From NCBI GenBank assembly GCA_937928045.1, contig CALFWO010000003.1, positions 1-64,000 on the forward strand: a DNA stretch of 64,000 bases, read 5' to 3'. Position numbers and translations under genes: made by a program. Positions within the stretch are counted from its first letter, which is position 1. Each line of letters begins with the position of its first letter. The notes below the pieces were generated by a model. It ran no database searches. It was given only the letters and a program-made list of their open reading frames with translations, and was not told the origin of the DNA. Origin of the DNA: an uncultured Saprospiraceae bacterium. GTDB taxonomy: Bacteria > Bacteroidota > Bacteroidia > Chitinophagales > Saprospiraceae. Below, piece by piece: positions 1-64,000 of this stretch.

Positions 1-984
1 ATTTTGAAATTTGCATCAATTATTTCGTTATTTTGCATCAATATCTGTAATGCTGCCTATACGCTGAAGCACAGAAAATTTTATTATAAAAGAATTTTCC
101 AAAAAATTGTCTTTGGAAAATTTGCATTTCCACGTCCAAGAACAAAGGCTGAAATAAAAAAAATAAAGACGGACGTCTAAAAAGGGAATCACCCCCGCCC
201 ACCCACCATCCAAGAACATCTTCATTTTTGGTGTACTCCCCGCCCCCTCATATTTGGACGTCATATGTTTATGGCGGTCCTTAATAATTTCTGAATTTCT
301 GCTTTATAGACATAGAAACAGATAGTATTAAAAGGTTTTCTCTTGTATTACGTGTAAAATTATCTAATTTAATAGGACCGCGAATTGACAGTGCCACATA
401 TTTCTTATTTTTTAACCCAACCATGAAATTAAAATGTTGCAAACTTGTCGGAATCGCAAAATATATTTTTGGTCATTCAAACCGCGAAATTAAAATTTGA
501 CCCTTTCACGTCTAAGAAATATTTAAAAATTTGAAAGTCTTCAGATGTTGAGATGCTACCTGCGCGATGTAGTTTTCTATATTTTATTTTTTGCTTTAAT
601 TTTTGATTCGGAACCTTTGCCGAACTCACCACTAACCTATTTTAAAATCGGATACATTCCATAGCATACCTTAAGAGGAGAAATTTGTGCGAATGGAAAA
701 CTTTCTTCGAATATGCAGAATTTAATTTTGCGGCATCGAATTTTCAAAAAATCTGTGGAATTTGTACTGCTGTAAACTGTGGAATAGAAAATGTACCATC
801 ACAATTACAGTTTCATTTTCGTCTCCGGTGTGAATTTTTATAAACTTTTTTCCACCATTATTACGTTTCAGTACTATTTTACAGTACTCCTTACCATAGA
901 TTCTAGTCCAAAATAATAGTCAATTAATAGAATAATCCCACAGCTCAATATAGAATGTTTTACTTTGGAAAAAATCATTGAGTT
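1..984. other. AT-rich region without a convincing gene
   Basis: About 980 bases precede the first supported gene. All six frames are broken by frequent stops; the longest frames (78 codons on the minus strand near 28-264, about 65 codons without an ATG near 640-834) have compositions rich in Phe, Cys and Trp and show no recognisable motif. Short internal repeats are visible: a 10-mer TCCAAGAACA at 135-144 and again at 209-218, and GGACGTC at 171-177 and 256-262. It may be a decayed gene region or a long intergenic segment; nothing in it supports a product. Confidence 0.6.
191..247 (-). other. C-rich island, possible minus-strand G-quadruplex
   Basis: In otherwise AT-rich DNA there are closely spaced C runs of 5, 3, 3 and 2 at 192-207 and of 4 and 5 at 238-247. 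On the minus strand this reads as G runs separated by single bases, the pattern able to fold as a G-quadruplex. The island is bracketed by two copies of GGACGTC (171-177 and 256-262). Folding and function are inference. Confidence 0.35.
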
Positions 985-1449
985 ATGTTTAGAAAGGTAA
1001 AGAATTGGTTGGGTATAGAAGGAGTTAAGATTGAATTGGATATTCCAGAAGTAGCCTCTTCGGGGATGGGATATTTACCAGGAAAAATTAGATTTTTATC
1101 CAAGACCAACCAAACGATTGAAAAAGTACAACTAAAGCTAATCGAGCGATATGTGCGAGGAAGAGGGGATGAGAAAAAAATCGATGAATACCAGTTGGGG
1201 CAAATGACCCTTTCAAAGCCTATCAATATTCCAGGAGAAACAGCCATTGAAATGGAATTTAAACTTCCTTTTCAAATGAAGCAATCAGAAATGGATGAAA
1301 TTGGATCCAAGAATATTTTCAACAAAGGATTTGTTTCTATCGCACGGTGGATAAATGCTGTTGATTCAAAATATTTTATCCTAGCAGAGGCCAATGTTTC
1401 AGGGGTTGCACTGGACCCTTTTGTGAAAAGAGAAATAAAAATAGAGTAG
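985..1449 (+). CDS. Spo0M-like (arrestin-fold) protein
   Basis: This 154-residue cytoplasmic protein opens with an MFRKVKNWLGIEG start similar to the MFKKLL..GIG start of Spo0M proteins, followed by alternating beta-strand segments (VKIELDIPE, GKIRFLSKTN, KVQLKLIERY) and a strand reading EMEFKLPF. In the Spo0M/arrestin family the N-terminal half forms a beta sandwich of this kind; the Bacillus member modulates sporulation, but in Bacteroidota its role is unknown. The protein is shorter than Bacillus Spo0M (about 250 residues), so only the first arrestin-like domain and part of the second may be present. ATG start at 985; no obvious ribosome binding site. It converges on the lipoprotein gene at 1490. 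Family assignment is from general resemblance and is moderate. Confidence 0.55.
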   Translation: MFRKVKNWLGIEGVKIELDIPEVASSGMGYLPGKIRFLSKTNQTIEKVQLKLIERYVRGRGDEKKIDEYQLGQMTLSKPINIPGETAIEMEFKLPFQMKQSEMDEIGSKNIFNKGFVSIARWINAVDSKYFILAEANVSGVALDPFVKREIKIE

Positions 1450-1489
1450 ACCGCGGATCTATTTTTACTTTTTGAAATATGGATTGATT

Positions 1490-2212
1490 TTATTTCTTGG
1501 AATCTGCTTTATCAAATTTTTGAATGATTTCTTCATTTGTAGCGCCAAGGTTTTCTAAAAGAAATTGAACATCATCCGCAAATCCATCTTCAGGATATTT
1601 TTGCAAAAATGCTTCATATATTCCTTTTGCTCGATCGTATTGTTTAAGATCATTATCCATAGTGAATGCTTTAAGAAATAGAGCTTGAGAAGCTCCTTTC
1701 ATTTGAGGAAATTTCTGGATAATCATATCGAAATAACTTATCGCCTTTGGAAAGTTTTTCATAGTTCTAGCAGCCTCTCCTGCACTCAATAATTTTTTAA
1801 CTGATGCCTCATCTGGGCTTATCAACGCCCTAACTTCTGCTGCCGTCTGATAAGCTTCAATGGCCCCCGTATTTAATTGTTGCTGTCCGTCTTTAGTGAA
1901 AAACTGACCACTTAATCGCGCTAATGACGAGTCAATTCCTACGGTTGCTGATCCTAAATTTTCTGAAAGACTTGCCACATCTAAATATTCTGCATTACTG
2001 CTCAATATTTGATTGATCGTTTCCAATATTGTATTATCGTCCTGACCGGCAATTGGTTTTACAAGCTTTTGTTGAAGCGCACTAATTAGAGCTGTAGCAG
2101 AACTCTTTGAAGGATTATCTGCAAATGCCTTTTCTAAACCAGGCATAGGATCTGTTTGGCATGCATTGAAAACAAAAACGCTTAATAAGACTAAACAACT
2201 ATTTCGGATCAT
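1490..2212 (-). CDS. TPR-type lipoprotein
   Basis: The ATG at 2212 gives MIRNSCLVLLSVFVFNAC, a lipoprotein signal peptide with the acceptor Cys at residue 18, which is a better start than the upstream in-frame codon at 2290. After a Gln/Ser-rich middle part, the last 100 residues contain helical pairs of tetratricopeptide type (SYFDMIIQKFPQM, GIYEAFLQKYPEDGFADD), similar in layout to the C-terminal part of YbgF/BamD-like proteins. It is likely a periplasmic-facing lipoprotein acting as a protein-binding scaffold; the partner is not known. It is divergent from the photolyase gene, sharing the 2213-2326 region. Confidence 0.75.
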   Translation of the reverse strand: MIRNSCLVLLSVFVFNACQTDPMPGLEKAFADNPSKSSATALISALQQKLVKPIAGQDDNTILETINQILSSNAEYLDVASLSENLGSATVGIDSSLARLSGQFFTKDGQQQLNTGAIEAYQTAAEVRALISPDEASVKKLLSAGEAARTMKNFPKAISYFDMIIQKFPQMKGASQALFLKAFTMDNDLKQYDRAKGIYEAFLQKYPEDGFADDVQFLLENLGATNEEIIQKFDKADSKK

Positions 2213-2293
2213 TATTAGATTTTTTACAAAAATAATAGACTTCTTGTAATTTTCATTGAATTCAAATAAAACATACACCGAACTGTTCATTGA

Positions 2294-2301
2294 TATCTTT
2301 G
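2294..2301 (+). promoter_or_regulatory. Candidate -7 box for phr
   Basis: TATCTTTG matches the Bacteroidota -7 consensus TAnnTTTG and lies 25 bases before the TTG start of the photolyase gene. No clear -33 TTG is seen at the expected distance. Confidence 0.4.
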
Positions 2302-2326
2302 TTACCTTGGCCTAAATTAAAATATT

Positions 2327-3661
2327 TTGAGTTTGACTAACTATTTTTGGTTCAGAAGAGACTTGCGCTTGCATGACAATGCGGGTCTATATCACGCCTT
2401 GAGATCTGATCATTCAATTAAACCAGTGTTTATTTTTGACAAAAGTATTTTGGAAAAACTAAACAACAAAGAAGATCCACGAGTAGATTTTTTATATCAA
2501 ACAATTAATGAACTTGCCCAAAATTTAAGAGCGCTAGGGTCAGATCTAATAGTTGAGTACGGACGACCTAAAGCCATTTGGGGCAAGATTTTTAAGGAAT
2601 ATGGAATTGGAGATATTTTTACCAACTATGATTTCGAACCATATGCAAAACAGCGAGATAAAGAAATAGAATCTATTGTTTCAAAAAATAAAAAGGAATT
2701 TTATACTTACAAAGATCACATCATCTTTGATTACAAAGAGGTGCTCAAAGGAGATGGAACTCCATACACGGTTTTCACGCCCTACAGTAAGAAATGGAGA
2801 GCAAAGATAGATTCTCGAGGAATTGGCAAAGCTTCCTATTTTTTGAAGGCTTATCCAACAAAGAAAAATTTCAAGAATTTTGCGAAATTTAGCGCTAAAC
2901 AGATCCCAAGTCTTGCTAAAATGGGATTTAAATCAACCACTATCGATATCCCCAAAAAAACAGTGACTCAAGGATTGATAAGGAAATACGAAGAACAGAG
3001 AAATTTTCCTGCAATTAAAGGCACCTCCAAATTAGGACTTCATTATCGCTTTGGAACGATTAGCGTTAGAGAAAAGGCCAGAAAAGCATATGATCTTTCC
3101 CATACTTATGTTAATGAATTAATTTGGCGTGATTTCTATGCACAAATATTGGCCCATTTTCCACATGTTGTAGAAAATGCCTTCAGAGCTAAATATGACT
3201 TTATCGAATGGCGCACGAATGAAAAAGATTTCAAGGCTTGGTGCGAAGGCAAAACTGGATATCCTATTGTTGATGCTGGTATGAGAGAACTAAATTCCAC
3301 TGGCTTTATGCACAATCGTGTACGAATGATTACTGCTAGTTTTTTAACGAAACATCTTCTAATTGATTGGAGGTGGGGAGAAGCTTATTTCGCTGAAAAA
3401 TTGTTGGACTTTGATTTGGCTTCAAACAATGGAGGCTGGCAATGGGCAGCCGGCTCAGGTACCGATGCCGCGCCATATTTTAGAATTTTCAACCCTTATA
3501 CGCAAGCAGATAAATTTGATAAGGAAAGAAAATATATAAAAAAGTGGGTTCCGGAATATGATACTGAGGCTTACGTAGATCCAATTGTAGATCATAAAGA
3601 AGCTAGAGTTCGTTGCTTAGCTACCTACAAGGAAGGATTAGAAAAAGCAATGCAGCAATAA
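2327..3661 (+). CDS. phr: Deoxyribodipyrimidine photolyase / cryptochrome family
   Basis: The enzyme repairs UV-induced cyclobutane pyrimidine dimers using blue light. The N-terminal antenna domain opens with FWFRRDLRLHDN, and the C-terminal FAD domain (about residues 200-440) carries GYPIVDAGMREL, GFMHNRVRM, DWRWGE and NNGGWQWAAGSG, including the Trp residues expected in the electron-transfer chain. Length (444 aa) is normal for class I enzymes. The frame has no ATG near its beginning: a stop at 2318-2320 is followed by AAT ATT TTG AGT TTG, so translation must begin at TTG 2327 (or TTG 2333). The gene ends two bases before the convergent crotonase gene. Substrate type (CPD rather than 6-4 or cryptochrome signalling) is inferred from the NNGGWQW segment. 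Confidence 0.93.
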   Translation: MSLTNYFWFRRDLRLHDNAGLYHALRSDHSIKPVFIFDKSILEKLNNKEDPRVDFLYQTINELAQNLRALGSDLIVEYGRPKAIWGKIFKEYGIGDIFTNYDFEPYAKQRDKEIESIVSKNKKEFYTYKDHIIFDYKEVLKGDGTPYTVFTPYSKKWRAKIDSRGIGKASYFLKAYPTKKNFKNFAKFSAKQIPSLAKMGFKSTTIDIPKKTVTQGLIRKYEEQRNFPAIKGTSKLGLHYRFGTISVREKARKAYDLSHTYVNELIWRDFYAQILAHFPHVVENAFRAKYDFIEWRTNEKDFKAWCEGKTGYPIVDAGMRELNSTGFMHNRVRMITASFLTKHLLIDWRWGEAYFAEKLLDFDLASNNGGWQWAAGSGTDAAPYFRIFNPYTQADKFDKERKYIKKWVPEYDTEAYVDPIVDHKEARVRCLATYKEGLEKAMQQ

Positions 3662-3663
3662 GT

Positions 3664-4479
3664 TTAATTTTTAAATTTCGGTTTTCTTTTTTCCATTGTT
3701 GCTGTAAAAGCTTCCATCAAATCAGCAGATAAAATATAGCTGGCATTCCATTGCACCATGGCTTCTAAAGATTCCTCTACTTGATGATCTCTAGCATACA
3801 ATAGCATACGTTTTGTTCCACGAATAGATAGGGGAGACTTACTAGCAATTTGGGTTGCCGTTCCAAGAACTTCAGTATCGAGTTGTGTTTTATCTGGATA
3901 GCATTGATTAATCAATCCAAACTCTTTTGCTTGATCTCCACTAAATTTTTTACCGGTTAAAGCCAATTCAGAAACAATTGGTAAAGGCATAAATTTCGGC
4001 AAGCGTTGCAAAGTCCCAAGGTCAGCCACCATTCCCAAATCAATTTCCTTAATGGAAAAATAAGCATCACTCGAAGCATATCTCAAATCACAGGCGGCGA
4101 TGACATCTATTGCTCCACCGATACAAGCGCCATGAACAGCGGCAATTACTGGCTTGCTGCATTTTTCAATTGCATTTATACAGTTCTGGAGAAAACGAAT
4201 ATGTCCAGATAACTTTTCTCTTTTCCGACCATCACAAGGTATCGTTTGGAAAGACTGTAAATTCATTAAGACTTCCAGGTCCATCCCGCCAGAAAAATTT
4301 TTTCCATTTCCATTCAAAATAACTACACGAACATCTTCGTTTTCATCAAAGTATTTGAATGCCTTTGCTAATTCCTCCCATGCTTCTATGTTAAGTGAGT
4401 TGGCTTTAGTTGGACGATTGAAAGTAAGTTGAGCGATATGATTTTCAATCTTACATTCATATTGATTTAATTCAATCAT
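3664..4479 (-). CDS. Dienoyl-CoA isomerase-like crotonase (ECH1 type)
   Basis: This 271-residue crotonase-fold protein closely follows the pattern of delta(3,5)-delta(2,4)-dienoyl-CoA isomerase. The oxyanion-hole region reads HGACIGGAID, and the three acidic residues that distinguish ECH1 from enoyl-CoA hydratase are present at the right spacing: Asp125 (GGAID), Glu145 (IKEID) and Asp153 (VADLGTLQRLPK), that is +20 and +8. In the family these residues shift double bonds of 3,5-dienoyl-CoA intermediates so that fatty acids with odd-numbered double bonds can be degraded. The start ATG overlaps the stop of the upstream crotonase gene by one base (TAATG), implying translational coupling. The enzyme is predicted to be cytoplasmic. 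Confidence 0.85.
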   Translation of the reverse strand: MIELNQYECKIENHIAQLTFNRPTKANSLNIEAWEELAKAFKYFDENEDVRVVILNGNGKNFSGGMDLEVLMNLQSFQTIPCDGRKREKLSGHIRFLQNCINAIEKCSKPVIAAVHGACIGGAIDVIAACDLRYASSDAYFSIKEIDLGMVADLGTLQRLPKFMPLPIVSELALTGKKFSGDQAKEFGLINQCYPDKTQLDTEVLGTATQIASKSPLSIRGTKRMLLYARDHQVEESLEAMVQWNASYILSADLMEAFTATMEKRKPKFKN

Positions 4480-5255
4480 TATTTTCTTTTTAAGGTCGCA
4501 ACAAATCCCATTATTTTTTCCATATAAGCGACATCAGTAAAATCTTCAAGCATTTCTTTTTCAAGGACTTTAAGATCAATATTCATTTTAGATCTTAGTT
4601 CATCTTTTAAAAACGATTTCGTTTTGGCAAAAATTGGAGGATGAATATCAATCAATTTAGTCATCATTTTCTCAGCACTTGGTAGGACATCAGAAACCGA
4701 TAAGGCTTCGTTTACTAGTCCATATGTTTTAGCCTCCTCAGCTGACATTAATTTGCCTTTGAGTATCAATTCCATGGCTTTACTTGGACCAATCCAGTGT
4801 TGGAATAAAACTGTCATGAGCCTTGGTATTACAATACTATTCGGCAATTCATGCAAGCCGATTTTATGTTTTTCTCCTATGGCCATAATTCGATAATCAC
4901 CACAAGCCACAAGCGCTGAACCAGCAGCTGGGGCATATCCAGTAGCAGCGGTTATCAACGGCTTGGAAAAATTAACCATTTGCTGCAAGGCATCAAAAAA
5001 GCTGGTGAAAAAGCTCCCTGCATGTTGTAGACCTTGTTTCATCAAATCTATCAGATCAAAACCGGCGGAAAAACAGTTTTCTCTGCCAGTAAGAATTACT
5101 CCTTTGATTGCTTGATCCTTTTCAGCAGCCTTAAAATATTTTGCTAACTCCTCCGAAAGTGATTGATTAATTGCATTGACTTTACCCCTGTTTAATTCAA
5201 CAATTTGATAGCCTTCTTTCTGATGAATTATTAAGTGTTCATAAATGTTTTCCAT
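4479..5255 (-). CDS. Enoyl-CoA isomerase-like crotonase (ECI1 type)
   Basis: A 258-residue crotonase-fold protein. The first catalytic Glu of hydratases (GGGCEL) is replaced: the loop reads PAAGSAL. The second Glu is kept at residue 136 in KIGLHELP, preceded by DYRIMAIGEK. This is the arrangement of delta(3)-delta(2)-enoyl-CoA isomerases such as mitochondrial ECI1, which use one Glu and have a DYRIMA...IGLNE segment. It would convert 3-enoyl-CoA to 2-trans-enoyl-CoA so beta-oxidation can proceed. It is the first gene of a two-gene unit with the ECH1-like gene (TAATG overlap). General enoyl-CoA hydratase is the alternative call. Confidence 0.8.
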   Translation of the reverse strand: MENIYEHLIIHQKEGYQIVELNRGKVNAINQSLSEELAKYFKAAEKDQAIKGVILTGRENCFSAGFDLIDLMKQGLQHAGSFFTSFFDALQQMVNFSKPLITAATGYAPAAGSALVACGDYRIMAIGEKHKIGLHELPNSIVIPRLMTVLFQHWIGPSKAMELILKGKLMSAEEAKTYGLVNEALSVSDVLPSAEKMMTKLIDIHPPIFAKTKSFLKDELRSKMNIDLKVLEKEMLEDFTDVAYMEKIMGFVATLKRK

Positions 5256-5305
5256 GATGAAAAGGTAATGAATTTTTTATGGAGCCAGAAATGCCTTGCA
5301 GAGAT

Positions 5306-5340
5306 AAAAAAAGATCGCCCGAAGGACGATCTTTATAAGA
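5306..5340 (-). terminator. Rho-independent terminator after the 141-aa gene
   Basis: AAAGATCG (5310-5317) pairs with CGATCTTT (5327-5334) around a 9-base loop. Read on the minus strand the stem is followed by a T-rich tail, and it lies just beyond the stop at 5348. Confidence 0.75.
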
Positions 5341-5347
5341 TCAAGTT

Positions 5348-5773
5348 CTATTTGAATTTATAGCATTTCTTGCTATAGTCTTTACTTCTTTTTCTTTTCG
5401 GTGGATCATTATATGCGAGGCTTGGCTTTTTGTCTTTATGTTTTCCACCCAATGATCGACCTTTGTAGCTAGATAGGGCCACTTTATTCTTTCGAAATTT
5501 ATTTCGACGCTTATTCTCTTTAAGCCTAGTTTTAGGCTGCTTCTTGCTAATTTGTGCGCTATTTTCAGTCGTAATTTTTACAACTTCGCCTACTTTGAAA
5601 TTGTCAATATTGAATTGAGCATCTAGAATCTCTAAGTCATTGTCTTCATCAGAAGTCTTGACAACAACCGTTTGATGCTTGTGATTTTGATCTTTGTAAG
5701 TCTTTTTGACTTGGGCAGAAAGTACTGAAATGCAGCTCATTAGAGCCACAAGACATAAGGTTACGTGTTTCAT
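5348..5773 (-). CDS. Small secreted, very basic protein of unknown function
   Basis: The 141-residue product starts with a typical signal peptide (MKHVTLCLVALMSCISVLSAQ, cleavage likely after Ala20). The first half of the mature part is acidic/neutral, and the second half from about residue 75 is extremely rich in Lys and Arg (KRKRSKDYSKKCYKFK at the end). No family is recognised. Such a basic tail could bind nucleic acid, polysaccharide or acidic surface polymers outside the inner membrane, but this is speculation. It is flanked by its own terminator at 5306-5340 and by the terminator of the neighbouring giant gene at 5884-5920, so it appears monocistronic. Confidence 0.65.
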   Translation of the reverse strand: MKHVTLCLVALMSCISVLSAQVKKTYKDQNHKHQTVVVKTSDEDNDLEILDAQFNIDNFKVGEVVKITTENSAQISKKQPKTRLKENKRRNKFRKNKVALSSYKGRSLGGKHKDKKPSLAYNDPPKRKRSKDYSKKCYKFK

Positions 5774-5883
5774 ATTTGTGTTCTCGTTTTTTGTTCTACG
5801 TAGTTCAACTTGTTTCGTTGCAAACTAAAAGAACTAGTAACGACTCTTATCAATATAATACAAAGTAAGCAAAAAGTCAATAG

Positions 5884-5920
5884 AAAAGCCGCATGAATTC
5901 GTAAACTCATGCGGCTTTTT
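5884..5920 (-). terminator. Bidirectional-type terminator after the SprB-repeat gene
   Basis: AAAAGCCGCATGA (5884-5896) and TCATGCGGCTTTT (5907-5919) form a 13-bp perfect stem with a 10-base loop. It sits 19 bases beyond the stop of the minus-strand gene ending at 5939 and has T runs on either side in both directions. Confidence 0.85.
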
Positions 5921-5938
5921 CGCTGAATCAAATTATCC

Positions 5939-8900
5939 TTATTGACCTACTTGTATTACCCTCATAATCTTTTGTTTGTCATTATTTGGATGACTCATTC
6001 TCAAGATTAGTGTTCGTAAGTCAAATTCTTTTTCACTTACTTCAATTTCCAAAATTTCTGAAGCTTTATCAAAAGTCTGAGAAACAATCAATTGTCCTGA
6101 AGTATTGAACAATTCTACCACAAGATCATCTTGAAGCGCTTGTTTAGGTGTAAGGATTAAAGTATTGATGAAAGGATTTGGGAATGCTTCAACCAAAATT
6201 TCACCAGATACTTGAAGCTTTACGACATTAGAGAAAGCAGGGCCATAAGGACTACCAACAGTCTTAATTCTGTAGTAATTCATACCATTTTTAGTTCGAG
6301 TGTCTTGGAAAGCATATTCATTAACTGCTCCTGTTGCACCTTTTCCTAATTCAGAACCTAAATCAAAATAGTTGGTTCCATCGTATGATTTCTGAACGAT
6401 AAAGTTGTACCCATCTTCTTCGTTATCCATGTTCCAATCTAGAACAGTTTGATCGAAAGCATTTAGAATTCCTCCAAGTGTAACATTCATTTGTCCAGGA
6501 GTAGTGGAGCATTGCTCAACTTCGATGGTGAATACATTTGATTCTAAGTAATCAGGACATCCAGCTCTTCGAGCACATCTTATGAACGTTGTAGTTTCTG
6601 TTAGTGGTCCAGGTTGATAAGTCGGAGAATTACTATTCGGAATTTCAGTGAAACCAGCTGGCGGCATCCATGGTCCTGGAGTTGTTGTAAACAACCATAA
6701 GTACTCTATAGGTCCAGATCCTCCTGAAGGAGCGGTAATGTTAATGAAGGCTTGTGGCGTATCTCCTGTACAAATTACTTCATCAGAGTTAATGATTTCT
6801 CCACCACCTCCTAAAAAGTTATCACACTGCGGACGTATACCTGCATCGATTGTCAAATCGTCTGGCATTCCGGGTGTTACTGTGAACGGATCAGTTTTAC
6901 CATCTGAATTTGCATCGGAATCAATATCATCAGCACCAGTATTTTGTCCAGTGAAGATCCAATCAGTTGGCAGATCCATGAAAGAAATTACGTAAGTAAA
7001 TTCCTCAACACATTCAAATAGATATTCTCCATTCGGCCCAGTAGTAACTTCTCTCCAAATAATATCATCAGGTGTGCAAAATATGTCATCGGGTCCAGAA
7101 AGCAATAACTTCACAGTAATTCCTTCAACACCTTCTTCACCGGCATCTTGAAGACCATTCTGATTATAGTCTCTCCATACAAAGTTTCCGATATTTGTAC
7201 ATTGATAAAATCCGCCATCTAGAGTAGGGTCGTAGTCTCCAGCTTCAAGGTCAACGAATTGTGTCATTCCCATAACAGGATCCACATCACTATCAACTGT
7301 ATCATCTCCACCTTGATTTGCTTCTGTTAATCTATATCCACTTGGAGTTTCGAAAGTAACTTTGTAAGAACCTGGTAATAAACCGTCAAACATATACATC
7401 CCAGTTACATCAGTATTCATCATTCGCATGACATCGATTCCTCCTGTAGAAGTTCCTGTCAATGTAACTTTAACTCCTTCTAATCCCATTTCTCCAGCAT
7501 CTTGGATTCCATTACGATTATCATCTATCCATGCAAAATTTCCAAGCTTAGCTGGATCTTCTAAAGTTACTGAAGCTGTACAAGAGCAACCTGCGGCATT
7601 GGTAATTTCTACGCTATAAGTTCCAGCAGATAAACCATCAATATCTCGGGTAGTAGCTCCATTGTCCCATAAGTAGGTAAATGGACCAGCTCCATCTGCA
7701 CTAGCTGATGCAGAACCATCAGAACCGCCTCTTGTACTAATATCGACTCCTTCAAAATAAGAAGAAGTTACAGAAGCAGAACAGTTAGTTGGTAAACTAT
7801 TAATTGTTGCATTTGTAGATGCAGTAGCCGTACAACCTTCTGGAGTAGTAATAATTAGTGAAATGGTATAGGTTCCTGGCGCCATCATTGTCCATGTTGG
7901 AGCTCCTGACATTGAGTTATCAAAAGTACCTCCGGTTGCTGACCATTCATAAGAACTGTTATTAGGAACTCCACTGGCCGTAAAATTTAAAGAGCCACCT
8001 CCACAAAGAGATTGATTAGCAGGACTAATTTCAATAGTAGGATTTTCTATAACAGTTACTGTCGTAGTTGCTGTTCCTTCACAACCTGAATTTGCATCCG
8101 TAGCAGTTACTGAAATCTCATAAGTTCCAGGCATCATCATGGTGTAAGTCGGAGAATCCGAATTAGGATTATTGAATGTACCCCCATTATTTGTCCAAAC
8201 ATAAGTTATAGAACTACTGGATAGCGTAGTACCAAGTTGAACAGAACCCCCAGCACATATTGATGCATCTTGAGGAATTATATTTAGGTTAAATCCTTCA
8301 TCAAGATTGAAGTTTGCACCTGTAACGTCCAACGACGCACAAATATCTCCACCTCCTTGGATAAGCAATGCATTCACATCAAATCCTGTAGTCACACCAG
8401 GATCGACAATTGTTAAATCAAGTGTATTGGGATCATAGACCAAAGTATGAATCGTATATATTCCTCCAGCTGTTACGTCAAAAGATGGAGTAGTATTAGT
8501 AGCTTGAATAACCAATCCATTTCCACTTGTTAAAACATATAAAGTTTCATATCCGCTAGGGACAACAGCATTTCCATTTGCGGTTGCAGAAATTGTTGCA
8601 CTTCCATCTATGCAATCAGGTGAGGCGTTTGCTGTTAGCGTTCCAGCATCAGCGTCACAAGGATCACAATCGTTTCCAATCAATACAGTCGCTGTTCCAA
8701 AGCATCCATTTGCATCGGTCACTTCAACTACACATGTACCTGGAGGTAAATCACTTGCATCAGTTGCTGTTGATCCATCACACCAAAGAATAGAATATGG
8801 AGCAGTTCCACTATTTATGGAAACTGTGGCTGTACCGCCTGCGTCACAAGAAGCATCTGTGGAATTTGTAGATAAACTTATTTGGTCTGTAGAATTGACT

Positions 8901-9994
8901 GAAATAGACTCGGCGGCAGTACATCCGTTTGAATCTGAAACTGTCACCGAATAAGTACCAGCAGCTAAATTTACTGGATCGGCCGTATTTCCTATTGAAG
9001 GATCACTCCAGTCATAGTCGTAAGGAGCAACTCCTGTCATAACACCAACATGAATAGTTCCATCTGTTTGTCCACAATTAGCATCAGTGGCAGACAACAT
9101 AATCCAAAGTCCTTCAGGTGAAAGTTCAACAGTTTCAGTAGCGACTGTTGAACATCCCAAGTTGTCCGTAACCGTCACTGAATAATCTCCAGTTGAAAGC
9201 CCAGTAGCTATTTGAGTGGTTTGGCCATCGCTCCATAGGTAAGAATATGGTTCTTGCCCTCCACTTACAATAGCAGTTATTTTTGCATCTTCAGATCCAA
9301 GGCAGGTCTCATAAGTTGAAGTTAAAAAGACATCAATACCCAAACCGCCTTGAACAAATATGGATTCTTCATTAGAACATCCAAATGCATCTGTAGCCGT
9401 CACAGTGTAAAAACCTTGTGATAATCCAGTAGCATTAGCACCTGTTTGACCATCACTCCATTCGTATAAGTAAGGCTCAGTTCCAAGCATTGCTGAAGCA
9501 TAAGCTGTTCCATTATCTTGACCATCACATGCCCCGGTAGCAGAGATCATGATCCAAACACCTTCTGGGTGTAAAGAAACTTCGCCCCAAGCTTCTGCTG
9601 TGGCTCCTACGTTGTCAGTTATTGTAACCGTATACGTACCGACTCCTAATCCATCTATATCAACCGTCGTGGCACCATTGCTCCATAAATAAGTGTAAGG
9701 AGGTTCTCCATTAAAGCCAACAGCACTCAAATCACCATTCTGAGCAGAAGCACAGGTGGCATAAGAAGGTTGAGAAACAACCAAGACTCCTAAATCAGCT
9801 AGACTGTTTGAGCTAAATCCAATATTGTAGGTTGGTTTCATAAAAGAATTTTCTGCAGACACTTCAGATTGAAATCCGAATGATAGGCAGAAAACTAGAG
9901 CGAAACATCCTAAAAGCTTATTAAGCTTAGCAATGTTTGATAAGTTAAAAGATAACTGGGTAGAGAAGTTCATAAGCAATTTGTTCGACTCCAT
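5939..9994 (-). CDS. Giant SprB-repeat surface protein with T9SS type A signal
   Basis: About 1350 residues. The ATG at 9994 (alternative ATG 9973) gives a long signal peptide with hydrophobic core LLGCFALVFCLSFGF. Roughly residues 70-445 hold five SprB repeats (pattern PYTYLWSNGATT..IDGLGVGTYTVTITD), then an unmatched stretch, two Ig/PKD-like modules (FTASGVPNNSSYEWSATGG), another SprB repeat near 760-830 and two SdrD/Cna-B type modules (LGNFAWIDDNRNGIQDAGE; IGNFVWRDYNQNGLQDAGE). The last 85 residues begin EAFPNPF and form a type IX secretion sorting domain of type A. In this phylum such proteins are cell-surface or released adhesins; SprB itself is the mobile gliding adhesin of flavobacteria. 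The gene has its own terminator and a 317-base upstream gap. Confidence 0.9.
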   Translation of the reverse strand: MESNKLLMNFSTQLSFNLSNIAKLNKLLGCFALVFCLSFGFQSEVSAENSFMKPTYNIGFSSNSLADLGVLVVSQPSYATCASAQNGDLSAVGFNGEPPYTYLWSNGATTVDIDGLGVGTYTVTITDNVGATAEAWGEVSLHPEGVWIMISATGACDGQDNGTAYASAMLGTEPYLYEWSDGQTGANATGLSQGFYTVTATDAFGCSNEESIFVQGGLGIDVFLTSTYETCLGSEDAKITAIVSGGQEPYSYLWSDGQTTQIATGLSTGDYSVTVTDNLGCSTVATETVELSPEGLWIMLSATDANCGQTDGTIHVGVMTGVAPYDYDWSDPSIGNTADPVNLAAGTYSVTVSDSNGCTAAESISVNSTDQISLSTNSTDASCDAGGTATVSINSGTAPYSILWCDGSTATDASDLPPGTCVVEVTDANGCFGTATVLIGNDCDPCDADAGTLTANASPDCIDGSATISATANGNAVVPSGYETLYVLTSGNGLVIQATNTTPSFDVTAGGIYTIHTLVYDPNTLDLTIVDPGVTTGFDVNALLIQGGGDICASLDVTGANFNLDEGFNLNIIPQDASICAGGSVQLGTTLSSSSITYVWTNNGGTFNNPNSDSPTYTMMMPGTYEISVTATDANSGCEGTATTTVTVIENPTIEISPANQSLCGGGSLNFTASGVPNNSSYEWSATGGTFDNSMSGAPTWTMMAPGTYTISLIITTPEGCTATASTNATINSLPTNCSASVTSSYFEGVDISTRGGSDGSASASADGAGPFTYLWDNGATTRDIDGLSAGTYSVEITNAAGCSCTASVTLEDPAKLGNFAWIDDNRNGIQDAGEMGLEGVKVTLTGTSTGGIDVMRMMNTDVTGMYMFDGLLPGSYKVTFETPSGYRLTEANQGGDDTVDSDVDPVMGMTQFVDLEAGDYDPTLDGGFYQCTNIGNFVWRDYNQNGLQDAGEEGVEGITVKLLLSGPDDIFCTPDDIIWREVTTGPNGEYLFECVEEFTYVISFMDLPTDWIFTGQNTGADDIDSDANSDGKTDPFTVTPGMPDDLTIDAGIRPQCDNFLGGGGEIINSDEVICTGDTPQAFINITAPSGGSGPIEYLWLFTTTPGPWMPPAGFTEIPNSNSPTYQPGPLTETTTFIRCARRAGCPDYLESNVFTIEVEQCSTTPGQMNVTLGGILNAFDQTVLDWNMDNEEDGYNFIVQKSYDGTNYFDLGSELGKGATGAVNEYAFQDTRTKNGMNYYRIKTVGSPYGPAFSNVVKLQVSGEILVEAFPNPFINTLILTPKQALQDDLVVELFNTSGQLIVSQTFDKASEILEIEVSEKEFDLRTLILRMSHPNNDKQKIMRVIQVGQ

Positions 9995-10027
9995 ATATTC
10001 TATGGAACCATTGGTAAATGATTTCAA

Positions 10028-10344
10028 AGTAAATTACGGTTTCTGGAATTGACTGTTTAAATCAGTTTTGAAGGGGAGAAAACACTAGCCTCCAAATAAA
10101 GGCTTTGATTTTCAATTTAGATTGCTTTAATATTCTAATTCGGAGAGATTCTTAAAAGCAAAAATAGTCATTTTATGCGTTTATATCAAGTTTTTTTATA
10201 CCCAAAAAGGTGTAAAATTGCATATTGAAATGATGCTTATATTCAAGAATGATCAATTGTTAACCTTTTAAAATGAAAAGGTTACGCATAACAAAAAAAC
10301 AATTTTACAGACGATAGGTTAATGAACTCCTACTTAAAGCAATT
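10028..10344. other. Intergenic leader region with a hairpin
   Basis: This 317-base gap between coaE and the SprB-type gene (both minus strand) contains a perfect 9-bp hairpin, TAACCTTTT (10261-10269) and AAAAGGTTA (10276-10284) with a 6-base loop. It has no proper T tail on the minus strand, so it is a weak terminator for coaE at best and may be a regulatory structure in the leader of the surface-protein mRNA. No open frame of note is present. Confidence 0.4.
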
Positions 10345-10944
10345 TTAAAGAGATAATAATTTTTTATGGATTTTGATGACCTGTTGTACAATCAGTTCTT
10401 TGCCACCATTGTCTATAAGAAAATCACATTTCTTCATTTTTTCATCTTGAGCCATTTGATTTTTTATTCTCGCTTTTATAGCTTTTGTTGTCAACTGATC
10501 CCGTTCTGCAACTCTTTTAATACGAACTTCCAAAGGCGCATGTACACCTATAACATAGTCAAGTCCAACATTTGAGCCAGATTCAAATAATATTGCTGCT
10601 TCTTTCAGTGTATATTTTGAATCATTATGGCTCTGAAACCAGTCATTATAATCAGTGGCTACGACTGGGTGAATTAAAGCATTCAACTCTTTAAGAAGTT
10701 TAGGATTTCCAAAAATTTTTTCCCCAACAAACTTTCGATTGTATTCGCCTTTTTTATTATAGCTTTCTGGACCTAACAAGGTTTTAATTTTATTTTTTAA
10801 ATTTTCATTTTCACTGATTAGCAGTTTAGCCTGATTGTCCGCATAATAGATTGGAATCCCCAGCCATTCAAAAACTCGGCAAATCGTACTTTTTCCAGCT
10901 CCGATTCCACCAGTGATTCCTATTTTTAGTGGCTTATTCTTCAA
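10345..10944 (-). CDS. coaE: Dephospho-CoA kinase
   Basis: CoaE phosphorylates the 3'-OH of the ribose of dephospho-CoA in the last step of coenzyme A synthesis. The P-loop GGIGAGKST is at residues 12-20, followed by the CoaE-typical YYADNQAK and LIHPVV segments and an ERDQLT lid. Length (199 aa) is normal. The start codon is TTG at 10944: an in-frame TAA lies two codons upstream and no ATG occurs before the P-loop. It is transcribed alone on the minus strand, divergent from the PKD protein gene at 11218. Confidence 0.95.
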   Translation of the reverse strand: MKNKPLKIGITGGIGAGKSTICRVFEWLGIPIYYADNQAKLLISENENLKNKIKTLLGPESYNKKGEYNRKFVGEKIFGNPKLLKELNALIHPVVATDYNDWFQSHNDSKYTLKEAAILFESGSNVGLDYVIGVHAPLEVRIKRVAERDQLTTKAIKARIKNQMAQDEKMKKCDFLIDNGGKELIVQQVIKIHKKLLSL

Positions 10945-11217
10945 TGTTTAAACTTTGATTTTATACTTTTCGCAATCTACTCTTAAATTTTCTTTTAGTG
11001 TTAAAATTTTCTTTTTATGACAATTCAAATTATTGTTTACATATAATAAAAAGTTAATCAATACCTCCATGGAATTCAAAATATTAAATCAAAAAAAATT
11101 ACGATTGTGGTCTTTTTTGGAATATTATGAAAAAAATTAATATATTGATTATCAGTTGATTAGGCATGTTATTTGGTCTTGAATTCGGTAGGAAATTCAC
11201 GGCAAAAAGAATTTAAC

Positions 11218-14200
11218 ATGCAAACGACAATTAGCTGGATATCTTTAGGGATAACCTTTCTGCTTACGCTATGCGCAAATCTCAGTTTCGCTCAGGTTAC
11301 CGCAAATTTTTCTGCATCCGAAACCTCTGGATGTGGTCTTGTTCAATCCAATTTTACTGATCTATCATCCTCAACTTCAGGAGTAATTGATTCTTGGAGC
11401 TGGGACTTTGGATCATCGGTGTCTACAATTCAGCATCCAGGAAATGTATTTAGTGTTCCCGGGGTTTATACGATATGCTTAACAGTTTCTACGACTACAG
11501 GAGCCACTGATACTCATTGTAAGACAGATTATATTTCCGTTTTCACCTTACCTCAACCCGATTTCGATGTTAGTTCAAATGTCGGTTGTGCCCCATTGGA
11601 CGTGACATTTGTGGATTTAACTTCATCTGCTTCTCCTATTGTCAATTATATTTGGGGAGTTGGAGGAACTTCAGGGGTTATTCAAGACGATGGAAGTTTA
11701 CCTTCTATAGAGAATTCCTATCCAGTAGCCGATACTTATTCAATTAGTTTAACGATTCAAGATGCCAATGGATGTACAAACTCTATTTCAAAACCGGGAT
11801 TAATTAACGTTTTAGACAATCCGGTGATTGAAATTTCGCCATCAAATACATTTAGTTGTCAGGCACCGATGTTTGTTGACTTTACAAATGATAACATTCA
11901 AGCGAACACTTCTTATTTCTGGGATTTTGGAAATGGCCAAACTTTTTCGGGAACAACACCTAACACAATAATATACACCCAGCCAGGAAGCTATACCGTA
12001 AGTGTAAATGCAGCAAACAGCATAGCTGGTTGTAGTTCACAATTTACTTTATCTGAAACTATAGAAATTGGTAATCCTGTAAATCTAAGTTCAGATTTGC
12101 AAAGCGTATGTCAAGGAGCACCAGTGCAGTTTTCTGATGATTCTCAGGATGTTGCACAATCGGTAATCTGGGATTTTGGTGATGGAAATACCTCTAATGT
12201 TGCAAATCCAACACATTCTTACGCAGCACCTGGTTGTTATACAGTAAACCTTACAAGAGAAGTTGATGGTTGTTCGAACACAGAAGTTTTGGGATATTGT
12301 ATCCAGGTAAATGAATTACCGACTGGATCCTTTTCAGTTACCAACAATCAAATCGGATGTTCAATTCCAATTCAGACGGATTTCGTTGCAAACGCTTCGC
12401 CTGGTTCAACCATAAGTTGGGATTTTGGTGATGGCAATACCGGATTAGGTTCCAATGTTTCTCATACTTATACATCATTCGGGAATTTTGAAGTTGTTGT
12501 TACGCTTATCACTTCGGATGGATGTGAAACTATTCTTCCAGCGCAATTTGTAAATATTCAAGAGACTAGAGCCAGAATCGCATTCAGTGATATTCGAGGT
12601 TGTTCACCTTTGTCTTTCGCCTTGAATGAAAATTCTATGTCAGTCGCTCCTATTACAGATTGGTATTGGGAAATAATTGATGATGGAGCAACACCTCCGG
12701 TAATATTTAGCTCTGCCGATCAAAATCCTTTTGTAACAATTGCAGATACTGGTGTATTTGATGTCCAATTAACAGTGACTAATGCTTTAGGCTGCACATC
12801 TACCAGAAGATTTGACCGAGAAATTTATGTTGGAATACCGCCAAATACTGACTTTACTTTTTCACCAGATAGTGCTTGTAGAACACAAGCGGTAGAATTT
12901 TTAGATAATTCATCCACTTTCGCAGATGAATGGGTATGGGATTTTGGCGACGGAATAATTTCATATGATCAAAATCCTGAGCATACTTATGGCGCCGTTG
13001 GATTGTTTTCTGTACAGCTTATTAGTTTCAACAATGGTTGCGCTGATACTTTAGCTTTACAAGACGCCTTAGAAGTTTTGGTTCCAGATGCAAGAATGAC
13101 AACCGGACTGTTCTGCGATAATTTGAATTTAAGAACATTTAAAAACAGTTCAAATGGTGCAGATATTTATCATTGGGATTTTGGAGATGTTATGGTAGCA
13201 TCAGATACTTCTTCGGCAGATTCAACTTCATTTACCTATCCGGGACCAGGATCTTATACAGCAACTTTGATTGTTGAAAATTTGACAACAGGATGCTTGG
13301 ATACTACAAGAGAAGAAATTATTGTAACGGACTTAAATCCGGAGCTAGAGATCCGAGATTCCGTAGGATGCGCACCGTTTTCATTAGATTTAATAAATAC
13401 TTCTACCGATGCAATTAGTTATTCTTGGGTAGCCCCCGGGGGTGATATAAATAGTCCGGGAATGGAAGATCCTGCGATCGTCTATGAAGCTGGGGGTACT
13501 TATTCTAATGTTGAAGTGGAAATTATTGATGTAAATGGTTGTATAGAAAATTTAGTCTTAACCACACCAATTGTTGTTTCAGAATTGGAATCGGCTTTGA
13601 TTCCATCGACACTTGCGGGCTGTGCGGATGTACCGGTAAGTTTCACAAATAATTCTCAATCTACTTATAATAATATTATTAGTTCTGAGTGGATTGTTGG
13701 TAATAATCTTGATACTTTTTCGTCAACTGATATTACTTATACTTTTACAGAAGCTGGAGATTATCCAATCTCGTTGAAAGTGATAGATGATGGTGGTTGC
13801 GAAACCACTACAGTTCACCCACAATTAATAAATATAACTAATCCAGAATCTGGTTATACCTCAGATTTGTATTCTTGTACTTTTGCTCCGCTAACTTTCA
13901 AAGGTGAAGGAATTGGAGAGCAATTAAATTATACATGGTCTTTTGGTGATGGCGGAACAAGCAGTGGAGATTCTGTTTTACATCAATATAATGCAGAAGG
14001 GCAGTATGAAATTTGTGTTTCAGTTATTGACAAAAACGGATGTACAGCTGATACATGTGGACTTGAAAATGTAATTGTTTTGGATCCGGTTGCAGGTTTT
14101 TCAGTTGATAATGCTTATCAAGCTTGTCCACCGCTATTAGCAAATTTTGTAAACAATTCTAATAACGCAATCAACTATTCTTGGGACTTCGGAGATAATA

Positions 14201-16809
14201 GTGGAGAATCTATTTTGGCGACTCCACCTCATGTTTACACAGATCCAGGTGTTTATGACGTTACGCTCGTCGCCTATACTACGGAATTGTGTACGGACAC
14301 TTTGTTTATTCCTAACTACATTAATCTGGATGGTCCGCAGGGTGATTTTAATTTCAGTGTTTCCGATAATTGTGCTCCCGGTGCAGTCACCTTCGTTGGA
14401 AATTCGGTTGAGCAATATGATTATTTCTGGGACTATGGAGATGGAAATATCGATACCACATTAAATGTTGCTTACGATTCTATCATCTATGACTATGCTG
14501 AAATTGGTGTTTTCAAACCTAAACTAATTTTAGTTGACAATGGAGCATGTTCAAGAGTAATTGAACTACCGGACAGTATTACCATGGGTGGCTTTAATTA
14601 TGATTTTAATGCGAGTGATACATTATTTTGTGGTAATGATCCACTGACTTCTATATTCGTTTTTAACGGAGAGACATCTGAACCTTTGCAAGAAACATCT
14701 TGGTTATTTCCTGGGTCTTCAACACCAAGTTCGAATGTAACATCTCCCATTGTTACTTACCCAAGTCCGGGAGAATATGACGTTCAGTTAATATTAGATA
14801 ATGGATCATGTCGAGATACCATTTTAAAACCTAACTATATTAAAATTGGTGCCATTCCGGATGCGCAAATTGGAATGGACATAAATCAAGGATGTTTACC
14901 GTTGACCGTAAACTTTCAAGATAATAGTTCAATTTCAAGTGGGGTATTAACTCATTGGAATTGGGATTTTGAAGCGGCTGGAAATTCAACAGATGAGAAC
15001 CCTGCAATGATATTTACTGATCCAGGAAATTATACAATTGATTTAGAAGTAACATCAGACATCGGATGCTCATCTACTCAAACTACACAACTCGAAGTTT
15101 TCGCTTTACCAAATGCAGAAATTATTGGAGAAACAAATATTTGTGTTGGAGAAAGATCAACATTAGAAGCGAATCTAATTAGTACGGCTCCTGGGTCCAT
15201 AATAACTTGGTCAGGTGGTCCAATTGATGGCTGCATGGACTGTCTTATAACTACGGTTAATCCGTCGGTTACAACAAACTATAATTTACTTGTAACGGAT
15301 CCAAATGGTTGTACTACAGAGGAAATTTATGAAGTATATGTGCGAACTGCTATTGCTCCAGTTATCGATTTAGGAACGGATACTACCATATGTAAAGGCA
15401 CAGATGTTTTGTTAAATTTATCAGTTGATCAATCTGGAACATCAATAAATTGGGATCAGAATATTGATGGACTGAGCTGTTATACAAATTGTCCTAATCC
15501 AATAGCTACACCTTCTGATGCAACTACATATTTTGTTGAGGTTGAAAATGTTGATGGTTGTAAATCTACTGATAGTATAAGGGTTAATTTATTTGAGGAC
15601 GAAAGAGATTTTCTTGGTGAAGATCTTACCATTTGTAACGGATCAGAAATTGCTTTGAATGCGACATACGGGACAAGTCCGCAATGGGAATCCAATCAAT
15701 TTTTATCCTGTGAAGATTGCCCCGATCCAATAGCAAATCCAACTTCGGATACAAAATTCTATTTAGAAGTTTTAAGTGAAAACGATTGTCTCATTAAAGA
15801 CTCGGTTACAGTTTTGGTTCAAGAACCAATGGCCATTGAAGCAGGTCCCACTGCAACCGCGTGCTTAAATGCTGGTACAGAAATGCAAGGGGAGGGAATC
15901 GGTATTCCTACATGGTCTCCAGCAGTTGGTGTTACGAATATTAATGATTTAAATACTCATGTTCAACCTACAGTCACAACAATGTACTACTTGACTTTGG
16001 ATGATGGAATTTGTCTAAATGAAGATTCAGTTTTAGTAGAAGTTATAGAAGTAGCAGAAGTATTTACAACAGGAGGAGCTGTCTGTGAAGGAGAAACTTT
16101 CTTAACAGAGGCGGAAGGAATTGCAGATACTTATACTTGGTCTGATAACAACGGCCCGGTTGCTCAAGGAATCGAATTTGAAACAGCACCAACTACAACA
16201 ACTTCTTATCAGGTCGTTGGAGAACTAGATGGATGTCTGCCGGATACCGCATATTTTGAAGTTCAAGTCAATGAAATTCCTGAGATGGATTATCCGCGAT
16301 CGATAAATATCTTACCTGGATTTAGTCAAGCTATTGAACCAAGGAACTCAGATACTGATAATCTTGAATTTACTTGGACGCCAGCTGAAGGTTTGAGCTG
16401 CACATCTTGTGCAAATCCGATTGCGGCACCAGAAGAAACTACGAAATACTCAGTGGATATTTTCAATCCTGTTACCGGTTGTACAACAACGGAAGAAATA
16501 GAAGTAAGACTAAGAACAAAATGTGGAGAAGATCTTATTGGAATGGCAAATGCCTTTTCTCCAAATGGTGATGGTCGAAATGATATGTTCCACATTATTT
16601 ATAGCCCAGTACAAGAAATAAAGTCATTTAGGATTTTTGATCGATGGGGTAATGTTCATTTTCAAACGGATAACCTTACAGAAGGTTGGAATGGTACATT
16701 TAAAGGCAAAAAAGCTATGCCTGGAGTTTATGTCTATATGATAGAAGCAATTTGTCCCATTGATGGATCAATATTTTATAAAAAAGGAGATTTAACTCTA
16801 CTCAGGTAG
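11218..16809 (+). CDS. Giant PKD-repeat protein with CHU_C (T9SS type B) domain
   Basis: About 1863 residues from ATG 11218, which starts a clean signal peptide (MQTTISWISLGITFLLTLC, cleavage near SFAQ); an in-frame TTG at 11173 would only add a non-signal extension. About fifteen PKD-like modules follow, most with the WDFGDG core (for example IWDFGDGN, SWDFGDNS, FWDYGDGN). From about residue 1370 the modules change to a series with CxxC pairs (CMDC, CYTNC, CEDC, CTSC) followed by NPIA and a strand ending GC. The final 95 residues (FSPNGDGRNDMF, FRIFDRWGNVHF, GVYVYMIEA, GDLTLLR) are the gliding-motility CHU_C type B sorting domain. It is a predicted type IX secreted surface adhesin and a tandem paralogue of the next gene. 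Confidence 0.93.
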   Translation: MQTTISWISLGITFLLTLCANLSFAQVTANFSASETSGCGLVQSNFTDLSSSTSGVIDSWSWDFGSSVSTIQHPGNVFSVPGVYTICLTVSTTTGATDTHCKTDYISVFTLPQPDFDVSSNVGCAPLDVTFVDLTSSASPIVNYIWGVGGTSGVIQDDGSLPSIENSYPVADTYSISLTIQDANGCTNSISKPGLINVLDNPVIEISPSNTFSCQAPMFVDFTNDNIQANTSYFWDFGNGQTFSGTTPNTIIYTQPGSYTVSVNAANSIAGCSSQFTLSETIEIGNPVNLSSDLQSVCQGAPVQFSDDSQDVAQSVIWDFGDGNTSNVANPTHSYAAPGCYTVNLTREVDGCSNTEVLGYCIQVNELPTGSFSVTNNQIGCSIPIQTDFVANASPGSTISWDFGDGNTGLGSNVSHTYTSFGNFEVVVTLITSDGCETILPAQFVNIQETRARIAFSDIRGCSPLSFALNENSMSVAPITDWYWEIIDDGATPPVIFSSADQNPFVTIADTGVFDVQLTVTNALGCTSTRRFDREIYVGIPPNTDFTFSPDSACRTQAVEFLDNSSTFADEWVWDFGDGIISYDQNPEHTYGAVGLFSVQLISFNNGCADTLALQDALEVLVPDARMTTGLFCDNLNLRTFKNSSNGADIYHWDFGDVMVASDTSSADSTSFTYPGPGSYTATLIVENLTTGCLDTTREEIIVTDLNPELEIRDSVGCAPFSLDLINTSTDAISYSWVAPGGDINSPGMEDPAIVYEAGGTYSNVEVEIIDVNGCIENLVLTTPIVVSELESALIPSTLAGCADVPVSFTNNSQSTYNNIISSEWIVGNNLDTFSSTDITYTFTEAGDYPISLKVIDDGGCETTTVHPQLINITNPESGYTSDLYSCTFAPLTFKGEGIGEQLNYTWSFGDGGTSSGDSVLHQYNAEGQYEICVSVIDKNGCTADTCGLENVIVLDPVAGFSVDNAYQACPPLLANFVNNSNNAINYSWDFGDNSGESILATPPHVYTDPGVYDVTLVAYTTELCTDTLFIPNYINLDGPQGDFNFSVSDNCAPGAVTFVGNSVEQYDYFWDYGDGNIDTTLNVAYDSIIYDYAEIGVFKPKLILVDNGACSRVIELPDSITMGGFNYDFNASDTLFCGNDPLTSIFVFNGETSEPLQETSWLFPGSSTPSSNVTSPIVTYPSPGEYDVQLILDNGSCRDTILKPNYIKIGAIPDAQIGMDINQGCLPLTVNFQDNSSISSGVLTHWNWDFEAAGNSTDENPAMIFTDPGNYTIDLEVTSDIGCSSTQTTQLEVFALPNAEIIGETNICVGERSTLEANLISTAPGSIITWSGGPIDGCMDCLITTVNPSVTTNYNLLVTDPNGCTTEEIYEVYVRTAIAPVIDLGTDTTICKGTDVLLNLSVDQSGTSINWDQNIDGLSCYTNCPNPIATPSDATTYFVEVENVDGCKSTDSIRVNLFEDERDFLGEDLTICNGSEIALNATYGTSPQWESNQFLSCEDCPDPIANPTSDTKFYLEVLSENDCLIKDSVTVLVQEPMAIEAGPTATACLNAGTEMQGEGIGIPTWSPAVGVTNINDLNTHVQPTVTTMYYLTLDDGICLNEDSVLVEVIEVAEVFTTGGAVCEGETFLTEAEGIADTYTWSDNNGPVAQGIEFETAPTTTTSYQVVGELDGCLPDTAYFEVQVNEIPEMDYPRSINILPGFSQAIEPRNSDTDNLEFTWTPAEGLSCTSCANPIAAPEETTKYSVDIFNPVTGCTTTEEIEVRLRTKCGEDLIGMANAFSPNGDGRNDMFHIIYSPVQEIKSFRIFDRWGNVHFQTDNLTEGWNGTFKGKKAMPGVYVYMIEAICPIDGSIFYKKGDLTLLR

Positions 16810-16838
16810 TCAAAAATAAAGAAATTGTCGTTTTGCAT

Positions 16839-16874
16839 TGGGTTCTTCTAGAAATGGAAGGGCCCATTTTTTTT
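16839..16874 (+). terminator. Rho-independent terminator after the first PKD gene
   Basis: TGGGTTCTTC (16839-16848) pairs with GAAGGGCCCA (16857-16866), ten pairs including two G-U, followed directly by eight T residues. It separates the two PKD paralogue genes into independent units. Confidence 0.9.
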
Positions 16875-16988
16875 CAATTAAAGCAACCCTATTCAAGTTA
16901 TCATCGTCTATTTTAAAATTAGTACTTATTTTCACGCATTTCCTTTTGAACCCAAGTTCTAAATAAACACAAAACAGCAGAACAAAGC

Positions 16989-19900
16989 ATGGTCATGCGA
17001 ATTTTCATTACGATGATACTTTTCGGTTTGTCGTACTTCCAATCTAGTGGACAAAGCACAGCCGATTTTTCGGCTACTTCCACTTCGGGGTGTCCACCTT
17101 TTGCGCTCAAGCTTATTGACAATTCCACGAATCCCAATAGCATTATTTCTTGGGAGTGGACTATTAATGGAAATAACTTGTCTGCCCAGCAGAACCCTGC
17201 TTCGTTGCTAAATGACCCCGGCAATTATAGTATATGCTTGACAGTTACTACCTCCCAAGGTTCAGATCAGGAATGTAAATCAAATTATATCACCGTTTTT
17301 GAAAATCCGCAAGCGCAGTTCAATGTAGATGTTCAAACTGGATGTGTTCCAATGGAAGTAAATTTTGAAAACGCCAGTATTCCTGGATCTGGAAACATCC
17401 AAGATATTATTTGGGATTTTGGTGGATCTTGTGGAGTTGTTACTTCAACGGCTAATGATCCTGTTAATTGTAATTATGAAAATGCAGGCTCTTTTCAAGT
17501 AAGTATGATTGTAACAGATGACAATGGTTGCCAGGATAATATAGTCCTACCAGATTTTGTTCAAACCAATCCGCTACCAACAATTGACGCCATAGTCCCA
17601 ACTTACAATGATTGTGAACCTCCTTTCGTAATAGATTTTGGTCCCGCCGGTCCCAATATATCTACGGTGGCTTATTCTTGGGATTTTGGCAATGGAAATA
17701 CTTTTCAAGGTATTGATCCTCCTTCAGTAACTTATCTTGGTTCAGGACCTTATACAGTAAATATAAATGCCGTCGACAATAGCACTGGATGTACACAATC
17801 GTTGACCTTAGAAAATGCTATTTCAGAATCAAATCCTATAAATTTCGAATTTGAAAGAAGAGAGAACTGTGGGATTCCTGAGTTGTATTTTACTGATGTT
17901 TCTGATGGTGCACCAGATAATATAACTTGGGATTTTGGCGATGGTAATGTTTCTATGCTCGCAAGTCCTATTCATGAGTATGCTACCTTTGGTTGTTATA
18001 CAGTTACATTGACAAGGACTATTGGTTCCTGTGTCAAATCCCTAAGCCGAGAAGTTTGTGTTGATGAGCTCACTGCTCCAATTATTAATGCATCGATTGG
18101 GAATCAAACTGGCTGTACATTACCACATCAATCTACTTTTAACGCTACTCAGAATAATAACTTTGAATACTTCTGGGAATTTGGTGATGGCTCAACTTCC
18201 ACACTTTCTAATCCTAGTCATAGTTATGACTCGTATGGTAATTATAGCGTAATTTTGACAGTTACGGATCAACTTGGATGTGAAATTTCTATTCCAGCTG
18301 GCCTTGTCGAAGTTCAGCCTATTTCGGTGTCACTTGGTTCTGCCGGTCTGCAAGGGTGTTCACCATTAAATGTATCATTCGAACCTCAGATTAATTCTTT
18401 TGTTCCGATTACTAATTATAGTTGGGAGATTCTAGATGATTCAGGATCAATGATCTTTCAATCGACAGCTGCAAATCCCAGTTTTAGTTTTACTGACTTG
18501 GGATGTTATACTGTGGTTGTTGGACTAATGAACTCGGATGGTTGTGAAATCAATCAAACTTTTTCAAACGTCTATTGTGTTGGTCAGGCTCCCCAAGCTT
18601 CTTTTTCTGTGAATCCAATGACTGGATGTGCGAGCCAAACTTTTTCGTTCACTGACCTATCTATCGGAAATATTGATAATTGGGAATGGGATTTTCATTC
18701 TAACGGAACTCCAGATGCCTTCATTCAAAATCCAACCTATATGTATTCAGATATAGGTTGTTTTGATGTTCAGCTTTTAGTTTCAAGTTATGGATGTGCA
18801 TCAACTACAAATGTTGGCCCTATTTGTGTTGAAGCTCCTGCAGCAAGTTTTGAATTTATTGTTGATTGCATCAATCCAACAAATGTAAGTTTTACCAATA
18901 CTTCTGAAGGAGCTGATTCGGTGATCTGGGATTTTGGTGTCTTAGCTACAACCACAGATACTTCTACCAATTTGGATCCCGTTTTTAACTATCCAGCATT
19001 GAATACTTATGAAGTGGAAATGGTAGCGTTTAATTTTTCAACATTCTGCACCGATACTGCTAGAATGGAAGTGATCTTAGAAGTACCGGAAGCTAATTTC
19101 GAAATACCTGGTTCTAATTTTTGCAGAGGTAGTAGTATTCTTCCAACTAATAATTCCGTTGGAGCCACTAGCTATCTTTGGACATTGCCGGATGGAGGAA
19201 TTATCAATGACGCCACACTCGAAAATCCAGAAATTACTTTTAATACATCAGGAATTTATAGTATTCAATTGGAGATATTGAATGCAAATAATTGTTCTTC
19301 AATATTCCTCGTTGAAAATATTCAAATAAGCGGACCAGAGCCAGATTTTGACTTTTCCGTTTCAGGAAATTGTGTTCCTTTCGAAGTCACTTTTAACGAA
19401 CAGAGTGTAAATTTATTTTCAAATAACACCTCTTGGGAATGGAGTATTGAGGATTTGAATTTATTTTCGACTAATCAATTTCCTCAATTTGAATTAGATA
19501 CTGTAGGCGTGTTCGATGTTAAATTTGTAGTGGCTGATGATTTAGGTTGTCGAGATAGCATTTTGAGGAGTATAGGTTTGAACGAAGGTTCACCAGTTGC
19601 TTATTTTACAGGTGATCTATTTGGATGCGAAGGTGTTCTAAATAGTTATGAAAATGCTTCAGTAGGAACCAACTTAATAATTTCTTGGGATTTCGATGAT
19701 GGCCAAACAAGTGTTAACAACAATCCATCGCATGAATTTCTTTATGGTGATTATAATGTCTGTTTAACAATTGATGATAATAACTGTATTGATACCCATT
19801 GTGAACTGGTCCAAATCCAAGAAGTTATTGCGGACTTTGAAGTCGATGAGAGTTATTCTAGTTGTGCACCAGCGCCAGTAGATCTAATTAATTTATCTCA

Positions 19901-21353
19901 AAATGGACAAACCTTTTTCTGGAATTATGGTGATGGCACTGGAGAAATAGAAGTTGAAGCTGGATCACATATTTACAATATTCAAGGAGTCTATGATGTT
20001 CAACTAGTTGCTATTGGAGCCAATGAATCTTGCACGGATACTATTCTAATCGAGGATGCGATTGGTATGACCGGTCCTTTGGCAACATTTAGCTATTCTA
20101 TTGATGATTTTTGCGTACCAAGTGAATTAGAAATTGAAATTGAAGCGGAAAGAAATTACGATTATTTGATCTTTTTTGGAGATGGCAATTCCTTTGAAAT
20201 AAATAGTTCAGGAGATATTGATACCAGTCATATTTTTACCGTACCAACTGCCGATGGATATTTGCCTACCGTTTTGGTTCAGGAATCTGTAGGTTGTGAA
20301 TTAGCGCTAATAGGCGAGGATACCTTGAGATTTTCGGAATTAACTGTAGATTTTTTAGCAGACAATACTGTTGTTTGTTTCGATGAAGAAGAAGTACCAT
20401 TTGTTAGTAATATTGTTTCAAGTGAACCTGAGTTTAATGTAGAATGGATATTCGAATCTGGCTCCCCAGCAAATTCCTCTGACTTAAATGAAAATGTAAT
20501 TTTTTCTAATCCTGGAATCTATAATATTGAACTGAAAGTAAGTAATGCCAATTGTTCTGATTCGATATTTAAAGAAGGGTATATTGAAGTTTTTGAGGAG
20601 GCCTCATTAGAATTATCAGATTACGAAGCCTGTGTTGGAGATACTATTGAAATCTTTGCAGAAGGAAATACAGAATATTATAGTTGGACGCCTGCTGAGA
20701 ATTTATTAGAAATAGATTCTTCGTTTGTATCTATTATCGCATCAGAAAGTATGGAACTATCTGTTGCTGGAGCCAATGGTCCTTGTCCAGAAATTTATAG
20801 TGCTTCGAATATTACGGTCTATGCATTGCCAAGTATAGAGATGCAAAATTTTCATACCTACTTCCCCGGAGAGGAATTGACTATTGGACCTGAAGTAGTT
20901 GACTCACTAAATTATTTTTGGGATCCTTCGGATGTACTAAGTTGTAACTATTGTCCGAATCCTTCGATCCTTTTAGATTCAATAGGAGATTTCCGTTTAT
21001 CGGTTACAGATCCTTATACCGGATGTGAGAATACCGGCGAAGTTAAAGTTAGACAGTACACGCAATGCCCAGATATCAGTTTGGGAGTGCCGAATGCATT
21101 TTCTCCAAATAATGATGGAGTCAATGATTTATTTGCAGTTCATCCAGCTTTGTTAGAGGAAATTGAATTTATCAGAATCTTTGATCGCTGGGGAAATTTC
21201 TTGTGGCAAAGTTCTAACATTGAAGAAGGATGGGACGGTAATTACAATGGAAAAAAGATGATGCCAGGAGTCTATGTTTACACTATACAAGCAAAATGTC
21301 CAATTGACGGAAAACCTTTTCTCAAACATGGAGATCTAACTTTGTTAAGATAG
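16989..21353 (+). CDS. Giant PKD-repeat protein with CHU_C domain (second paralogue)
   Basis: 1454 residues (ATG 16989, or ATG 16995 two codons later) with signal peptide MRIFITMILFGLSYFQSSGQ. It is collinear with the preceding protein: the same order of about fourteen PKD-like modules, the same odd module near residue 480 (YSWEILDDSG compared with WYWEIIDDG), and a nearly identical C-terminal type B sorting domain (FSPNNDGVNDLF, IRIFDRWGNFLW, GVYVYTIQAKCPIDG, GDLTLLR). It has only one CxxC module (CNYCPNP) before the CHU_C domain where the first paralogue has several, which accounts for most of the 400-residue length difference. It is predicted to be exported by the type IX system and anchored at the surface. 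It converges on yigZ with two bases between the stop codons. Confidence 0.93.
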   Translation: MVMRIFITMILFGLSYFQSSGQSTADFSATSTSGCPPFALKLIDNSTNPNSIISWEWTINGNNLSAQQNPASLLNDPGNYSICLTVTTSQGSDQECKSNYITVFENPQAQFNVDVQTGCVPMEVNFENASIPGSGNIQDIIWDFGGSCGVVTSTANDPVNCNYENAGSFQVSMIVTDDNGCQDNIVLPDFVQTNPLPTIDAIVPTYNDCEPPFVIDFGPAGPNISTVAYSWDFGNGNTFQGIDPPSVTYLGSGPYTVNINAVDNSTGCTQSLTLENAISESNPINFEFERRENCGIPELYFTDVSDGAPDNITWDFGDGNVSMLASPIHEYATFGCYTVTLTRTIGSCVKSLSREVCVDELTAPIINASIGNQTGCTLPHQSTFNATQNNNFEYFWEFGDGSTSTLSNPSHSYDSYGNYSVILTVTDQLGCEISIPAGLVEVQPISVSLGSAGLQGCSPLNVSFEPQINSFVPITNYSWEILDDSGSMIFQSTAANPSFSFTDLGCYTVVVGLMNSDGCEINQTFSNVYCVGQAPQASFSVNPMTGCASQTFSFTDLSIGNIDNWEWDFHSNGTPDAFIQNPTYMYSDIGCFDVQLLVSSYGCASTTNVGPICVEAPAASFEFIVDCINPTNVSFTNTSEGADSVIWDFGVLATTTDTSTNLDPVFNYPALNTYEVEMVAFNFSTFCTDTARMEVILEVPEANFEIPGSNFCRGSSILPTNNSVGATSYLWTLPDGGIINDATLENPEITFNTSGIYSIQLEILNANNCSSIFLVENIQISGPEPDFDFSVSGNCVPFEVTFNEQSVNLFSNNTSWEWSIEDLNLFSTNQFPQFELDTVGVFDVKFVVADDLGCRDSILRSIGLNEGSPVAYFTGDLFGCEGVLNSYENASVGTNLIISWDFDDGQTSVNNNPSHEFLYGDYNVCLTIDDNNCIDTHCELVQIQEVIADFEVDESYSSCAPAPVDLINLSQNGQTFFWNYGDGTGEIEVEAGSHIYNIQGVYDVQLVAIGANESCTDTILIEDAIGMTGPLATFSYSIDDFCVPSELEIEIEAERNYDYLIFFGDGNSFEINSSGDIDTSHIFTVPTADGYLPTVLVQESVGCELALIGEDTLRFSELTVDFLADNTVVCFDEEEVPFVSNIVSSEPEFNVEWIFESGSPANSSDLNENVIFSNPGIYNIELKVSNANCSDSIFKEGYIEVFEEASLELSDYEACVGDTIEIFAEGNTEYYSWTPAENLLEIDSSFVSIIASESMELSVAGANGPCPEIYSASNITVYALPSIEMQNFHTYFPGEELTIGPEVVDSLNYFWDPSDVLSCNYCPNPSILLDSIGDFRLSVTDPYTGCENTGEVKVRQYTQCPDISLGVPNAFSPNNDGVNDLFAVHPALLEEIEFIRIFDRWGNFLWQSSNIEEGWDGNYNGKKMMPGVYVYTIQAKCPIDGKPFLKHGDLTLLR

Positions 21354-21355
21354 GC

Positions 21356-22006
21356 TTAGTCTTCATAGATTAATGTCATTTCAAAACCCTGAATGTCTTT
21401 TTCAGGATCGAAGACTTCTGGAATTTTCCCAGCTATAGCAGCTTGTAATTTGAAAGCAGCTTCAGTATGACCATTTTTTCTAATGTTGAGTTCCAAAAAT
21501 GGATGCAATTCAAACTCCTGCTTTTTAATACCAAATGAACTTTTTTTCACAAACTCCATCACTCGAGCCATTTGGCTATAGTCAAAACTCAGCCGATAGT
21601 GCGCCATTAGAAATTTTTCAACAATGACATTTTCCTTTATAGCTTCTAGTGCCGCAGTTTTATAAGCATTGATCAACCCAGAAGTTCCCAGTTTGGTACC
21701 ACCGAAATATCGTATGACAATGATTAGCGTGTTTGTCAGTTTATTGCTATCTAGTTGACCTAAAATTGGTCTTCCAGCTGTTCCAGAAGGCTCACCATCA
21801 TCATTTGCGCGAAAGACTGCCCCATCAGGTCCTTGCCGATAAGCATAACAGAAGTGTCTAGACTTAGGATGTAATTTTTTCAGTGCTAACAGGCGCTCGT
21901 CTAATTCAGACAGATTGTAAAAGGGATAAGCAAATGCAATAAATTTACTCCCGCGATCTCTAAAAAGTCCTTCAGATTCAGTATTTATTGTAAAATAGGA
22001 TTCCAT
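21356..22006 (-). CDS. yigZ: YigZ/IMPACT family protein
   Basis: The N-terminal UPF0029/IMPACT domain shows GSKFIAFAYP, HFCYAYR, NDDGEPSGTAGRPIL and VIRYFGGTKLGTSGLI, all family hallmarks, followed by a C-terminal DUF1949-type domain. Family members are ribosome-associated or translation-regulating proteins of uncertain biochemical role (IMPACT in eukaryotes inhibits GCN2 activation). Start at ATG 22006 puts the conserved ESYFTI at the N terminus; an ATG at 22015 is also possible. Length about 216 residues, slightly longer than E. coli YigZ (204). Confidence 0.92.
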   Translation of the reverse strand: MESYFTINTESEGLFRDRGSKFIAFAYPFYNLSELDERLLALKKLHPKSRHFCYAYRQGPDGAVFRANDDGEPSGTAGRPILGQLDSNKLTNTLIIVIRYFGGTKLGTSGLINAYKTAALEAIKENVIVEKFLMAHYRLSFDYSQMARVMEFVKKSSFGIKKQEFELHPFLELNIRKNGHTEAAFKLQAAIAGKIPEVFDPEKDIQGFEMTLIYED

Positions 22007-22118
22007 TGCGCGCATATTAACAACTTATTCGATAAAATTTAGGTTTGATTGCAATAATACTGGTTTAATAAGCTGCAACTTTGCCACAACATCTAGTTAT
22101 CAAAACGATACAATCTTC

Positions 22119-22126
22119 TATATTTG
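22119..22126 (+). promoter_or_regulatory. Candidate -7 box for the DoxX-like gene
   Basis: TATATTTG matches TAnnTTTG and lies 113 bases before the ATG at 22240, implying a leader of about 100 bases. The leader includes TATCGTTTT near 22214, the reverse complement of AAAACGATA near 22102. Confidence 0.35.
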
Positions 22127-22239
22127 CATAGTTGTTGTAAGTTTTAAACAGTTGTTTAATAGCTAAAACAAATAATAGAACATTGCGCGAACATTTGCGT
22201 TTCAACAGTTTGCGATATCGTTTTAACATAAAGTAAAAT

Positions 22240-23721
22240 ATGACATTAACTACTTTACTTCTTGGCGTTGCTTTTTTCGCCGCAGTATTTACGGCCTTAG
22301 TTGGACTAGTTTTTAAAAAACAAGAAAACTGGCTGATGACTTATGTCCAGAGTTTTTGTGGAATCCTCTTTTTATTTTCTGGATATGTAAAAGCAGTCGA
22401 TCCATTAGGCACAGCCTATAAAATGGAACAATATTTCACGGAATTTGAATCTACTTTCGCTGATACTGCATTATCCTTTTTAGCGCCTTTGTTTCCTTGG
22501 TTATCTTCTATGGCCATCGGATTTTCAGTCTTCATGATCATTTTTGAAATTATATTGGGACTGATGCTTTTAATGGGTTCTAAGCGAAAATTAACGGCAT
22601 GGTTGTTTTTTGGCTTGGTAGCTTTCTTTACGGTTTTGACTGGCTTTACTTACCTAACAGGTTATGTGCCGAATGATGTGAATTTCTTTTCATTTGGGGA
22701 TTGGGGGCCTTATGTTAAAACAAATATGAAAGTGACTGACTGCGGTTGCTTTGGAGATTTCTTGGTTTTAGAACCAAAGACTTCATTTTTGAAAGATGTT
22801 TTCTTATTGGCACCTTCTATTTATTTTATTTGGAAGACCAGTGATATGCACCAGCTATTTTCTCCTAAAATTCGAAACTCTGTTCTTGGAGCGGCTACCG
22901 CAGGGTTGTTGTTGATGTGCTTATCAAACTATTCTTGGGATATTCCTAGACAAGATTTTAGACCTTTTAAGGTGGGAACCGATGTTGCAGCTGTGAAGGC
23001 ATTCGAAGCGGAGGAGATGGCAAAAGTCCAAGTTTATGCCTACAGACTAACCAATAAATCCACTGGCAAGTCAGTAGAATTGCCATATGCGGACTTTTTG
23101 AAAAAATTCAAGGATTATCCAAAAGCCGAATGGGAGTATGAACAGTTGAAAACTGAGCCTTCAATAAAGCCAAGTAAAATTTCTGAATACAGCATTACAG
23201 ATGCGGATGGTCTTGAAATAGCAGACTCGCTCTTAGGAATGAAAGGGTACAGCATGATGATTGTTTCCTATAAGTTGAAAGGGGAAGGAAGGTCTGAGAA
23301 AGTAATGAAAAAAGTACCGATTTATATCCAAGATACGGTAACCACAGCCAGTGGCGATGAGTCTTTCGTCCGTAAATTAGATAGGGAGGAAAATCAAGAA
23401 TTCACAGAGACCATTTTCGATTGGGATCCAAGATTCTCTAAAATTTATTCCTCAATTGTTAATCCTATGATGACCAAGGCAGAAAAAGCTGGTTTAAAAG
23501 TTTACGGCGTTGTTGGGGGAGCAGGAACGGATAAAATTGAAAGCTTTAGACATCATACTCAGGCTGCATATCCAATATATGAAGCGGATGATATCTTATT
23601 AAAGACTATTGTTCGTTCAAATCCTGGAATAGTACTCTGGAAGGATGGAACGGTAGTGAAAAAATGGCACTACAAAAAATTACCTTCATGGGAAGACATT
23701 CAATCAGAGTATGTGAAATAG
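22240..23721 (+). CDS. DoxX/MauE-like membrane protein with C-terminal thioredoxin-like part
   Basis: 493 residues. The N-terminal half has about five membrane segments (residues 5-25, 36-52, 93-112, 118-140, 183-230) of the DoxX/MauE type; between them is VTDCGCFGDF (Cys168 and Cys170), the motif of MauE-like proteins thought to handle electrons or disulfides. The C-terminal half is soluble, with a segment (YPIYEADD, IVRSNPGIVLWKDG, VVKKWHY) that resembles the end of a thioredoxin fold lacking the catalytic CxxC. Bacteroidota commonly carry this arrangement (BT_3928-like). A redox role at the cytoplasmic membrane is likely; the partner is unknown. It is followed by a strong terminator. Confidence 0.75.
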   Translation: MTLTTLLLGVAFFAAVFTALVGLVFKKQENWLMTYVQSFCGILFLFSGYVKAVDPLGTAYKMEQYFTEFESTFADTALSFLAPLFPWLSSMAIGFSVFMIIFEIILGLMLLMGSKRKLTAWLFFGLVAFFTVLTGFTYLTGYVPNDVNFFSFGDWGPYVKTNMKVTDCGCFGDFLVLEPKTSFLKDVFLLAPSIYFIWKTSDMHQLFSPKIRNSVLGAATAGLLLMCLSNYSWDIPRQDFRPFKVGTDVAAVKAFEAEEMAKVQVYAYRLTNKSTGKSVELPYADFLKKFKDYPKAEWEYEQLKTEPSIKPSKISEYSITDADGLEIADSLLGMKGYSMMIVSYKLKGEGRSEKVMKKVPIYIQDTVTTASGDESFVRKLDREENQEFTETIFDWDPRFSKIYSSIVNPMMTKAEKAGLKVYGVVGGAGTDKIESFRHHTQAAYPIYEADDILLKTIVRSNPGIVLWKDGTVVKKWHYKKLPSWEDIQSEYVK

Positions 23722-23746
23722 CCCTGAAAGAAAGAAATTAGACTAG

Positions 23747-23780
23747 GCCTCGATGATAATTAGAATCATCGAGGCTTATT
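23747..23780 (+). terminator. Rho-independent terminator
   Basis: GCCTCGATGAT (23747-23757) and ATCATCGAGGC (23765-23775) form an 11-bp perfect stem with a 7-base loop, followed by TTATTTCTTT. It terminates the DoxX-like gene. Confidence 0.85.
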
Positions 23781-23817
23781 TCTTTCTCCTTTATAGAAAT
23801 TTGTTTTTCTTTGTCTC

Positions 23818-23836
23818 ACTTGCAAAAAGTGCAAGT
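23818..23836 (+). promoter_or_regulatory. Small hairpin just upstream of nusB
   Basis: ACTTGCA (23818-23824) and TGCAAGT (23830-23836) form a perfect 7-bp dyad around AAAAG, ending 8 bases before the nusB ATG at 23845. It could be an operator or an mRNA hairpin affecting translation initiation; neither is proven. Confidence 0.35.
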
Positions 23837-23844
23837 TGATAACT

Positions 23845-24777
23845 ATGCTAAGTAGAAGGAATATCCGAGTCAAAGTCATGCAATCTTTATACGCGTTAGA
23901 TCGCGATTCAGAGCTCACATTTGACAATGTATTGAAAAATTATAGAGTTTCTTTGGAGCAATCCTTTGACTTGTATCTCTTTACGTTCAAGTTTTTTTAC
24001 GATGTTCTTCAGCACGCCTCGACTGACGAATCCACACGACATAGCAAACATCTGCCATCAGAAAAGGATCGAAAGTTTAGAGCGCACATCATCAATAACC
24101 CGTTGATCTCCTCACTAAAAGATAATCATTATTTCCAATCCAAATATCGCTCTTCAAAGTATGCCTCAATAGATGAAGATATTATAAGGAGAATCTATTA
24201 CGATTTTGCCAAAAAAGAGGAATATCTGGCTTACGCAACAAGTGAAAATCTGAAGCATGAGGACCATAGTAATATGTTGCTCATGGCCTACAAACATTTC
24301 AATAATAATGAGACATTCACTGAAATATTAGATGATAACTTTGGAAATTGGACCGATGACAAATCCTTGATAATAGGTACATTGAAAAAAACCATCCGTG
24401 ATTTGCCGGTGGAAGGTGATCTTTTTAAAAAATATGTACCGGCTATAGAAACAACAGATGATTTTGGGATCCAATTGCTAAATAATGTTCGAAAACAGAA
24501 TTCCGAACTTGAGGAAATCATTCATCCGACGTTAAAAAACTGGGACGCTGGAAGAGTGGCAGTTTTGGATATGATTTTACTAAAGATGGCCGTTTCAGAG
24601 TTGATGATTTTCTCTAGCATTCCTAAGAAAGTCACGCTGAATGAGTATCTCGATCTCAGTAAACTTTATAGCACGGATAAGAGTAAAGAATTTATCAACG
24701 GCATACTGGATCGGCTAATGAAAGAGCTTTCAAAATCTGGTAAAATTGTCAAAACGGGTAGGGGACTGAATGAATGA
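23845..24777 (+). CDS. nusB: Transcription antitermination factor NusB, long form
   Basis: NusB binds boxA RNA with NusE/S10 and promotes antitermination of rRNA operons. The start at ATG 23845 gives MLSRRNIRVKVMQSLYAL, the classic NusB N terminus; an in-frame TTG at 23836 is less likely. At 310 residues it is about twice the length of E. coli NusB, with an insertion of about 150 residues between helix 1 and the conserved C-terminal core (NWDAGRVAVLDMILLKMAVSEL, VTLNEYLDLSKLY, FINGILDRL). Such long forms are typical of Bacteroidota. A small dyad lies immediately upstream. It converges on the 95-residue protein gene at 24780. Confidence 0.93.
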   Translation: MLSRRNIRVKVMQSLYALDRDSELTFDNVLKNYRVSLEQSFDLYLFTFKFFYDVLQHASTDESTRHSKHLPSEKDRKFRAHIINNPLISSLKDNHYFQSKYRSSKYASIDEDIIRRIYYDFAKKEEYLAYATSENLKHEDHSNMLLMAYKHFNNNETFTEILDDNFGNWTDDKSLIIGTLKKTIRDLPVEGDLFKKYVPAIETTDDFGIQLLNNVRKQNSELEEIIHPTLKNWDAGRVAVLDMILLKMAVSELMIFSSIPKKVTLNEYLDLSKLYSTDKSKEFINGILDRLMKELSKSGKIVKTGRGLNE

Positions 24778-24779
24778 TA

Positions 24780-25067
24780 TTACTTTCCTTTTTCCAATTG
24801 TTGTATTTTGACTTCTAACGATTTTATTTTCTTCGTGTAATTAGTTACATCAGTAGTAAGCTTTTTGTTTTTATATTCAATTGCTTCATTATCTCTTTTA
24901 TTTTTTTCGATTTGAATTTTAGATTGATCCAATTGAGTGGTTAATTGTTCAACAGTACTATTGTGTCTTCTCTTAAAAAACAACATCCAAAATAAAAGGC
25001 CTAAGAACCAAGCTCCCAAAAGCATTGGTATAATTTCCCAATTACAATTTTTACAAATCAAAAACAT
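24780..25067 (-). CDS. Small membrane protein with cytoplasmic/periplasmic coiled coil
   Basis: 95 residues: an N-terminal CxxC (Cys5, Cys8), one membrane segment (PMLLGAWFLGLLFWMLFF, about 15-32), a basic stop-transfer KRRH, and then about 60 residues of Lys/Glu/Asn-rich heptad pattern predicted to form a coiled coil. No family is recognised. It starts 12 bases after the OmpA-family gene and seems to be the last gene of a three-gene minus-strand unit with the FtsX-like permease, so a structural role in the envelope is plausible. Confidence 0.65.
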   Translation of the reverse strand: MFLICKNCNWEIIPMLLGAWFLGLLFWMLFFKRRHNSTVEQLTTQLDQSKIQIEKNKRDNEAIEYKNKKLTTDVTNYTKKIKSLEVKIQQLEKGK

Positions 25068-25079
25068 TATTTCAGTTGG

Positions 25080-25841
25080 TTATTTAATGATTGAAATTTC
25101 TACTCTTCGATTATTACTTGGGTTTACCAGATCTATCGGTTTTTCTGATCCAAAACTCTTTAAGATTAATTGTTCAGAATCAATTCCAAATTGTTGAACA
25201 ATCTCTTCAATTTTTCGAGCTCGACGAAGACCATATTTCTTATTAGTTCGATCATCTCCCGAAGCATCAGAATGCCCTGTAACAAGGATTTTTAGGTCAT
25301 TCTTTTTGGCATACTTACAAAGATAGGCCAATTCAGAGTATTGAACTTGAGTAAGCTTAATTTTTGCCGTACTTCGCTGAAAAGGAATTGTCATTTGCTT
25401 AGGAAATTCCATCCTTGGAATTGGTACCCACTGCAGATCCACCATTGGAGCATAAGGCGTTTTGTTAAATTCACTAGCGAAAGACTGCTGACTTCTCAAA
25501 GAAATAGAATCCGTTGGGAAAATCGATTTGAATAGTTCTTGAGTATTTTCTGCTCTACTGAAACCCAAGTGTGCTTTTTCATCGGTTAAGTATCTTCCGC
25601 TGATTTCTAAGTAATGATCTGGTTTTCTCTCTCCTTTAATCGTATTGACCAATACTTGAAAACGGAAAGTGGTATCTGGAAAAGCATTTCCTTGAGTAAA
25701 ACCAATGGGGAAAGAATTTCTAGGTTCGTTGCTACATTCTAAACACGCTTCTTGCATCCAGCAACAATACCACTTCTGGCAAAGGAATATCCAGGCAACG
25801 GAAAAAACTAGAAGTGAAATAGATTTAAAATCCATAGTCAT
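25080..25841 (-). CDS. OmpA-family envelope protein with a Cys-rich N terminus
   Basis: 253 residues (ATG 25841, or ATG 25835). The N-terminal hydrophobic segment (ISLLVFSVAWIFL) is followed at once by five Cys within 16 residues (Cys21, 26, 27, 33, 36). The C-terminal 100 residues are an OmpA peptidoglycan-binding domain: LKILVTGHSDASGDD, KYGLRRARKIEEIV and NRRVEISI, with the Asp and Arg that hold diaminopimelate. It is expected to tether an inner-membrane or periplasmic complex to the cell wall. The Cys cluster does not form a standard lipobox. The gene starts 7 bases after the stop of the permease gene (stop ending at 25849) and ends 12 bases before the coiled-coil gene. Confidence 0.82.
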   Translation of the reverse strand: MTMDFKSISLLVFSVAWIFLCQKWYCCWMQEACLECSNEPRNSFPIGFTQGNAFPDTTFRFQVLVNTIKGERKPDHYLEISGRYLTDEKAHLGFSRAENTQELFKSIFPTDSISLRSQQSFASEFNKTPYAPMVDLQWVPIPRMEFPKQMTIPFQRSTAKIKLTQVQYSELAYLCKYAKKNDLKILVTGHSDASGDDRTNKKYGLRRARKIEEIVQQFGIDSEQLILKSFGSEKPIDLVNPSNNRRVEISIIK

Positions 25842-25848
25842 TTACGAA

Positions 25849-27015
25849 CTACTCAAACAATTTGATAATCTGGTTTTTAATTCGATGCTTCATCATCAAA
25901 TGTAATGCAATAAAAAGAATAATTACTAAAAAAAATATTGACCAATGTGGGTACTTATTTAAATTTATTCCCTGGGAATTTACCCAGTTTTTAATCAAAA
26001 GTCCGCTGAATAAAAAACTGAATAGTCCAAATCCAAAACCTAGATTAATAATATATCTCCCTTTTCCTATAAAGTGATTGATTACCGAAGAAGAAGATTT
26101 ACCAAACTGAAATAATCGCTTTATGTCCAACTGGTTAAAAGCAATTATCTGCTCTAAGGAGTTATAAACTAAAAACACGGCTAACAATAATATAATACAG
26201 CCAATCAACATGACACCAATAAACAAAAGATTTAAAATCAAAGCTGATTTTTCATTGATTAGTTGATTAGAATTGATCTCATATTCTGCCTTTTCTAATT
26301 TTTTCTTCACCGCTACTTGATTGTCAGCATCACACAAAATAGCAATTCTAGAAGCGGAACTTTTTTTGCTCCCACCATATCTTTCATTCGCCCAAACTAA
26401 AAAATTCTGAGGTACCAAGATCGTATTGGCTTGATCCGTCACACCAACTATTTTTCCTTCAAAACCAGCTTGTGTCACAGGGCCTCTAATCTCAATTTCA
26501 AATCCAAAACGTTGAATTAAATTTGGCGAAACTTGTGGCAAACCTTGAGAAGGCGCAAAGCCAAAGTTGTAAAGCGAAATATATTGCCTTGGAATAATAA
26601 TCGGAATTAAGCGATCACCAACGGACCAAGAATAATCTTCTGGAATATCATTTAGAAAATTGTCTGGAAGCGACTCAAAAAAGAATTCTGAAGTAAATCC
26701 CAGCTTAGAACTACTGGCTCTAACCTTAAAGTTATTGCTTAAGAATGGGGCAACTTGTTCTATGCCCTCTATCTCCCTTAATTTCCTCAATTCTTTGTTG
26801 GAAAAAGAGTTCTTGACACCCATGGTATTGAGAAAACTGACTTGCTTATTTATTGATATGAAGGTATCGTTAGACCGTTCGTTGATGGCTGAAAAGTCGA
26901 AGCTTGCTTGCCAAGCAGACAATAAGATCCAAAGACCTATCGCTAGGCCAATCACTGTTATGATGCCACTTAGTCGTTGATTTTTGTTAGAGAATAGTTT
27001 TTTTAAAACTCTCAT
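25849..27015 (-). CDS. FtsX/LolC-like ABC transporter permease
   Basis: About 388 residues from ATG 27015 (a GTG at 27030 is also in frame). Topology is that of MacB/LolC/FtsX permeases: membrane segment at about residues 15-36, a periplasmic domain of about 210 residues, then three membrane segments (about 258-285, 315-340, 350-375). The sequence LRKLREIEGIEQVAPF at the start of the periplasmic part is typical of the MacB_PCD domain. No ATPase subunit is encoded nearby, so its partner must lie elsewhere. It leads the unit permease, OmpA protein, coiled-coil protein and is divergent from guaA. Confidence 0.8.
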   Translation of the reverse strand: MRVLKKLFSNKNQRLSGIITVIGLAIGLWILLSAWQASFDFSAINERSNDTFISINKQVSFLNTMGVKNSFSNKELRKLREIEGIEQVAPFLSNNFKVRASSSKLGFTSEFFFESLPDNFLNDIPEDYSWSVGDRLIPIIIPRQYISLYNFGFAPSQGLPQVSPNLIQRFGFEIEIRGPVTQAGFEGKIVGVTDQANTILVPQNFLVWANERYGGSKKSSASRIAILCDADNQVAVKKKLEKAEYEINSNQLINEKSALILNLLFIGVMLIGCIILLLAVFLVYNSLEQIIAFNQLDIKRLFQFGKSSSSVINHFIGKGRYIINLGFGFGLFSFLFSGLLIKNWVNSQGINLNKYPHWSIFFLVIILFIALHLMMKHRIKNQIIKLFE

Positions 27016-27045
27016 ATAGACGGAGCTCACTTTACTTCAAAATAT

Positions 27046-27053
27046 TATCTTTG
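27046..27053 (+). promoter_or_regulatory. Candidate -7 box for guaA
   Basis: TATCTTTG matches TAnnTTTG and ends 5 bases before the guaA ATG at 27059. If used, transcription would start at or next to the initiation codon, giving a leaderless mRNA. Confidence 0.4.
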
Positions 27054-27058
27054 CTGCC

Positions 27059-28597
27059 ATGAACGAAAAGATTCTTATACTTGATTTTGGCTCTCAATAT
27101 ACACAATTAATTGCCCGAAGAATTAGAGAGTTGAATGTATACTCGGAAATCGTTCCATTCAACAAGATTCCTCAAATTGATGATTCAATAAAAGGCGTAA
27201 TCCTATCAGGAAGCCCATTTTCAGTTTTAGCTGATAATGCATTGCAAGTTGATCTTACTCCTTTGCTAGTCAAGCCTTTGCTAGGAATTTGTTACGGAGC
27301 ACAATATCTTGCTCATCATTTTGGTGGAAAGGTACAATCATCTTCAAAAAGGGAATATGGTAAAGCAAATCTCGCCAAACAGCATTCTTCAGATCAATTT
27401 TTGAAGGGAGTTTCGTCAGATTCTCAAGTATGGATGTCTCATGGTGATACCATCATGGAATTACCGGATAAATTTGAGGTAATCGCATCTACGGAAGATG
27501 TACATGTTGCTGCATTTAAAGGGAACGGCGGTAATTTCGAACACCCAGTATATGGAATTCAATTTCACCCAGAAGTGACACATTCTCTGGAAGGCAGTCA
27601 ACTGCTAGAAAATTTTGTTCGAGGAATATGTGATTGTACTGGAGAATGGACTCCAGCTCATTTTGTTGAAGACAGTGTGGCTGGGATTAGAAAACAAATT
27701 GGTTCCGACAAAGTACTGATGGCGCTTTCTGGAGGAGTTGATTCTACCGTAGGGGCGATGCTTTTACATCGAGCAATAGGAAAGAATCTTTACTGCTTTT
27801 TCGTGGATAATGGATTGTTAAGAAAAAATGAGTTTGAAGAGGTGCTTGCATCATATCAAGGCATGGGACTTAACATTAAAGGCGTGGATGCCAAAGAAAG
27901 GTTTTGGAAAGAACTGGCTGGGGCTACTGATCCAGAGAAGAAAAGAAAAATCATTGGTAGAGTTTTTATCGAAGTATTTCAAGAGGAGGCCGAGAAGTTC
28001 GAAGGAATTGAATGGCTCGGACAAGGAACAATTTATCCAGATGTGATAGAATCTGTTTCTGTTCATGGTCCATCTGTTACGATCAAATCTCATCATAATG
28101 TAGGAGGACTTCCAGACTTACTTAAACTAAAAATTGTTGAACCTTTAAGAATGTTATTCAAAGATGAGGTTCGTAAAGTTGGAAGAGAAATGGATATTCC
28201 AGAGACCATTGTAGGAAGACATCCTTTTCCCGGTCCGGGTCTAGGGATACGAATACTGGGTGATATTACAAGAGAAAAAGTAGAAATGCTCCAAGAAGCT
28301 GACGCCATTTATATTGACACCATGAAGAAATTCGGGCTATATGATAAGGTTTGGCAAGCTGGTACCGTTCTTCTTCCAATACAGTCTGTTGGTGTAATGG
28401 GAGATGAGAGGACATATGAAAAAACAGTGGCATTAAGAGCTGTGAATTCATTGGACGGGATGACCGCTGAATGGAGTAGATTGCCTCACGAATTTTTAGC
28501 TGAAGTTTCAAGTAAAATTATCAATAATGTTAAAGGAATTAATCGCGTTGTGTATGATATTTCGACCAAACCGCCTGCAACAATCGAGTGGGAATAA
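27059..28597 (+). CDS. guaA: GMP synthase (glutamine-hydrolysing)
   Basis: GuaA aminates XMP to GMP with glutamine and ATP. The class I glutaminase domain (about 1-195) has nucleophile Cys78 in LLGICYGAQ and the His/Glu pair in [11 protein letters not shown]; the ATP pyrophosphatase domain carries LSGGVDST near residue 225; the C-terminal dimerisation domain ends with the usual KPPATIEWE. Length 512 is standard. ATG start at 27059. The last 44 bases overlap the start chosen for the next lipoprotein gene. Confidence 0.97.
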
Positions 28598-29984
28598 TTT
28601 CTACGGATTTGCAATGATACTTTTGCTTGGAATTGGGTGTGGCGCATCTAAAAAAGCAATTGATCCTCACAAAACTGCGGACGCAGGATTGGGCCCTAAG
28701 TTTGATCAATACAATCCTAAAACCGGACAAATTGAAAAAACTACTGCTGGAGAAGTTCTAGTTGATACGATTGAATGGGATGTTGTAGATCAAGAAACTT
28801 TTCCACCTATCGAGAATCCGGAAATAGTAGAAATACCATCTGGGCCATCGATGAAAAGCCAGTTATTAGAAAGCTATTCTATTTCATTCTTATTACCTTT
28901 TTTATACAATACTTTTGATAATATTAATGGTATTCCCAACGATAAATCTTTACTCGCACTGCAATATTATTATGGTGCTAAAATGGCTTTGGATCGGTTA
29001 AAACTAGAAGGACTGAATATTAATGTTAATGTATTTGACACACAAGCATCAAAAGCCATAACATCTTCCTTTTTAGAAGGAGGAGCAGTTCCGAATAGCA
29101 ATTTGATTATTGGCCCGGCAAAAAAAGAAAATGTAAAGCTAGTAGCAGATTATTGTAAAGAATCAGGCATCACTATGTTTTCTCCATTTAATGCAAGTCC
29201 TAGTATTGCTAAAGATAATCCGTTCTATGTTCAGGTCAGACCGACTTTGGAAAGTCATGGAAAGAAAATCATACAACACGCATTGGCTAGATATCAGCCA
29301 GAGCAAATTGTATTGGTTGTAAGAGACAAAGGAGTAGAGAAAAAAAGACTTAGTATTTTTCAGGATGAATTTCCCAAAAGTAGTAATGATAGCATTGGTA
29401 AGTTCAAGGAATTAATTCTTCCTGGAGATTTGAAGAGCCTCGCAGAATATGACCTAATGCCTGCGATTAAGCAAGATGTTGAAACTGTTTTCATAATGCC
29501 ATCTTGGTCGAATGAAAGCTTTATATATTCCTTCTTAAGACAAATAAGAGTTGTCAAAGGGCAGAACCCAGTGGTGGTTTATGGTATGCCGCAATGGATG
29601 AACTACGAGCGAATCAGCTATGATTATTACGAAGCACTAAATGTTCATGTAAGCTCTGAATTTTTTGTGGATACGGAAAGTGAAAGTGTAAAAGCATTTC
29701 GCAGAAATTTCTTTGAACGCTATGGATTGATTCCAGATAAGAATGCTTTTAAAGGATTTGATGAAATGATGTTTTTAGGTCGAAGACTAAAAAGTAGTGG
29801 TACTTTTTGGCAAGAGAACTCGGGAAAAGAAATGGGCGAAATTTCTGGTACTGAATTCGTCATCAATCCAGTTTTAAAAGCTACCGCACCGCCAATGTCC
29901 GAAGGATATCCAATGGAACGTTATCAAAACAATGCAGTGGATATCCTACAATTTAAAGACTACCGATTTCGAAAGGAGTTGTAA
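28554..29984 (+). CDS. Lipoprotein with type 1 periplasmic-binding fold
   Basis: The PBP1-like core ([58 protein letters not shown]) resembles the LivK/branched-chain amino-acid binding family, which in Bacteroidota often occurs in peptidoglycan-associated lipoproteins with LysM domains; no LysM is seen here. Start choice matters: ATG 28614 leaves only eight residues before the lipobox Cys, while ATG 28554 inside the guaA 3' end gives a charged N region and hydrophobic core [14 protein letters not shown] with Cys29, so 28554 is preferred. Ligand unknown. The next gene (TrmH family) starts nine bases after the stop, suggesting one transcript from guaA onward. Confidence 0.75.
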
Positions 29985-29993
29985 ATTTTTTCA

Positions 29994-30638
29994 ATGTCAT
30001 TTCCTAATCCAGGCCGACATGCAAAGTTCGAAAAGGCAGCGAAGTATCGTCAGCCTGATCTCACTTTGATTCTCGAGAATGTGCATGATACACACAATGT
30101 TGGAGCGGTATTGCGATCCGCAGAGAGCATTGGAATTATTGAAATTTTCGTTTTAAACTCTGACCCTCAACTTCAAAAAAAGAATATGAAGTTGGGTAAA
30201 CGCACTTCATCTGGAGCTCGAAAGTGGGTAGATGTTCATTTGTACAACGATACCGAAAAGTGTTTTTCAGAAGTGAAAAAGAAATATCCCAATATTCTTG
30301 GCGCTTATTTAGGTGGCGAATCAATAAGTTTATTTGATTTAGATTTTACATTGCCTACCGCAATTCTCTTTGGAAATGAACATGATGGAATTTCTCCAGA
30401 AAGTTTGAAGCATTGCACCGGCTTATTTACCATTCCTCAGTTTGGTTTTACGCAGAGTTTAAATATATCGGTAGCTTGCGCAATCACTTTGTATGAAGCT
30501 TGTCGCCAGCGAATTGTCAAAGGATATTATGGCAATCATCCGGATTGGAATGAAGCCAAAGAAGCATCCATGCTAGCCAATTTTATTGAGCGCCAAGAAA
30601 GTGGATATAAAGCCCATTCTGTCAATGCAAAAAATTAA
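29994..30638 (+). CDS. trmH: TrmH/SpoU-family RNA 2'-O-methyltransferase
   Basis: 214 residues with the three SPOUT motifs: NVGAVLRSAES (motif 1, catalytic Arg), AILFGNEHDGIS (motif 2) and IPQFGFTQSLNISVACAI (motif 3, trefoil-knot SAM site). The size, lack of an N-terminal L30e-like extension and the FGFTQSLN segment favour TrmH, which methylates G18 of tRNA, over the rRNA enzymes RlmB or TsnR. It sits nine bases after the lipoprotein gene and overlaps the hydrolase gene by 14 bases. Confidence 0.88.
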   Translation: MSFPNPGRHAKFEKAAKYRQPDLTLILENVHDTHNVGAVLRSAESIGIIEIFVLNSDPQLQKKNMKLGKRTSSGARKWVDVHLYNDTEKCFSEVKKKYPNILGAYLGGESISLFDLDFTLPTAILFGNEHDGISPESLKHCTGLFTIPQFGFTQSLNISVACAITLYEACRQRIVKGYYGNHPDWNEAKEASMLANFIERQESGYKAHSVNAKN

Positions 30639-31602
30639 AAAATATTTTCTCTTAGGGCTTCTAGCCTTTCTGGTTATTCTATTGGCTGTAATCGCCGTGA
30701 GCTGGCACAATGACATCCCTGTTGAAGAATTAAACAAGAAATACCTTACTGAGTATTCTAGATTCATTCAAGTAAAAAATACCAAAGTGCACTATCAACA
30801 AAAGGGTACTGGTCCTGCTTTGGTGCTACTTCATGGAACTGCTTCAAGTTCTCATACTTGGGAAAAGTGGATGGAAATCTTATCCAATGACTTTCAAGTA
30901 ATTGCCCCGGATTTACCAAGTTTTGGTTTAACTGGACCAAGACCTGATGGTCAATACCAAGAATCAGATATGCTTGATTTTATCCATGAATTTGTTGATC
31001 AAATTGGACTGGACAGTTTTTACTTGGGGGGAAATTCTCTTGGCGGACTATATTGTTGGCAGTATGCTGCTAAATATCCTCGTCAAGTAATAAAAATGAT
31101 GTTGAGTAATAGCCTAGGATATCCTTCGGATCAAAAGAAACCACTTGGTTTTAGGTTGGCAGCCAGCCCTGTTGCGCCATTGCTGCAAAAACTCACGCCA
31201 AGATCCATTGTAGACCAAACCTTAAGGAAAAGCTTTGTAGATGAAAGCCTTGTTGATGAAAAAATGGTTGATCGATACTTCGAATTATTGCTTAGAGCTG
31301 GTAACAGAAAAGCTTATGTTTCAAGAATGAAGCAACGGTCCCAACTAGATACAATAGAAATTTCAACCATTCAAACACCAACTTTGATAATGTGGGGCGT
31401 TTTAGATCAAGTCGTTCCGTCGGTACATGCCTTTAAATTCTATAGAGATCTGCCTATTAGCAACATCAGGTTATATCCTGAAATTGGACATTTGCCAATG
31501 GAAGAATTGCCGAAAGCTTCAGCAGAAGATTTAAGGGAATTTTTGCTAAATCCGGTTAAAGAAAAAAAGGATTTACAGTTGATTCCCAGAGACTTATCCT
31601 AA
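30625..31602 (+). CDS. Membrane-anchored alpha/beta hydrolase
   Basis: 325 residues from ATG 30625, inside the end of the TrmH-family gene. The N terminus is a signal anchor (KKYFLLGLLAFLVILLAVIAV), followed by an alpha/beta hydrolase fold: oxyanion segment LLHGTASSSHTW, nucleophile elbow GGNSLGG, acid in MWGVLDQVVP and catalytic His in EIGHLPMEE. The fold is that of esterases and haloalkane-type hydrolases; the substrate cannot be named. It is probably held on the periplasmic face of the inner membrane. It ends 83 bases before smc. Confidence 0.85.
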   Translation: MQKIKKYFLLGLLAFLVILLAVIAVSWHNDIPVEELNKKYLTEYSRFIQVKNTKVHYQQKGTGPALVLLHGTASSSHTWEKWMEILSNDFQVIAPDLPSFGLTGPRPDGQYQESDMLDFIHEFVDQIGLDSFYLGGNSLGGLYCWQYAAKYPRQVIKMMLSNSLGYPSDQKKPLGFRLAASPVAPLLQKLTPRSIVDQTLRKSFVDESLVDEKMVDRYFELLLRAGNRKAYVSRMKQRSQLDTIEISTIQTPTLIMWGVLDQVVPSVHAFKFYRDLPISNIRLYPEIGHLPMEELPKASAEDLREFLLNPVKEKKDLQLIPRDLS

Positions 31603-31671
31603 GATTACGTTTTCTTTGAAATTTGTGGAAAACTTCTACTAATTACTGAATTAGAAACTTAGGGATTTCCC

Positions 31672-31679
31672 TAATTTTG
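31672..31679 (+). promoter_or_regulatory. Candidate -7 box for smc
   Basis: TAATTTTG matches TAnnTTTG and ends 6 bases before the smc ATG at 31686, which would give a leaderless or nearly leaderless transcript. Confidence 0.35.
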
Positions 31680-31685
31680 CTAGCT

Positions 31686-34600
31686 ATGCGATTAAAAAGT
31701 CTAGCGATTAAAGGATTTAAAAGTTTTGCTAACGAGACAATCATCAACTTTCAAGAAGATGTCATCGGGATAGTAGGGCCAAACGGATCTGGAAAATCTA
31801 ATATAGTTGATGCCATTAGATGGGTATTGGGAGAGCAGAAGTCCAAGGAATTGCGTTTGGAAAAAATGTCTAACATTATTTTCAATGGAACGAAGAAAAG
31901 AAAACCAAGTGGTCTGGCATCAGTATCTCTTACTTTTGAGAATACCAAAAACATACTTCCGACTGAATATCAGACAGTTACTATTTCCAGAATTTTATAC
32001 AGATCTGGAGAGAGTGAGTATCGATTAAACAATGTTCCTTGTAGACTCAAGGACATTACCTCACTTTTCTTAGATACCGGAATAGGCTCCAATTCTTATG
32101 CTATCATTGCGCTAGGAATGGTAGACGACTTGCTTCAGGATAAGGACAATTCTCGAAGAAAGATGTTTGAGCAGGCTGCAGGAATTTCCAAATACAAAAG
32201 AAGAAAGCACGAAACCCTCAATAAGCTTAAGAATACTACAGAAGACCTAGATAGAGTTGAAGATTTACTTTTTGAAATAGACGGAAATCTTAAACAGTTA
32301 GAAAAGCAAGCGAAGAGAACCAAGCGATACTACGAACTCAAAGAAAAATATAAAGAGCATTCTGTTTCCTTGGCCTCTATCAAGCTATCTTCCTACAAAG
32401 GAGATCATCAAGAACTGGAAGTAAAATTAAGAACAGAAGAGGACGCACTGCTGAAACTAGATACAGAATTACGTCAATTGGAAGCTTCGTTGGAATCTGA
32501 GAAAAAGCAAAATCTAGACAAAGAGAAAATGCTAAGTGACTCGCAGAAAGCGGTGAATGAATCGGACGCTGCTTTGCGGGATATGGAGTCTGACAAAAGA
32601 GTGTTTAAACAGAAGTTCGAATTTTTAGAGCAAGATAAAGGGAAGTTAGGAGCTGAAATCGAAAGTGCCAACGAGCGCATTGGAGAATTGAAAGTCCAAG
32701 TAGAAAATTATGAAACGTCATTAGACCAAGAAAAAATAATAGAAGCAGAAAACGAGCAGAAGTTTATTGCCTCCAAAGAAGCTTTAGATAAGGTTCGAAG
32801 CCAACATGGAAACTTACAATCTGAGTTGGAAGCTCATGTTCAAAATCAACAATCCATAGATAAAGAGGTTTTTGAGTTAGAAAAAAATAAGGCGATTAGC
32901 CTAAATCAAATTGAAAACCACGTTGCAGAAACTAACTTGGTACTAGAACAGGTTACTCAAAAGAGATCTGAAATTTCAGATTTTGATAAAGTTATTGAAC
33001 AGCAGGAATCGGAGAAACTTGAAGTAACCGAAAGATTAGAGGCATTGGAGCAAGCAGAAACAAAGCGGCAGGCTTCTATCATGGCCAATGAAACCAAGTT
33101 GGAGTCGATAAGGAAAGAATTAAGCGACATCAACCGATCGCTGGATGCAAAGCGCAATGAATACAAGTTGACCAAAAGTATGGTTGAAAACTTGGAAGGA
33201 TTTCCAGAGTCTATTAAGTTCTTGAGTAAGAATAAATCTTGGTCTCAAAATGCTACTTTGCTTTCAGACATCATCTATTGTGATCCTGATTATCGGGTAG
33301 CTATAGAAGCTTACTTAGAGCCTTACTTGAACTATTATGTGGCAGATACGCTGAAGGATGCTTTTGCCGGTGTTAACCTTTTAGGGAAATCTCAAAAAGG
33401 AAAAGCGAATTTCTTTGTCTTAGAATCGATTCCTGACTCAAACTCGAGCCCAACTTTGATTGGAGGAACTATCCGAGCGTTGGATAAAGTGAAAATCGAT
33501 CAGAAATACAAAAACCTTTTTCATCACTTACTCGGCAATGTTTTCATAACTGAACAAGAGCATGTCGACAGCACTTTGATTGGAGGGGACTCAATCTTAT
33601 TATCGAATACAGGAAGATTTGTTCAACGCAAGTTTAGCTTGAGCGGAGGTTCAGTAGGATTGTTTGAAGGGAAAAAAATTGGACGTAAGAAAAATTTAGA
33701 AGTACTTGAAGTCGCAATAAATAAATTAGAAGCGGAGGAGAAAAGATTGAATATTGACTTTCAAAAAGTCAAGGAACAATTGTTTGAGTTAAAAAAGAAT
33801 ATTTCAAACGAAGAAATCAAAAAAGAAAGAAGCATTCTTAATCGCATTGAACAAGAATTGGTAACATTTAAGACGCGGAAAGAGAATATTGATCAATTTA
33901 TTAGAGATGCCGATTCAAGAAAATTAAAAGCTGAGGTGGCCATTAATCATCTCCAGCAAATTGTAGCTGAAGTTGAAGTGGCTTGGAAGACCAAAAAAGA
34001 AGAAGAAGTTGCGTTAAGGGAAAATGTTAAAGACAAAGATGAAGCTTTCAGAAAAGTTGCCGATGAATTGAGTCTTGCTTCAAATGCATATAATCAAAAC
34101 AACATTGAGTTCATACGTCAGCAAAACAAAGTTCAAGGACTTGAAAAGGAATTGGAGTATCGTGAGACTCAATTAGCCGAATTCAGAAACAAGATCACTG
34201 CTAACAATGAGGCGATCAGTAAGTCGATTGTCGAATCTGATGAAATGCAGTCTGCTATCAAAGAATTGGAGGCGCAACTTTTAGAGGGATATGAGAAAAG
34301 AAAAGCGCTTGAAGGCTCGTTGACGGCAGCCGAACAAAATTATTTTCAGGCGCGAGGAGGAATTTCTGAGCTAGAAGATAACGTGAAAACGAAAACTAGA
34401 GCTCGAACAAAACTTGTTGAAGTTATTCAAAGTTTAAAGGATCGATTCAATCAAATGAAATTAGAATTGACTTCTATTTCGGAAAGATTGAGGATTGAAT
34501 TTAATATTGACATTAATGAAGTATTAAAGCAAGAGAAGGAAGAAGATGAAAATATCGATTTAGAAGAATTAGAATCGAAAGTGACTAAACTTAAAAAACG

Positions 34601-35240
34601 ACTGGATAATTATGGAGAAATAAATCCAATGGCAGTTGAGGCTTACGATGAGATGAAAATTCGATTTGATAGCATTACTGCTCAAAGAAACGATATTCTT
34701 GAAGCTAAAGGCTTACTACTTGAAACAATCAAAGAAATTGAAGATTCGGCTACAAGTCAGTTCTTGGAAGCTTTCGAAAAGGCTCGAGGATACTTCATCG
34801 AAGTATTTAGAACTTTATTTACCGAGGATGATCATTGTGATTTAATTTTAGAAGATCCTGAAAATCCATTAGACAGTAAGATTAAGATTATAGCCAAACC
34901 TAAAGGAAAACGTCCTTTGACAATTAATCAACTTTCTGGGGGAGAAAAGACGTTGACGGCCACTGCATTATTGTTTGCCTTGTACTTATTGAAGCCTGCA
35001 CCTTTCTGTGTATTTGATGAAGTCGATGCGCCACTTGATGATGCCAATATCGAAAAGTTCAATAAAATTGTTCGGAAATTCTCTCAAGAGTCGCAGTTTA
35101 TCATTGTTACCCACAATAAAGCCACTATGGCGGCAGTAGATACTATCTACGGAGTATTTATGCAGGACATGGGGGTTTCAGATGTTGCAGCAGTTGATTT
35201 CAGAGAATTGGAAAACACTGCTACATTAGTAACCGCTTAG
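31686..35240 (+). CDS. smc: Chromosome segregation ATPase SMC
   Basis: SMC dimers with ScpA/ScpB organise and segregate the chromosome. The ATG at 31686 gives MRLKSLAIKGFKSF, the standard start (an in-frame TTG at 31677 adds three residues). The N-terminal ATPase half has GPNGSGKSNIVDAIRWVLGE; a long coiled coil (about 165-500) leads to the hinge (about 510-640, with GGTIRALDKV), a second coiled coil returns (about 670-1010), and the C-terminal half carries LSGGEKTLTATAL and the Walker B FCVFDEVDAPLDDAN. Length 1184 is typical. No scp genes are in this window. Confidence 0.97.
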   Translation: MRLKSLAIKGFKSFANETIINFQEDVIGIVGPNGSGKSNIVDAIRWVLGEQKSKELRLEKMSNIIFNGTKKRKPSGLASVSLTFENTKNILPTEYQTVTISRILYRSGESEYRLNNVPCRLKDITSLFLDTGIGSNSYAIIALGMVDDLLQDKDNSRRKMFEQAAGISKYKRRKHETLNKLKNTTEDLDRVEDLLFEIDGNLKQLEKQAKRTKRYYELKEKYKEHSVSLASIKLSSYKGDHQELEVKLRTEEDALLKLDTELRQLEASLESEKKQNLDKEKMLSDSQKAVNESDAALRDMESDKRVFKQKFEFLEQDKGKLGAEIESANERIGELKVQVENYETSLDQEKIIEAENEQKFIASKEALDKVRSQHGNLQSELEAHVQNQQSIDKEVFELEKNKAISLNQIENHVAETNLVLEQVTQKRSEISDFDKVIEQQESEKLEVTERLEALEQAETKRQASIMANETKLESIRKELSDINRSLDAKRNEYKLTKSMVENLEGFPESIKFLSKNKSWSQNATLLSDIIYCDPDYRVAIEAYLEPYLNYYVADTLKDAFAGVNLLGKSQKGKANFFVLESIPDSNSSPTLIGGTIRALDKVKIDQKYKNLFHHLLGNVFITEQEHVDSTLIGGDSILLSNTGRFVQRKFSLSGGSVGLFEGKKIGRKKNLEVLEVAINKLEAEEKRLNIDFQKVKEQLFELKKNISNEEIKKERSILNRIEQELVTFKTRKENIDQFIRDADSRKLKAEVAINHLQQIVAEVEVAWKTKKEEEVALRENVKDKDEAFRKVADELSLASNAYNQNNIEFIRQQNKVQGLEKELEYRETQLAEFRNKITANNEAISKSIVESDEMQSAIKELEAQLLEGYEKRKALEGSLTAAEQNYFQARGGISELEDNVKTKTRARTKLVEVIQSLKDRFNQMKLELTSISERLRIEFNIDINEVLKQEKEEDENIDLEELESKVTKLKKRLDNYGEINPMAVEAYDEMKIRFDSITAQRNDILEAKGLLLETIKEIEDSATSQFLEAFEKARGYFIEVFRTLFTEDDHCDLILEDPENPLDSKIKIIAKPKGKRPLTINQLSGGEKTLTATALLFALYLLKPAPFCVFDEVDAPLDDANIEKFNKIVRKFSQESQFIIVTHNKATMAAVDTIYGVFMQDMGVSDVAAVDFRELENTATLVTA

Positions 35241-35295
35241 AAGAGCCAAAAGATATTTGATAGAACATTCGATGAATAATCTAACAGATATCTTA

Positions 35296-35649
35296 TTAAG
35301 ACTTTGATCTTACCATTGGTCGAGCTAGTTTTAAGGGCTGAGTGGAGTAGTACCTCCTTTTTATTTCATACATTTTCTTGGTCTTTCTTGAAGGTTGAAT
35401 TCCTTTGAAAGCAAAAAGATAGGAAATCACTTTTTCGAGAATAAAATTGATTTGTTGTATTGATCCATTCCGGGTTATTGTTATAATTAACTTTCCAGCA
35501 GAAAGGGTTAGCTGATGAAGAATCATTTCACTTTTTTTCTGTTTCCTTAGAAAATTTTCAATGAAAAATAATTGAGTGTTGGTAAGGCTAATGTAATTAT
35601 CTGTGATTTCGCATTGAATAGATTCTTTGCAAGGCATTGTTTTTTTCAT
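35296..35649 (-). CDS. Hypothetical small protein
   Basis: 117 residues, Lys-rich, without signal peptide or membrane segment. Segments such as ISLTNTQLFFIENFLRKQ and KLIITITRNGSIQQINFILEKVISYLFAF suggest alternating helices and strands, but no family is recognised. The ATG start is at 35649. The spacing to smc and to the dehydrogenase gene leaves room for a real gene, yet the AT-rich surroundings mean it could be a chance frame. Confidence 0.4.
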   Translation of the reverse strand: MKKTMPCKESIQCEITDNYISLTNTQLFFIENFLRKQKKSEMILHQLTLSAGKLIITITRNGSIQQINFILEKVISYLFAFKGIQPSRKTKKMYEIKRRYYSTQPLKLARPMVRSKS

Positions 35650-35790
35650 TTTATTACATAGACGTAGAAAAAAGGAATCTTCAACATTTAAATGCTGTAG
35701 TTGAATTATTCTACTTTGTAATGTGCTGAAAATGAGAAGATAGGAGTATAGTATTTTTTTAAAATAAATTGATTTTACAAAATATCACAT

Positions 35791-36747
35791 TTAATTTACG
35801 GGATTTGTAACCTTCTTATTGTCAAAAAAAGCGGTTAAATTTTGTATCACCAATTCCCCCATGGCAAGTCTAGTTTTTAAGCTAGCGGAGCCTAAATGTG
35901 GCAGAATGACAGTGTTGTCAAGAACTCTTAATGCTTCTGGTATGAAAGGTTCATTTTCAAAGACATCGAGACCTGCTCCTGCTATTTTGCCTTTTTCTAA
36001 ACATTGAATTAAAGCTGATTCATCAATAACTGCGCCTCTGGCGGTATTGATTATAAATGCCGTCGATTTCATCAAGCTAAGCCTTTCGGCATTGATCATT
36101 TGATGGGTGTCTTTGTTGTATGCCACATGCAGTGATACGAAGTCTACAGTTTGTAGTAGTTCATCTAAAGGCAAGTAGTGCAACCCCGTTTTTTCCTCTT
36201 CATCCTTGGAAAGCCTTGTACGATTCCAATAGCTAATTTTCATGTTAAATCCTACCGCTCTTCGGGCCATGGCTTTGCCAATACGCCCCAAACCTACAAT
36301 GCCAATGTGTGCACCAAAGATATCCGTACCGAGTAATTGAGTCGGTTCCCAGCCGCGCCATTGCCCGGAACGCGCTAAACGGCTTCCTTTGGTTATTTTG
36401 CGGGCAGTTGCCATCAATAAAGCAAAGGCAGTATCGGCGGATGTTTCTGTTAATACGCCAGGAGTATTGGTTACAACAACGCCGTTTTTTGAAGCAGCTT
36501 GAATATCAATATTATTATAGCCAACAGCATAGTTCGCAATTATTTTAACAGTAGGATTTTCTACAAAAAACTGTGCATCAATTCGGTCAGATAATAAAGT
36601 TACGATGCCTTTATATTTATGAATTCCTGCTGATTTTATTCCTTCAGATATAGTAGAAAATTCGTTGAAAGTACAATCAAAATTTTGATTTAATTTCTCC
36701 AAAGTTTTTTTAGGAAGTGGGGTAGCAACAAATATTTTATTTTTCAT
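35791..36747 (-). CDS. D-2-hydroxyacid dehydrogenase (glyoxylate/hydroxypyruvate reductase type)
   Basis: 318 residues of the D-isomer-specific 2-hydroxyacid dehydrogenase family. The NAD(P)-binding motif is GLGRIG (152-157); the catalytic triad is Arg237 (INTARGAVID), Glu266 (DVFENEP) and His284 (LPHLGSA). Residues after the dinucleotide motif (SYWNRTR) contain Arg at positions that favour NADPH, as in GRHPR-type glyoxylate reductases. The ATG follows the stop of the upstream helical-protein gene without a gap (TAA then ATG), so the two are coupled. Confidence 0.9.
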   Translation of the reverse strand: MKNKIFVATPLPKKTLEKLNQNFDCTFNEFSTISEGIKSAGIHKYKGIVTLLSDRIDAQFFVENPTVKIIANYAVGYNNIDIQAASKNGVVVTNTPGVLTETSADTAFALLMATARKITKGSRLARSGQWRGWEPTQLLGTDIFGAHIGIVGLGRIGKAMARRAVGFNMKISYWNRTRLSKDEEEKTGLHYLPLDELLQTVDFVSLHVAYNKDTHQMINAERLSLMKSTAFIINTARGAVIDESALIQCLEKGKIAGAGLDVFENEPFIPEALRVLDNTVILPHLGSASLKTRLAMGELVIQNLTAFFDNKKVTNPVN

Positions 36748-38169
36748 TTACTTTTCAAGTTCTGCAATTTTTTCTTCAATCCAAGTACGATTCACAGCAA
36801 TTCCTTTCATTTCAGAAAGCGTTGTTTTTATTTTATTAATTTTCTTTTTATCACCTGGTATGATTTGTATCAATTGACTCATGATTTTAATTAAATTTTT
36901 GTAGTTGGATCGGCGGCCAGAATCTAATTCTTTGTGACGAGTAATGTAGGTACGAAGTGACCGAAGTAGAGAGTCCAAAGCATCATATTCATTAAGTTCA
37001 AAGTAGGTTTGAATAAGTGTAACTTTAGTTTTGAGGTTATCAAATAAATCCCTGAATTCATAGTCCCTTATAACTTCGATTACTTTATGGAATTCTTTTT
37101 TATAAAAATAAATTAAGCCAAGCTGAAATCTAAGTTGGTTTTCTTTAATTTTTTTGGGTAAGAATTCTCCATATTCTATTGCAAATTTTTCTGCCCAATC
37201 TGATTCACCTTGCCTTAATGCCGTGACTGTAATATTTCGATATTTAACTCTAGTCATTTTATTGTTTTCAAGGATAAGGTCTAGAGCAATTAAAGATTTA
37301 TAAATACTAAATAATTTTTGTAGAAATTCTTGCTGACCGTTATTAATTTTTCCAATGCAAAAGTTTATTAGTGAAGTGTAAATTGAATTAACTTCGGCCT
37401 TGTCAATTTTGTTACCCTCTTTCGTAAGTAAGTTCTCTAATTCACTATAAAAATTGATGTCCTCATTATTAGATACTTGAGTTAGATAAACAAGTCTGTA
37501 AATTTGTCCAATTGGAGAAAGTAGTTCTGGAGATTCATTAACCAATGATAATATTTCATTGATCAAAGTAATATTGGTTTCTCTTTTTACCAATTTAGTA
37601 CGGCTATTAAGATCCGTGGCAAATTTGAACTTTTCGGAAAAATAATACTGGTCTAAATTATTTAGGATAGTAGGTAAATTGCTAGTTTCTGTTCGATTTC
37701 CTCGATGTTCAATTAGATATCTTTCTTTTTCAAGTTGAATTTTGAAAAGTAAAAAGTCAGGGGAGTATTTGTGTTTTTTTTGTTTTGGATCTTCAATATT
37801 CTTAATTAATCCATTGAGTAGAGGTTTGATGTTTTTTTTTCGTACCGCTCTTATGGAATGTAAGTCAAACGCGAATTTATCAGATTGAAAGTCTTCATTT
37901 GCAATAAACCTGACAATCAGCTTTGTTAAATCTGATTGATATTTTCGAAATCTGACTTCATTAAAAGGCCCTTTAGCCTTTATTATGCCCCAAATTTTAG
38001 AATTATCTTCTACAGCTGCATTGTTTAGTTCAAGCCTTGAATAATAATCAAACAAAGAAAGAATTTGAGTATTTGTGTTGAAATAGGGAGAGTTTAAAAA
38101 TTTTCGAAGCTTGCGAAGTTCTTTGTATTCAAATATTTCTAATACTTGAATGAGTTTTGTTTTTTTCAT
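36748..38169 (-). CDS. Helical repeat-like protein of unknown function
   Basis: 473 residues, soluble, no signal peptide, rich in Lys, Leu, Ile and Glu. The N terminus (IFEYKELRKLRKFLNSPYFNTN) and many amphipathic helix pairs (ALDSLLRSLRTYITRHKELD) suggest a TPR-like or HEAT-like scaffold. I recall similar long helical proteins in Saprospiraceae annotated only as hypothetical, but no characterised relative. It is the first gene of a two-gene minus-strand unit with the 2-hydroxyacid dehydrogenase, whose start directly follows its stop. Confidence 0.65.
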   Translation of the reverse strand: MKKTKLIQVLEIFEYKELRKLRKFLNSPYFNTNTQILSLFDYYSRLELNNAAVEDNSKIWGIIKAKGPFNEVRFRKYQSDLTKLIVRFIANEDFQSDKFAFDLHSIRAVRKKNIKPLLNGLIKNIEDPKQKKHKYSPDFLLFKIQLEKERYLIEHRGNRTETSNLPTILNNLDQYYFSEKFKFATDLNSRTKLVKRETNITLINEILSLVNESPELLSPIGQIYRLVYLTQVSNNEDINFYSELENLLTKEGNKIDKAEVNSIYTSLINFCIGKINNGQQEFLQKLFSIYKSLIALDLILENNKMTRVKYRNITVTALRQGESDWAEKFAIEYGEFLPKKIKENQLRFQLGLIYFYKKEFHKVIEVIRDYEFRDLFDNLKTKVTLIQTYFELNEYDALDSLLRSLRTYITRHKELDSGRRSNYKNLIKIMSQLIQIIPGDKKKINKIKTTLSEMKGIAVNRTWIEEKIAELEK

Positions 38170-38403
38170 AGGAAATAATTCACTATTTTTAACCGATAGC
38201 TCTAGAATGAAACTTTTAAAAATTCACAAATTGTTGGGTTGTATAATCTTAACTCATTAATTTAGAGAAGTTTACAATCGTTTATTTTTAGGGTTCGTAG
38301 TGATTGGTCTTCACAATGTATGAATTTTGTACCGTTTTCAAGTATGAAAATGACACAAATTTATATGAGTAAGGATTTAATCCCTCCATACAATACTACG
38401 AGA

Positions 38404-40896
38404 ATGAATATATCAAAGAAAATATCAATCATCTTATTGGCATTCCTGCCATCATTTCTGTGTGCTCAAGTCATAGAAAACCACATTGTGGGGATGGATC
38501 AAACCCTTTTCCTGGAATATGTAAGTCCGAACTACGGTTTGACTGTAAATGAGGCTCCTTTGCATGGAACATATGTGATATACTCCGAGCCCTATAATGG
38601 TTCGCCTTCTGGCCTTTGGCATTTGGACTATACCCCCAATACTGGATATTTAGGCCCAGATTCTATTCTTATCACTGTCCAAAATGACCATCCGATTTTC
38701 AATTTTCCGATACAAAAAATGATTGCAATTTCTGTTGTACCGGCTAGTATTGAAGCAAATGATGATTTTGTAAGCGTAGAGCCAGGGAATATAGCTTTGA
38801 TTGATGTTCTTTCAAATGATGTAGCCACATCGACTCCTTATCTAGAAGTGGTTTCATTAACCAATAACGTAGATGTTGAAATAGTCGGTTCTCAAATCGA
38901 AATTCAAACTGATCCTGACTACAGAGGAATAGCGAAGTTTTCTTATACAGCATGTGTTGATCCAGAAACTTGTAGTATTGGAATGGGAGTGGTGTTTGTT
39001 GAAAACGTTGGTTCAATGATTGATACTTTCGAATTGGGAACGAATTACAAACATCCTAAAAAGAATTTGTTGCCTTTGTCAGATGGCTATCAGGTAACTG
39101 ATGCTCCTAATCATGGCGAGCTCGATAATTTTGGGGATGGTAACGTTAATTACACGCCAGATGAATTCCATTTGGGTAAAGATACTTTTACAATTGCCTA
39201 CAACACCAATACTAGTTCTGTCTCTATTCGAACTTTCATCATTGAGACATTTGATACTCCTGCACCGCTCACATTGGCTGTCGCGGATCAAGTCGAAATA
39301 GCTGTGAATGGCAACGCTGTGATAGATGTATTAGCGAATGATTTGGGTAACAATTTGATTCTGCAACAGATTACGCTGGATCCAGTAAATGGTACAGCCG
39401 TAATTGTTGGCAATGAGATTGACTACACCGCAAATTCAGGATTTGTAGGATTAGAAAAAATTCAGTACAAAGTCTGTACTCCGAATTTTTCCAATTGTGA
39501 GATTACTGATTTGCTAATTTTTGTAGACAATCAAAATCCTGCAAATTCTGATTATGAATTAATTACCTCAGCGAATACTCCGTTGATTATTGACTACAAA
39601 GGAAATTTAGCAGGTTGGGATTTTGTTCCTAGTAACAGTACTTCAGCGCAAGGTGGGATTTTAGAATATCACAGTGGAATATGGAATGGAGTAGTCAATG
39701 GTCAAAATGTTGAAGGGGAAAACTTATTGATTTATTATCCGCCAACTGATATGATAGGTATGGATAATTTTTCATTAGACTATTGTTTGAACGGAGAATG
39801 TGTTGGAGTCAATGTTGATTTAGAAGTTACTGTTGATCCTGACCCCGCAGAAAATCCACATTGCGTTTATGATTGTGTTTGGCCCGGTGACGCTGATGCG
39901 GATGGGAAAGTTACCATTAAGGATGTTCTAGCCGTTGGCTATTGTGCAGGTGAAGTTGGAATCGCTCGTCAAGGGCCAGCAACTGATCAAATTTGGTATC
40001 CAAGATTTTCTGAAAATTGGGAAAAAATAGCACCTGGTTCAGGCGTTAATTTAAAGCATATTGATGTGGACGGTGACGGTGTTGTTACCAAAGATGATGT
40101 GACACTGATTTCAAGTTTTTATGGAGAAGAAAATTCCATTACAGTCGAAGAAAATCCAGTTGCATCAAATGTTCCGATTTATTTCGTTTCGCAGACACAA
40201 AATCCTCAGCCAGGAGATCATGTAGTTATTGATATCCTTCTTGGAGCTGAACCCACTCCAGCTATTGATGTCTCTGGAATAACATTCAGTTTAAATTATA
40301 ATACTGATGTTGTTGTCGAAGGAAGTTTTAAGGTGAATTTCAAAAGAGATTCTTGGTTGTCTTATGACTCGCCTGTTCTGAATTTCGTGAAACGTCCATT
40401 TGAAGGCAAGATTGATGTAGCTTATACTAGAGTAGAAGGTACAATGGCTAGTGGTTTTGGAAAAATAGGAACCGTTGATTTTATTATTGAAGACGAGATT
40501 GATGGAATTAGACAAGGTGATGAATATGCATTTAATATTTCAGTTGAAAATACCAATGTAATGAATGGGGCTGGATTCTATAACGGACTATTTGGAGAAG
40601 GAATAACTTTGACAATAGCCAATGCTATAGATGCTGACAATTCTTTGAATCCTGAAGATTTAGCGATCTATCCGAACCCAACTTCCGGTGTTTTAAATGT
40701 TCACTTGAATGGTAAAAACAATTTCCGGTCAATCGAAATAGTTGACATTGCTGGTCGCATTTTGCAAATGGAAGAAAACAAAACAAATCACATAATACTT
40801 GATGTAAGTGCTTATCAGGATGGAATGTATTTCCTTAGGGCAACAACAGACAAGGGCTTTATTACAAAACGCTTTCAGGTTTATGATTTGAAATAA
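38404..40896 (+). CDS. Secreted Ig-like/dockerin/cohesin-like protein with T9SS type A signal
   Basis: 830 residues from ATG 38404, which gives signal peptide MNISKKISIILLAFLPSFLC; upstream in-frame ATGs would bury it. Modules: an N-terminal beta domain, bacterial cadherin/Big_9-like domains (DDFVSVEPGNIALIDVLSND; VEIAVNGNAVIDVLANDLGN), then two EF-hand-like calcium loops of dockerin type (DADADGKVTIKD and DVDGDGVVTKDD) separated by about 50 residues, a beta module resembling cohesins (VDFIIEDEIDG, ITFSLNYNTDVVV), and a C-terminal type A sorting domain starting AIYPNPTSG. It is predicted to be exported by the type IX system. The dockerin and cohesin calls are by pattern only. Confidence 0.82.
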   Translation: MNISKKISIILLAFLPSFLCAQVIENHIVGMDQTLFLEYVSPNYGLTVNEAPLHGTYVIYSEPYNGSPSGLWHLDYTPNTGYLGPDSILITVQNDHPIFNFPIQKMIAISVVPASIEANDDFVSVEPGNIALIDVLSNDVATSTPYLEVVSLTNNVDVEIVGSQIEIQTDPDYRGIAKFSYTACVDPETCSIGMGVVFVENVGSMIDTFELGTNYKHPKKNLLPLSDGYQVTDAPNHGELDNFGDGNVNYTPDEFHLGKDTFTIAYNTNTSSVSIRTFIIETFDTPAPLTLAVADQVEIAVNGNAVIDVLANDLGNNLILQQITLDPVNGTAVIVGNEIDYTANSGFVGLEKIQYKVCTPNFSNCEITDLLIFVDNQNPANSDYELITSANTPLIIDYKGNLAGWDFVPSNSTSAQGGILEYHSGIWNGVVNGQNVEGENLLIYYPPTDMIGMDNFSLDYCLNGECVGVNVDLEVTVDPDPAENPHCVYDCVWPGDADADGKVTIKDVLAVGYCAGEVGIARQGPATDQIWYPRFSENWEKIAPGSGVNLKHIDVDGDGVVTKDDVTLISSFYGEENSITVEENPVASNVPIYFVSQTQNPQPGDHVVIDILLGAEPTPAIDVSGITFSLNYNTDVVVEGSFKVNFKRDSWLSYDSPVLNFVKRPFEGKIDVAYTRVEGTMASGFGKIGTVDFIIEDEIDGIRQGDEYAFNISVENTNVMNGAGFYNGLFGEGITLTIANAIDADNSLNPEDLAIYPNPTSGVLNVHLNGKNNFRSIEIVDIAGRILQMEENKTNHIILDVSAYQDGMYFLRATTDKGFITKRFQVYDLK

Positions 40897-40913
40897 TTGA
40901 TAAATAACCAAGT

Positions 40914-40950
40914 AAAAAAGCGCTTTCCACAATGTGGAAAGCGCTTTTTT
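40914..40950. terminator. Strong bidirectional terminator
   Basis: A perfect 17-bp inverted repeat, AAAAAAGCGCTTTCCAC (40914-40930) and its complement at 40934-40950, with a 3-base loop. It has T/A runs at both ends and lies between the convergent secreted-protein and helicase genes, so it can serve both. Confidence 0.92.
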
Positions 40951-40981
40951 ATTAAAGGATAACAGTGAGTATATTTATAAA

Positions 40982-42400
40982 TTATCCTTTGTTTCTATTG
41001 TCATCACCACGGTTAGAGTTCCCAGCATTCCGATTTCCTCCAGAATTTCGGTTCTGTCCACCTTGACTATTTCCGTTACGATTGGAATTATTGTTTCTGT
41101 TACCGCCCCGGTTATTATTTTGATTTCTTCCTCGACCACTATTAGATCTATTTCCACCATTTCCTCCTCGAGATCTATTTCCAGTGCGATTTCCACCATT
41201 TCTACCTCCTCGACCACCACCAGACCTTCCGCTAGAATGTCTTCTTCTTGGATCGTATGATGGTCCTTTGCCAATATGCTCAGGATTCTCTCTTTTCTCA
41301 ACTTCCTGTTCGATAAATTTTTCAATATCAGCGAACTGACGTATGTCTTTAGGATTGATCAATGTAATTGCCTCTCCAGTAGAATCGGCTCTAGCTGTTC
41401 TTCCAATTCGATGCACATAATCTGCTTCATCATTCGGAACCGCATAGTTAATAACCAATGAAATTTCTTTGATATCAATTCCTCTAGCGATAATATCCGT
41501 GGCTACAAGTATTTGAATTTTTTTAGCTCTAAAAGCCAATAGCGCTTGCTCACGTTCCTTTTGTTCAAGGTCAGAGGAGATTTCTGCAACTTGAAATTTC
41601 TTTCTTCTCAAGTTAGTAGCGATCTCTCTTACCATGCGCTTAGTAGAAGAGAAGATGATAACAGAAGGGTAATCCTTTTGTGCAAGAATATGCTGAATAA
41701 TTGGAATCTTTTGCTCGTCAAAAGCTAGGAATGCACCTTGGGTAACTCCTTTTGCAGGCTTAGATATTGCAATATTTACCTGCTTAGGATTAACTAAGAT
41801 TTTCTTAGCTAAATCTCGAATCTTTGGAGGAAAGGTTGCTGAGAATAAAAGATTTTGTCTTTCTTTTGGTAAAAAGGATTGAATCTTAGTAATATCCTCA
41901 AAGAATCCCATGTCCAGCATTCTATCTGCCTCATCTAGGATAAAATGTTCAACGTTTTTCAAGTTGACATATCCTAGATTGATATGAGATATCAATCTCC
42001 CCGGCGTGGCAATGATAATATCAGCGCCTTGAGACAACGCTTTTTTCTGTTGCTGATAAGTCGTATTATCACCTCCCCCGTAAACTGGCAAAGAGTTCAC
42101 ATCCAGCATATATCCAAAGCCTTCTACAGCTTGATCAATCTGAAGTGCCAATTCCCGAGTAGGGCAAACAATTAGGGTGTTGACACCTTCTTTCCGATGA
42201 TCACTTCGATATAGCTTATCTAAAATAGGCAGTAAAAAAGCGGCAGTTTTACCAGTTCCAGTTTGAGCACAAGCAATAATATCATTGCCATCCTGAATAA
42301 TCGGGATAGCCTCTCTTTGAATAGGTGTTGGTTGCGCAAAGCCCATGTAATGCAGGGCATCAAGAAGCGTATCAGAAAAATCGAAATCAGTAAAGGACAC
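40982..42400 (-). CDS. rhlE: DEAD-box RNA helicase (RhlE type) with R/G/N-rich tail
   Basis: ATP-dependent RNA helicase of the RhlE group, used in ribosome assembly or RNA decay, often at low temperature. Motifs in order: PTPIQREAIP (Q), AQTGTGKT (I), PTREL (Ia), DEAD in FILDEADRMLDMGF (II), SAT (III), ATDIIARGIDI (V), HRIGRTAR (VI). The core ends near residue 375; the last 95 residues are a low-complexity Arg/Gly/Asn tail expected to be disordered and RNA-binding. The start is GTG at 42400, giving MSFTDFDFSD at the usual position; no ATG is available. Confidence 0.95.
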   Translation of the reverse strand: MSFTDFDFSDTLLDALHYMGFAQPTPIQREAIPIIQDGNDIIACAQTGTGKTAAFLLPILDKLYRSDHRKEGVNTLIVCPTRELALQIDQAVEGFGYMLDVNSLPVYGGGDNTTYQQQKKALSQGADIIIATPGRLISHINLGYVNLKNVEHFILDEADRMLDMGFFEDITKIQSFLPKERQNLLFSATFPPKIRDLAKKILVNPKQVNIAISKPAKGVTQGAFLAFDEQKIPIIQHILAQKDYPSVIIFSSTKRMVREIATNLRRKKFQVAEISSDLEQKEREQALLAFRAKKIQILVATDIIARGIDIKEISLVINYAVPNDEADYVHRIGRTARADSTGEAITLINPKDIRQFADIEKFIEQEVEKRENPEHIGKGPSYDPRRRHSSGRSGGGRGGRNGGNRTGNRSRGGNGGNRSNSGRGRNQNNNRGGNRNNNSNRNGNSQGGQNRNSGGNRNAGNSNRGDDNRNKG

Positions 42401-42637
42401 AGGTGTTATTTGTCTGCGAAATTAGGAAATATTCGACAACCGCATAATAAAACTGAATTTCAGCTGATTTGACAACGATCGAACCTATATTCTATACGCT
42501 CAGAAAGAAAAATTGTTAAAGTTTGGACTTGAAAACAGCCCAACAAGAATATATACGTTTAAGTAGTATAAAATAAAAACACAGATCCTATTTCACAATA
42601 GGTGATTTTGTTTTAGTTGGTTTTGTTTGTTAGATAT

Positions 42638-42664
42638 AAAGCCGCATTCACAGAATGCGGCTTT
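42638..42664 (-). terminator. Terminator after the LytTR regulator gene
   Basis: AAAGCCGCATTC (42638-42649) and GAATGCGGCTTT (42653-42664) form a 12-bp perfect stem with a 3-base loop, 9 bases beyond the regulator's stop at 42673. Confidence 0.88.
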
Positions 42665-42672
42665 ACTTTTGA

Positions 42673-43389
42673 CTATAACCTATTTTTATTGATGATTGCT
42701 AGAAGATCATCTCTATAGTTTTTGCCAACTGGCAAGTGCTTTGTAGCCCCTTTTTGAGTCACTTCGACCATATTTCCCAATACCGCATTGATCATTCCCA
42801 GGTTAACAATGTAGCTTCTGTGAATTCTTTTAAATATTCCAGCGGGCAACTTAGCCTCTAAGCTTTTCATAGTTTGAAGGGTTATGGTCCTTGTGTTGCC
42901 ATGATGAATAATAACATAATCTTTTAAGCCTTCAATGTAGATAATGTCATTGTAATTTAGTTTGACCAACTTTTTATCCGCCTTTACGAAAATAAATTCC
43001 TTTTCATCAGCGGCAGTAGTCTTTATGTTACCTGATCTTGTTTCCTGCTCACGTGCTTTATTCAAAGCCTTCATGAAACGATCCATAGAAATAGGCTTTA
43101 CTAGATAATCCACTGCATTTAATTCAAATCCTTCCACGGCATATTCTGAATATGCCGTCGTGAAGATGACCATCGGTGGCTTTTCGAGCGATTTCAAGAA
43201 TTCAACACCAGTAATTTGCGGCATTTGAATATCTAAGAACATGAGATCAATATCATTCGTCCGCAATACCTCGTTGGCCTCAATCGCATTATTGCAACTT
43301 GCTATCAAGTTTAAATCAGGAATTTGCTCAACAAATGTTTCTAAAACTTCTTGAGCTAAAGGTTCATCATCTACGATAATAACATTCAT
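42673..43389 (-). CDS. LytTR-family response regulator
   Basis: 238 residues: an N-terminal receiver domain with the acidic pair at residues 7-8 (IVDDEP), phosphoacceptor Asp53 (FLDIQMP), Thr/Ala switch (FTTAYS) and Lys in LVKPIS; and a C-terminal LytTR DNA-binding domain (IIYIEGLKDYVIIH, RIHRSYIVNL). It is encoded 18 bases after the histidine kinase gene on the same strand, the usual cognate pair in Bacteroidota. Target genes are not evident; the strong terminator behind it ends the unit. Confidence 0.95.
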   Translation of the reverse strand: MNVIIVDDEPLAQEVLETFVEQIPDLNLIASCNNAIEANEVLRTNDIDLMFLDIQMPQITGVEFLKSLEKPPMVIFTTAYSEYAVEGFELNAVDYLVKPISMDRFMKALNKAREQETRSGNIKTTAADEKEFIFVKADKKLVKLNYNDIIYIEGLKDYVIIHHGNTRTITLQTMKSLEAKLPAGIFKRIHRSYIVNLGMINAVLGNMVEVTQKGATKHLPVGKNYRDDLLAIINKNRL

Positions 43390-43407
43390 GTAAGTTGATT
43401 TTTAGTT

Positions 43408-44454
43408 TTATACCAGCCCAATTTGAAGCTGGATGCTATAGGTTTTTGGGGTTTCCGTAATACTAAGATTATGTTTGTTTGGATACAAGATATTTAGACG
43501 ACGTTGTACATTTTTCAGCCCAATGCCACCAGAACGCTTATGTATTTGAGTTGGAAGCGTCTGGGCCTTACTGTTTTCGATGTTGACAGTAACTTGTTGT
43601 TCTTCCACTTTTAGATGAATATCAACAAATCCTTCTTGAATTTGATTCTTAAGACCATGTTTAAAACTGTTTTCCAAAAATGGAATAAACATTAGAGGCG
43701 CAATAACTTGATTATCTACCTTTCCTTCTAAATCAAATTTTATGTCCACATGATTACCGTGCCTCAATTTTTCCAGTTCAAGATAGTTTTGGATATAATT
43801 CACCTCTTTACTCAACGGAACAGATTTTTCGTTGCATTCGTAAAGCATATAACGCATCATCTCTGAAAGTTTCACCACAATCTCTGGTGCCTTCTCGGAT
43901 TTTTTTAAGGTCAAAGCATACAAACTATTGAGGGTATTAAAGAGGAAATGAGGATTGATTTGAGATTTCAAGAATCTCAACTCCGATTGCATGTTTTGCT
44001 TTTCGAGGATTTGACGATCTCGCTGATATCTTACCCAATCGGAAAAGATCTTTAGGACCGTAGAACCGCCAGCAATAATGAACGAACTCAAGAAATAAAT
44101 TGTCTGATCATTGATCAATTGGGCGCGCAATGGCTCATTTCCTGTGAACATTAAGTGCAACGTCAACATTTTTAACGGAGTCACGGTCAATGCTGTAAGA
44201 AGAAGGAAAAAAGCATAGTTGACAAATGCCTTTTTGCTTAAATAATTGGGAATGAGATAAAGAAGGTTGAAATAGACAACCATTGCATAGAAAATAAGGT
44301 TAACTATCTCAATGCTAATAACCCCTAGGAAATTGGTTTTGGAGCTATCAATCGCAAGCAACACTGCAAGTGTTCCAAGCCAGAATAGGGTATGGTAAAC
44401 AACTCTTTTCGAGAGGAAATCATAAATTTTATTTCGAAGGGTTTCGCCCATCAT
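43408..44454 (-). CDS. LytS-type sensor histidine kinase (His_kinase/HATPase)
   Basis: About 348 residues. Four membrane segments occupy the first 140 residues (YHTLFWLGTLAVLLAI, VNLIFYAMVVYFNLLYLI, FFLLLTALTVTPLKML, FLSSFIIAGGSTVL), without a large sensor loop. A short coiled linker precedes the phosphorylated-His motif SQINPHFLFNTLNSL, and the ATPase part has PLMFIPFLENSFKHG and GGIGLKNVQRRL. The ATG pair at 44454/44451 or a GTG at 44469 can start the protein; I chose ATG 44454. The signal sensed is unknown, perhaps membrane-derived since no periplasmic domain exists. Confidence 0.92.
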   Translation of the reverse strand: MMGETLRNKIYDFLSKRVVYHTLFWLGTLAVLLAIDSSKTNFLGVISIEIVNLIFYAMVVYFNLLYLIPNYLSKKAFVNYAFFLLLTALTVTPLKMLTLHLMFTGNEPLRAQLINDQTIYFLSSFIIAGGSTVLKIFSDWVRYQRDRQILEKQNMQSELRFLKSQINPHFLFNTLNSLYALTLKKSEKAPEIVVKLSEMMRYMLYECNEKSVPLSKEVNYIQNYLELEKLRHGNHVDIKFDLEGKVDNQVIAPLMFIPFLENSFKHGLKNQIQEGFVDIHLKVEEQQVTVNIENSKAQTLPTQIHKRSGGIGLKNVQRRLNILYPNKHNLSITETPKTYSIQLQIGLV

Positions 44455-44565
44455 TTTCTTCTTTGACACAAAGAAATAGTCTTAAAAGCACATGCGCGGG
44501 GTAATTTAGATAAATCAGGGGGAAAGAACGATGAAATTGATCAAAAGAAGAGAATTTCAATAGTA

Positions 44566-44594
44566 TTGAGAAAATGTAATTCTTTGTACTTTTG
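44566..44594 (+). promoter_or_regulatory. Bacteroidota-type promoter of the pterin genes
   Basis: TTG at 44566-44568, 18 bases, then TACTTTTG at 44587-44594: both elements of the -33/-7 promoter are present, 24 bases before the ATG at 44619. It is the best-formed promoter seen in the window. Confidence 0.55.
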
Positions 44595-44618
44595 GCGCTA
44601 CTTAAAACAAAAGCCTAA

Positions 44619-45029
44619 ATGGTTTATTTAACGAGAATAGAGCGGTTCAATGCCGCGCACAAATTATGGGTTGCTGACTGGTCTGTAGAAAAGAACCAAG
44701 AAGTGTTTGGTAAATGTGCCAACAAGAATTGGCATGGCCACAATTATAAATTGCATGTTACTGTAAAAGGTAAGCCAGATCCACAAACTGGATTTGTTAT
44801 GGATGCAAAGGAATTGAGCAAAGTGGTTAAAGTTGAAATTATTGATAAAGTAGATCACATGAATCTCAACTTGGATGTAGATTTTATGCCTAAAGGAATG
44901 CAGCCCACAACTGAAAATATGCTCATTCTTTTTTGGAAACAACTCGCTTCAAAAATAGAAGGAGCTGAATTGCACAAACTAACATTGTTTGAAACAGAAA
45001 CAATCTATGCCGAATATTTTGGTGAATAA
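44619..45029 (+). CDS. 6-pyruvoyl-tetrahydropterin synthase family (PTPS-II-like)
   Basis: 136 residues of COG0720. Zinc ligands His14, His39 and His41; catalytic Cys33; Asp79-His80 (KVDHMNLN); pterin-anchoring Glu125 (LFETET). The motif is C-x5-HGH ([11 protein letters not shown]), the spacing of PTPS enzymes that make 6-pyruvoyl-tetrahydropterin, whereas QueD (queuosine pathway) usually has C-x3-HGH. folE follows 11 bases downstream, supplying dihydroneopterin triphosphate, the substrate of both. I favour a tetrahydropterin role, with QueD-like 6-carboxytetrahydropterin synthase as the alternative. First gene of an apparent unit with folE and fabD. Confidence 0.85.
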
Positions 45030-45040
45030 AAATAGTAGGA

Positions 45041-45640
45041 ATGAATTACGAGAAGAAGGAAATTTACGATAAGAAGATCACTAAGATCTTAAAAGAAAAT
45101 TACGAGAAAATAATTAAAAAAACTGGTGAAGATCCTAAACGAGAAGGCTTGTTGAAGACTCCAGAAAGGGCTTCAAAAGCGATGCAGTTTTTGACGCATG
45201 GTTATGATTTAGAACCTGCAGAGATTTTGAGATCAGCGATGTTCAAGGAGGACTACAGCGAAATGGTGATTGTGAAAAATATTGAATTGTATTCACTTTG
45301 TGAGCATCACTTGTTGCCATTTTTTGGAAAAGCACATGTTGCATACATTCCAAATGGTCATATTGTGGGCCTCAGCAAAATTCCAAGAATTATTGATGCC
45401 TTCGCTCGTCGTTTGCAAGTTCAAGAAAGATTAACTGATCAAATCTTGAATTGTATTCAGGATACTTTGAAGCCACAAGGTGTAGCAGTGGTCCTAGAAG
45501 CACAACACTTATGCATGATGATGCGCGGAGTTTCTAAGCAAAGTTCAGTAACAACTACTTCAGCGTTCACGGGGCAGTTTGAAAAAGTAGAAACTAGAAG
45601 TGAATTCTTAAACCTAATTGGTACGAACTTACACAAGTAG
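45041..45640 (+). CDS. folE: GTP cyclohydrolase I
   Basis: FolE converts GTP to 7,8-dihydroneopterin triphosphate, the entry to folate, queuosine and tetrahydrobiopterin synthesis. Zinc ligands are visible: Cys and two His in [12 protein letters not shown], and the second Cys in [14 protein letters not shown], so it is the zinc-dependent type IA enzyme. Other family segments are [14 protein letters not shown] and [20 protein letters not shown]. 199 residues, normal. It begins 11 bases after the PTPS gene and ends 5 bases before fabD. Confidence 0.96.
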
Positions 45641-45645
45641 CGAAT

Positions 45646-46527
45646 ATGAAAAAGGCATATTTATTTCCAGGGCAAGGAGCTCAATTTGAAGGCATGGGCA
45701 AAGACATGTATGAATCAAATCGAATAGCCAAAGATCTTTTCGATCAAGCAAATGAAATTCTCGGTTTTGCTTTAACCAATGTGATGTTTGAAGGATCTGC
45801 TGAAGATTTAAAACAAACTAAAATCACGCAGCCAGCAATATTTTTACATTCAGTTATTAGAGCGAAGATGGCAGGAGATGGCTTTAAACCGGCTGCCGTT
45901 GCTGGCCATTCTTTGGGAGAATTTTCAGCTTTAGTTGCTGCCGGAAGCATGGATTTTAAAAATGGTTTACAATTAGTCAGCCAAAGAGCTCAAGCAATGC
46001 AAAAGGCTTGTGAAGCAACCGAATCAACCATGGCTGCAATCCTTGGCCTAGATGACAAAATCATAGAAGATATCTGTGCGGAAATTGACGAAATAGTCGT
46101 TCCTGCGAATTACAATACACCAGGCCAACTAGTTATCTCAGGTTCTACTCCTGGGATAGAAAAAGCAGTTGAAAAATTAAAGGAAGCTGGGGCAAGAAGA
46201 GCTTTAATTCTGGCAGTTGGCGGAGCATTCCATTCTCCGTTAATGGAACCCGCGAGAGAAGCTTTAGCTTCTGCCATAAACGCCACTAATTTTAAAACGC
46301 CCGTTTGTCCGATTTATCAAAATGTTGATGCAAGTCCGACAACTGATCCTGAATTGATTAAGAAAAATCTAATTGCTCAATTAACGGCGCCAGTAAGATG
46401 GACTCAGACCATGCAGAACATGATCAAAGATGAGATCAACTCTTTTGTAGAAGTCGGTGGAAATGGAAAAGTATTGACCGGAATGCTTAGAAAAGTGGAC
46501 CGAAGTCTTGAAACAGCCGCTATTTAA
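45646..46527 (+). CDS. fabD: Malonyl-CoA:ACP transacylase
   Basis: FabD transfers malonyl groups from CoA to acyl carrier protein to start fatty-acid elongation. The N terminus FPGQGAQFEGMGKD, the nucleophile Ser89 in AGHSLGEFSA, the catalytic His in GGAFHSPLM and the GxNGKVLTGM-like end are all typical. 293 residues, about 15 fewer than E. coli FabD. It begins 5 bases after folE, an unusual neighbour for a lipid gene, so cotranscription is probable. An inverted-repeat element follows in the 268-base gap before yqgE. Confidence 0.95.
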   Translation: MKKAYLFPGQGAQFEGMGKDMYESNRIAKDLFDQANEILGFALTNVMFEGSAEDLKQTKITQPAIFLHSVIRAKMAGDGFKPAAVAGHSLGEFSALVAAGSMDFKNGLQLVSQRAQAMQKACEATESTMAAILGLDDKIIEDICAEIDEIVVPANYNTPGQLVISGSTPGIEKAVEKLKEAGARRALILAVGGAFHSPLMEPAREALASAINATNFKTPVCPIYQNVDASPTTDPELIKKNLIAQLTAPVRWTQTMQNMIKDEINSFVEVGGNGKVLTGMLRKVDRSLETAAI

Positions 46528-46616
46528 CCAAATTCGAATATTAAAAAATCCTTAGGTATAAACGCTTAGTTTTAAACAAAAAAGACCATAAATCTTAATT
46601 TTTGGGTAGAAAAATA

Positions 46617-46708
46617 TATTTGGTAAATTGTTGTAAAGGGCTTGATTTCTTAGCTAAAAAAGCCGTTTTTGTAAATATTAACTTTCCCTTTACAACAAAC
46701 ACCAAATA
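46617..46708. repeat. 92-bp inverted-repeat element between fabD and yqgE
   Basis: The left arm 46617-46640 contains TATTTGGT and TGTTGTAAAGGG; the right arm 46686-46708 contains the exact reverse complements CCCTTTACAACA and ACCAAATA. The arms therefore match over 20 positions in two blocks with a small bulge (AAAT against a 3-base segment). The 45-base spacer is AT-rich. It could be a miniature inverted-repeat element or a large mRNA hairpin; no clear target-site duplication is visible. Confidence 0.55.
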
Positions 46709-46795
46709 AAGTTCCCCTCTGAAATCGTTATGTAATTGTTCCCCTTGGGATTATTAGAAGCCCTACATACTTTTAAAAACTAAGAACAAACAGTT

Positions 46796-47353
46796 ATGAA
46801 GGAACATTCAATGCAAAAAGGTGGATTGCTTATTGCCGAACCATTCATGGTTGATCCACACTTCAAACGGACCGTTGTCTTACTCTGCGAACATGCCAAT
46901 GACGGATCGGTCGGCTTTATATTGAACAAGGGCTTAGACATGAAAATTGGTGAATTGGTAGGGGACTTTCCTGAATTCGATGCTTCAGTTTTCTACGGTG
47001 GACCAGTTGGAACAGATACCATTCATTACATACATAATGTTGGTGATTTACTTGAATCAAGCCATCCGGTCGGCCAAGGAATCTATTGGGGAGGAGATTT
47101 TGAAAAATTAAAGTTCCTAATATCATCAGGCCTAGTTCAGCCGCATAATATTAAGTTTTTCGTGGGTTACAGCGGTTGGTCAAATGATCAGTTAAAAGAG
47201 GAAATGGGTTATGGCTCATGGCTTACTGGTCAGCTGGATACCAACTATGTTTTCAATTCCAAACCCAAAGCTTTATGGAAAGAAGTAATGGAGAATATGG
47301 GAGAAGCAATGAGTGTAATTGCGCAAATCAATGATAACTATAGTTGGAATTAA
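46796..47353 (+). CDS. YqgE/AlgH family protein
   Basis: 185 residues. Characteristic segments: GGLLIAEPFMVDPHFKRTVVLLCEH, GSVGFILNKGL, VFYGGPVGTDTIHYIH and FFVGYSGWSNDQLKEE. The family (DUF179) includes Pseudomonas AlgH and E. coli YqgE, of unsettled function. ATG 46796 is chosen; a second in-frame ATG five codons later is possible. It is preceded by the inverted-repeat element at 46617-46708 and followed by the ABC-F gene. Confidence 0.93.
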   Translation: MKEHSMQKGGLLIAEPFMVDPHFKRTVVLLCEHANDGSVGFILNKGLDMKIGELVGDFPEFDASVFYGGPVGTDTIHYIHNVGDLLESSHPVGQGIYWGGDFEKLKFLISSGLVQPHNIKFFVGYSGWSNDQLKEEMGYGSWLTGQLDTNYVFNSKPKALWKEVMENMGEAMSVIAQINDNYSWN

Positions 47354-47443
47354 TTCAATTCATTCGAAAAGTTTAAAAGAAAAAAATTGCTGGGCACTTA
47401 GCAATAGTAGATCATCTGTCACGCATTAATGTGCTTAATTCAC

Positions 47444-47451
47444 TACTTTTG
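47444..47451 (+). promoter_or_regulatory. Candidate -7 box for the ABC-F gene
   Basis: TACTTTTG, identical to the -7 box of the pterin genes, ends 14 bases before the ATG at 47466. Confidence 0.4.
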
Positions 47452-47465
47452 CGCCAACAATTGAT

Positions 47466-49376
47466 ATGCTAACAGCTGCTAACATTTCCGTACAATACGG
47501 TGACCGAGTTTTGATGGACAAAATCAATCTCGTCGTCAAGTCCAAAGATAGAATCGGCTTAGTCGGTCGAAACGGAGCCGGTAAGTCCACCTTACTTAAA
47601 ATTATCGCGCGGGAAAAAACTCCTGATGAAGGGCAGATCGATAGACCTTCCGATTCTACGCTAGGATTTTTGCATCAAGAGATGGATATCCCGAAAGGGA
47701 AAACTGTACTTGATGAAACACTTTCTGCATTCGCTGAAGTGAAAAAATTAGAGGCAAAGATTGAGAAGATTAACGAACAGCTCGGTGAACGTACCGATTA
47801 TGAATCAGATGGCTATACGCAATTGATCACCCAACTTTCTGATGCCACAGAAGAATTTCAAATGATGGGTGGTGCAACCATGGAAGCCGATGCGCAACGA
47901 GTCCTGATGGGTTTGGGTTTTAAATCATCAGATCTTTCAAGATTGACGGATGAGTTCTCCGGAGGTTGGCAAATGAGAATTGAGTTGACCAAAATGCTTT
48001 TGCAAAAGCCTTCTTATCTCTTGCTGGATGAGCCTACTAATCACTTGGATATAGAATCAATCATTTGGCTTGAAGAATTTCTGAAAGATTATCATGGAGC
48101 AATCATTGTTATTTCTCACGATAGATCATTCCTGAATAATATCACAAATCGAACTGTTGAAATTGAACTGGGAAGGTTGACTGACTATGCAAGTTCATAT
48201 GATCAATATTTAATTGATAGAGTAGAGCGCAGGCAAATACTTCAAGCCGCTGCCGACAATCAGAATAAGTTGATCGCAGAAAAACAAAAGACGATCAATC
48301 GATTTATGGCCAAGGCTACCAAAACAAAGATGGCCCAGTCCATGCAGAAGCAACTCAATAAGATGGAAATTATTGAGATAAATCCTGAAGACAATTCTGC
48401 CTTCAATATCAACTTTGCACCAGCACCTAGATCAGGAGACATTGCAGTTGAAGTTAAAAACTTATCTAAATCTTATGATGAATTAGAGGTTTTGAAATCA
48501 GTAGATTTACAAATTGAAAGAGGAGATCGTGTGGCGTTCATTGGACAGAATGGACAAGGAAAAACCACACTTGCAAAAATCATTGTTGATAAATTAAAAG
48601 CAACATCGGGAGATGTCAAACTCGGACACAATGTGTCGATTGGATATTATGCGCAGAATCAAGCGGATACTTTATCTGGAGATCTAACTTTACTTGAAAC
48701 AATGGAATCGCACTCGCCACCAGATATGCGAACCAAATTAAGAAGTATACTAGGTGCATTTTTATTTAGTGGAGATGATGCAGGGAAAAAGGTGAGTGTC
48801 CTTTCTGGAGGGGAACGAGCAAGACTTGCACTTGCGTGTATGTTGCTGCGTCCATTCAATCTACTGGTTCTTGATGAGCCGACGAATCACTTGGACATCG
48901 TTTCGAAAGACATTTTGAAAGAAGCTATCCTTAAGTTTGATGGAACCATGCTTGTAGTATCGCATGATAGAGATTTCCTAAATGATTTGACCACTAGAAC
49001 TATTGAGTTTAGAGATCATAAATTGTATGAATACTTAGGAGATGTTCAGTTCTTTTTAGAAAAAAGAAAGTTGGACAATATGCGACAAGTAGAACAGCGT
49101 GATGTTGTGAAAGGTAAGAAAGAAGCAAAAAAGGACTTGTCTCAAGAAGAAAGAAAACAGAAAAAAGCGCTTCAACGCGAAGTTCAAAATTGCGAACGTA
49201 AAATTGAAAAATTAGAAGACAAAATTTCTAAAATGGAAGCGGCTATGGCTGACCCTGAATTTTATACCACTCCAGGATCAAACAAGAAAATTGAAGAATT
49301 CAAAGCATTGAAAAATGAATTAGATGCCGTTATGGAAAAATGGGAAGTGGCACAAGAAAAATTTGACACTTTCTGA
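47466..49376 (+). CDS. ABC-F family ATPase
   Basis: 636 residues with two ABC ATPase domains and no membrane segments. Domain 1: GRNGAGKST, FSGGWQMR, LLLDEPTNHLD. Domain 2: GQNGQGKTT, LSGGERARLALA, LVLDEPTNHLDI. A charged helical interdomain linker (RVERRQILQAAADNQNKL) and a C-terminal coiled coil (from about residue 540, QRDVVKGKKEAKK) match the Uup/YdiF-like group, which act on ribosomes during translation rather than in transport. The coiled tail may contact nucleic acid, as in Uup. It carries a candidate -7 box close upstream and seems monocistronic. Confidence 0.94.
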   Translation: MLTAANISVQYGDRVLMDKINLVVKSKDRIGLVGRNGAGKSTLLKIIAREKTPDEGQIDRPSDSTLGFLHQEMDIPKGKTVLDETLSAFAEVKKLEAKIEKINEQLGERTDYESDGYTQLITQLSDATEEFQMMGGATMEADAQRVLMGLGFKSSDLSRLTDEFSGGWQMRIELTKMLLQKPSYLLLDEPTNHLDIESIIWLEEFLKDYHGAIIVISHDRSFLNNITNRTVEIELGRLTDYASSYDQYLIDRVERRQILQAAADNQNKLIAEKQKTINRFMAKATKTKMAQSMQKQLNKMEIIEINPEDNSAFNINFAPAPRSGDIAVEVKNLSKSYDELEVLKSVDLQIERGDRVAFIGQNGQGKTTLAKIIVDKLKATSGDVKLGHNVSIGYYAQNQADTLSGDLTLLETMESHSPPDMRTKLRSILGAFLFSGDDAGKKVSVLSGGERARLALACMLLRPFNLLVLDEPTNHLDIVSKDILKEAILKFDGTMLVVSHDRDFLNDLTTRTIEFRDHKLYEYLGDVQFFLEKRKLDNMRQVEQRDVVKGKKEAKKDLSQEERKQKKALQREVQNCERKIEKLEDKISKMEAAMADPEFYTTPGSNKKIEEFKALKNELDAVMEKWEVAQEKFDTF

Positions 49377-49405
49377 AGTCGATTCTGTTAAGTTAAAATA
49401 AATTT

Positions 49406-49495
49406 GGACACCGTACGCTACGTTACGGGGCTCGCTATTCGCTCGATCCGACCACTGTCGTATCAAGCCCACTTCACATCGCTGGTGCAAGATCG
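49406..49495. other. GC-rich intergenic segment of foreign composition
   Basis: 52 of these 90 bases are G or C by hand count, far above the flanking DNA. It holds GCTCGCTATTCGCTCG and a CGTACGCTACGTTACGG run, but no stem able to act as a terminator and no tRNA fold. AT-rich borders on both sides give it sharp edges. It resembles the short dispersed intergenic repeats seen in some Bacteroidota genomes; copy number cannot be judged here. Confidence 0.35.
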
Positions 49496-49541
49496 TTTTC
49501 TATGAGCGGAATTTTTTATTTTACATAAAATTTGAATTTCG

Positions 49542-50342
49542 ATGTCATACATTAAGTCGCTCAATATTAATACTTCAAAGGTTAATCCATTTCCTTTTAA
49601 TGTTTCGGCAGTGAAGTTTGCAAAGCATTTGGACTTAACAAGCAAACTCAATTTTTTTGTTGGTGATAACGGAACAGGAAAATCAACCTTGTTAGAGGCG
49701 ATTGCATTTCGATTACAGTTGCCACATATGGATGGATCAGATTATGCTAAAAAGTCTTTTGAAGCAGCTGTCAAATTATCTCCATATTTAGAATTTAAAT
49801 TCAGCATTGATCGGCCGAGAGGATTCTTTTTTCGAGCGGAAGATTTTGGCGATTATTTGAATAGTGTAAACCGAGCCGATGCTGGTCTCCATGCACAATT
49901 GAAATCTTTGGAAGGTGAAGTGCCGGATGATATCATTGAAGAAATGAAAGAGAATGCCAATTATCAGTTATACCATATGAAGAAAAATTATGGACAGGAA
50001 TTGAATGCGTTTTCTCACGGCGAAGCTTATCTCAAAATAATCCATGAAAAAATAAAAAAACCGGGAATTTATCTTTTGGATGAGCCCGAAGCCGCATTAT
50101 CTCCAGCTAAACAATTGGCACTGATTTATCAAATAGTAGAACATTTGAATAATAATACTTCTCAATTTTTTATAGCTACACATTCGCCAATTCTAATGGC
50201 CATACCGAATGGGAATATTTTTGAAATTACAGATCAAGCAATGGAAAAAACAGCTTTAGAAGATACTGAGCATTATCAAATAACTAAGGGGTTTTTAAAT
50301 AATCCCGAACTTTATCTTCGACATTTGGACAGTGATAAATAG
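49542..50342 (+). CDS. AAA/ABC-type ATPase of the COG3910 kind
   Basis: 266 residues, soluble, with Walker A FVGDNGTGKSTLLEA (near residue 42), an ABC-like signature FSHGEAYLK, Walker B YLLDEPEAALSP and switch His in FFIATHSPIL. It lacks the long coiled coil of SMC/RecN. The architecture fits the stand-alone predicted ATPases of COG3910, whose function is unknown; some relatives sit in defence loci, but no nuclease or other defence partner is next to it here. The upstream GC-rich segment and the downstream decayed gene suggest a rearranged site. Confidence 0.8.
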   Translation: MSYIKSLNINTSKVNPFPFNVSAVKFAKHLDLTSKLNFFVGDNGTGKSTLLEAIAFRLQLPHMDGSDYAKKSFEAAVKLSPYLEFKFSIDRPRGFFFRAEDFGDYLNSVNRADAGLHAQLKSLEGEVPDDIIEEMKENANYQLYHMKKNYGQELNAFSHGEAYLKIIHEKIKKPGIYLLDEPEAALSPAKQLALIYQIVEHLNNNTSQFFIATHSPILMAIPNGNIFEITDQAMEKTALEDTEHYQITKGFLNNPELYLRHLDSDK

Positions 50343-50392
50343 CTTTAATTAGTTAAAAGTTAACAAATAGATGCTTTGTTTTCAAAAGGTAA

Positions 50393-50746
50393 TTAATATT
50401 AATTCTATTTGACTGTAGCAACATCGTCATAGAACTACAATCTCTTGTAGATAACGAAGAACAACGAACTCAGTAGTTTCCGAAAATGTTGATTCTCTTA
50501 ATACAAGAGGTGAAAATGACTTTAAAGATGTGATTGACAGTTTGGTCTGAGGAAGTACCTGAAACCTTTAATTCATTTAGACGAACAGATTAGGGCGCCA
50601 TGTTCAATGTCGGAGGTAAGCTAAATAAAACAGCTGCCTGTATTAACTATATCCGAGCAATGTCTGATATTTCTGTATTCAATGATATTATTAATACGAA
50701 AATACAGAATCGAGCTTGGGCAATTATGCTTGGATATTCTTTTTAG
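50393..50746 (+). pseudogene. Decayed gene remnant, possible beta-barrel C terminus
   Basis: Three consecutive open segments in different frames read as protein-like sequence: one ending VDNEEQRTQ (to about 50472), a second VVSENVDSLNTRGENDFKD (from about 50473), and a third from 50549 (EEVPETFNSFRRTD) that meets a TAG at 50591 and continues GAMFNVGGKLNKTAAC to a final stop at 50744-50746, ending RAWAIMLGYSF. That needs at least two frameshifts and one nonsense change. The terminal aromatic-ended strand resembles the last strand of outer-membrane beta barrels. No family is named. Low to moderate confidence. Confidence 0.45.
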
Positions 50747-50750
50747 AATT

Positions 50751-52376
50751 TCACTCCTTTTTCAAAAAAACAAATGCCCCTTCCGCTCCAATTTTTTTGA
50801 AGTTGGTGTTCTCAGGCAAACGATCCACTCGGTGAATCCGGCTGATCATATATACTGGTTTATCTTGGGAATGATTATACAACCAATTCAACCGAGTCAT
50901 TCCTTCGGGTGGGGCATCTACAGCGTTGCCATAATAGTATGGAGCATAACTTTTATAACCATGATGCATAATTATCGCATCCTTTGCGTGGGTTTTACAA
51001 AATTCAATCGCAGGGCGTTGAGTTAAGTTTTCAATACGTCCGATAAATGCACCTAATGCAATAAAAATATAAATCGCCGTTCCCAAGAAAATAATATTTA
51101 AGCGTTTCGTGGAATTGGCTTCGGTGAAGAACACAGTATATATAATTGTAAGTATTCCTAAAGCACCAGGTAAATAAGTCCATGCAGGCCAATCTACCGG
51201 AGTTGCTATGGTCGCCATGACTTCAATGTTCTTCGGCTCATTGATAATCCATTCTAAGTGTTGAGCGATATAGGGCAATGCCAAAGACAGACCGGCAAGC
51301 AATAATGCATTTATAAATAATCCGAAGCTCAGCAATGAACCCAATTTTTTCCCCAACTCATACTTGTATAAGGTATATGCAGCTAAAAAACTTAAAGGAT
51401 AATAAGCCAAAGAAGAGTAGTGTACGATTTTGGATTGTACGATTGAAAAAAGAATCAAGACTACCATCAAAAGTATCACCATCCATTTTCTAAATACTTC
51501 CAAATTAACTTGCGCTTGAGGAATAGAACTTGGTTGCCAAATACTTTTTAAGGCAAACCAACTCATGGGAAAACAAGCAAACAGCACTACCACAAAATGA
51601 TAACCGGGAAATCCTCCATGTCCAGCATCTTGTGTTTGAAACAATCGAATCTGATAGGTGATGAATTGTTCAATGAACCAAGGTCCGTTGGTGAAATACT
51701 CGTATAAGAACCAAGAACTCATGGTGGCAAATCCTGTAATTAAAGTGGCAATGATGGTGGAAAATGGAATCCAATACTTTCGCGGAATTACCACAAATCC
51801 AATCAACCAAACCAAGCCCATGATTGCAATGACCACTGGTCCTTTAACTAATACAGCCGCTCCAAAAAAAAGTCCTGCCCAAGCTCCTGAGCGGATATTT
51901 ATTTTTTTGGATTTTCCAATGCTAGTATAAAATAAGTGAATGGCACCAATGAAAATAAAGGCATTGAAAATTGGGTCCAGAATCCCTGATCGAAAATACA
52001 AATGGGGTAAAAGTGAACCTAGGTAGGCGATGGCCCACCACCAACCAAATCTTTCATTAACATACTTTCGACCTAGGAAATACAAATATTGAATGACAAA
52101 TATTCCAAGCAGCGCATTTGGCAATCTTGCAGAGAATTCATTGACGCCAAAAATCCGCATGCAAGTTGATTGGATCCAAAAGAACAAAGGCGGCTTTTCC
52201 CAAAAGGGTTCAAAACCAATTTGAATTTGTGAGTAGTTTCCGGAGACGATCATCTCTCGACTGATCTCTGCAAAGTTAATTTCATCCCAATCAAATAAAT
52301 GCACTTCGCCCAGGCCTGGTAAAAACAGCAAAGCCGCAAGGACAAGCAGAACAATATTTGAAGGAAGTTGCTTCAT
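50751..52376 (-). CDS. ArnT/PMT-like family 39 glycosyltransferase
   Basis: 541 residues with about 11-12 membrane segments. The first periplasmic loop carries the acidic pair of GT-C enzymes (FDWDEINFAEISREM, Asp31-Glu32), followed by PFWEKPPLFFWIQS and the segment RLPNALLG, all typical of ArnT and PMT-like enzymes that use polyprenyl-phosphate sugars on the periplasmic side. The acceptor may be lipid A, protein or another envelope glycan. Its ATG overlaps the stop of the RluA gene by one base (TAATG), making it the third gene of the unit ribF-GT2, rluA, arnT-like. Confidence 0.9.
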   Translation of the reverse strand: MKQLPSNIVLLVLAALLFLPGLGEVHLFDWDEINFAEISREMIVSGNYSQIQIGFEPFWEKPPLFFWIQSTCMRIFGVNEFSARLPNALLGIFVIQYLYFLGRKYVNERFGWWWAIAYLGSLLPHLYFRSGILDPIFNAFIFIGAIHLFYTSIGKSKKINIRSGAWAGLFFGAAVLVKGPVVIAIMGLVWLIGFVVIPRKYWIPFSTIIATLITGFATMSSWFLYEYFTNGPWFIEQFITYQIRLFQTQDAGHGGFPGYHFVVVLFACFPMSWFALKSIWQPSSIPQAQVNLEVFRKWMVILLMVVLILFSIVQSKIVHYSSLAYYPLSFLAAYTLYKYELGKKLGSLLSFGLFINALLLAGLSLALPYIAQHLEWIINEPKNIEVMATIATPVDWPAWTYLPGALGILTIIYTVFFTEANSTKRLNIIFLGTAIYIFIALGAFIGRIENLTQRPAIEFCKTHAKDAIIMHHGYKSYAPYYYGNAVDAPPEGMTRLNWLYNHSQDKPVYMISRIHRVDRLPENTNFKKIGAEGAFVFLKKE

Positions 52377-53113
52377 TATTTTTTATTCCATTTTTCCAAT
52401 TGTTTTGATAAAGCTCTTAAATCCTTTGGGAATTCCGCCGTTAGAACTTGTTCTTCTTGGGTGCTCGGATTTTTAAAAACCAAAGTTTTTGCATGGAGAC
52501 TTAACCTAGAAAGTAAAGGCCTTTCTTCCTCGGCTTTACCTTTGGAAAATTTCTTTCCTTTGAAGCTTGATAAGTACCAGGCTTCTTTCTTCGCATAATC
52601 TTTATCAACTAAAAGCGGATGACCAATCGATCGAAGATGAACCCGAATTTGATGGGTTCGTCCAGTTTCGATTTTTACTTCGACTAATGCAATATCTTGA
52701 TAAACTTCCAGAACTTTATAATGACTAACAGCTTGCTTCCCATTCCGATTAATTTTCATTTTTCCCGGACGAGAAGGATCACTGGCGATTGGTTTATCAA
52801 TGCTTCCCGTTTCATTATTAGGTATTCCTTGTACAAAAGCGAGATATGTTTTGTCAACTTTTTTACCTTGCCATTGATTGCTTAAATCTCGATGTGCTTC
52901 TGGTGTCTTTGCAAAGATTATAATTCCGCTAGTAAATTTATCCAAACGATGAACAGGGATGATTACCTCGCGATCTTGAAGCAACAGGTTTTTCAAGTTG
53001 GGCAACTCTGGCTTGAATCTATCTGGGATAGACAAGACCCCTGCAGGTTTGTTCACAACAACGATTGACTCGTCTTCAAATAGTATTTCTACTTTGTTTT
53101 TATTTTTCGCCAT
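52376..53113 (-). CDS. RluA-family pseudouridine synthase
   Basis: About 245 residues from ATG 53113, which lies in the last codons of the upstream fusion gene (14-base overlap); an ATG at 53155 is possible. The catalytic Asp58 is in the family motif HRLDKFTSG, followed by KTYLAFVQG, ETGRTHQIRVHLRSIGHPLLVD and LHAKTLVF. The enzyme isomerises uridine in rRNA or tRNA; no N-terminal S4 domain is present, which points to the RluA/RluC-like tRNA or rRNA type without S4. It sits between two glycosyltransferase genes. Confidence 0.93.
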   Translation of the reverse strand: MAKNKNKVEILFEDESIVVVNKPAGVLSIPDRFKPELPNLKNLLLQDREVIIPVHRLDKFTSGIIIFAKTPEAHRDLSNQWQGKKVDKTYLAFVQGIPNNETGSIDKPIASDPSRPGKMKINRNGKQAVSHYKVLEVYQDIALVEVKIETGRTHQIRVHLRSIGHPLLVDKDYAKKEAWYLSSFKGKKFSKGKAEEERPLLSRLSLHAKTLVFKNPSTQEEQVLTAEFPKDLRALSKQLEKWNKK

Positions 53114-55109
53114 TAAGATCTGAGAAATACTTTTTTCCTTTGATAAAATATTCATAAACTATTGAATGCTGATACCATCCAGCAATCTTAATTTTATGAT
53201 TTAGTTGGTTGGTCGAAATAGCCAAAGATTCTATTGCTCTTCGCTTTCGTATAGTTCCGATTTTGCCGTAAAAACTAAAATGCGCTCGGATAATCGCCCA
53301 GCAATCTTTGGGTTGTCCTGAAAGCAAAAATTTAATTCCAGCAACACCATCTAATAAAAGTCGGATGACAATGTTGGCGAATAAAGAAAATCCACTTTTA
53401 TTTTTTGCAACCATGATCAGACTATTTCTAAAATTAAGAAATGTCTTTCTAGGGTTCTGATAACTCAAAGTGCCTCCTCCCAAGTGATACACAATTGATT
53501 TTGGCGCGAACTTTATTTGATAACCCATGCGTTGTATTCTCCAGCATAGATCTATTTCTTCAAGGTGCGCAAAAAACTGTGGATCTAAACCTCCCACTTT
53601 TTTATAGACTTCATTCCGAACTAAGAATGCACATCCTGATGCCCAAAAAATATTAATTTCATCATCGTATTGATTCAAATCCTTTTCCAATGTCTGAAAC
53701 AATCTTCCGCGGCAAAATGGAAATCCCCAACGATCTATCCAGCCACCAGCGGCTCCTGCATATTCAAAATATACTGGATCACGATCCGAGCGAATCTTTG
53801 GTTGAACAACAGCAATCGAAGGATTTTTTGTGATCACTTTCATCGCTTCTTCCAGCCAGTTGACTTCAACTCGAACATCGGAATTGAGCAATACTAAATA
53901 TTCTGAATCTATCATTGCCAAAGACTTTTTATAGCCTCCTGTAAAACCATAATTTTCATCCAATAGCTGTAATTCTATATTGGGATAATTGATTTTTAAA
54001 AATTCAACTGAATCATCAGTAGAGGCGTTATCTGCTACAACGATTCTAAGATTATCATATTTAGTTTTAAGAACAGAAGGCATGTATTTGGCCAAATGGT
54101 CTTTGCCATTGTAATTTAAAATAACAACAGCTACTTCAGGCGCTTTAGTTACTGTCGGCTTTTTTTTTATTGAAGAAAAATAAGCCTGTACATTTTGCTG
54201 ATCAAGCTGAATAGCAGATTTCAATTCATCAAAGCTGTTGTACTTCTGGTCGCCACGAATGTATTTTTTGATGTCAACTTGAATCGGATGTTCATAAATA
54301 TTATCATCAAAATCAAAAATATTCACCTCGATGGTTAATTCATTAATATGATCTACCGTTGGTCGCTGACCAATGTACATCATCCCTTCCAAACCAAATT
54401 TATTCATCTTTGGAAGATCGACAGTGACGGCATAAATCCCTTGTTCCGGAATTAATTTGTGAACTTCATCAAGTTTCAAATTGGCTGTTGGAAATCCAAG
54501 CTGCTTTCCTAATTTTTCTCCTTCCTTTACAGTTCCATATAGGCTATAATTGTGACCTAACAAGTCTGCTGCCAACTGCATGTCACCGGTAGCAATGGCT
54601 TTTCTGACTTTAGTTGATGAAATGGCTAGGTCGTTGATTTCTTCCTTTTGAATTTCAATGATTGAAATATCCTTTTGATTCAATTCTTTTTTAAGTAATT
54701 CGATATTCCCAGCTCTGTTTTTCCCAAATTTATGATCATAACCAATTACAATACTTTTAGGATGAAACTTATCAATCAAGAAATTGTGAATGTAGTCTTC
54801 TGGAGATTGGCTAGAGAAAATTTTATCAAATGGTACGATGACCAGATTGTCTATTCCGATAGATTCTAATCGATTGATTTTTTCCTCAATACTTTGTAAG
54901 AGCTTTAACTCTGTTTGCTGCGGATTTAGAAAAATTCTAGGATGGGGATAAAAAGTGATTACAACACTTTCGCCATTATTGTCTTTAGCGATGGATTTAA
55001 GTTGCTTAAGGATCTTTTGATGTCCCAAATGTACGCCATCAAAGCTACCAATAGTAACTGCAGAATTCTGAAAAGATGGCAAAGCATTTAAGTCCGAGAA
55101 TACCCTCAT
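53100..55109 (-). CDS. ribF: RibF (riboflavin kinase/FAD synthetase) fused to a GT2 glycosyltransferase
   Basis: 669 residues from ATG 55109 (an ATG at 55148 is upstream). Residues 1-305 are a complete RibF: FAD synthetase motifs SFDGVHLGH (about 22-30) and ISSTKVRKAI (about 164-173), then the riboflavin kinase GTVKEGEKLGKQLGFPTANL, GQRPTV and YIRGDQKYNSFDELK. After a short linker SSIKKKPTVTK, residues 326-669 are a family-2 glycosyltransferase: VVILNYNG, VADNASTDDS, LLNSDVRV (acidic metal site), FFAHLEEIDLCWRIQRMGY. The linker has a run of nine A, and no ATG, GTG or TTG lies between the two parts in this frame. It heads the overlapping unit with rluA and the ArnT-like gene. Confidence 0.9.
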   Translation of the reverse strand: MRVFSDLNALPSFQNSAVTIGSFDGVHLGHQKILKQLKSIAKDNNGESVVITFYPHPRIFLNPQQTELKLLQSIEEKINRLESIGIDNLVIVPFDKIFSSQSPEDYIHNFLIDKFHPKSIVIGYDHKFGKNRAGNIELLKKELNQKDISIIEIQKEEINDLAISSTKVRKAIATGDMQLAADLLGHNYSLYGTVKEGEKLGKQLGFPTANLKLDEVHKLIPEQGIYAVTVDLPKMNKFGLEGMMYIGQRPTVDHINELTIEVNIFDFDDNIYEHPIQVDIKKYIRGDQKYNSFDELKSAIQLDQQNVQAYFSSIKKKPTVTKAPEVAVVILNYNGKDHLAKYMPSVLKTKYDNLRIVVADNASTDDSVEFLKINYPNIELQLLDENYGFTGGYKKSLAMIDSEYLVLLNSDVRVEVNWLEEAMKVITKNPSIAVVQPKIRSDRDPVYFEYAGAAGGWIDRWGFPFCRGRLFQTLEKDLNQYDDEINIFWASGCAFLVRNEVYKKVGGLDPQFFAHLEEIDLCWRIQRMGYQIKFAPKSIVYHLGGGTLSYQNPRKTFLNFRNSLIMVAKNKSGFSLFANIVIRLLLDGVAGIKFLLSGQPKDCWAIIRAHFSFYGKIGTIRKRRAIESLAISTNQLNHKIKIAGWYQHSIVYEYFIKGKKYFSDLNGEK
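54160..54168 (-). other. A9 run at the RibF/GT2 junction
   Basis: Nine consecutive A on the coding strand encode part of the Lys triplet in SSIKKKP. Dropping one A brings a TAA four codons after the run, and gaining one brings a TAA five codons after it, so slippage in either direction would yield RibF alone. A sequencing or assembly error at the run must also be considered. Confidence 0.7.
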
Positions 55110-55246
55110 GAAGCGCAAATATAAGGTCTTCAAAAGGAAAAATTTCATTTCCAGCTTTCCAAAAAATCAAGAACAGAAATAGTATTCAAAAACCTTATGC
55201 TGCCATCAAATGTTTTACCTTTACACTAAGAAAAAGCATACTGTTT

Positions 55247-56335
55247 ATGGATAAAATGAAAGTGGTAGAGGCATTGAGCAAAGTGAAAGAGCCACAATCT
55301 GGTAAAGATCTGATTACCCTAAATATTGTTACAGATTTGAAGGTTGAAGGAAACCAAGTCTCCTTTACGCTTGAATTACCTTCCATGAATTATGCCCATA
55401 AAGGTCCATTGAATATGGCTTGTCAACAAGCCATGCTGGAGTTGGATCCAACCGCTCAAGTTCACATTCATATGCAAGGTGGAACACAAAAGCCTCCAAC
55501 CGAAACACCACCAGCTTTATCTCAGGTCAAACATATTATTGCAGTCGCATCGGGAAAAGGAGGTGTTGGGAAATCAACAGTAGCAGTGAATTTGGCACTG
55601 AGCCTTAAGAAGTTAGGCGGAAAGGTTGGAATTATAGATGCAGATCTATACGGACCTAGTATTCCTACAATGTTAGGTCTTGTTGGTCAACGGCCTAAAG
55701 TGCAGGAGATTGATGGAAAGCATTATTTGTTGCCACTTCGCCATGAAGATATGCCGGTGATGTCGATTGGATTCATTGTTGAACCGGAACAAGCAGTAGT
55801 GCTAAGAGGACCAAGATTGGGGTCTATTCTTCGTCAATTTATCAATGATTGTATCTGGCCAGAATTGGACTATTTGATAATTGATTTGCCTCCAGGGACT
55901 GGCGATATCCAGTTAACATTAGTTCAAAGCTTGCCGGTAACAGGCGTAGTGATGGTAACAACGCCGCAAGAAGTAGCGCTAGCCGATGCGATCAAAGCAA
56001 TGAATATGTTCCTTTTACCTTCCGTCAATGTTCCGATTCTTGGTGTGGTGGAAAATATGAGCTGGTTTACCCCTGCAGAACTACCAAACAACAAGTATTA
56101 TATCTTTGGTAAAGGAGCTGGTAAAAAGTTAGCCATGGCCGCTCAGTCATCCCTCTTAGGCCAATTGCCCTTGATTCAATCTGTCCGAGAAGGAGGAGAC
56201 GAGGGCAAACCGATAGCAAGTCAAAATGGAGAAGCCAGTGAAAGATTTGAGCAAATAGCTAAAAATACGATCGAGCAACTGAATTTGAGATTAGAGTATC
56301 GAGACCCAACATCTCCGGTGCAAATCAAGATTTAG
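55247..56335 (+). CDS. mrp: Mrp/ApbC-type P-loop ATPase (Fe-S carrier)
   Basis: 362 residues: an N-terminal DUF59/MIP18-like domain (residues 1-78) and a Mrp ATPase with SGKGGVGKST at 102-111, IIDADLYGPSIPTMLG, and DYLIIDLPPGTGDIQLTL. Mrp proteins transfer or assemble Fe-S clusters. The C-terminal CxxC that holds the bridging cluster in E. coli Mrp is missing: after VVENMSWF comes TPAELPNNKYYIFGKG. I believe this is usual in Bacteroidota. A NifU-type CxxC protein is encoded just downstream. ATG start at 55247; the gene is divergent from the RibF fusion gene. Confidence 0.93.
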   Translation: MDKMKVVEALSKVKEPQSGKDLITLNIVTDLKVEGNQVSFTLELPSMNYAHKGPLNMACQQAMLELDPTAQVHIHMQGGTQKPPTETPPALSQVKHIIAVASGKGGVGKSTVAVNLALSLKKLGGKVGIIDADLYGPSIPTMLGLVGQRPKVQEIDGKHYLLPLRHEDMPVMSIGFIVEPEQAVVLRGPRLGSILRQFINDCIWPELDYLIIDLPPGTGDIQLTLVQSLPVTGVVMVTTPQEVALADAIKAMNMFLLPSVNVPILGVVENMSWFTPAELPNNKYYIFGKGAGKKLAMAAQSSLLGQLPLIQSVREGGDEGKPIASQNGEASERFEQIAKNTIEQLNLRLEYRDPTSPVQIKI

Positions 56336-56514
56336 AGCTAAAAACAGAGTGAGCGTATAAAATTGCTCAAGGAAAACCAATTTGAAAACGTTAGTTTGTA
56401 ATTTAAAACCTTGATAATCAATGAGAAGGTGTTTTCTCTAACCATCAATTATGGGCTTTTGAGAAAATAATTGCTAAAGCAAGCTAGTCGTTCAAAATTG
56501 TCCATTATCGAACG

Positions 56515-56522
56515 TACCTTTG
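56515..56522 (+). promoter_or_regulatory. Candidate -7 box for the NifU-type gene
   Basis: TACCTTTG matches TAnnTTTG, 17 bases before the ATG at 56540, so the NifU-type gene may have its own promoter in the gap after mrp. Confidence 0.35.
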
Positions 56523-56539
56523 TACAACGAAAGAAGCCT

Positions 56540-56806
56540 ATGTCAGCAGAAGAAAAAATTGCATTAATTGATTCAGTAGAGAAAGCTTTGGATTCCATTC
56601 GGCCACACTTAGCTGTAGATGGTGGTAATATTGAGGTGGTTGACATTACTGACGATCTTAATGTAATGATCAAATGGTTAGGTAATTGCGAATCTTGTTC
56701 TATGTCTGCAATGACGATGCGTGCAGGAATTGAACAAACGATAAAAAGTAAAATCCCTCAAATCAACGGGGTAATGGCCATCAATGGCCTGAATGCAGCA
56801 ACATGA
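56540..56806 (+). CDS. NifU C-terminal domain (Nfu-type) Fe-S protein
   Basis: 88 residues from ATG 56540; an in-frame TTG at 56471 would add an unsupported extension. It consists of just the Nfu domain: [17 protein letters not shown] and the cluster-binding CxxC in [13 protein letters not shown], ending [11 protein letters not shown]. Nfu proteins carry [4Fe-4S] clusters to target enzymes. Placement beside mrp supports a shared Fe-S delivery task. Its TGA stop overlaps the ATG of pyrF by four bases (ATGA). Confidence 0.93.
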
Positions 56807-57624
56807 AGCGAGCCGAATTAGTCCAGCAAATTTTAGCTAAGAAAAGTTTTTTGTGTGTAGGATTGGATACTGATCCTGAAAGAATTCCAACCCATCTTAA
56901 AGATGCAGAAGACCCGATCTTTGAATTCAACAAAGCCATCATCGATGCCACTAAAGCGTATTGCGTGGCTTACAAACCAAACCTGGCATTTTATGAGTCA
57001 CAAGGCGTAGCAGGTTGGGCTAGTTTGCAAAAGACGATCGATTATATTCCTAAAACGCATTTTACGATAGCTGATGCCAAACGCGGCGATATCGGAAATA
57101 CTTCTCGGATGTACGCAAAGGCGATGTTCGAAAACATGAGTTTTGACTCGATTACAGTGGCGCCATATATGGGAGTTGATTCCGTCCAACCATTTTTAGA
57201 GTTTGAAGAAAAATGGGTAATACTTTTAGCGTTGACTTCAAATAAGGGAAGCCAAGATTTCCAGATGGCAGGTCAAGATGGAGGAGCGCCGTTATATGAA
57301 AAGGTGCTTCGCACATCTCAATCATGGGGTACTACGGAAAATTTAATGTATGTGGTGGGTGCGACCCATCCAGACTACTTTAAGCTTATACGTAAAGCTG
57401 CACCAGATCATTTTCTATTGGTTCCTGGAATTGGAGCTCAAGGTGGAGATCTTTATGGCGTTTGTGAAAATGGCTTGAACGCTGATGTGGGATTATTGGT
57501 AAATTCCTCTCGGGGAATCATCTATGCAAGTCAAGAAGAAGACTTTGCTGAAGTCGCTGGTCAAAAAGCAAAAGAATTGGCCGATCAAATGGCCGATATC
57601 TTGGCTAAAAAGGGACTACTATAA
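56803..57624 (+). CDS. pyrF: Orotidine 5'-phosphate decarboxylase
   Basis: PyrF decarboxylates OMP to UMP, the last step of de novo UMP synthesis. 273 residues of the longer type 2 form: [21 protein letters not shown], catalytic Asp91-x-Lys93-x-x-Asp96 in [21 protein letters not shown] and [12 protein letters not shown]. It overlaps the Nfu gene by four bases, so the two are translationally coupled. It is followed by an interrupted zinc-ribbon gene. Confidence 0.96.
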
Positions 57625-57675
57625 ATCATTGTTTGCCTTTATTTTTTTGCATCTTTATCATAAATCTATTGAATT

Positions 57676-57921
57676 ATGAAAGGCACCGGTCAATGTCCGA
57701 AATGCGAATCCCATAACATTGTAGAACTCAAGGGAAATAAAATGCATCAAAGTACCCAATTGTTATTGAATAAATGGAGCACTTAAATTGCAGCCGTCGA
57801 TCATTTTATTTGTATCGATTGTGGCTTTTCTGAGCGCTATGTGAATTTGGATGATAAGGTGCAGAAGCATTTGAGTGCATTATTAAAAGAACAAGGTGGA
57901 GGTTTTGATGAATATGTTTAG
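57676..57921 (+). pseudogene. Zinc-ribbon protein gene interrupted by one in-frame stop
   Basis: From ATG 57676 the frame reads MKGTGQCPKCESHNIVEL..., 36 codons to LLNKWST, then TAA at 57784-57786, then continues IAAVDHFICIDCGFSERYV... for 45 codons to a TAG at 57919-57921. Both halves of a zinc ribbon are present (CPKC in the first half, CIDC in the second) at sensible spacing, with the reading frame kept across the stop. The simplest reading is a nonsense mutation; readthrough or sequence error are alternatives. It lies 51 bases after pyrF. The following 234 bases to the sigma factor gene show nothing further. Confidence 0.7.
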
Positions 57922-58155
57922 TAAGATTTAGGGAAAACATTGAAGGTGATCTGTGCCTATTTAATGGATCATTGTTTTAGTCGATCCGAGTTTGATTCGC
58001 ATTTGAAATAGTTAGATATCCATAATTCTAAACCGATCTCAGGGTTTATTTCTGAGCAAATTTCTATCTCGAGAAATAAAATTTAAAATAATTCCAACCT
58101 TTCCATTTCACATACATCTTTATAGTAGTGACCATTTGATATTTAGGGAAATTCG

Positions 58156-58701
58156 ATGATATCTAAAGAAAACCAACTGCTTATTAACAAAAGTCTATCG
58201 GGGAACCGGTTGGCTCAAGGAGATATCTATCGAAAGTATGTCAAGGCCATGTATCATATCGCAGTGCGTATGGTGGTGCAACCTTCCGTTGCTAAAGATC
58301 TAACTCAGGATGTTTTTGTCAAAGTATTCGAAGAGCTGGATCGATTCCGCGGAGAGTCAACACTTGGTGCCTGGATTAAAAGAATCACGATTAATGTGTG
58401 TTTGAATCATCTGCGCAGGAAGGGAATTCTTCAAATTGATGAATGGGATGACTCCGTATTGCAAGTGGCTGATGAGTCAAATGATATGATAGAAGAGATC
58501 GACATGAAAGTTGTTCACGACGCCATTAAGTCATTGCCGGTTGGAAGTCGAACTGTATTGACTTTGTATTTATTAGAAGGATATCGGCACAACGAAATTG
58601 CTGAAATTTTAGAAATATCAGTTTCTACTTCAAAGACTCAATACCGCAGAGGTAAACAGTTATTAAAAGAAAAATTAAAATCGATTTATCACAATGATTG
58701 A
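58156..58701 (+). CDS. ECF-type RNA polymerase sigma factor
   Basis: 181 residues. Region 2 (LTQDVFVKVFEELDRFRGEST and LGAWIKRITINVCLNHLRR) and region 4 (LPVGSRTVLTLYLLEGYRHNEIAEIL, STSKTQYRRGKQLLKEKL) are clear, with no region 3, so it belongs to the extracytoplasmic-function group. The next gene overlaps it by 8 bases and encodes a single-span membrane protein in the position of an anti-sigma factor; the third gene is a secreted protein. The three probably form one regulatory unit. ATG start at 58156. Confidence 0.93.
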   Translation: MISKENQLLINKSLSGNRLAQGDIYRKYVKAMYHIAVRMVVQPSVAKDLTQDVFVKVFEELDRFRGESTLGAWIKRITINVCLNHLRRKGILQIDEWDDSVLQVADESNDMIEEIDMKVVHDAIKSLPVGSRTVLTLYLLEGYRHNEIAEILEISVSTSKTQYRRGKQLLKEKLKSIYHND

Positions 58702-59233
58702 TTTAGAGAAATATATAAGAAGTCACCGATCCGAATTGGATGATATTGAGGACCTCAATATTGATGAAATGTGGGGTGACTTTAATGAACAGAATCGCCC
58801 GAAGTCTAAACGCAAGTATGGATTTTATTTGGCTGCGGCAATTGGAATAATTTTGATTGGAGTGGTGAGTGTTTTGTCTCAGAGACCCGTTTTGAATCAA
58901 GATGAAATAATCCATGAGAAGCTGACTCAAGCAGATCCTAGATTGGCGGAGGAGCAAATGGGATTAGTGAAAATGATCAGTGATCAAGGAGCGTTAATTG
59001 GTCAGATGGGAATTGAAGAAGCCGCTTTCCCAGAGTTGTTTCAGGAGCTAAAAGTGCTCGATAGTTTGCAACTGGAAGCGATGTCTGATCTTGAAAATTA
59101 CCAAGATCGAAAAAACCTTTGGAAAACATTATTAAGAAATTATAAAAGCAAAGCGCGCGTGCTTGAATTAATGATTTATGAATTTGATAAAAAAGAAAAT
59201 GAATTGAATTATGAAAGTTCTAAACAAATATAA
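58694..59233 (+). CDS. Membrane protein, probable anti-sigma factor
   Basis: 179 residues: an acidic cytoplasmic N terminus (residues 1-42, with DLNIDEMWGDFNEQ), one membrane helix (about 43-62, FYLAAAIGIILIGVVSVL) and a helical periplasmic domain. No standard zinc anti-sigma (HxxxCxxC) motif is present. The 8-base overlap with the ECF sigma gene and the topology support an anti-sigma role; this is inference from context. Its 3' end overlaps the next gene by 23 bases. Confidence 0.75.
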   Translation: MIDLEKYIRSHRSELDDIEDLNIDEMWGDFNEQNRPKSKRKYGFYLAAAIGIILIGVVSVLSQRPVLNQDEIIHEKLTQADPRLAEEQMGLVKMISDQGALIGQMGIEEAAFPELFQELKVLDSLQLEAMSDLENYQDRKNLWKTLLRNYKSKARVLELMIYEFDKKENELNYESSKQI

Positions 59234-60548
59234 TCTAGTATTAATGGTATTGCTTGGAGCAATTCCTTACCTCGCTTCGGCAAAGAAAACTATGCATGAA
59301 GAAACACGAGCGATTGAAAAATCTTTTGAGGTGAATAGTGAAAGCGAAGTTTTCTTTTATCATCGCAGAGGGCCATTAACAGTAAAGTATATCGATGGTA
59401 ATGAAGGTCGAATCGATGCTCAGATTACGGTAAAAGGTGAAGACGCAGCTGATGTTCAAACCTTATTGAATGCTATAGAAATAGGTATGGACCGTATTGG
59501 AAATCGAACAGAAATAAATACTGCCGATAATGTAAAATCATGGAGTAATTCCAATGGGATTTTTTGGTCAAAACACAAATTAGTTTTAAAGAATGGTATT
59601 GAAATTTCAACTAAAGTGGAACAGGTTTCAATCGTTGGTACCTTGTATCTTCCAAAAGTAAAATCGCTTTCTCTTACCGCAAAATACGATGATATTCTAA
59701 TAGATAGATGTGAAGCAGAAAAACTAAATGTTGATATTCATTCTGGAAAACTAAAAACCGGAATTATGGGGGCAGATACTTATGTTAAGATAAGGTATGG
59801 GAAACTGGATATGCAGCAATTGGGAAATTTAAAGTTGGAAAGCCACGATTCTAAAGGAACCATCGGTAACATTTTGAATCTAGATATTTCGGATAAATAC
59901 TCAGAATTCACAATTGGTAATTTAAATTCGTTGAATGCAACTTTACAGGATGGAGATTATAATATTGGTAATGTTGTCGGAGATGTTAATATTTCTGATA
60001 AATATTCTGAAATTCAAATAGGGAATGTAGGAAGCGGAGAGTGGAGTTTTCACGATTCAGATATCGTTGCACTAAACGCAGGAGACTTGAGGATCCGAAC
60101 GAAGTATACCAAGTTTAACATGAAAGCAATTAATTCAATAAAATTAAATGCGCATGATGATAATTTTATAATTCAAAGTGTTGGAGATTTAAAAATAGTC
60201 GAATCTAAGTATACGGAATATGTGATTAGAAAAATTCTGAGAAAATATGATGTGGACTATTCGCATGATGATGATTACGAAATCGAAGAAGCAGGAGCGG
60301 CATTGGAGTTAGTGGATTTTAATGGAAAGTATACCAACTTGCGAATGGCTTTACCTGAAGGAAAAGGATATGCTTTGAAAGGGAAACTAAGGTATGGTGA
60401 TTTGAAATATTCCAAGGAAGGCTTAAAAGAAAGTCGATATGTAAAAGATGGTGATAATTTTGAAATTGAAACAATTGCGGCCGATGGATCAAATTCCTTA
60501 AGTGTGAATATAGAAGCGCATGATTGCAGAATAAATTTGGAAAATTAA
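59211..60548 (+). CDS. Secreted DUF4097-like beta-helical protein
   Basis: 445 residues with signal peptide (NLVLMVLLGAIPYLASA). The mature part is built of short repeated strands of two alternating kinds: segments of the form KYSEFTIGN or KYSEIQIGN, and segments with paired Asp/His (LQDGDYNIGNV, HDSDIVAL). This is the layout of DUF4097/putative adhesin proteins that fold as a right-handed beta helix. As the third gene of the sigma/anti-sigma unit it may be a sensor input or an output protein in the periplasm. ATG 59211 overlaps the previous gene by 23 bases. Confidence 0.78.
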   Translation: MKVLNKYNLVLMVLLGAIPYLASAKKTMHEETRAIEKSFEVNSESEVFFYHRRGPLTVKYIDGNEGRIDAQITVKGEDAADVQTLLNAIEIGMDRIGNRTEINTADNVKSWSNSNGIFWSKHKLVLKNGIEISTKVEQVSIVGTLYLPKVKSLSLTAKYDDILIDRCEAEKLNVDIHSGKLKTGIMGADTYVKIRYGKLDMQQLGNLKLESHDSKGTIGNILNLDISDKYSEFTIGNLNSLNATLQDGDYNIGNVVGDVNISDKYSEIQIGNVGSGEWSFHDSDIVALNAGDLRIRTKYTKFNMKAINSIKLNAHDDNFIIQSVGDLKIVESKYTEYVIRKILRKYDVDYSHDDDYEIEEAGAALELVDFNGKYTNLRMALPEGKGYALKGKLRYGDLKYSKEGLKESRYVKDGDNFEIETIAADGSNSLSVNIEAHDCRINLEN

Positions 60549-60554
60549 AACATC

Positions 60555-60595
60555 AAATTGGATTGGTTAGAAACAATTTTTAACCAATCCAATTT
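60555..60595. terminator. Bidirectional terminator
   Basis: AAATTGGATTGGTTA (60555-60569) and TAACCAATCCAATTT (60581-60595) form a 15-bp perfect stem with an 11-base loop between the convergent DUF4097-like and DUF5916-like genes. Confidence 0.85.
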
Positions 60596-60608
60596 GTTTA
60601 GTTATTTC

Positions 60609-62810
60609 TTAATACCAATAATTGACCTTCAAAATTAGCGCCCGATTATTGGTTTGTATATTGCGCATATTAGGAATACCATTAAAAACATCATAGTTGT
60701 CAACAAAGACAAGAAACACATCAGACATAGGCGAGAAACGCCATTGCAAGCGGGAATTTATTCCCATGAATTCGTTTTGATCAACATATTGAAATAGGGT
60801 AGTCCAAAGCAAATTCGTATTAAATCCGATTTCTATTTTTCCTAAGAAAGCTGTGATGATTTCATTGCCGTAAGGATCAGGAAAATCTAATTTATTCCAT
60901 TGATAGCCCAAACCAAAATTTCCCCAAGGTTGTATTCTGAAATTAACATCGGCTTCTGCTCTGCTCAAATTACCATTGTAAAATCCACCAGTCTGTCCAC
61001 CTATTCCAAAGCTGATCATTTTCCGCTCATCAGAAGAATAATCTGCAGAAACATTCGCAAAGGTATAACGCTCTGCAGGAAGTGGTTCTCCTCCAGAAAC
61101 AAACCCAAAAGGAAACAATAGATCAATGTCATTTCGAGTAAATCCCACAGAAAATTCAGCAGTGTTTCTAAATGCAATAAAATAATTTAATTCGCTTTGT
61201 AGTTCATTAAAACTCCAATCCGGATTGGTATAGTACACATTGGTTAGTCCAACATTATGTCTGGTGATTTTACTATCCTTTGGCCTCATGGTATAACCGA
61301 CTCTTGCAATGTTATCATTGAAGCCAACTCTAATTGAAGTATCTCTTACCGCATCATAGTTTTCAATTCGCTGTACAAATCCCATGTCCGCAAAATAATT
61401 TTCTTGCACAGTAGCACTCGCTAGCACGATTTCCCAAGATGGATTTTGGAATTGAAATCCGTATGTGTAAAATCCTGTTTTTCCTTTGACATTATCTTTA
61501 AAGGAGTGGTGCATGCTCGCCCAAGAACTTATTTTTCCATCGTTGCTTACAAATCCAGCATCCAAGCTCGTATTTCTTCCAAAATCATTTTCAATAGTTT
61601 CAGCGCCATCAAATGCTTGGCGATTTAGAAACAAGCCTCGAACAAATGATCGCCCAAAGTTTTTTTGAACACTTAAAGCACTTTGATTTTGGGCCGCCGT
61701 ATTGTCACTTTTCAAGGAGTGAATATTCATTAATCCAATACGCGTGGTTTTGTCTATGTTTCCAGTTAATCTTGCGCCGTAAAGAATAGGCACGGCGTTT
61801 CTTCTGCTGTCTAAGCCGATCTTCCTGGAGAAAAAAGGTCTAGCGGCACTATAGCCAAAGTCCGAAAATAGATCTCCGTTTTCCAAAAAAAAAGTTCTTT
61901 TCTCTGGAAGGAAAATGTTGAACCGAGTCAAATTGGTTACGAGTTCATCCACTTCAATTTGAGAAAAATCCGGATTGAATGTTAAATCCAAATTTAAGGT
62001 TGGGCTAACAGAAACTCTTGCATCTAATCCTGCTGATGCTGCGAAGGTTGTAGCTTCTCCTTTTAGTTTGTTTACCGAGCCAGTAACAAAGGGAATTAAA
62101 TTGAAATTTCCTTTTTTAGGAGTAGGAGCGTTGTCAAAAACGAGTGCTCCGGCAAAGGCAACATCTGGCGGCCAAAAGGATTCAGGAACTGCTGTCCAAT
62201 TGTGGTATTCGTTTTCATTAATGTGATTTCGAACAAAGTTCATTCCCCATTCTTTCTCATTAGGACTGAATCTCAGAATTCGAAATGGGATCGCCATTTC
62301 CATAGACCAGAAATCGGGTTCTACATTTACGGCGCTGTACCATTTGTTACTCCAGTCACTATTGATGTCATCAGCAGATCTTAGTGCGTCCCATTGTTGG
62401 CCAGCAGCGGTTATTCCAAATAAAAATCCGTTGGTTCTGGTATTGAGGGGGTCGAGTACAATCGCAATTCCGTCATTGTCCCAATATTCGTCGCGCTTTA
62501 ATGTTTGGATAATAATATCTTCCTTCTGGAAACACTTTGCAGCGACGTAAAGATTGTCGTTGTCATAAGTCAACATGATCTCTGTCCTAGGATCTGCACC
62601 TTCTGCGAAGAAAGGAACCTTTTGCCAGAAGTCAGTACCGACATTTGCATTGACCCAAGCTTTTTCGTCTAGTCTCCCATCGATGACAATAGGAGTAGCA
62701 GTAGCATTAATTTCTAGGCGAAATATATCTTTGAAATCTTCAACTGCCGGCTGAGCGCAAAGATTTGTGAAAGCCAAAAGAAGTAATCCGAAGATCAGGA
62801 AATTTCGCAA
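60609..62810 (-). CDS. CBM9-like/DUF5916 outer-membrane protein
   Basis: 733 residues. Signal peptide MRNFLIFGLLLLAFTNLCAQ, then a carbohydrate-binding-module-9-like domain (about 30-235: PIVIDGRLDEKAW, LTYDNDNLYVAAKC, WSMEMAIPFRILRF), then a DUF5916 region (FNPDFSQIEVDE, NIFLPEKRTFFLEN) with many amphipathic strands that should form an outer-membrane barrel, ending in an aromatic (VNYWY). Function of the family is unknown; substrate binding at the surface has been suggested by the CBM9 domain. The initiation codon is TTG at 62810, since no ATG or GTG precedes the signal peptide in frame. Confidence 0.88.
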   Translation of the reverse strand: MRNFLIFGLLLLAFTNLCAQPAVEDFKDIFRLEINATATPIVIDGRLDEKAWVNANVGTDFWQKVPFFAEGADPRTEIMLTYDNDNLYVAAKCFQKEDIIIQTLKRDEYWDNDGIAIVLDPLNTRTNGFLFGITAAGQQWDALRSADDINSDWSNKWYSAVNVEPDFWSMEMAIPFRILRFSPNEKEWGMNFVRNHINENEYHNWTAVPESFWPPDVAFAGALVFDNAPTPKKGNFNLIPFVTGSVNKLKGEATTFAASAGLDARVSVSPTLNLDLTFNPDFSQIEVDELVTNLTRFNIFLPEKRTFFLENGDLFSDFGYSAARPFFSRKIGLDSRRNAVPILYGARLTGNIDKTTRIGLMNIHSLKSDNTAAQNQSALSVQKNFGRSFVRGLFLNRQAFDGAETIENDFGRNTSLDAGFVSNDGKISSWASMHHSFKDNVKGKTGFYTYGFQFQNPSWEIVLASATVQENYFADMGFVQRIENYDAVRDTSIRVGFNDNIARVGYTMRPKDSKITRHNVGLTNVYYTNPDWSFNELQSELNYFIAFRNTAEFSVGFTRNDIDLLFPFGFVSGGEPLPAERYTFANVSADYSSDERKMISFGIGGQTGGFYNGNLSRAEADVNFRIQPWGNFGLGYQWNKLDFPDPYGNEIITAFLGKIEIGFNTNLLWTTLFQYVDQNEFMGINSRLQWRFSPMSDVFLVFVDNYDVFNGIPNMRNIQTNNRALILKVNYWY

Positions 62811-62888
62811 AACAATGGGTTTTTGATTGTCTGTCTGAACTTGTATAACCCATTTAGCGGCATATAAGTTTCCTCTGTAATGAGATAT

Positions 62889-63872
62889 TTACATCGCCAA
62901 AATCTCAGCCATTCTTAGCAGGTCAGACTCTGGTGCCTTAGGTGTTTTAATAGCCTTCGCTAGCGGCGTATAAGAAATCTTATTATTCATCTCGCCAACC
63001 ATGACATTTGTCTTTCCGGCTAATAAAGCTTCAACTGCGGCAAAACCTAATCTACTTGCCAGTACCCGATCCGCAGCAGTAGGAGAGCCACCGCGTTGGA
63101 GATGTCCAATAATGGCCACCTTGGTATCATAGTGATCAAACTTGTTTTTCACTTCTTCTGCAATTTTCATCGCTCCACCTCCGGGATTTCCTTCCGCCAC
63201 AATCACCAAACTGAATAATTTTTTACGTCGAGCGCCGATTTTGAGATGATTGATCAAATCGTCGACATTGCCTTCTCTTTCTGGAATTAGAATCGAACCT
63301 GCTCCAGAGCCAATTCCTGTATTTAATGCGATAAATCCAGAATCGCGACCCATGACTTCAACAAAGAAAAGCCGATTATGCGAATCCGCAGTGTCCCTAA
63401 TTTTATCAACAGCTTCCACAGCAGTATTAATTGCGGTATCAAATCCTATGGTGTAATCCGTACCGGCTAAATCATTATCTATGGTACCTGGAATTCCAAT
63501 GAAAGGAATGTTGTGTTCTTTAGAAAAAATGTCGGCTCCAGTAAAAGTTCCATTTCCTCCTATGGCAATACAAGCATCGATGTCGCTAGCTACCAATGAT
63601 TCATATGCTGTCTTTCGACCTTCTTTGGTCATGAATTCCATTGATCTTGCAGTTTTCAAGATTGTACCTCCACGATGGATAATATTACCCACATCTTTTC
63701 GCTCCAATCTTTTAAATTGACATTTTATCATTCCATCATACCCACGATTGATTCCGTAAATGTGAAGATCATGAAAAGTGGCTGTTCTCACAACGGCTCT
63801 TATTGCTGCGTTCATTCCTGGTGCATCGCCGCCTGATGTAAATACTGCAATTCTTTTAATATCGCTTGACAT
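62889..63872 (-). CDS. pfkA: 6-phosphofructokinase
   Basis: PfkA phosphorylates fructose 6-phosphate to the 1,6-bisphosphate, the committed step of glycolysis. 327 residues: FTSGGDAPGMNAAIRAV, PGTIDNDLAGTDYTIGFDTA (catalytic Asp132 and Asp134), MGRDSGFIAL, GHLQRGGSPTAADR. The gatekeeper residues (Gly108 and the Gly in PGTIDND) are those of ATP-dependent rather than pyrophosphate-dependent enzymes. The expected GGDG of the ATP loop is GGNG here (Asn107 replaces the Asp that coordinates Mg-ATP; E. coli Asp103). ATG 63872 is the start. The upstream gene on the same strand ends 22 bases before it. Confidence 0.94.
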   Translation of the reverse strand: MSSDIKRIAVFTSGGDAPGMNAAIRAVVRTATFHDLHIYGINRGYDGMIKCQFKRLERKDVGNIIHRGGTILKTARSMEFMTKEGRKTAYESLVASDIDACIAIGGNGTFTGADIFSKEHNIPFIGIPGTIDNDLAGTDYTIGFDTAINTAVEAVDKIRDTADSHNRLFFVEVMGRDSGFIALNTGIGSGAGSILIPEREGNVDDLINHLKIGARRKKLFSLVIVAEGNPGGGAMKIAEEVKNKFDHYDTKVAIIGHLQRGGSPTAADRVLASRLGFAAVEALLAGKTNVMVGEMNNKISYTPLAKAIKTPKAPESDLLRMAEILAM

Positions 63873-63894
63873 ACTTTTTAAATTATAGTGCTTT

Positions 63895-64000
63895 CTAATC
63901 TTTGTTCAAATGAAATTTCACTAAACCATCAATTGGTCGTTGAATAATGTTACCTAATTCCAGATCAATCTTTTGAAGCTCTTCAGCCAACAAAGAAGAA
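63895..64000 (-). CDS. C-terminal end of an unidentified gene (partial)
   Basis: On the minus strand the last 105 bases form an open frame running in from beyond the window and stopping at TAG (63895-63897). Its 34 visible residues contain AEELQKIDLELGNIIQRP and end LVKFHLNKD. The fragment is too short to name. The stop is 22 bases before the pfkA start, so the two genes are probably cotranscribed. Confidence 0.5.
   Translation of the reverse strand, partial: SSLLAEELQKIDLELGNIIQRPIDGLVKFHLNKD

Follow-up and report, generated by a model that had tools for sequence, protein, structure and literature searches.

RibF makes FMN and FAD. On contig CALFWO010000003.1 of an uncultured Saprospiraceae bacterium (assembly GCA_937928045.1), within the 64,000-nucleotide stretch analyzed here (the window), ribF shares a single open reading frame with a family 2 glycosyltransferase (GT2), and nine consecutive adenines (A9) lie where the two coding sequences meet. 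This arrangement raises two questions: why an enzyme of flavin synthesis is tethered to a glycosyltransferase, and whether the adenine run allows one gene to yield both free and tethered RibF, as an initial annotation of the sequence had proposed.

A RibF-GT2 fusion in Saprospiraceae

The ribF-GT2 gene (positions 53100..55109, minus strand) encodes 669 amino acids, and a second in-frame ATG is found further upstream, at 55148. As proposed, RibF and the GT2 are both intact within one frame: all 669 codons are open, and the Pfam profiles match in the order FAD_syn, Flavokinase, GT2. The FAD synthetase (adenylyltransferase) domain (residues 14–167; 54609..55070, minus; PF06574, E=1e-50, 171.9 bits) and the riboflavin kinase domain (residues 184–311; 54177..54560, minus; PF01687, E=3e-36, 124.7 bits) both far exceed their curated cut-offs, and the protein scores 254.6 against a cut-off of 184.35 for the NCBIfam RibF profile TIGR00083. 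The GT2 domain (residues 324–669; 53103..54140, minus) matches PF13641 and PF00535, the latter over residues 328–505 and far above its cut-off. Motif residues are kept: across 41 aligned fusions we found RibF residues F23 D24 G25 H27, S164 S165 and R169, kinase-domain residues P207 T208 A209 N210 and E261, and GT2 residues D360, N409-x-D411, E517 E518 I519 D520 and H542-x-G544 G545 to be invariant.

An AlphaFold model of the fusion protein (mean pLDDT 88.5, pTM 0.58) contains two well-formed domains. In this model the last RibF helix covers residues 293–315 and pLDDT is below 50 at residues 317–321. The A9 run (54160..54168, minus; A's on the sense strand) is present at the domain joint as annotated, right behind that helix, after the end of the kinase domain at residue 311 and before the GT2 fold, whose first strand is at residue 324. 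Both shifted frames stop within five codons of this candidate slip site: a one-base deletion would close RibF at a TAA 8 nt beyond the run (54149..54151, minus), and a one-base insertion or a −1 ribosomal shift would close it at a TAA 12 nt beyond (54145..54147, minus). The absence of a start codon near the GT2 was also borne out, the closest in-frame ATG, GTG or TTG upstream of the glycosyltransferase core being a TTG that lies 28 codons away, within RibF.

The initial annotation had allowed for a misassembly with no counterpart in any relative and had suggested a search for RibF C-terminal extensions. We identified ribF and GT2 in one open frame in 147 of 193 distinct (non-identical) loci from Saprospiraceae, a family assignment taken from named records, which rules out misassembly or a one-off fusion. 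Among 101 relatives, the fusion aligned over its full length as a single piece in most of those from the same family, and 298 genomes sampled from the family gave the same picture; the few family genomes without a full match probably reflect contigs broken at the locus. In the unfused family loci examined, ribF and GT2 are co-directional neighbors that overlap or leave a small gap between them, with larger inserts in a few (e.g., L152 and L171) and a single exception (G058) in which the two genes are ~80 kb apart. In L152 (genome G140) the genes are parted by 1.3 kb of inserted DNA, which contains an open frame of 381 codons in the opposite orientation; in L175 (genome G178) the gap right after the ribF stop is filled by a short unit, GGTTGAAT, in tandem copies; and in L171, a congener of L175, the gap is longer.

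None of the 395 genomes sampled across the phylum carries a RibF-GT2 fusion outside the family. In this sample the GT2 orthologue outside Saprospiraceae is a stand-alone gene whose product is about 43–52% identical to the fused domain, and it adjoined ribF in none of the 20 loci examined. A GT-only tree was poorly resolved, with outgroups scattered among family tips, and left the root state (fused or split) ambiguous. The RibF-GT2 fusion is a Saprospiraceae trait, and the GT2 is otherwise a separate, widely conserved Bacteroidota enzyme. We found no earlier report of the fusion in the literature searched, which took in few subscription journals.

We examined gene neighborhoods for the likely role of the GT2. 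The 3′ end of the fusion gene overlaps a gene for an RluA-type pseudouridine synthase (52376..53155, minus; PF00849), which in turn abuts a gene for an ArnT/PMT-like membrane glycosyltransferase (50751..52376, minus; PF13231) in a likely operon. Upstream lies a divergent gene (55247..56335, plus) whose product we take, from sequence features, to be an Mrp-like ATPase. A co-directional downstream rluA recurs in 125 family loci and the divergent upstream mrp in 106. The initial annotation had read the overlapping neighbors as an envelope-glycan context; the overlap with rluA holds, but the envelope link is weak, the ArnT-like gene having been seen in only 12 family loci (in many the flank is too short to judge), and we set it aside as an envelope marker.

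Outside the family the neighbors of the GT2 orthologue are mostly variable across the 20 loci examined, and the one recurring neighbor is an acyltransferase gene, directly upstream in L290, L295, L298 and L300. This product is presumably LpxL/HtrB-like, judging from sequence features, and is thus a weak pointer to lipid A or lipopolysaccharide (LPS) assembly – if only weakly, a better envelope hint than the ArnT-like neighbor. The GT2 itself has a GT-A fold, with GlfT2 and polypeptide GalNAc-transferases as its best Foldseek neighbors at low identity; its best PDB sequence match has E=3e-7, and it has no close characterized relative. On this weak evidence, the GT2 probably has a role in assembling envelope glycan or LPS. 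The plain account of its tie to RibF is that neighboring genes of an operon became fused, with shared operon control and coupled expression our simplest guess at the reason for the tether.

An excess of adenine runs in the linker

Of 191 linkers, 33 (28 fused, five split) carry a run of at least nine A's, and such runs are confined to this part of the locus. Elsewhere in the ribF-GT2 genes, over the other 1.9 kb, no A run is longer than 8. Whereas the linkers hold 34 such runs in 18.7 kb, neighboring ORF bodies hold none in 247 kb, and in the flanks of the same loci we found none in 20 kb upstream of neighboring starts and none in 35 kb of 3′ ends. Two linker runs can occur together: L007 (genome G051) has an A9 and an A10 in one fusion linker, ~22 nt apart.

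One explanation would be a plain fusion with a lysine-rich linker, in which AAA-AAA-AAA is functionless and decay or misassembly accounts for the few split loci. The linker is indeed richer in lysine than the rest (a fraction of 0.119 versus 0.069), and 119 of the 147 fused loci (about 80%) lack a run of at least nine A's, including the window's two sampled congeners (L005, A7; L006, A3). We therefore resampled codons from each gene's own usage while holding the linker amino acids, and so its lysines, fixed. Fused linkers contained 29 runs of at least nine A's against 11.7 (11.65) expected (Poisson P about 1e-5), whereas the rest of the genes contained none against 13.2 expected (Poisson P about 2e-6) – the P values being guides rather than exact probabilities because the loci are related by descent. 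The excess was strongest in genes of at least 50% GC (nine observed against 2.1 expected), and runs were found even in genes of 51–60% GC, which again argues against a functionless lysine stretch. The A run in the linker is a real signal, beyond lysine content and codon usage. One argument for slippage did not survive: out-of-frame stops lie near by default, and the shifted-frame stops, whose closeness the initial annotation had stressed, are no closer than background (P=0.11).

The runs are scattered on the tree, with at least 21 changes for 33 tips, which implies that they have been gained and lost repeatedly. Their lengths peak at about 10 (9–10), dip at 8 and never exceed 11. In genus g17 an A9–A10 run is kept in four of four species, three of them in frame. 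As a word, A9 occurs genome-wide at 167 places on both strands; a further copy in the window (37832–37840, minus) lies early in a 491-codon open frame (36751–38223, minus).

Loci with the GT2 one base out of frame

Five split loci (L146, L147, L150, L167 and L190) carry an A10 or A11 run soon after which the RibF frame stops. In all five, adding a single A, or shifting the ribosome by −1, would join the RibF and GT2 frames. None of these five has an ATG for the GT2, versus 30 of the 39 other split loci (Fisher P=0.002). L146, L147 and L150, which represent three genera, have no ATG, GTG or TTG anywhere from the last in-frame stop to the glycosyltransferase core. In these three loci the GT2 is apparently reached only through a shift at the run.

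The same state is shared by four species of one genus, g96 (genomes G105, G197, G726 and G727), all of which keep an A10 with the GT2 one base out of frame. RibF stops immediately after the run in three of the four. Candidate GT2 starts are weak: a TTG eight codons ahead of the core in G197 and G726, a GTG at the core in G727, and none in G105. The glycosyltransferase frame is nonetheless intact over 343–344 codons, and in the three pairs compared, which share 70–83% DNA identity, it differs at 101–120 third codon positions against 12–25 second positions, implying that it is under purifying selection and presumably expressed. The four assemblies consist of 560 to 1070 contigs, a pattern suggesting short-read data, in which the same A10 miscount in four species is unlikely. 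Three further loci of the genus (L208, L209 and L307) are fused and have no run. An out-of-frame A10 common to four species, ahead of a glycosyltransferase under purifying selection, is hard to square with decaying or mis-assembled split loci, and together with the run excess it makes a plain fusion with an inert lysine-rich linker an unlikely account.

These loci also bear on whether the run acts by replication slippage, toggling the fusion between cells as in phase variation. Glycosyltransferases are common phase-variable genes, poly-A runs this long mutate often, and in-frame and out-of-frame states both occur. Among the genomes compared, one per species, the states nevertheless look settled rather than toggling: the four g96 species are all in the same out-of-frame state, g17 holds its A9–A10 in every species with three in frame, and no run exceeds 11. 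We regard phase variation as quite improbable.

The A-rich stretch could alternatively serve as an initiation region for a free GT2. Bacteroidetes starts favor upstream A's, and A's at −3, −6, −12 and −13 promote initiation in Flavobacterium (PMC6847099). In three loci (L022, L228 and L026) the sequence A9-TG supplies an in-frame ATG, preceded by GGGAGG in L022 and L228, and some g96 and g6 loci offer a candidate TTG or GTG. Yet 25 of the 28 run-bearing fused loci have no in-frame ATG at the run, the 20 kb upstream of neighboring ATG starts is free of such runs, and the three start-less split loci described above offer no ATG, GTG or TTG from which to initiate. As a general explanation of the run, internal initiation has in our estimate as slim a chance as phase variation.

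A shift during gene expression could occur on the polymerase or on the ribosome. A −1 ribosomal frameshift of the E. coli dnaX type would suit every out-of-frame A10/A11 locus, each of which needs a shift equal to −1 on the ribosome, and ribosomes are known to slip on A-rich heptamers (PMC3711429). We found no signal for downstream RNA structure as a stimulator of such a shift (mean z −0.06, weaker than in run-less loci), and discarded it. The length distribution provides a second line of evidence. In many bacterial genomes, A/T runs of about nine or more are selected against (PMC1088944), and the linker peak appears to match this threshold rather than the A6–A7 that would be enough for ribosomal slippage. 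Run lengths that peak near 10 and the lack of downstream structure favor transcriptional slippage, and ribosomal frameshifting seems rather unlikely, if somewhat less so than the plain fusion.

Probable transcriptional slippage and known parallels

These results suggest that programmed slippage, most likely transcriptional, probably yields both RibF and RibF-GT2 from one gene. RNA polymerase would slip on the A run, and the free RibF would stop a few codons at most from the run, right behind its last helix. In genomes with joined frames, as in the window, the gene would give mainly the fusion, with free RibF as a minor product; with the frames one base apart, free RibF would predominate and the fusion would be the minor product. 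Most of these loci lack a separate ATG for the GT2, which would therefore always be tethered to RibF. We consider it likely, from the comparative pattern, that the slip site is functional in at least some relatives; for the window's own copy we lean towards slippage with less assurance, the pattern across the family being our guide. The initial proposal is thus strengthened by the family-wide comparison and weakened by the two congeners that lack the run – and since 119 of 147 fused loci do so, slippage is not needed for fusion.

An evolutionary reading also fits, in which the run would let overlapping genes pass to fusion and back while expression is kept, and would then decay. Sister species with in-frame and out-of-frame versions offer a natural series for the fusing and separating of genes through slippage with expression kept. 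We speculate, with considerable doubt, that a family-wide slip site governs the proportion of free RibF to RibF-GT2; an envelope glycosyltransferase would then exist only as an appendage of RibF, in an amount dictated by transcript slippage, and the assembly of envelope glycan would be coupled to flavin supply. No metabolic logic is known for the fusion, yet it persists across a bacterial family. Automatic annotation may label some of these loci frameshifted or start-less.

Comparison with known proteins separates what is familiar from what is new. The RibF part has the two domains and motif residues of TIGR00083 proteins, and in Foldseek its fold agrees with FAD synthetase structures from Corynebacterium and Thermotoga; the fusion differs in adding a complete GT2 enzyme at the C terminus. 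The fused GT2 resembles the stand-alone Bacteroidota enzymes of PF00535, with a DxD-like NSD and an EExD motif, but these have their own gene, not beside ribF in the 20 loci examined, whereas the fused domain lacks its own ATG.

By comparison across relatives, the joint shows signs of programmed slippage, outside well-known cases such as dnaX and insertion sequences. In Thermus thermophilus dnaX, transcriptional slippage on an A9 gives two products (PMC1088944), and an A10 in other dnaX genes has been read as transcriptional slippage too (PMC3711429). The RibF-GT2 linker shares the A9–A10 run, and with it a shorter and a longer product that are here predicted; it differs in that the run would decide the attachment of an unrelated enzyme and in that relatives differ, some being in frame and others out of frame. 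Transcriptional frameshifting in Citrobacter rodentium tssM is reported to produce two length variants from an interrupted gene (PMC4256274). This is the rescue of a single gene, whereas the RibF-GT2 run lies at the joint of two enzymes and recurs across a family.
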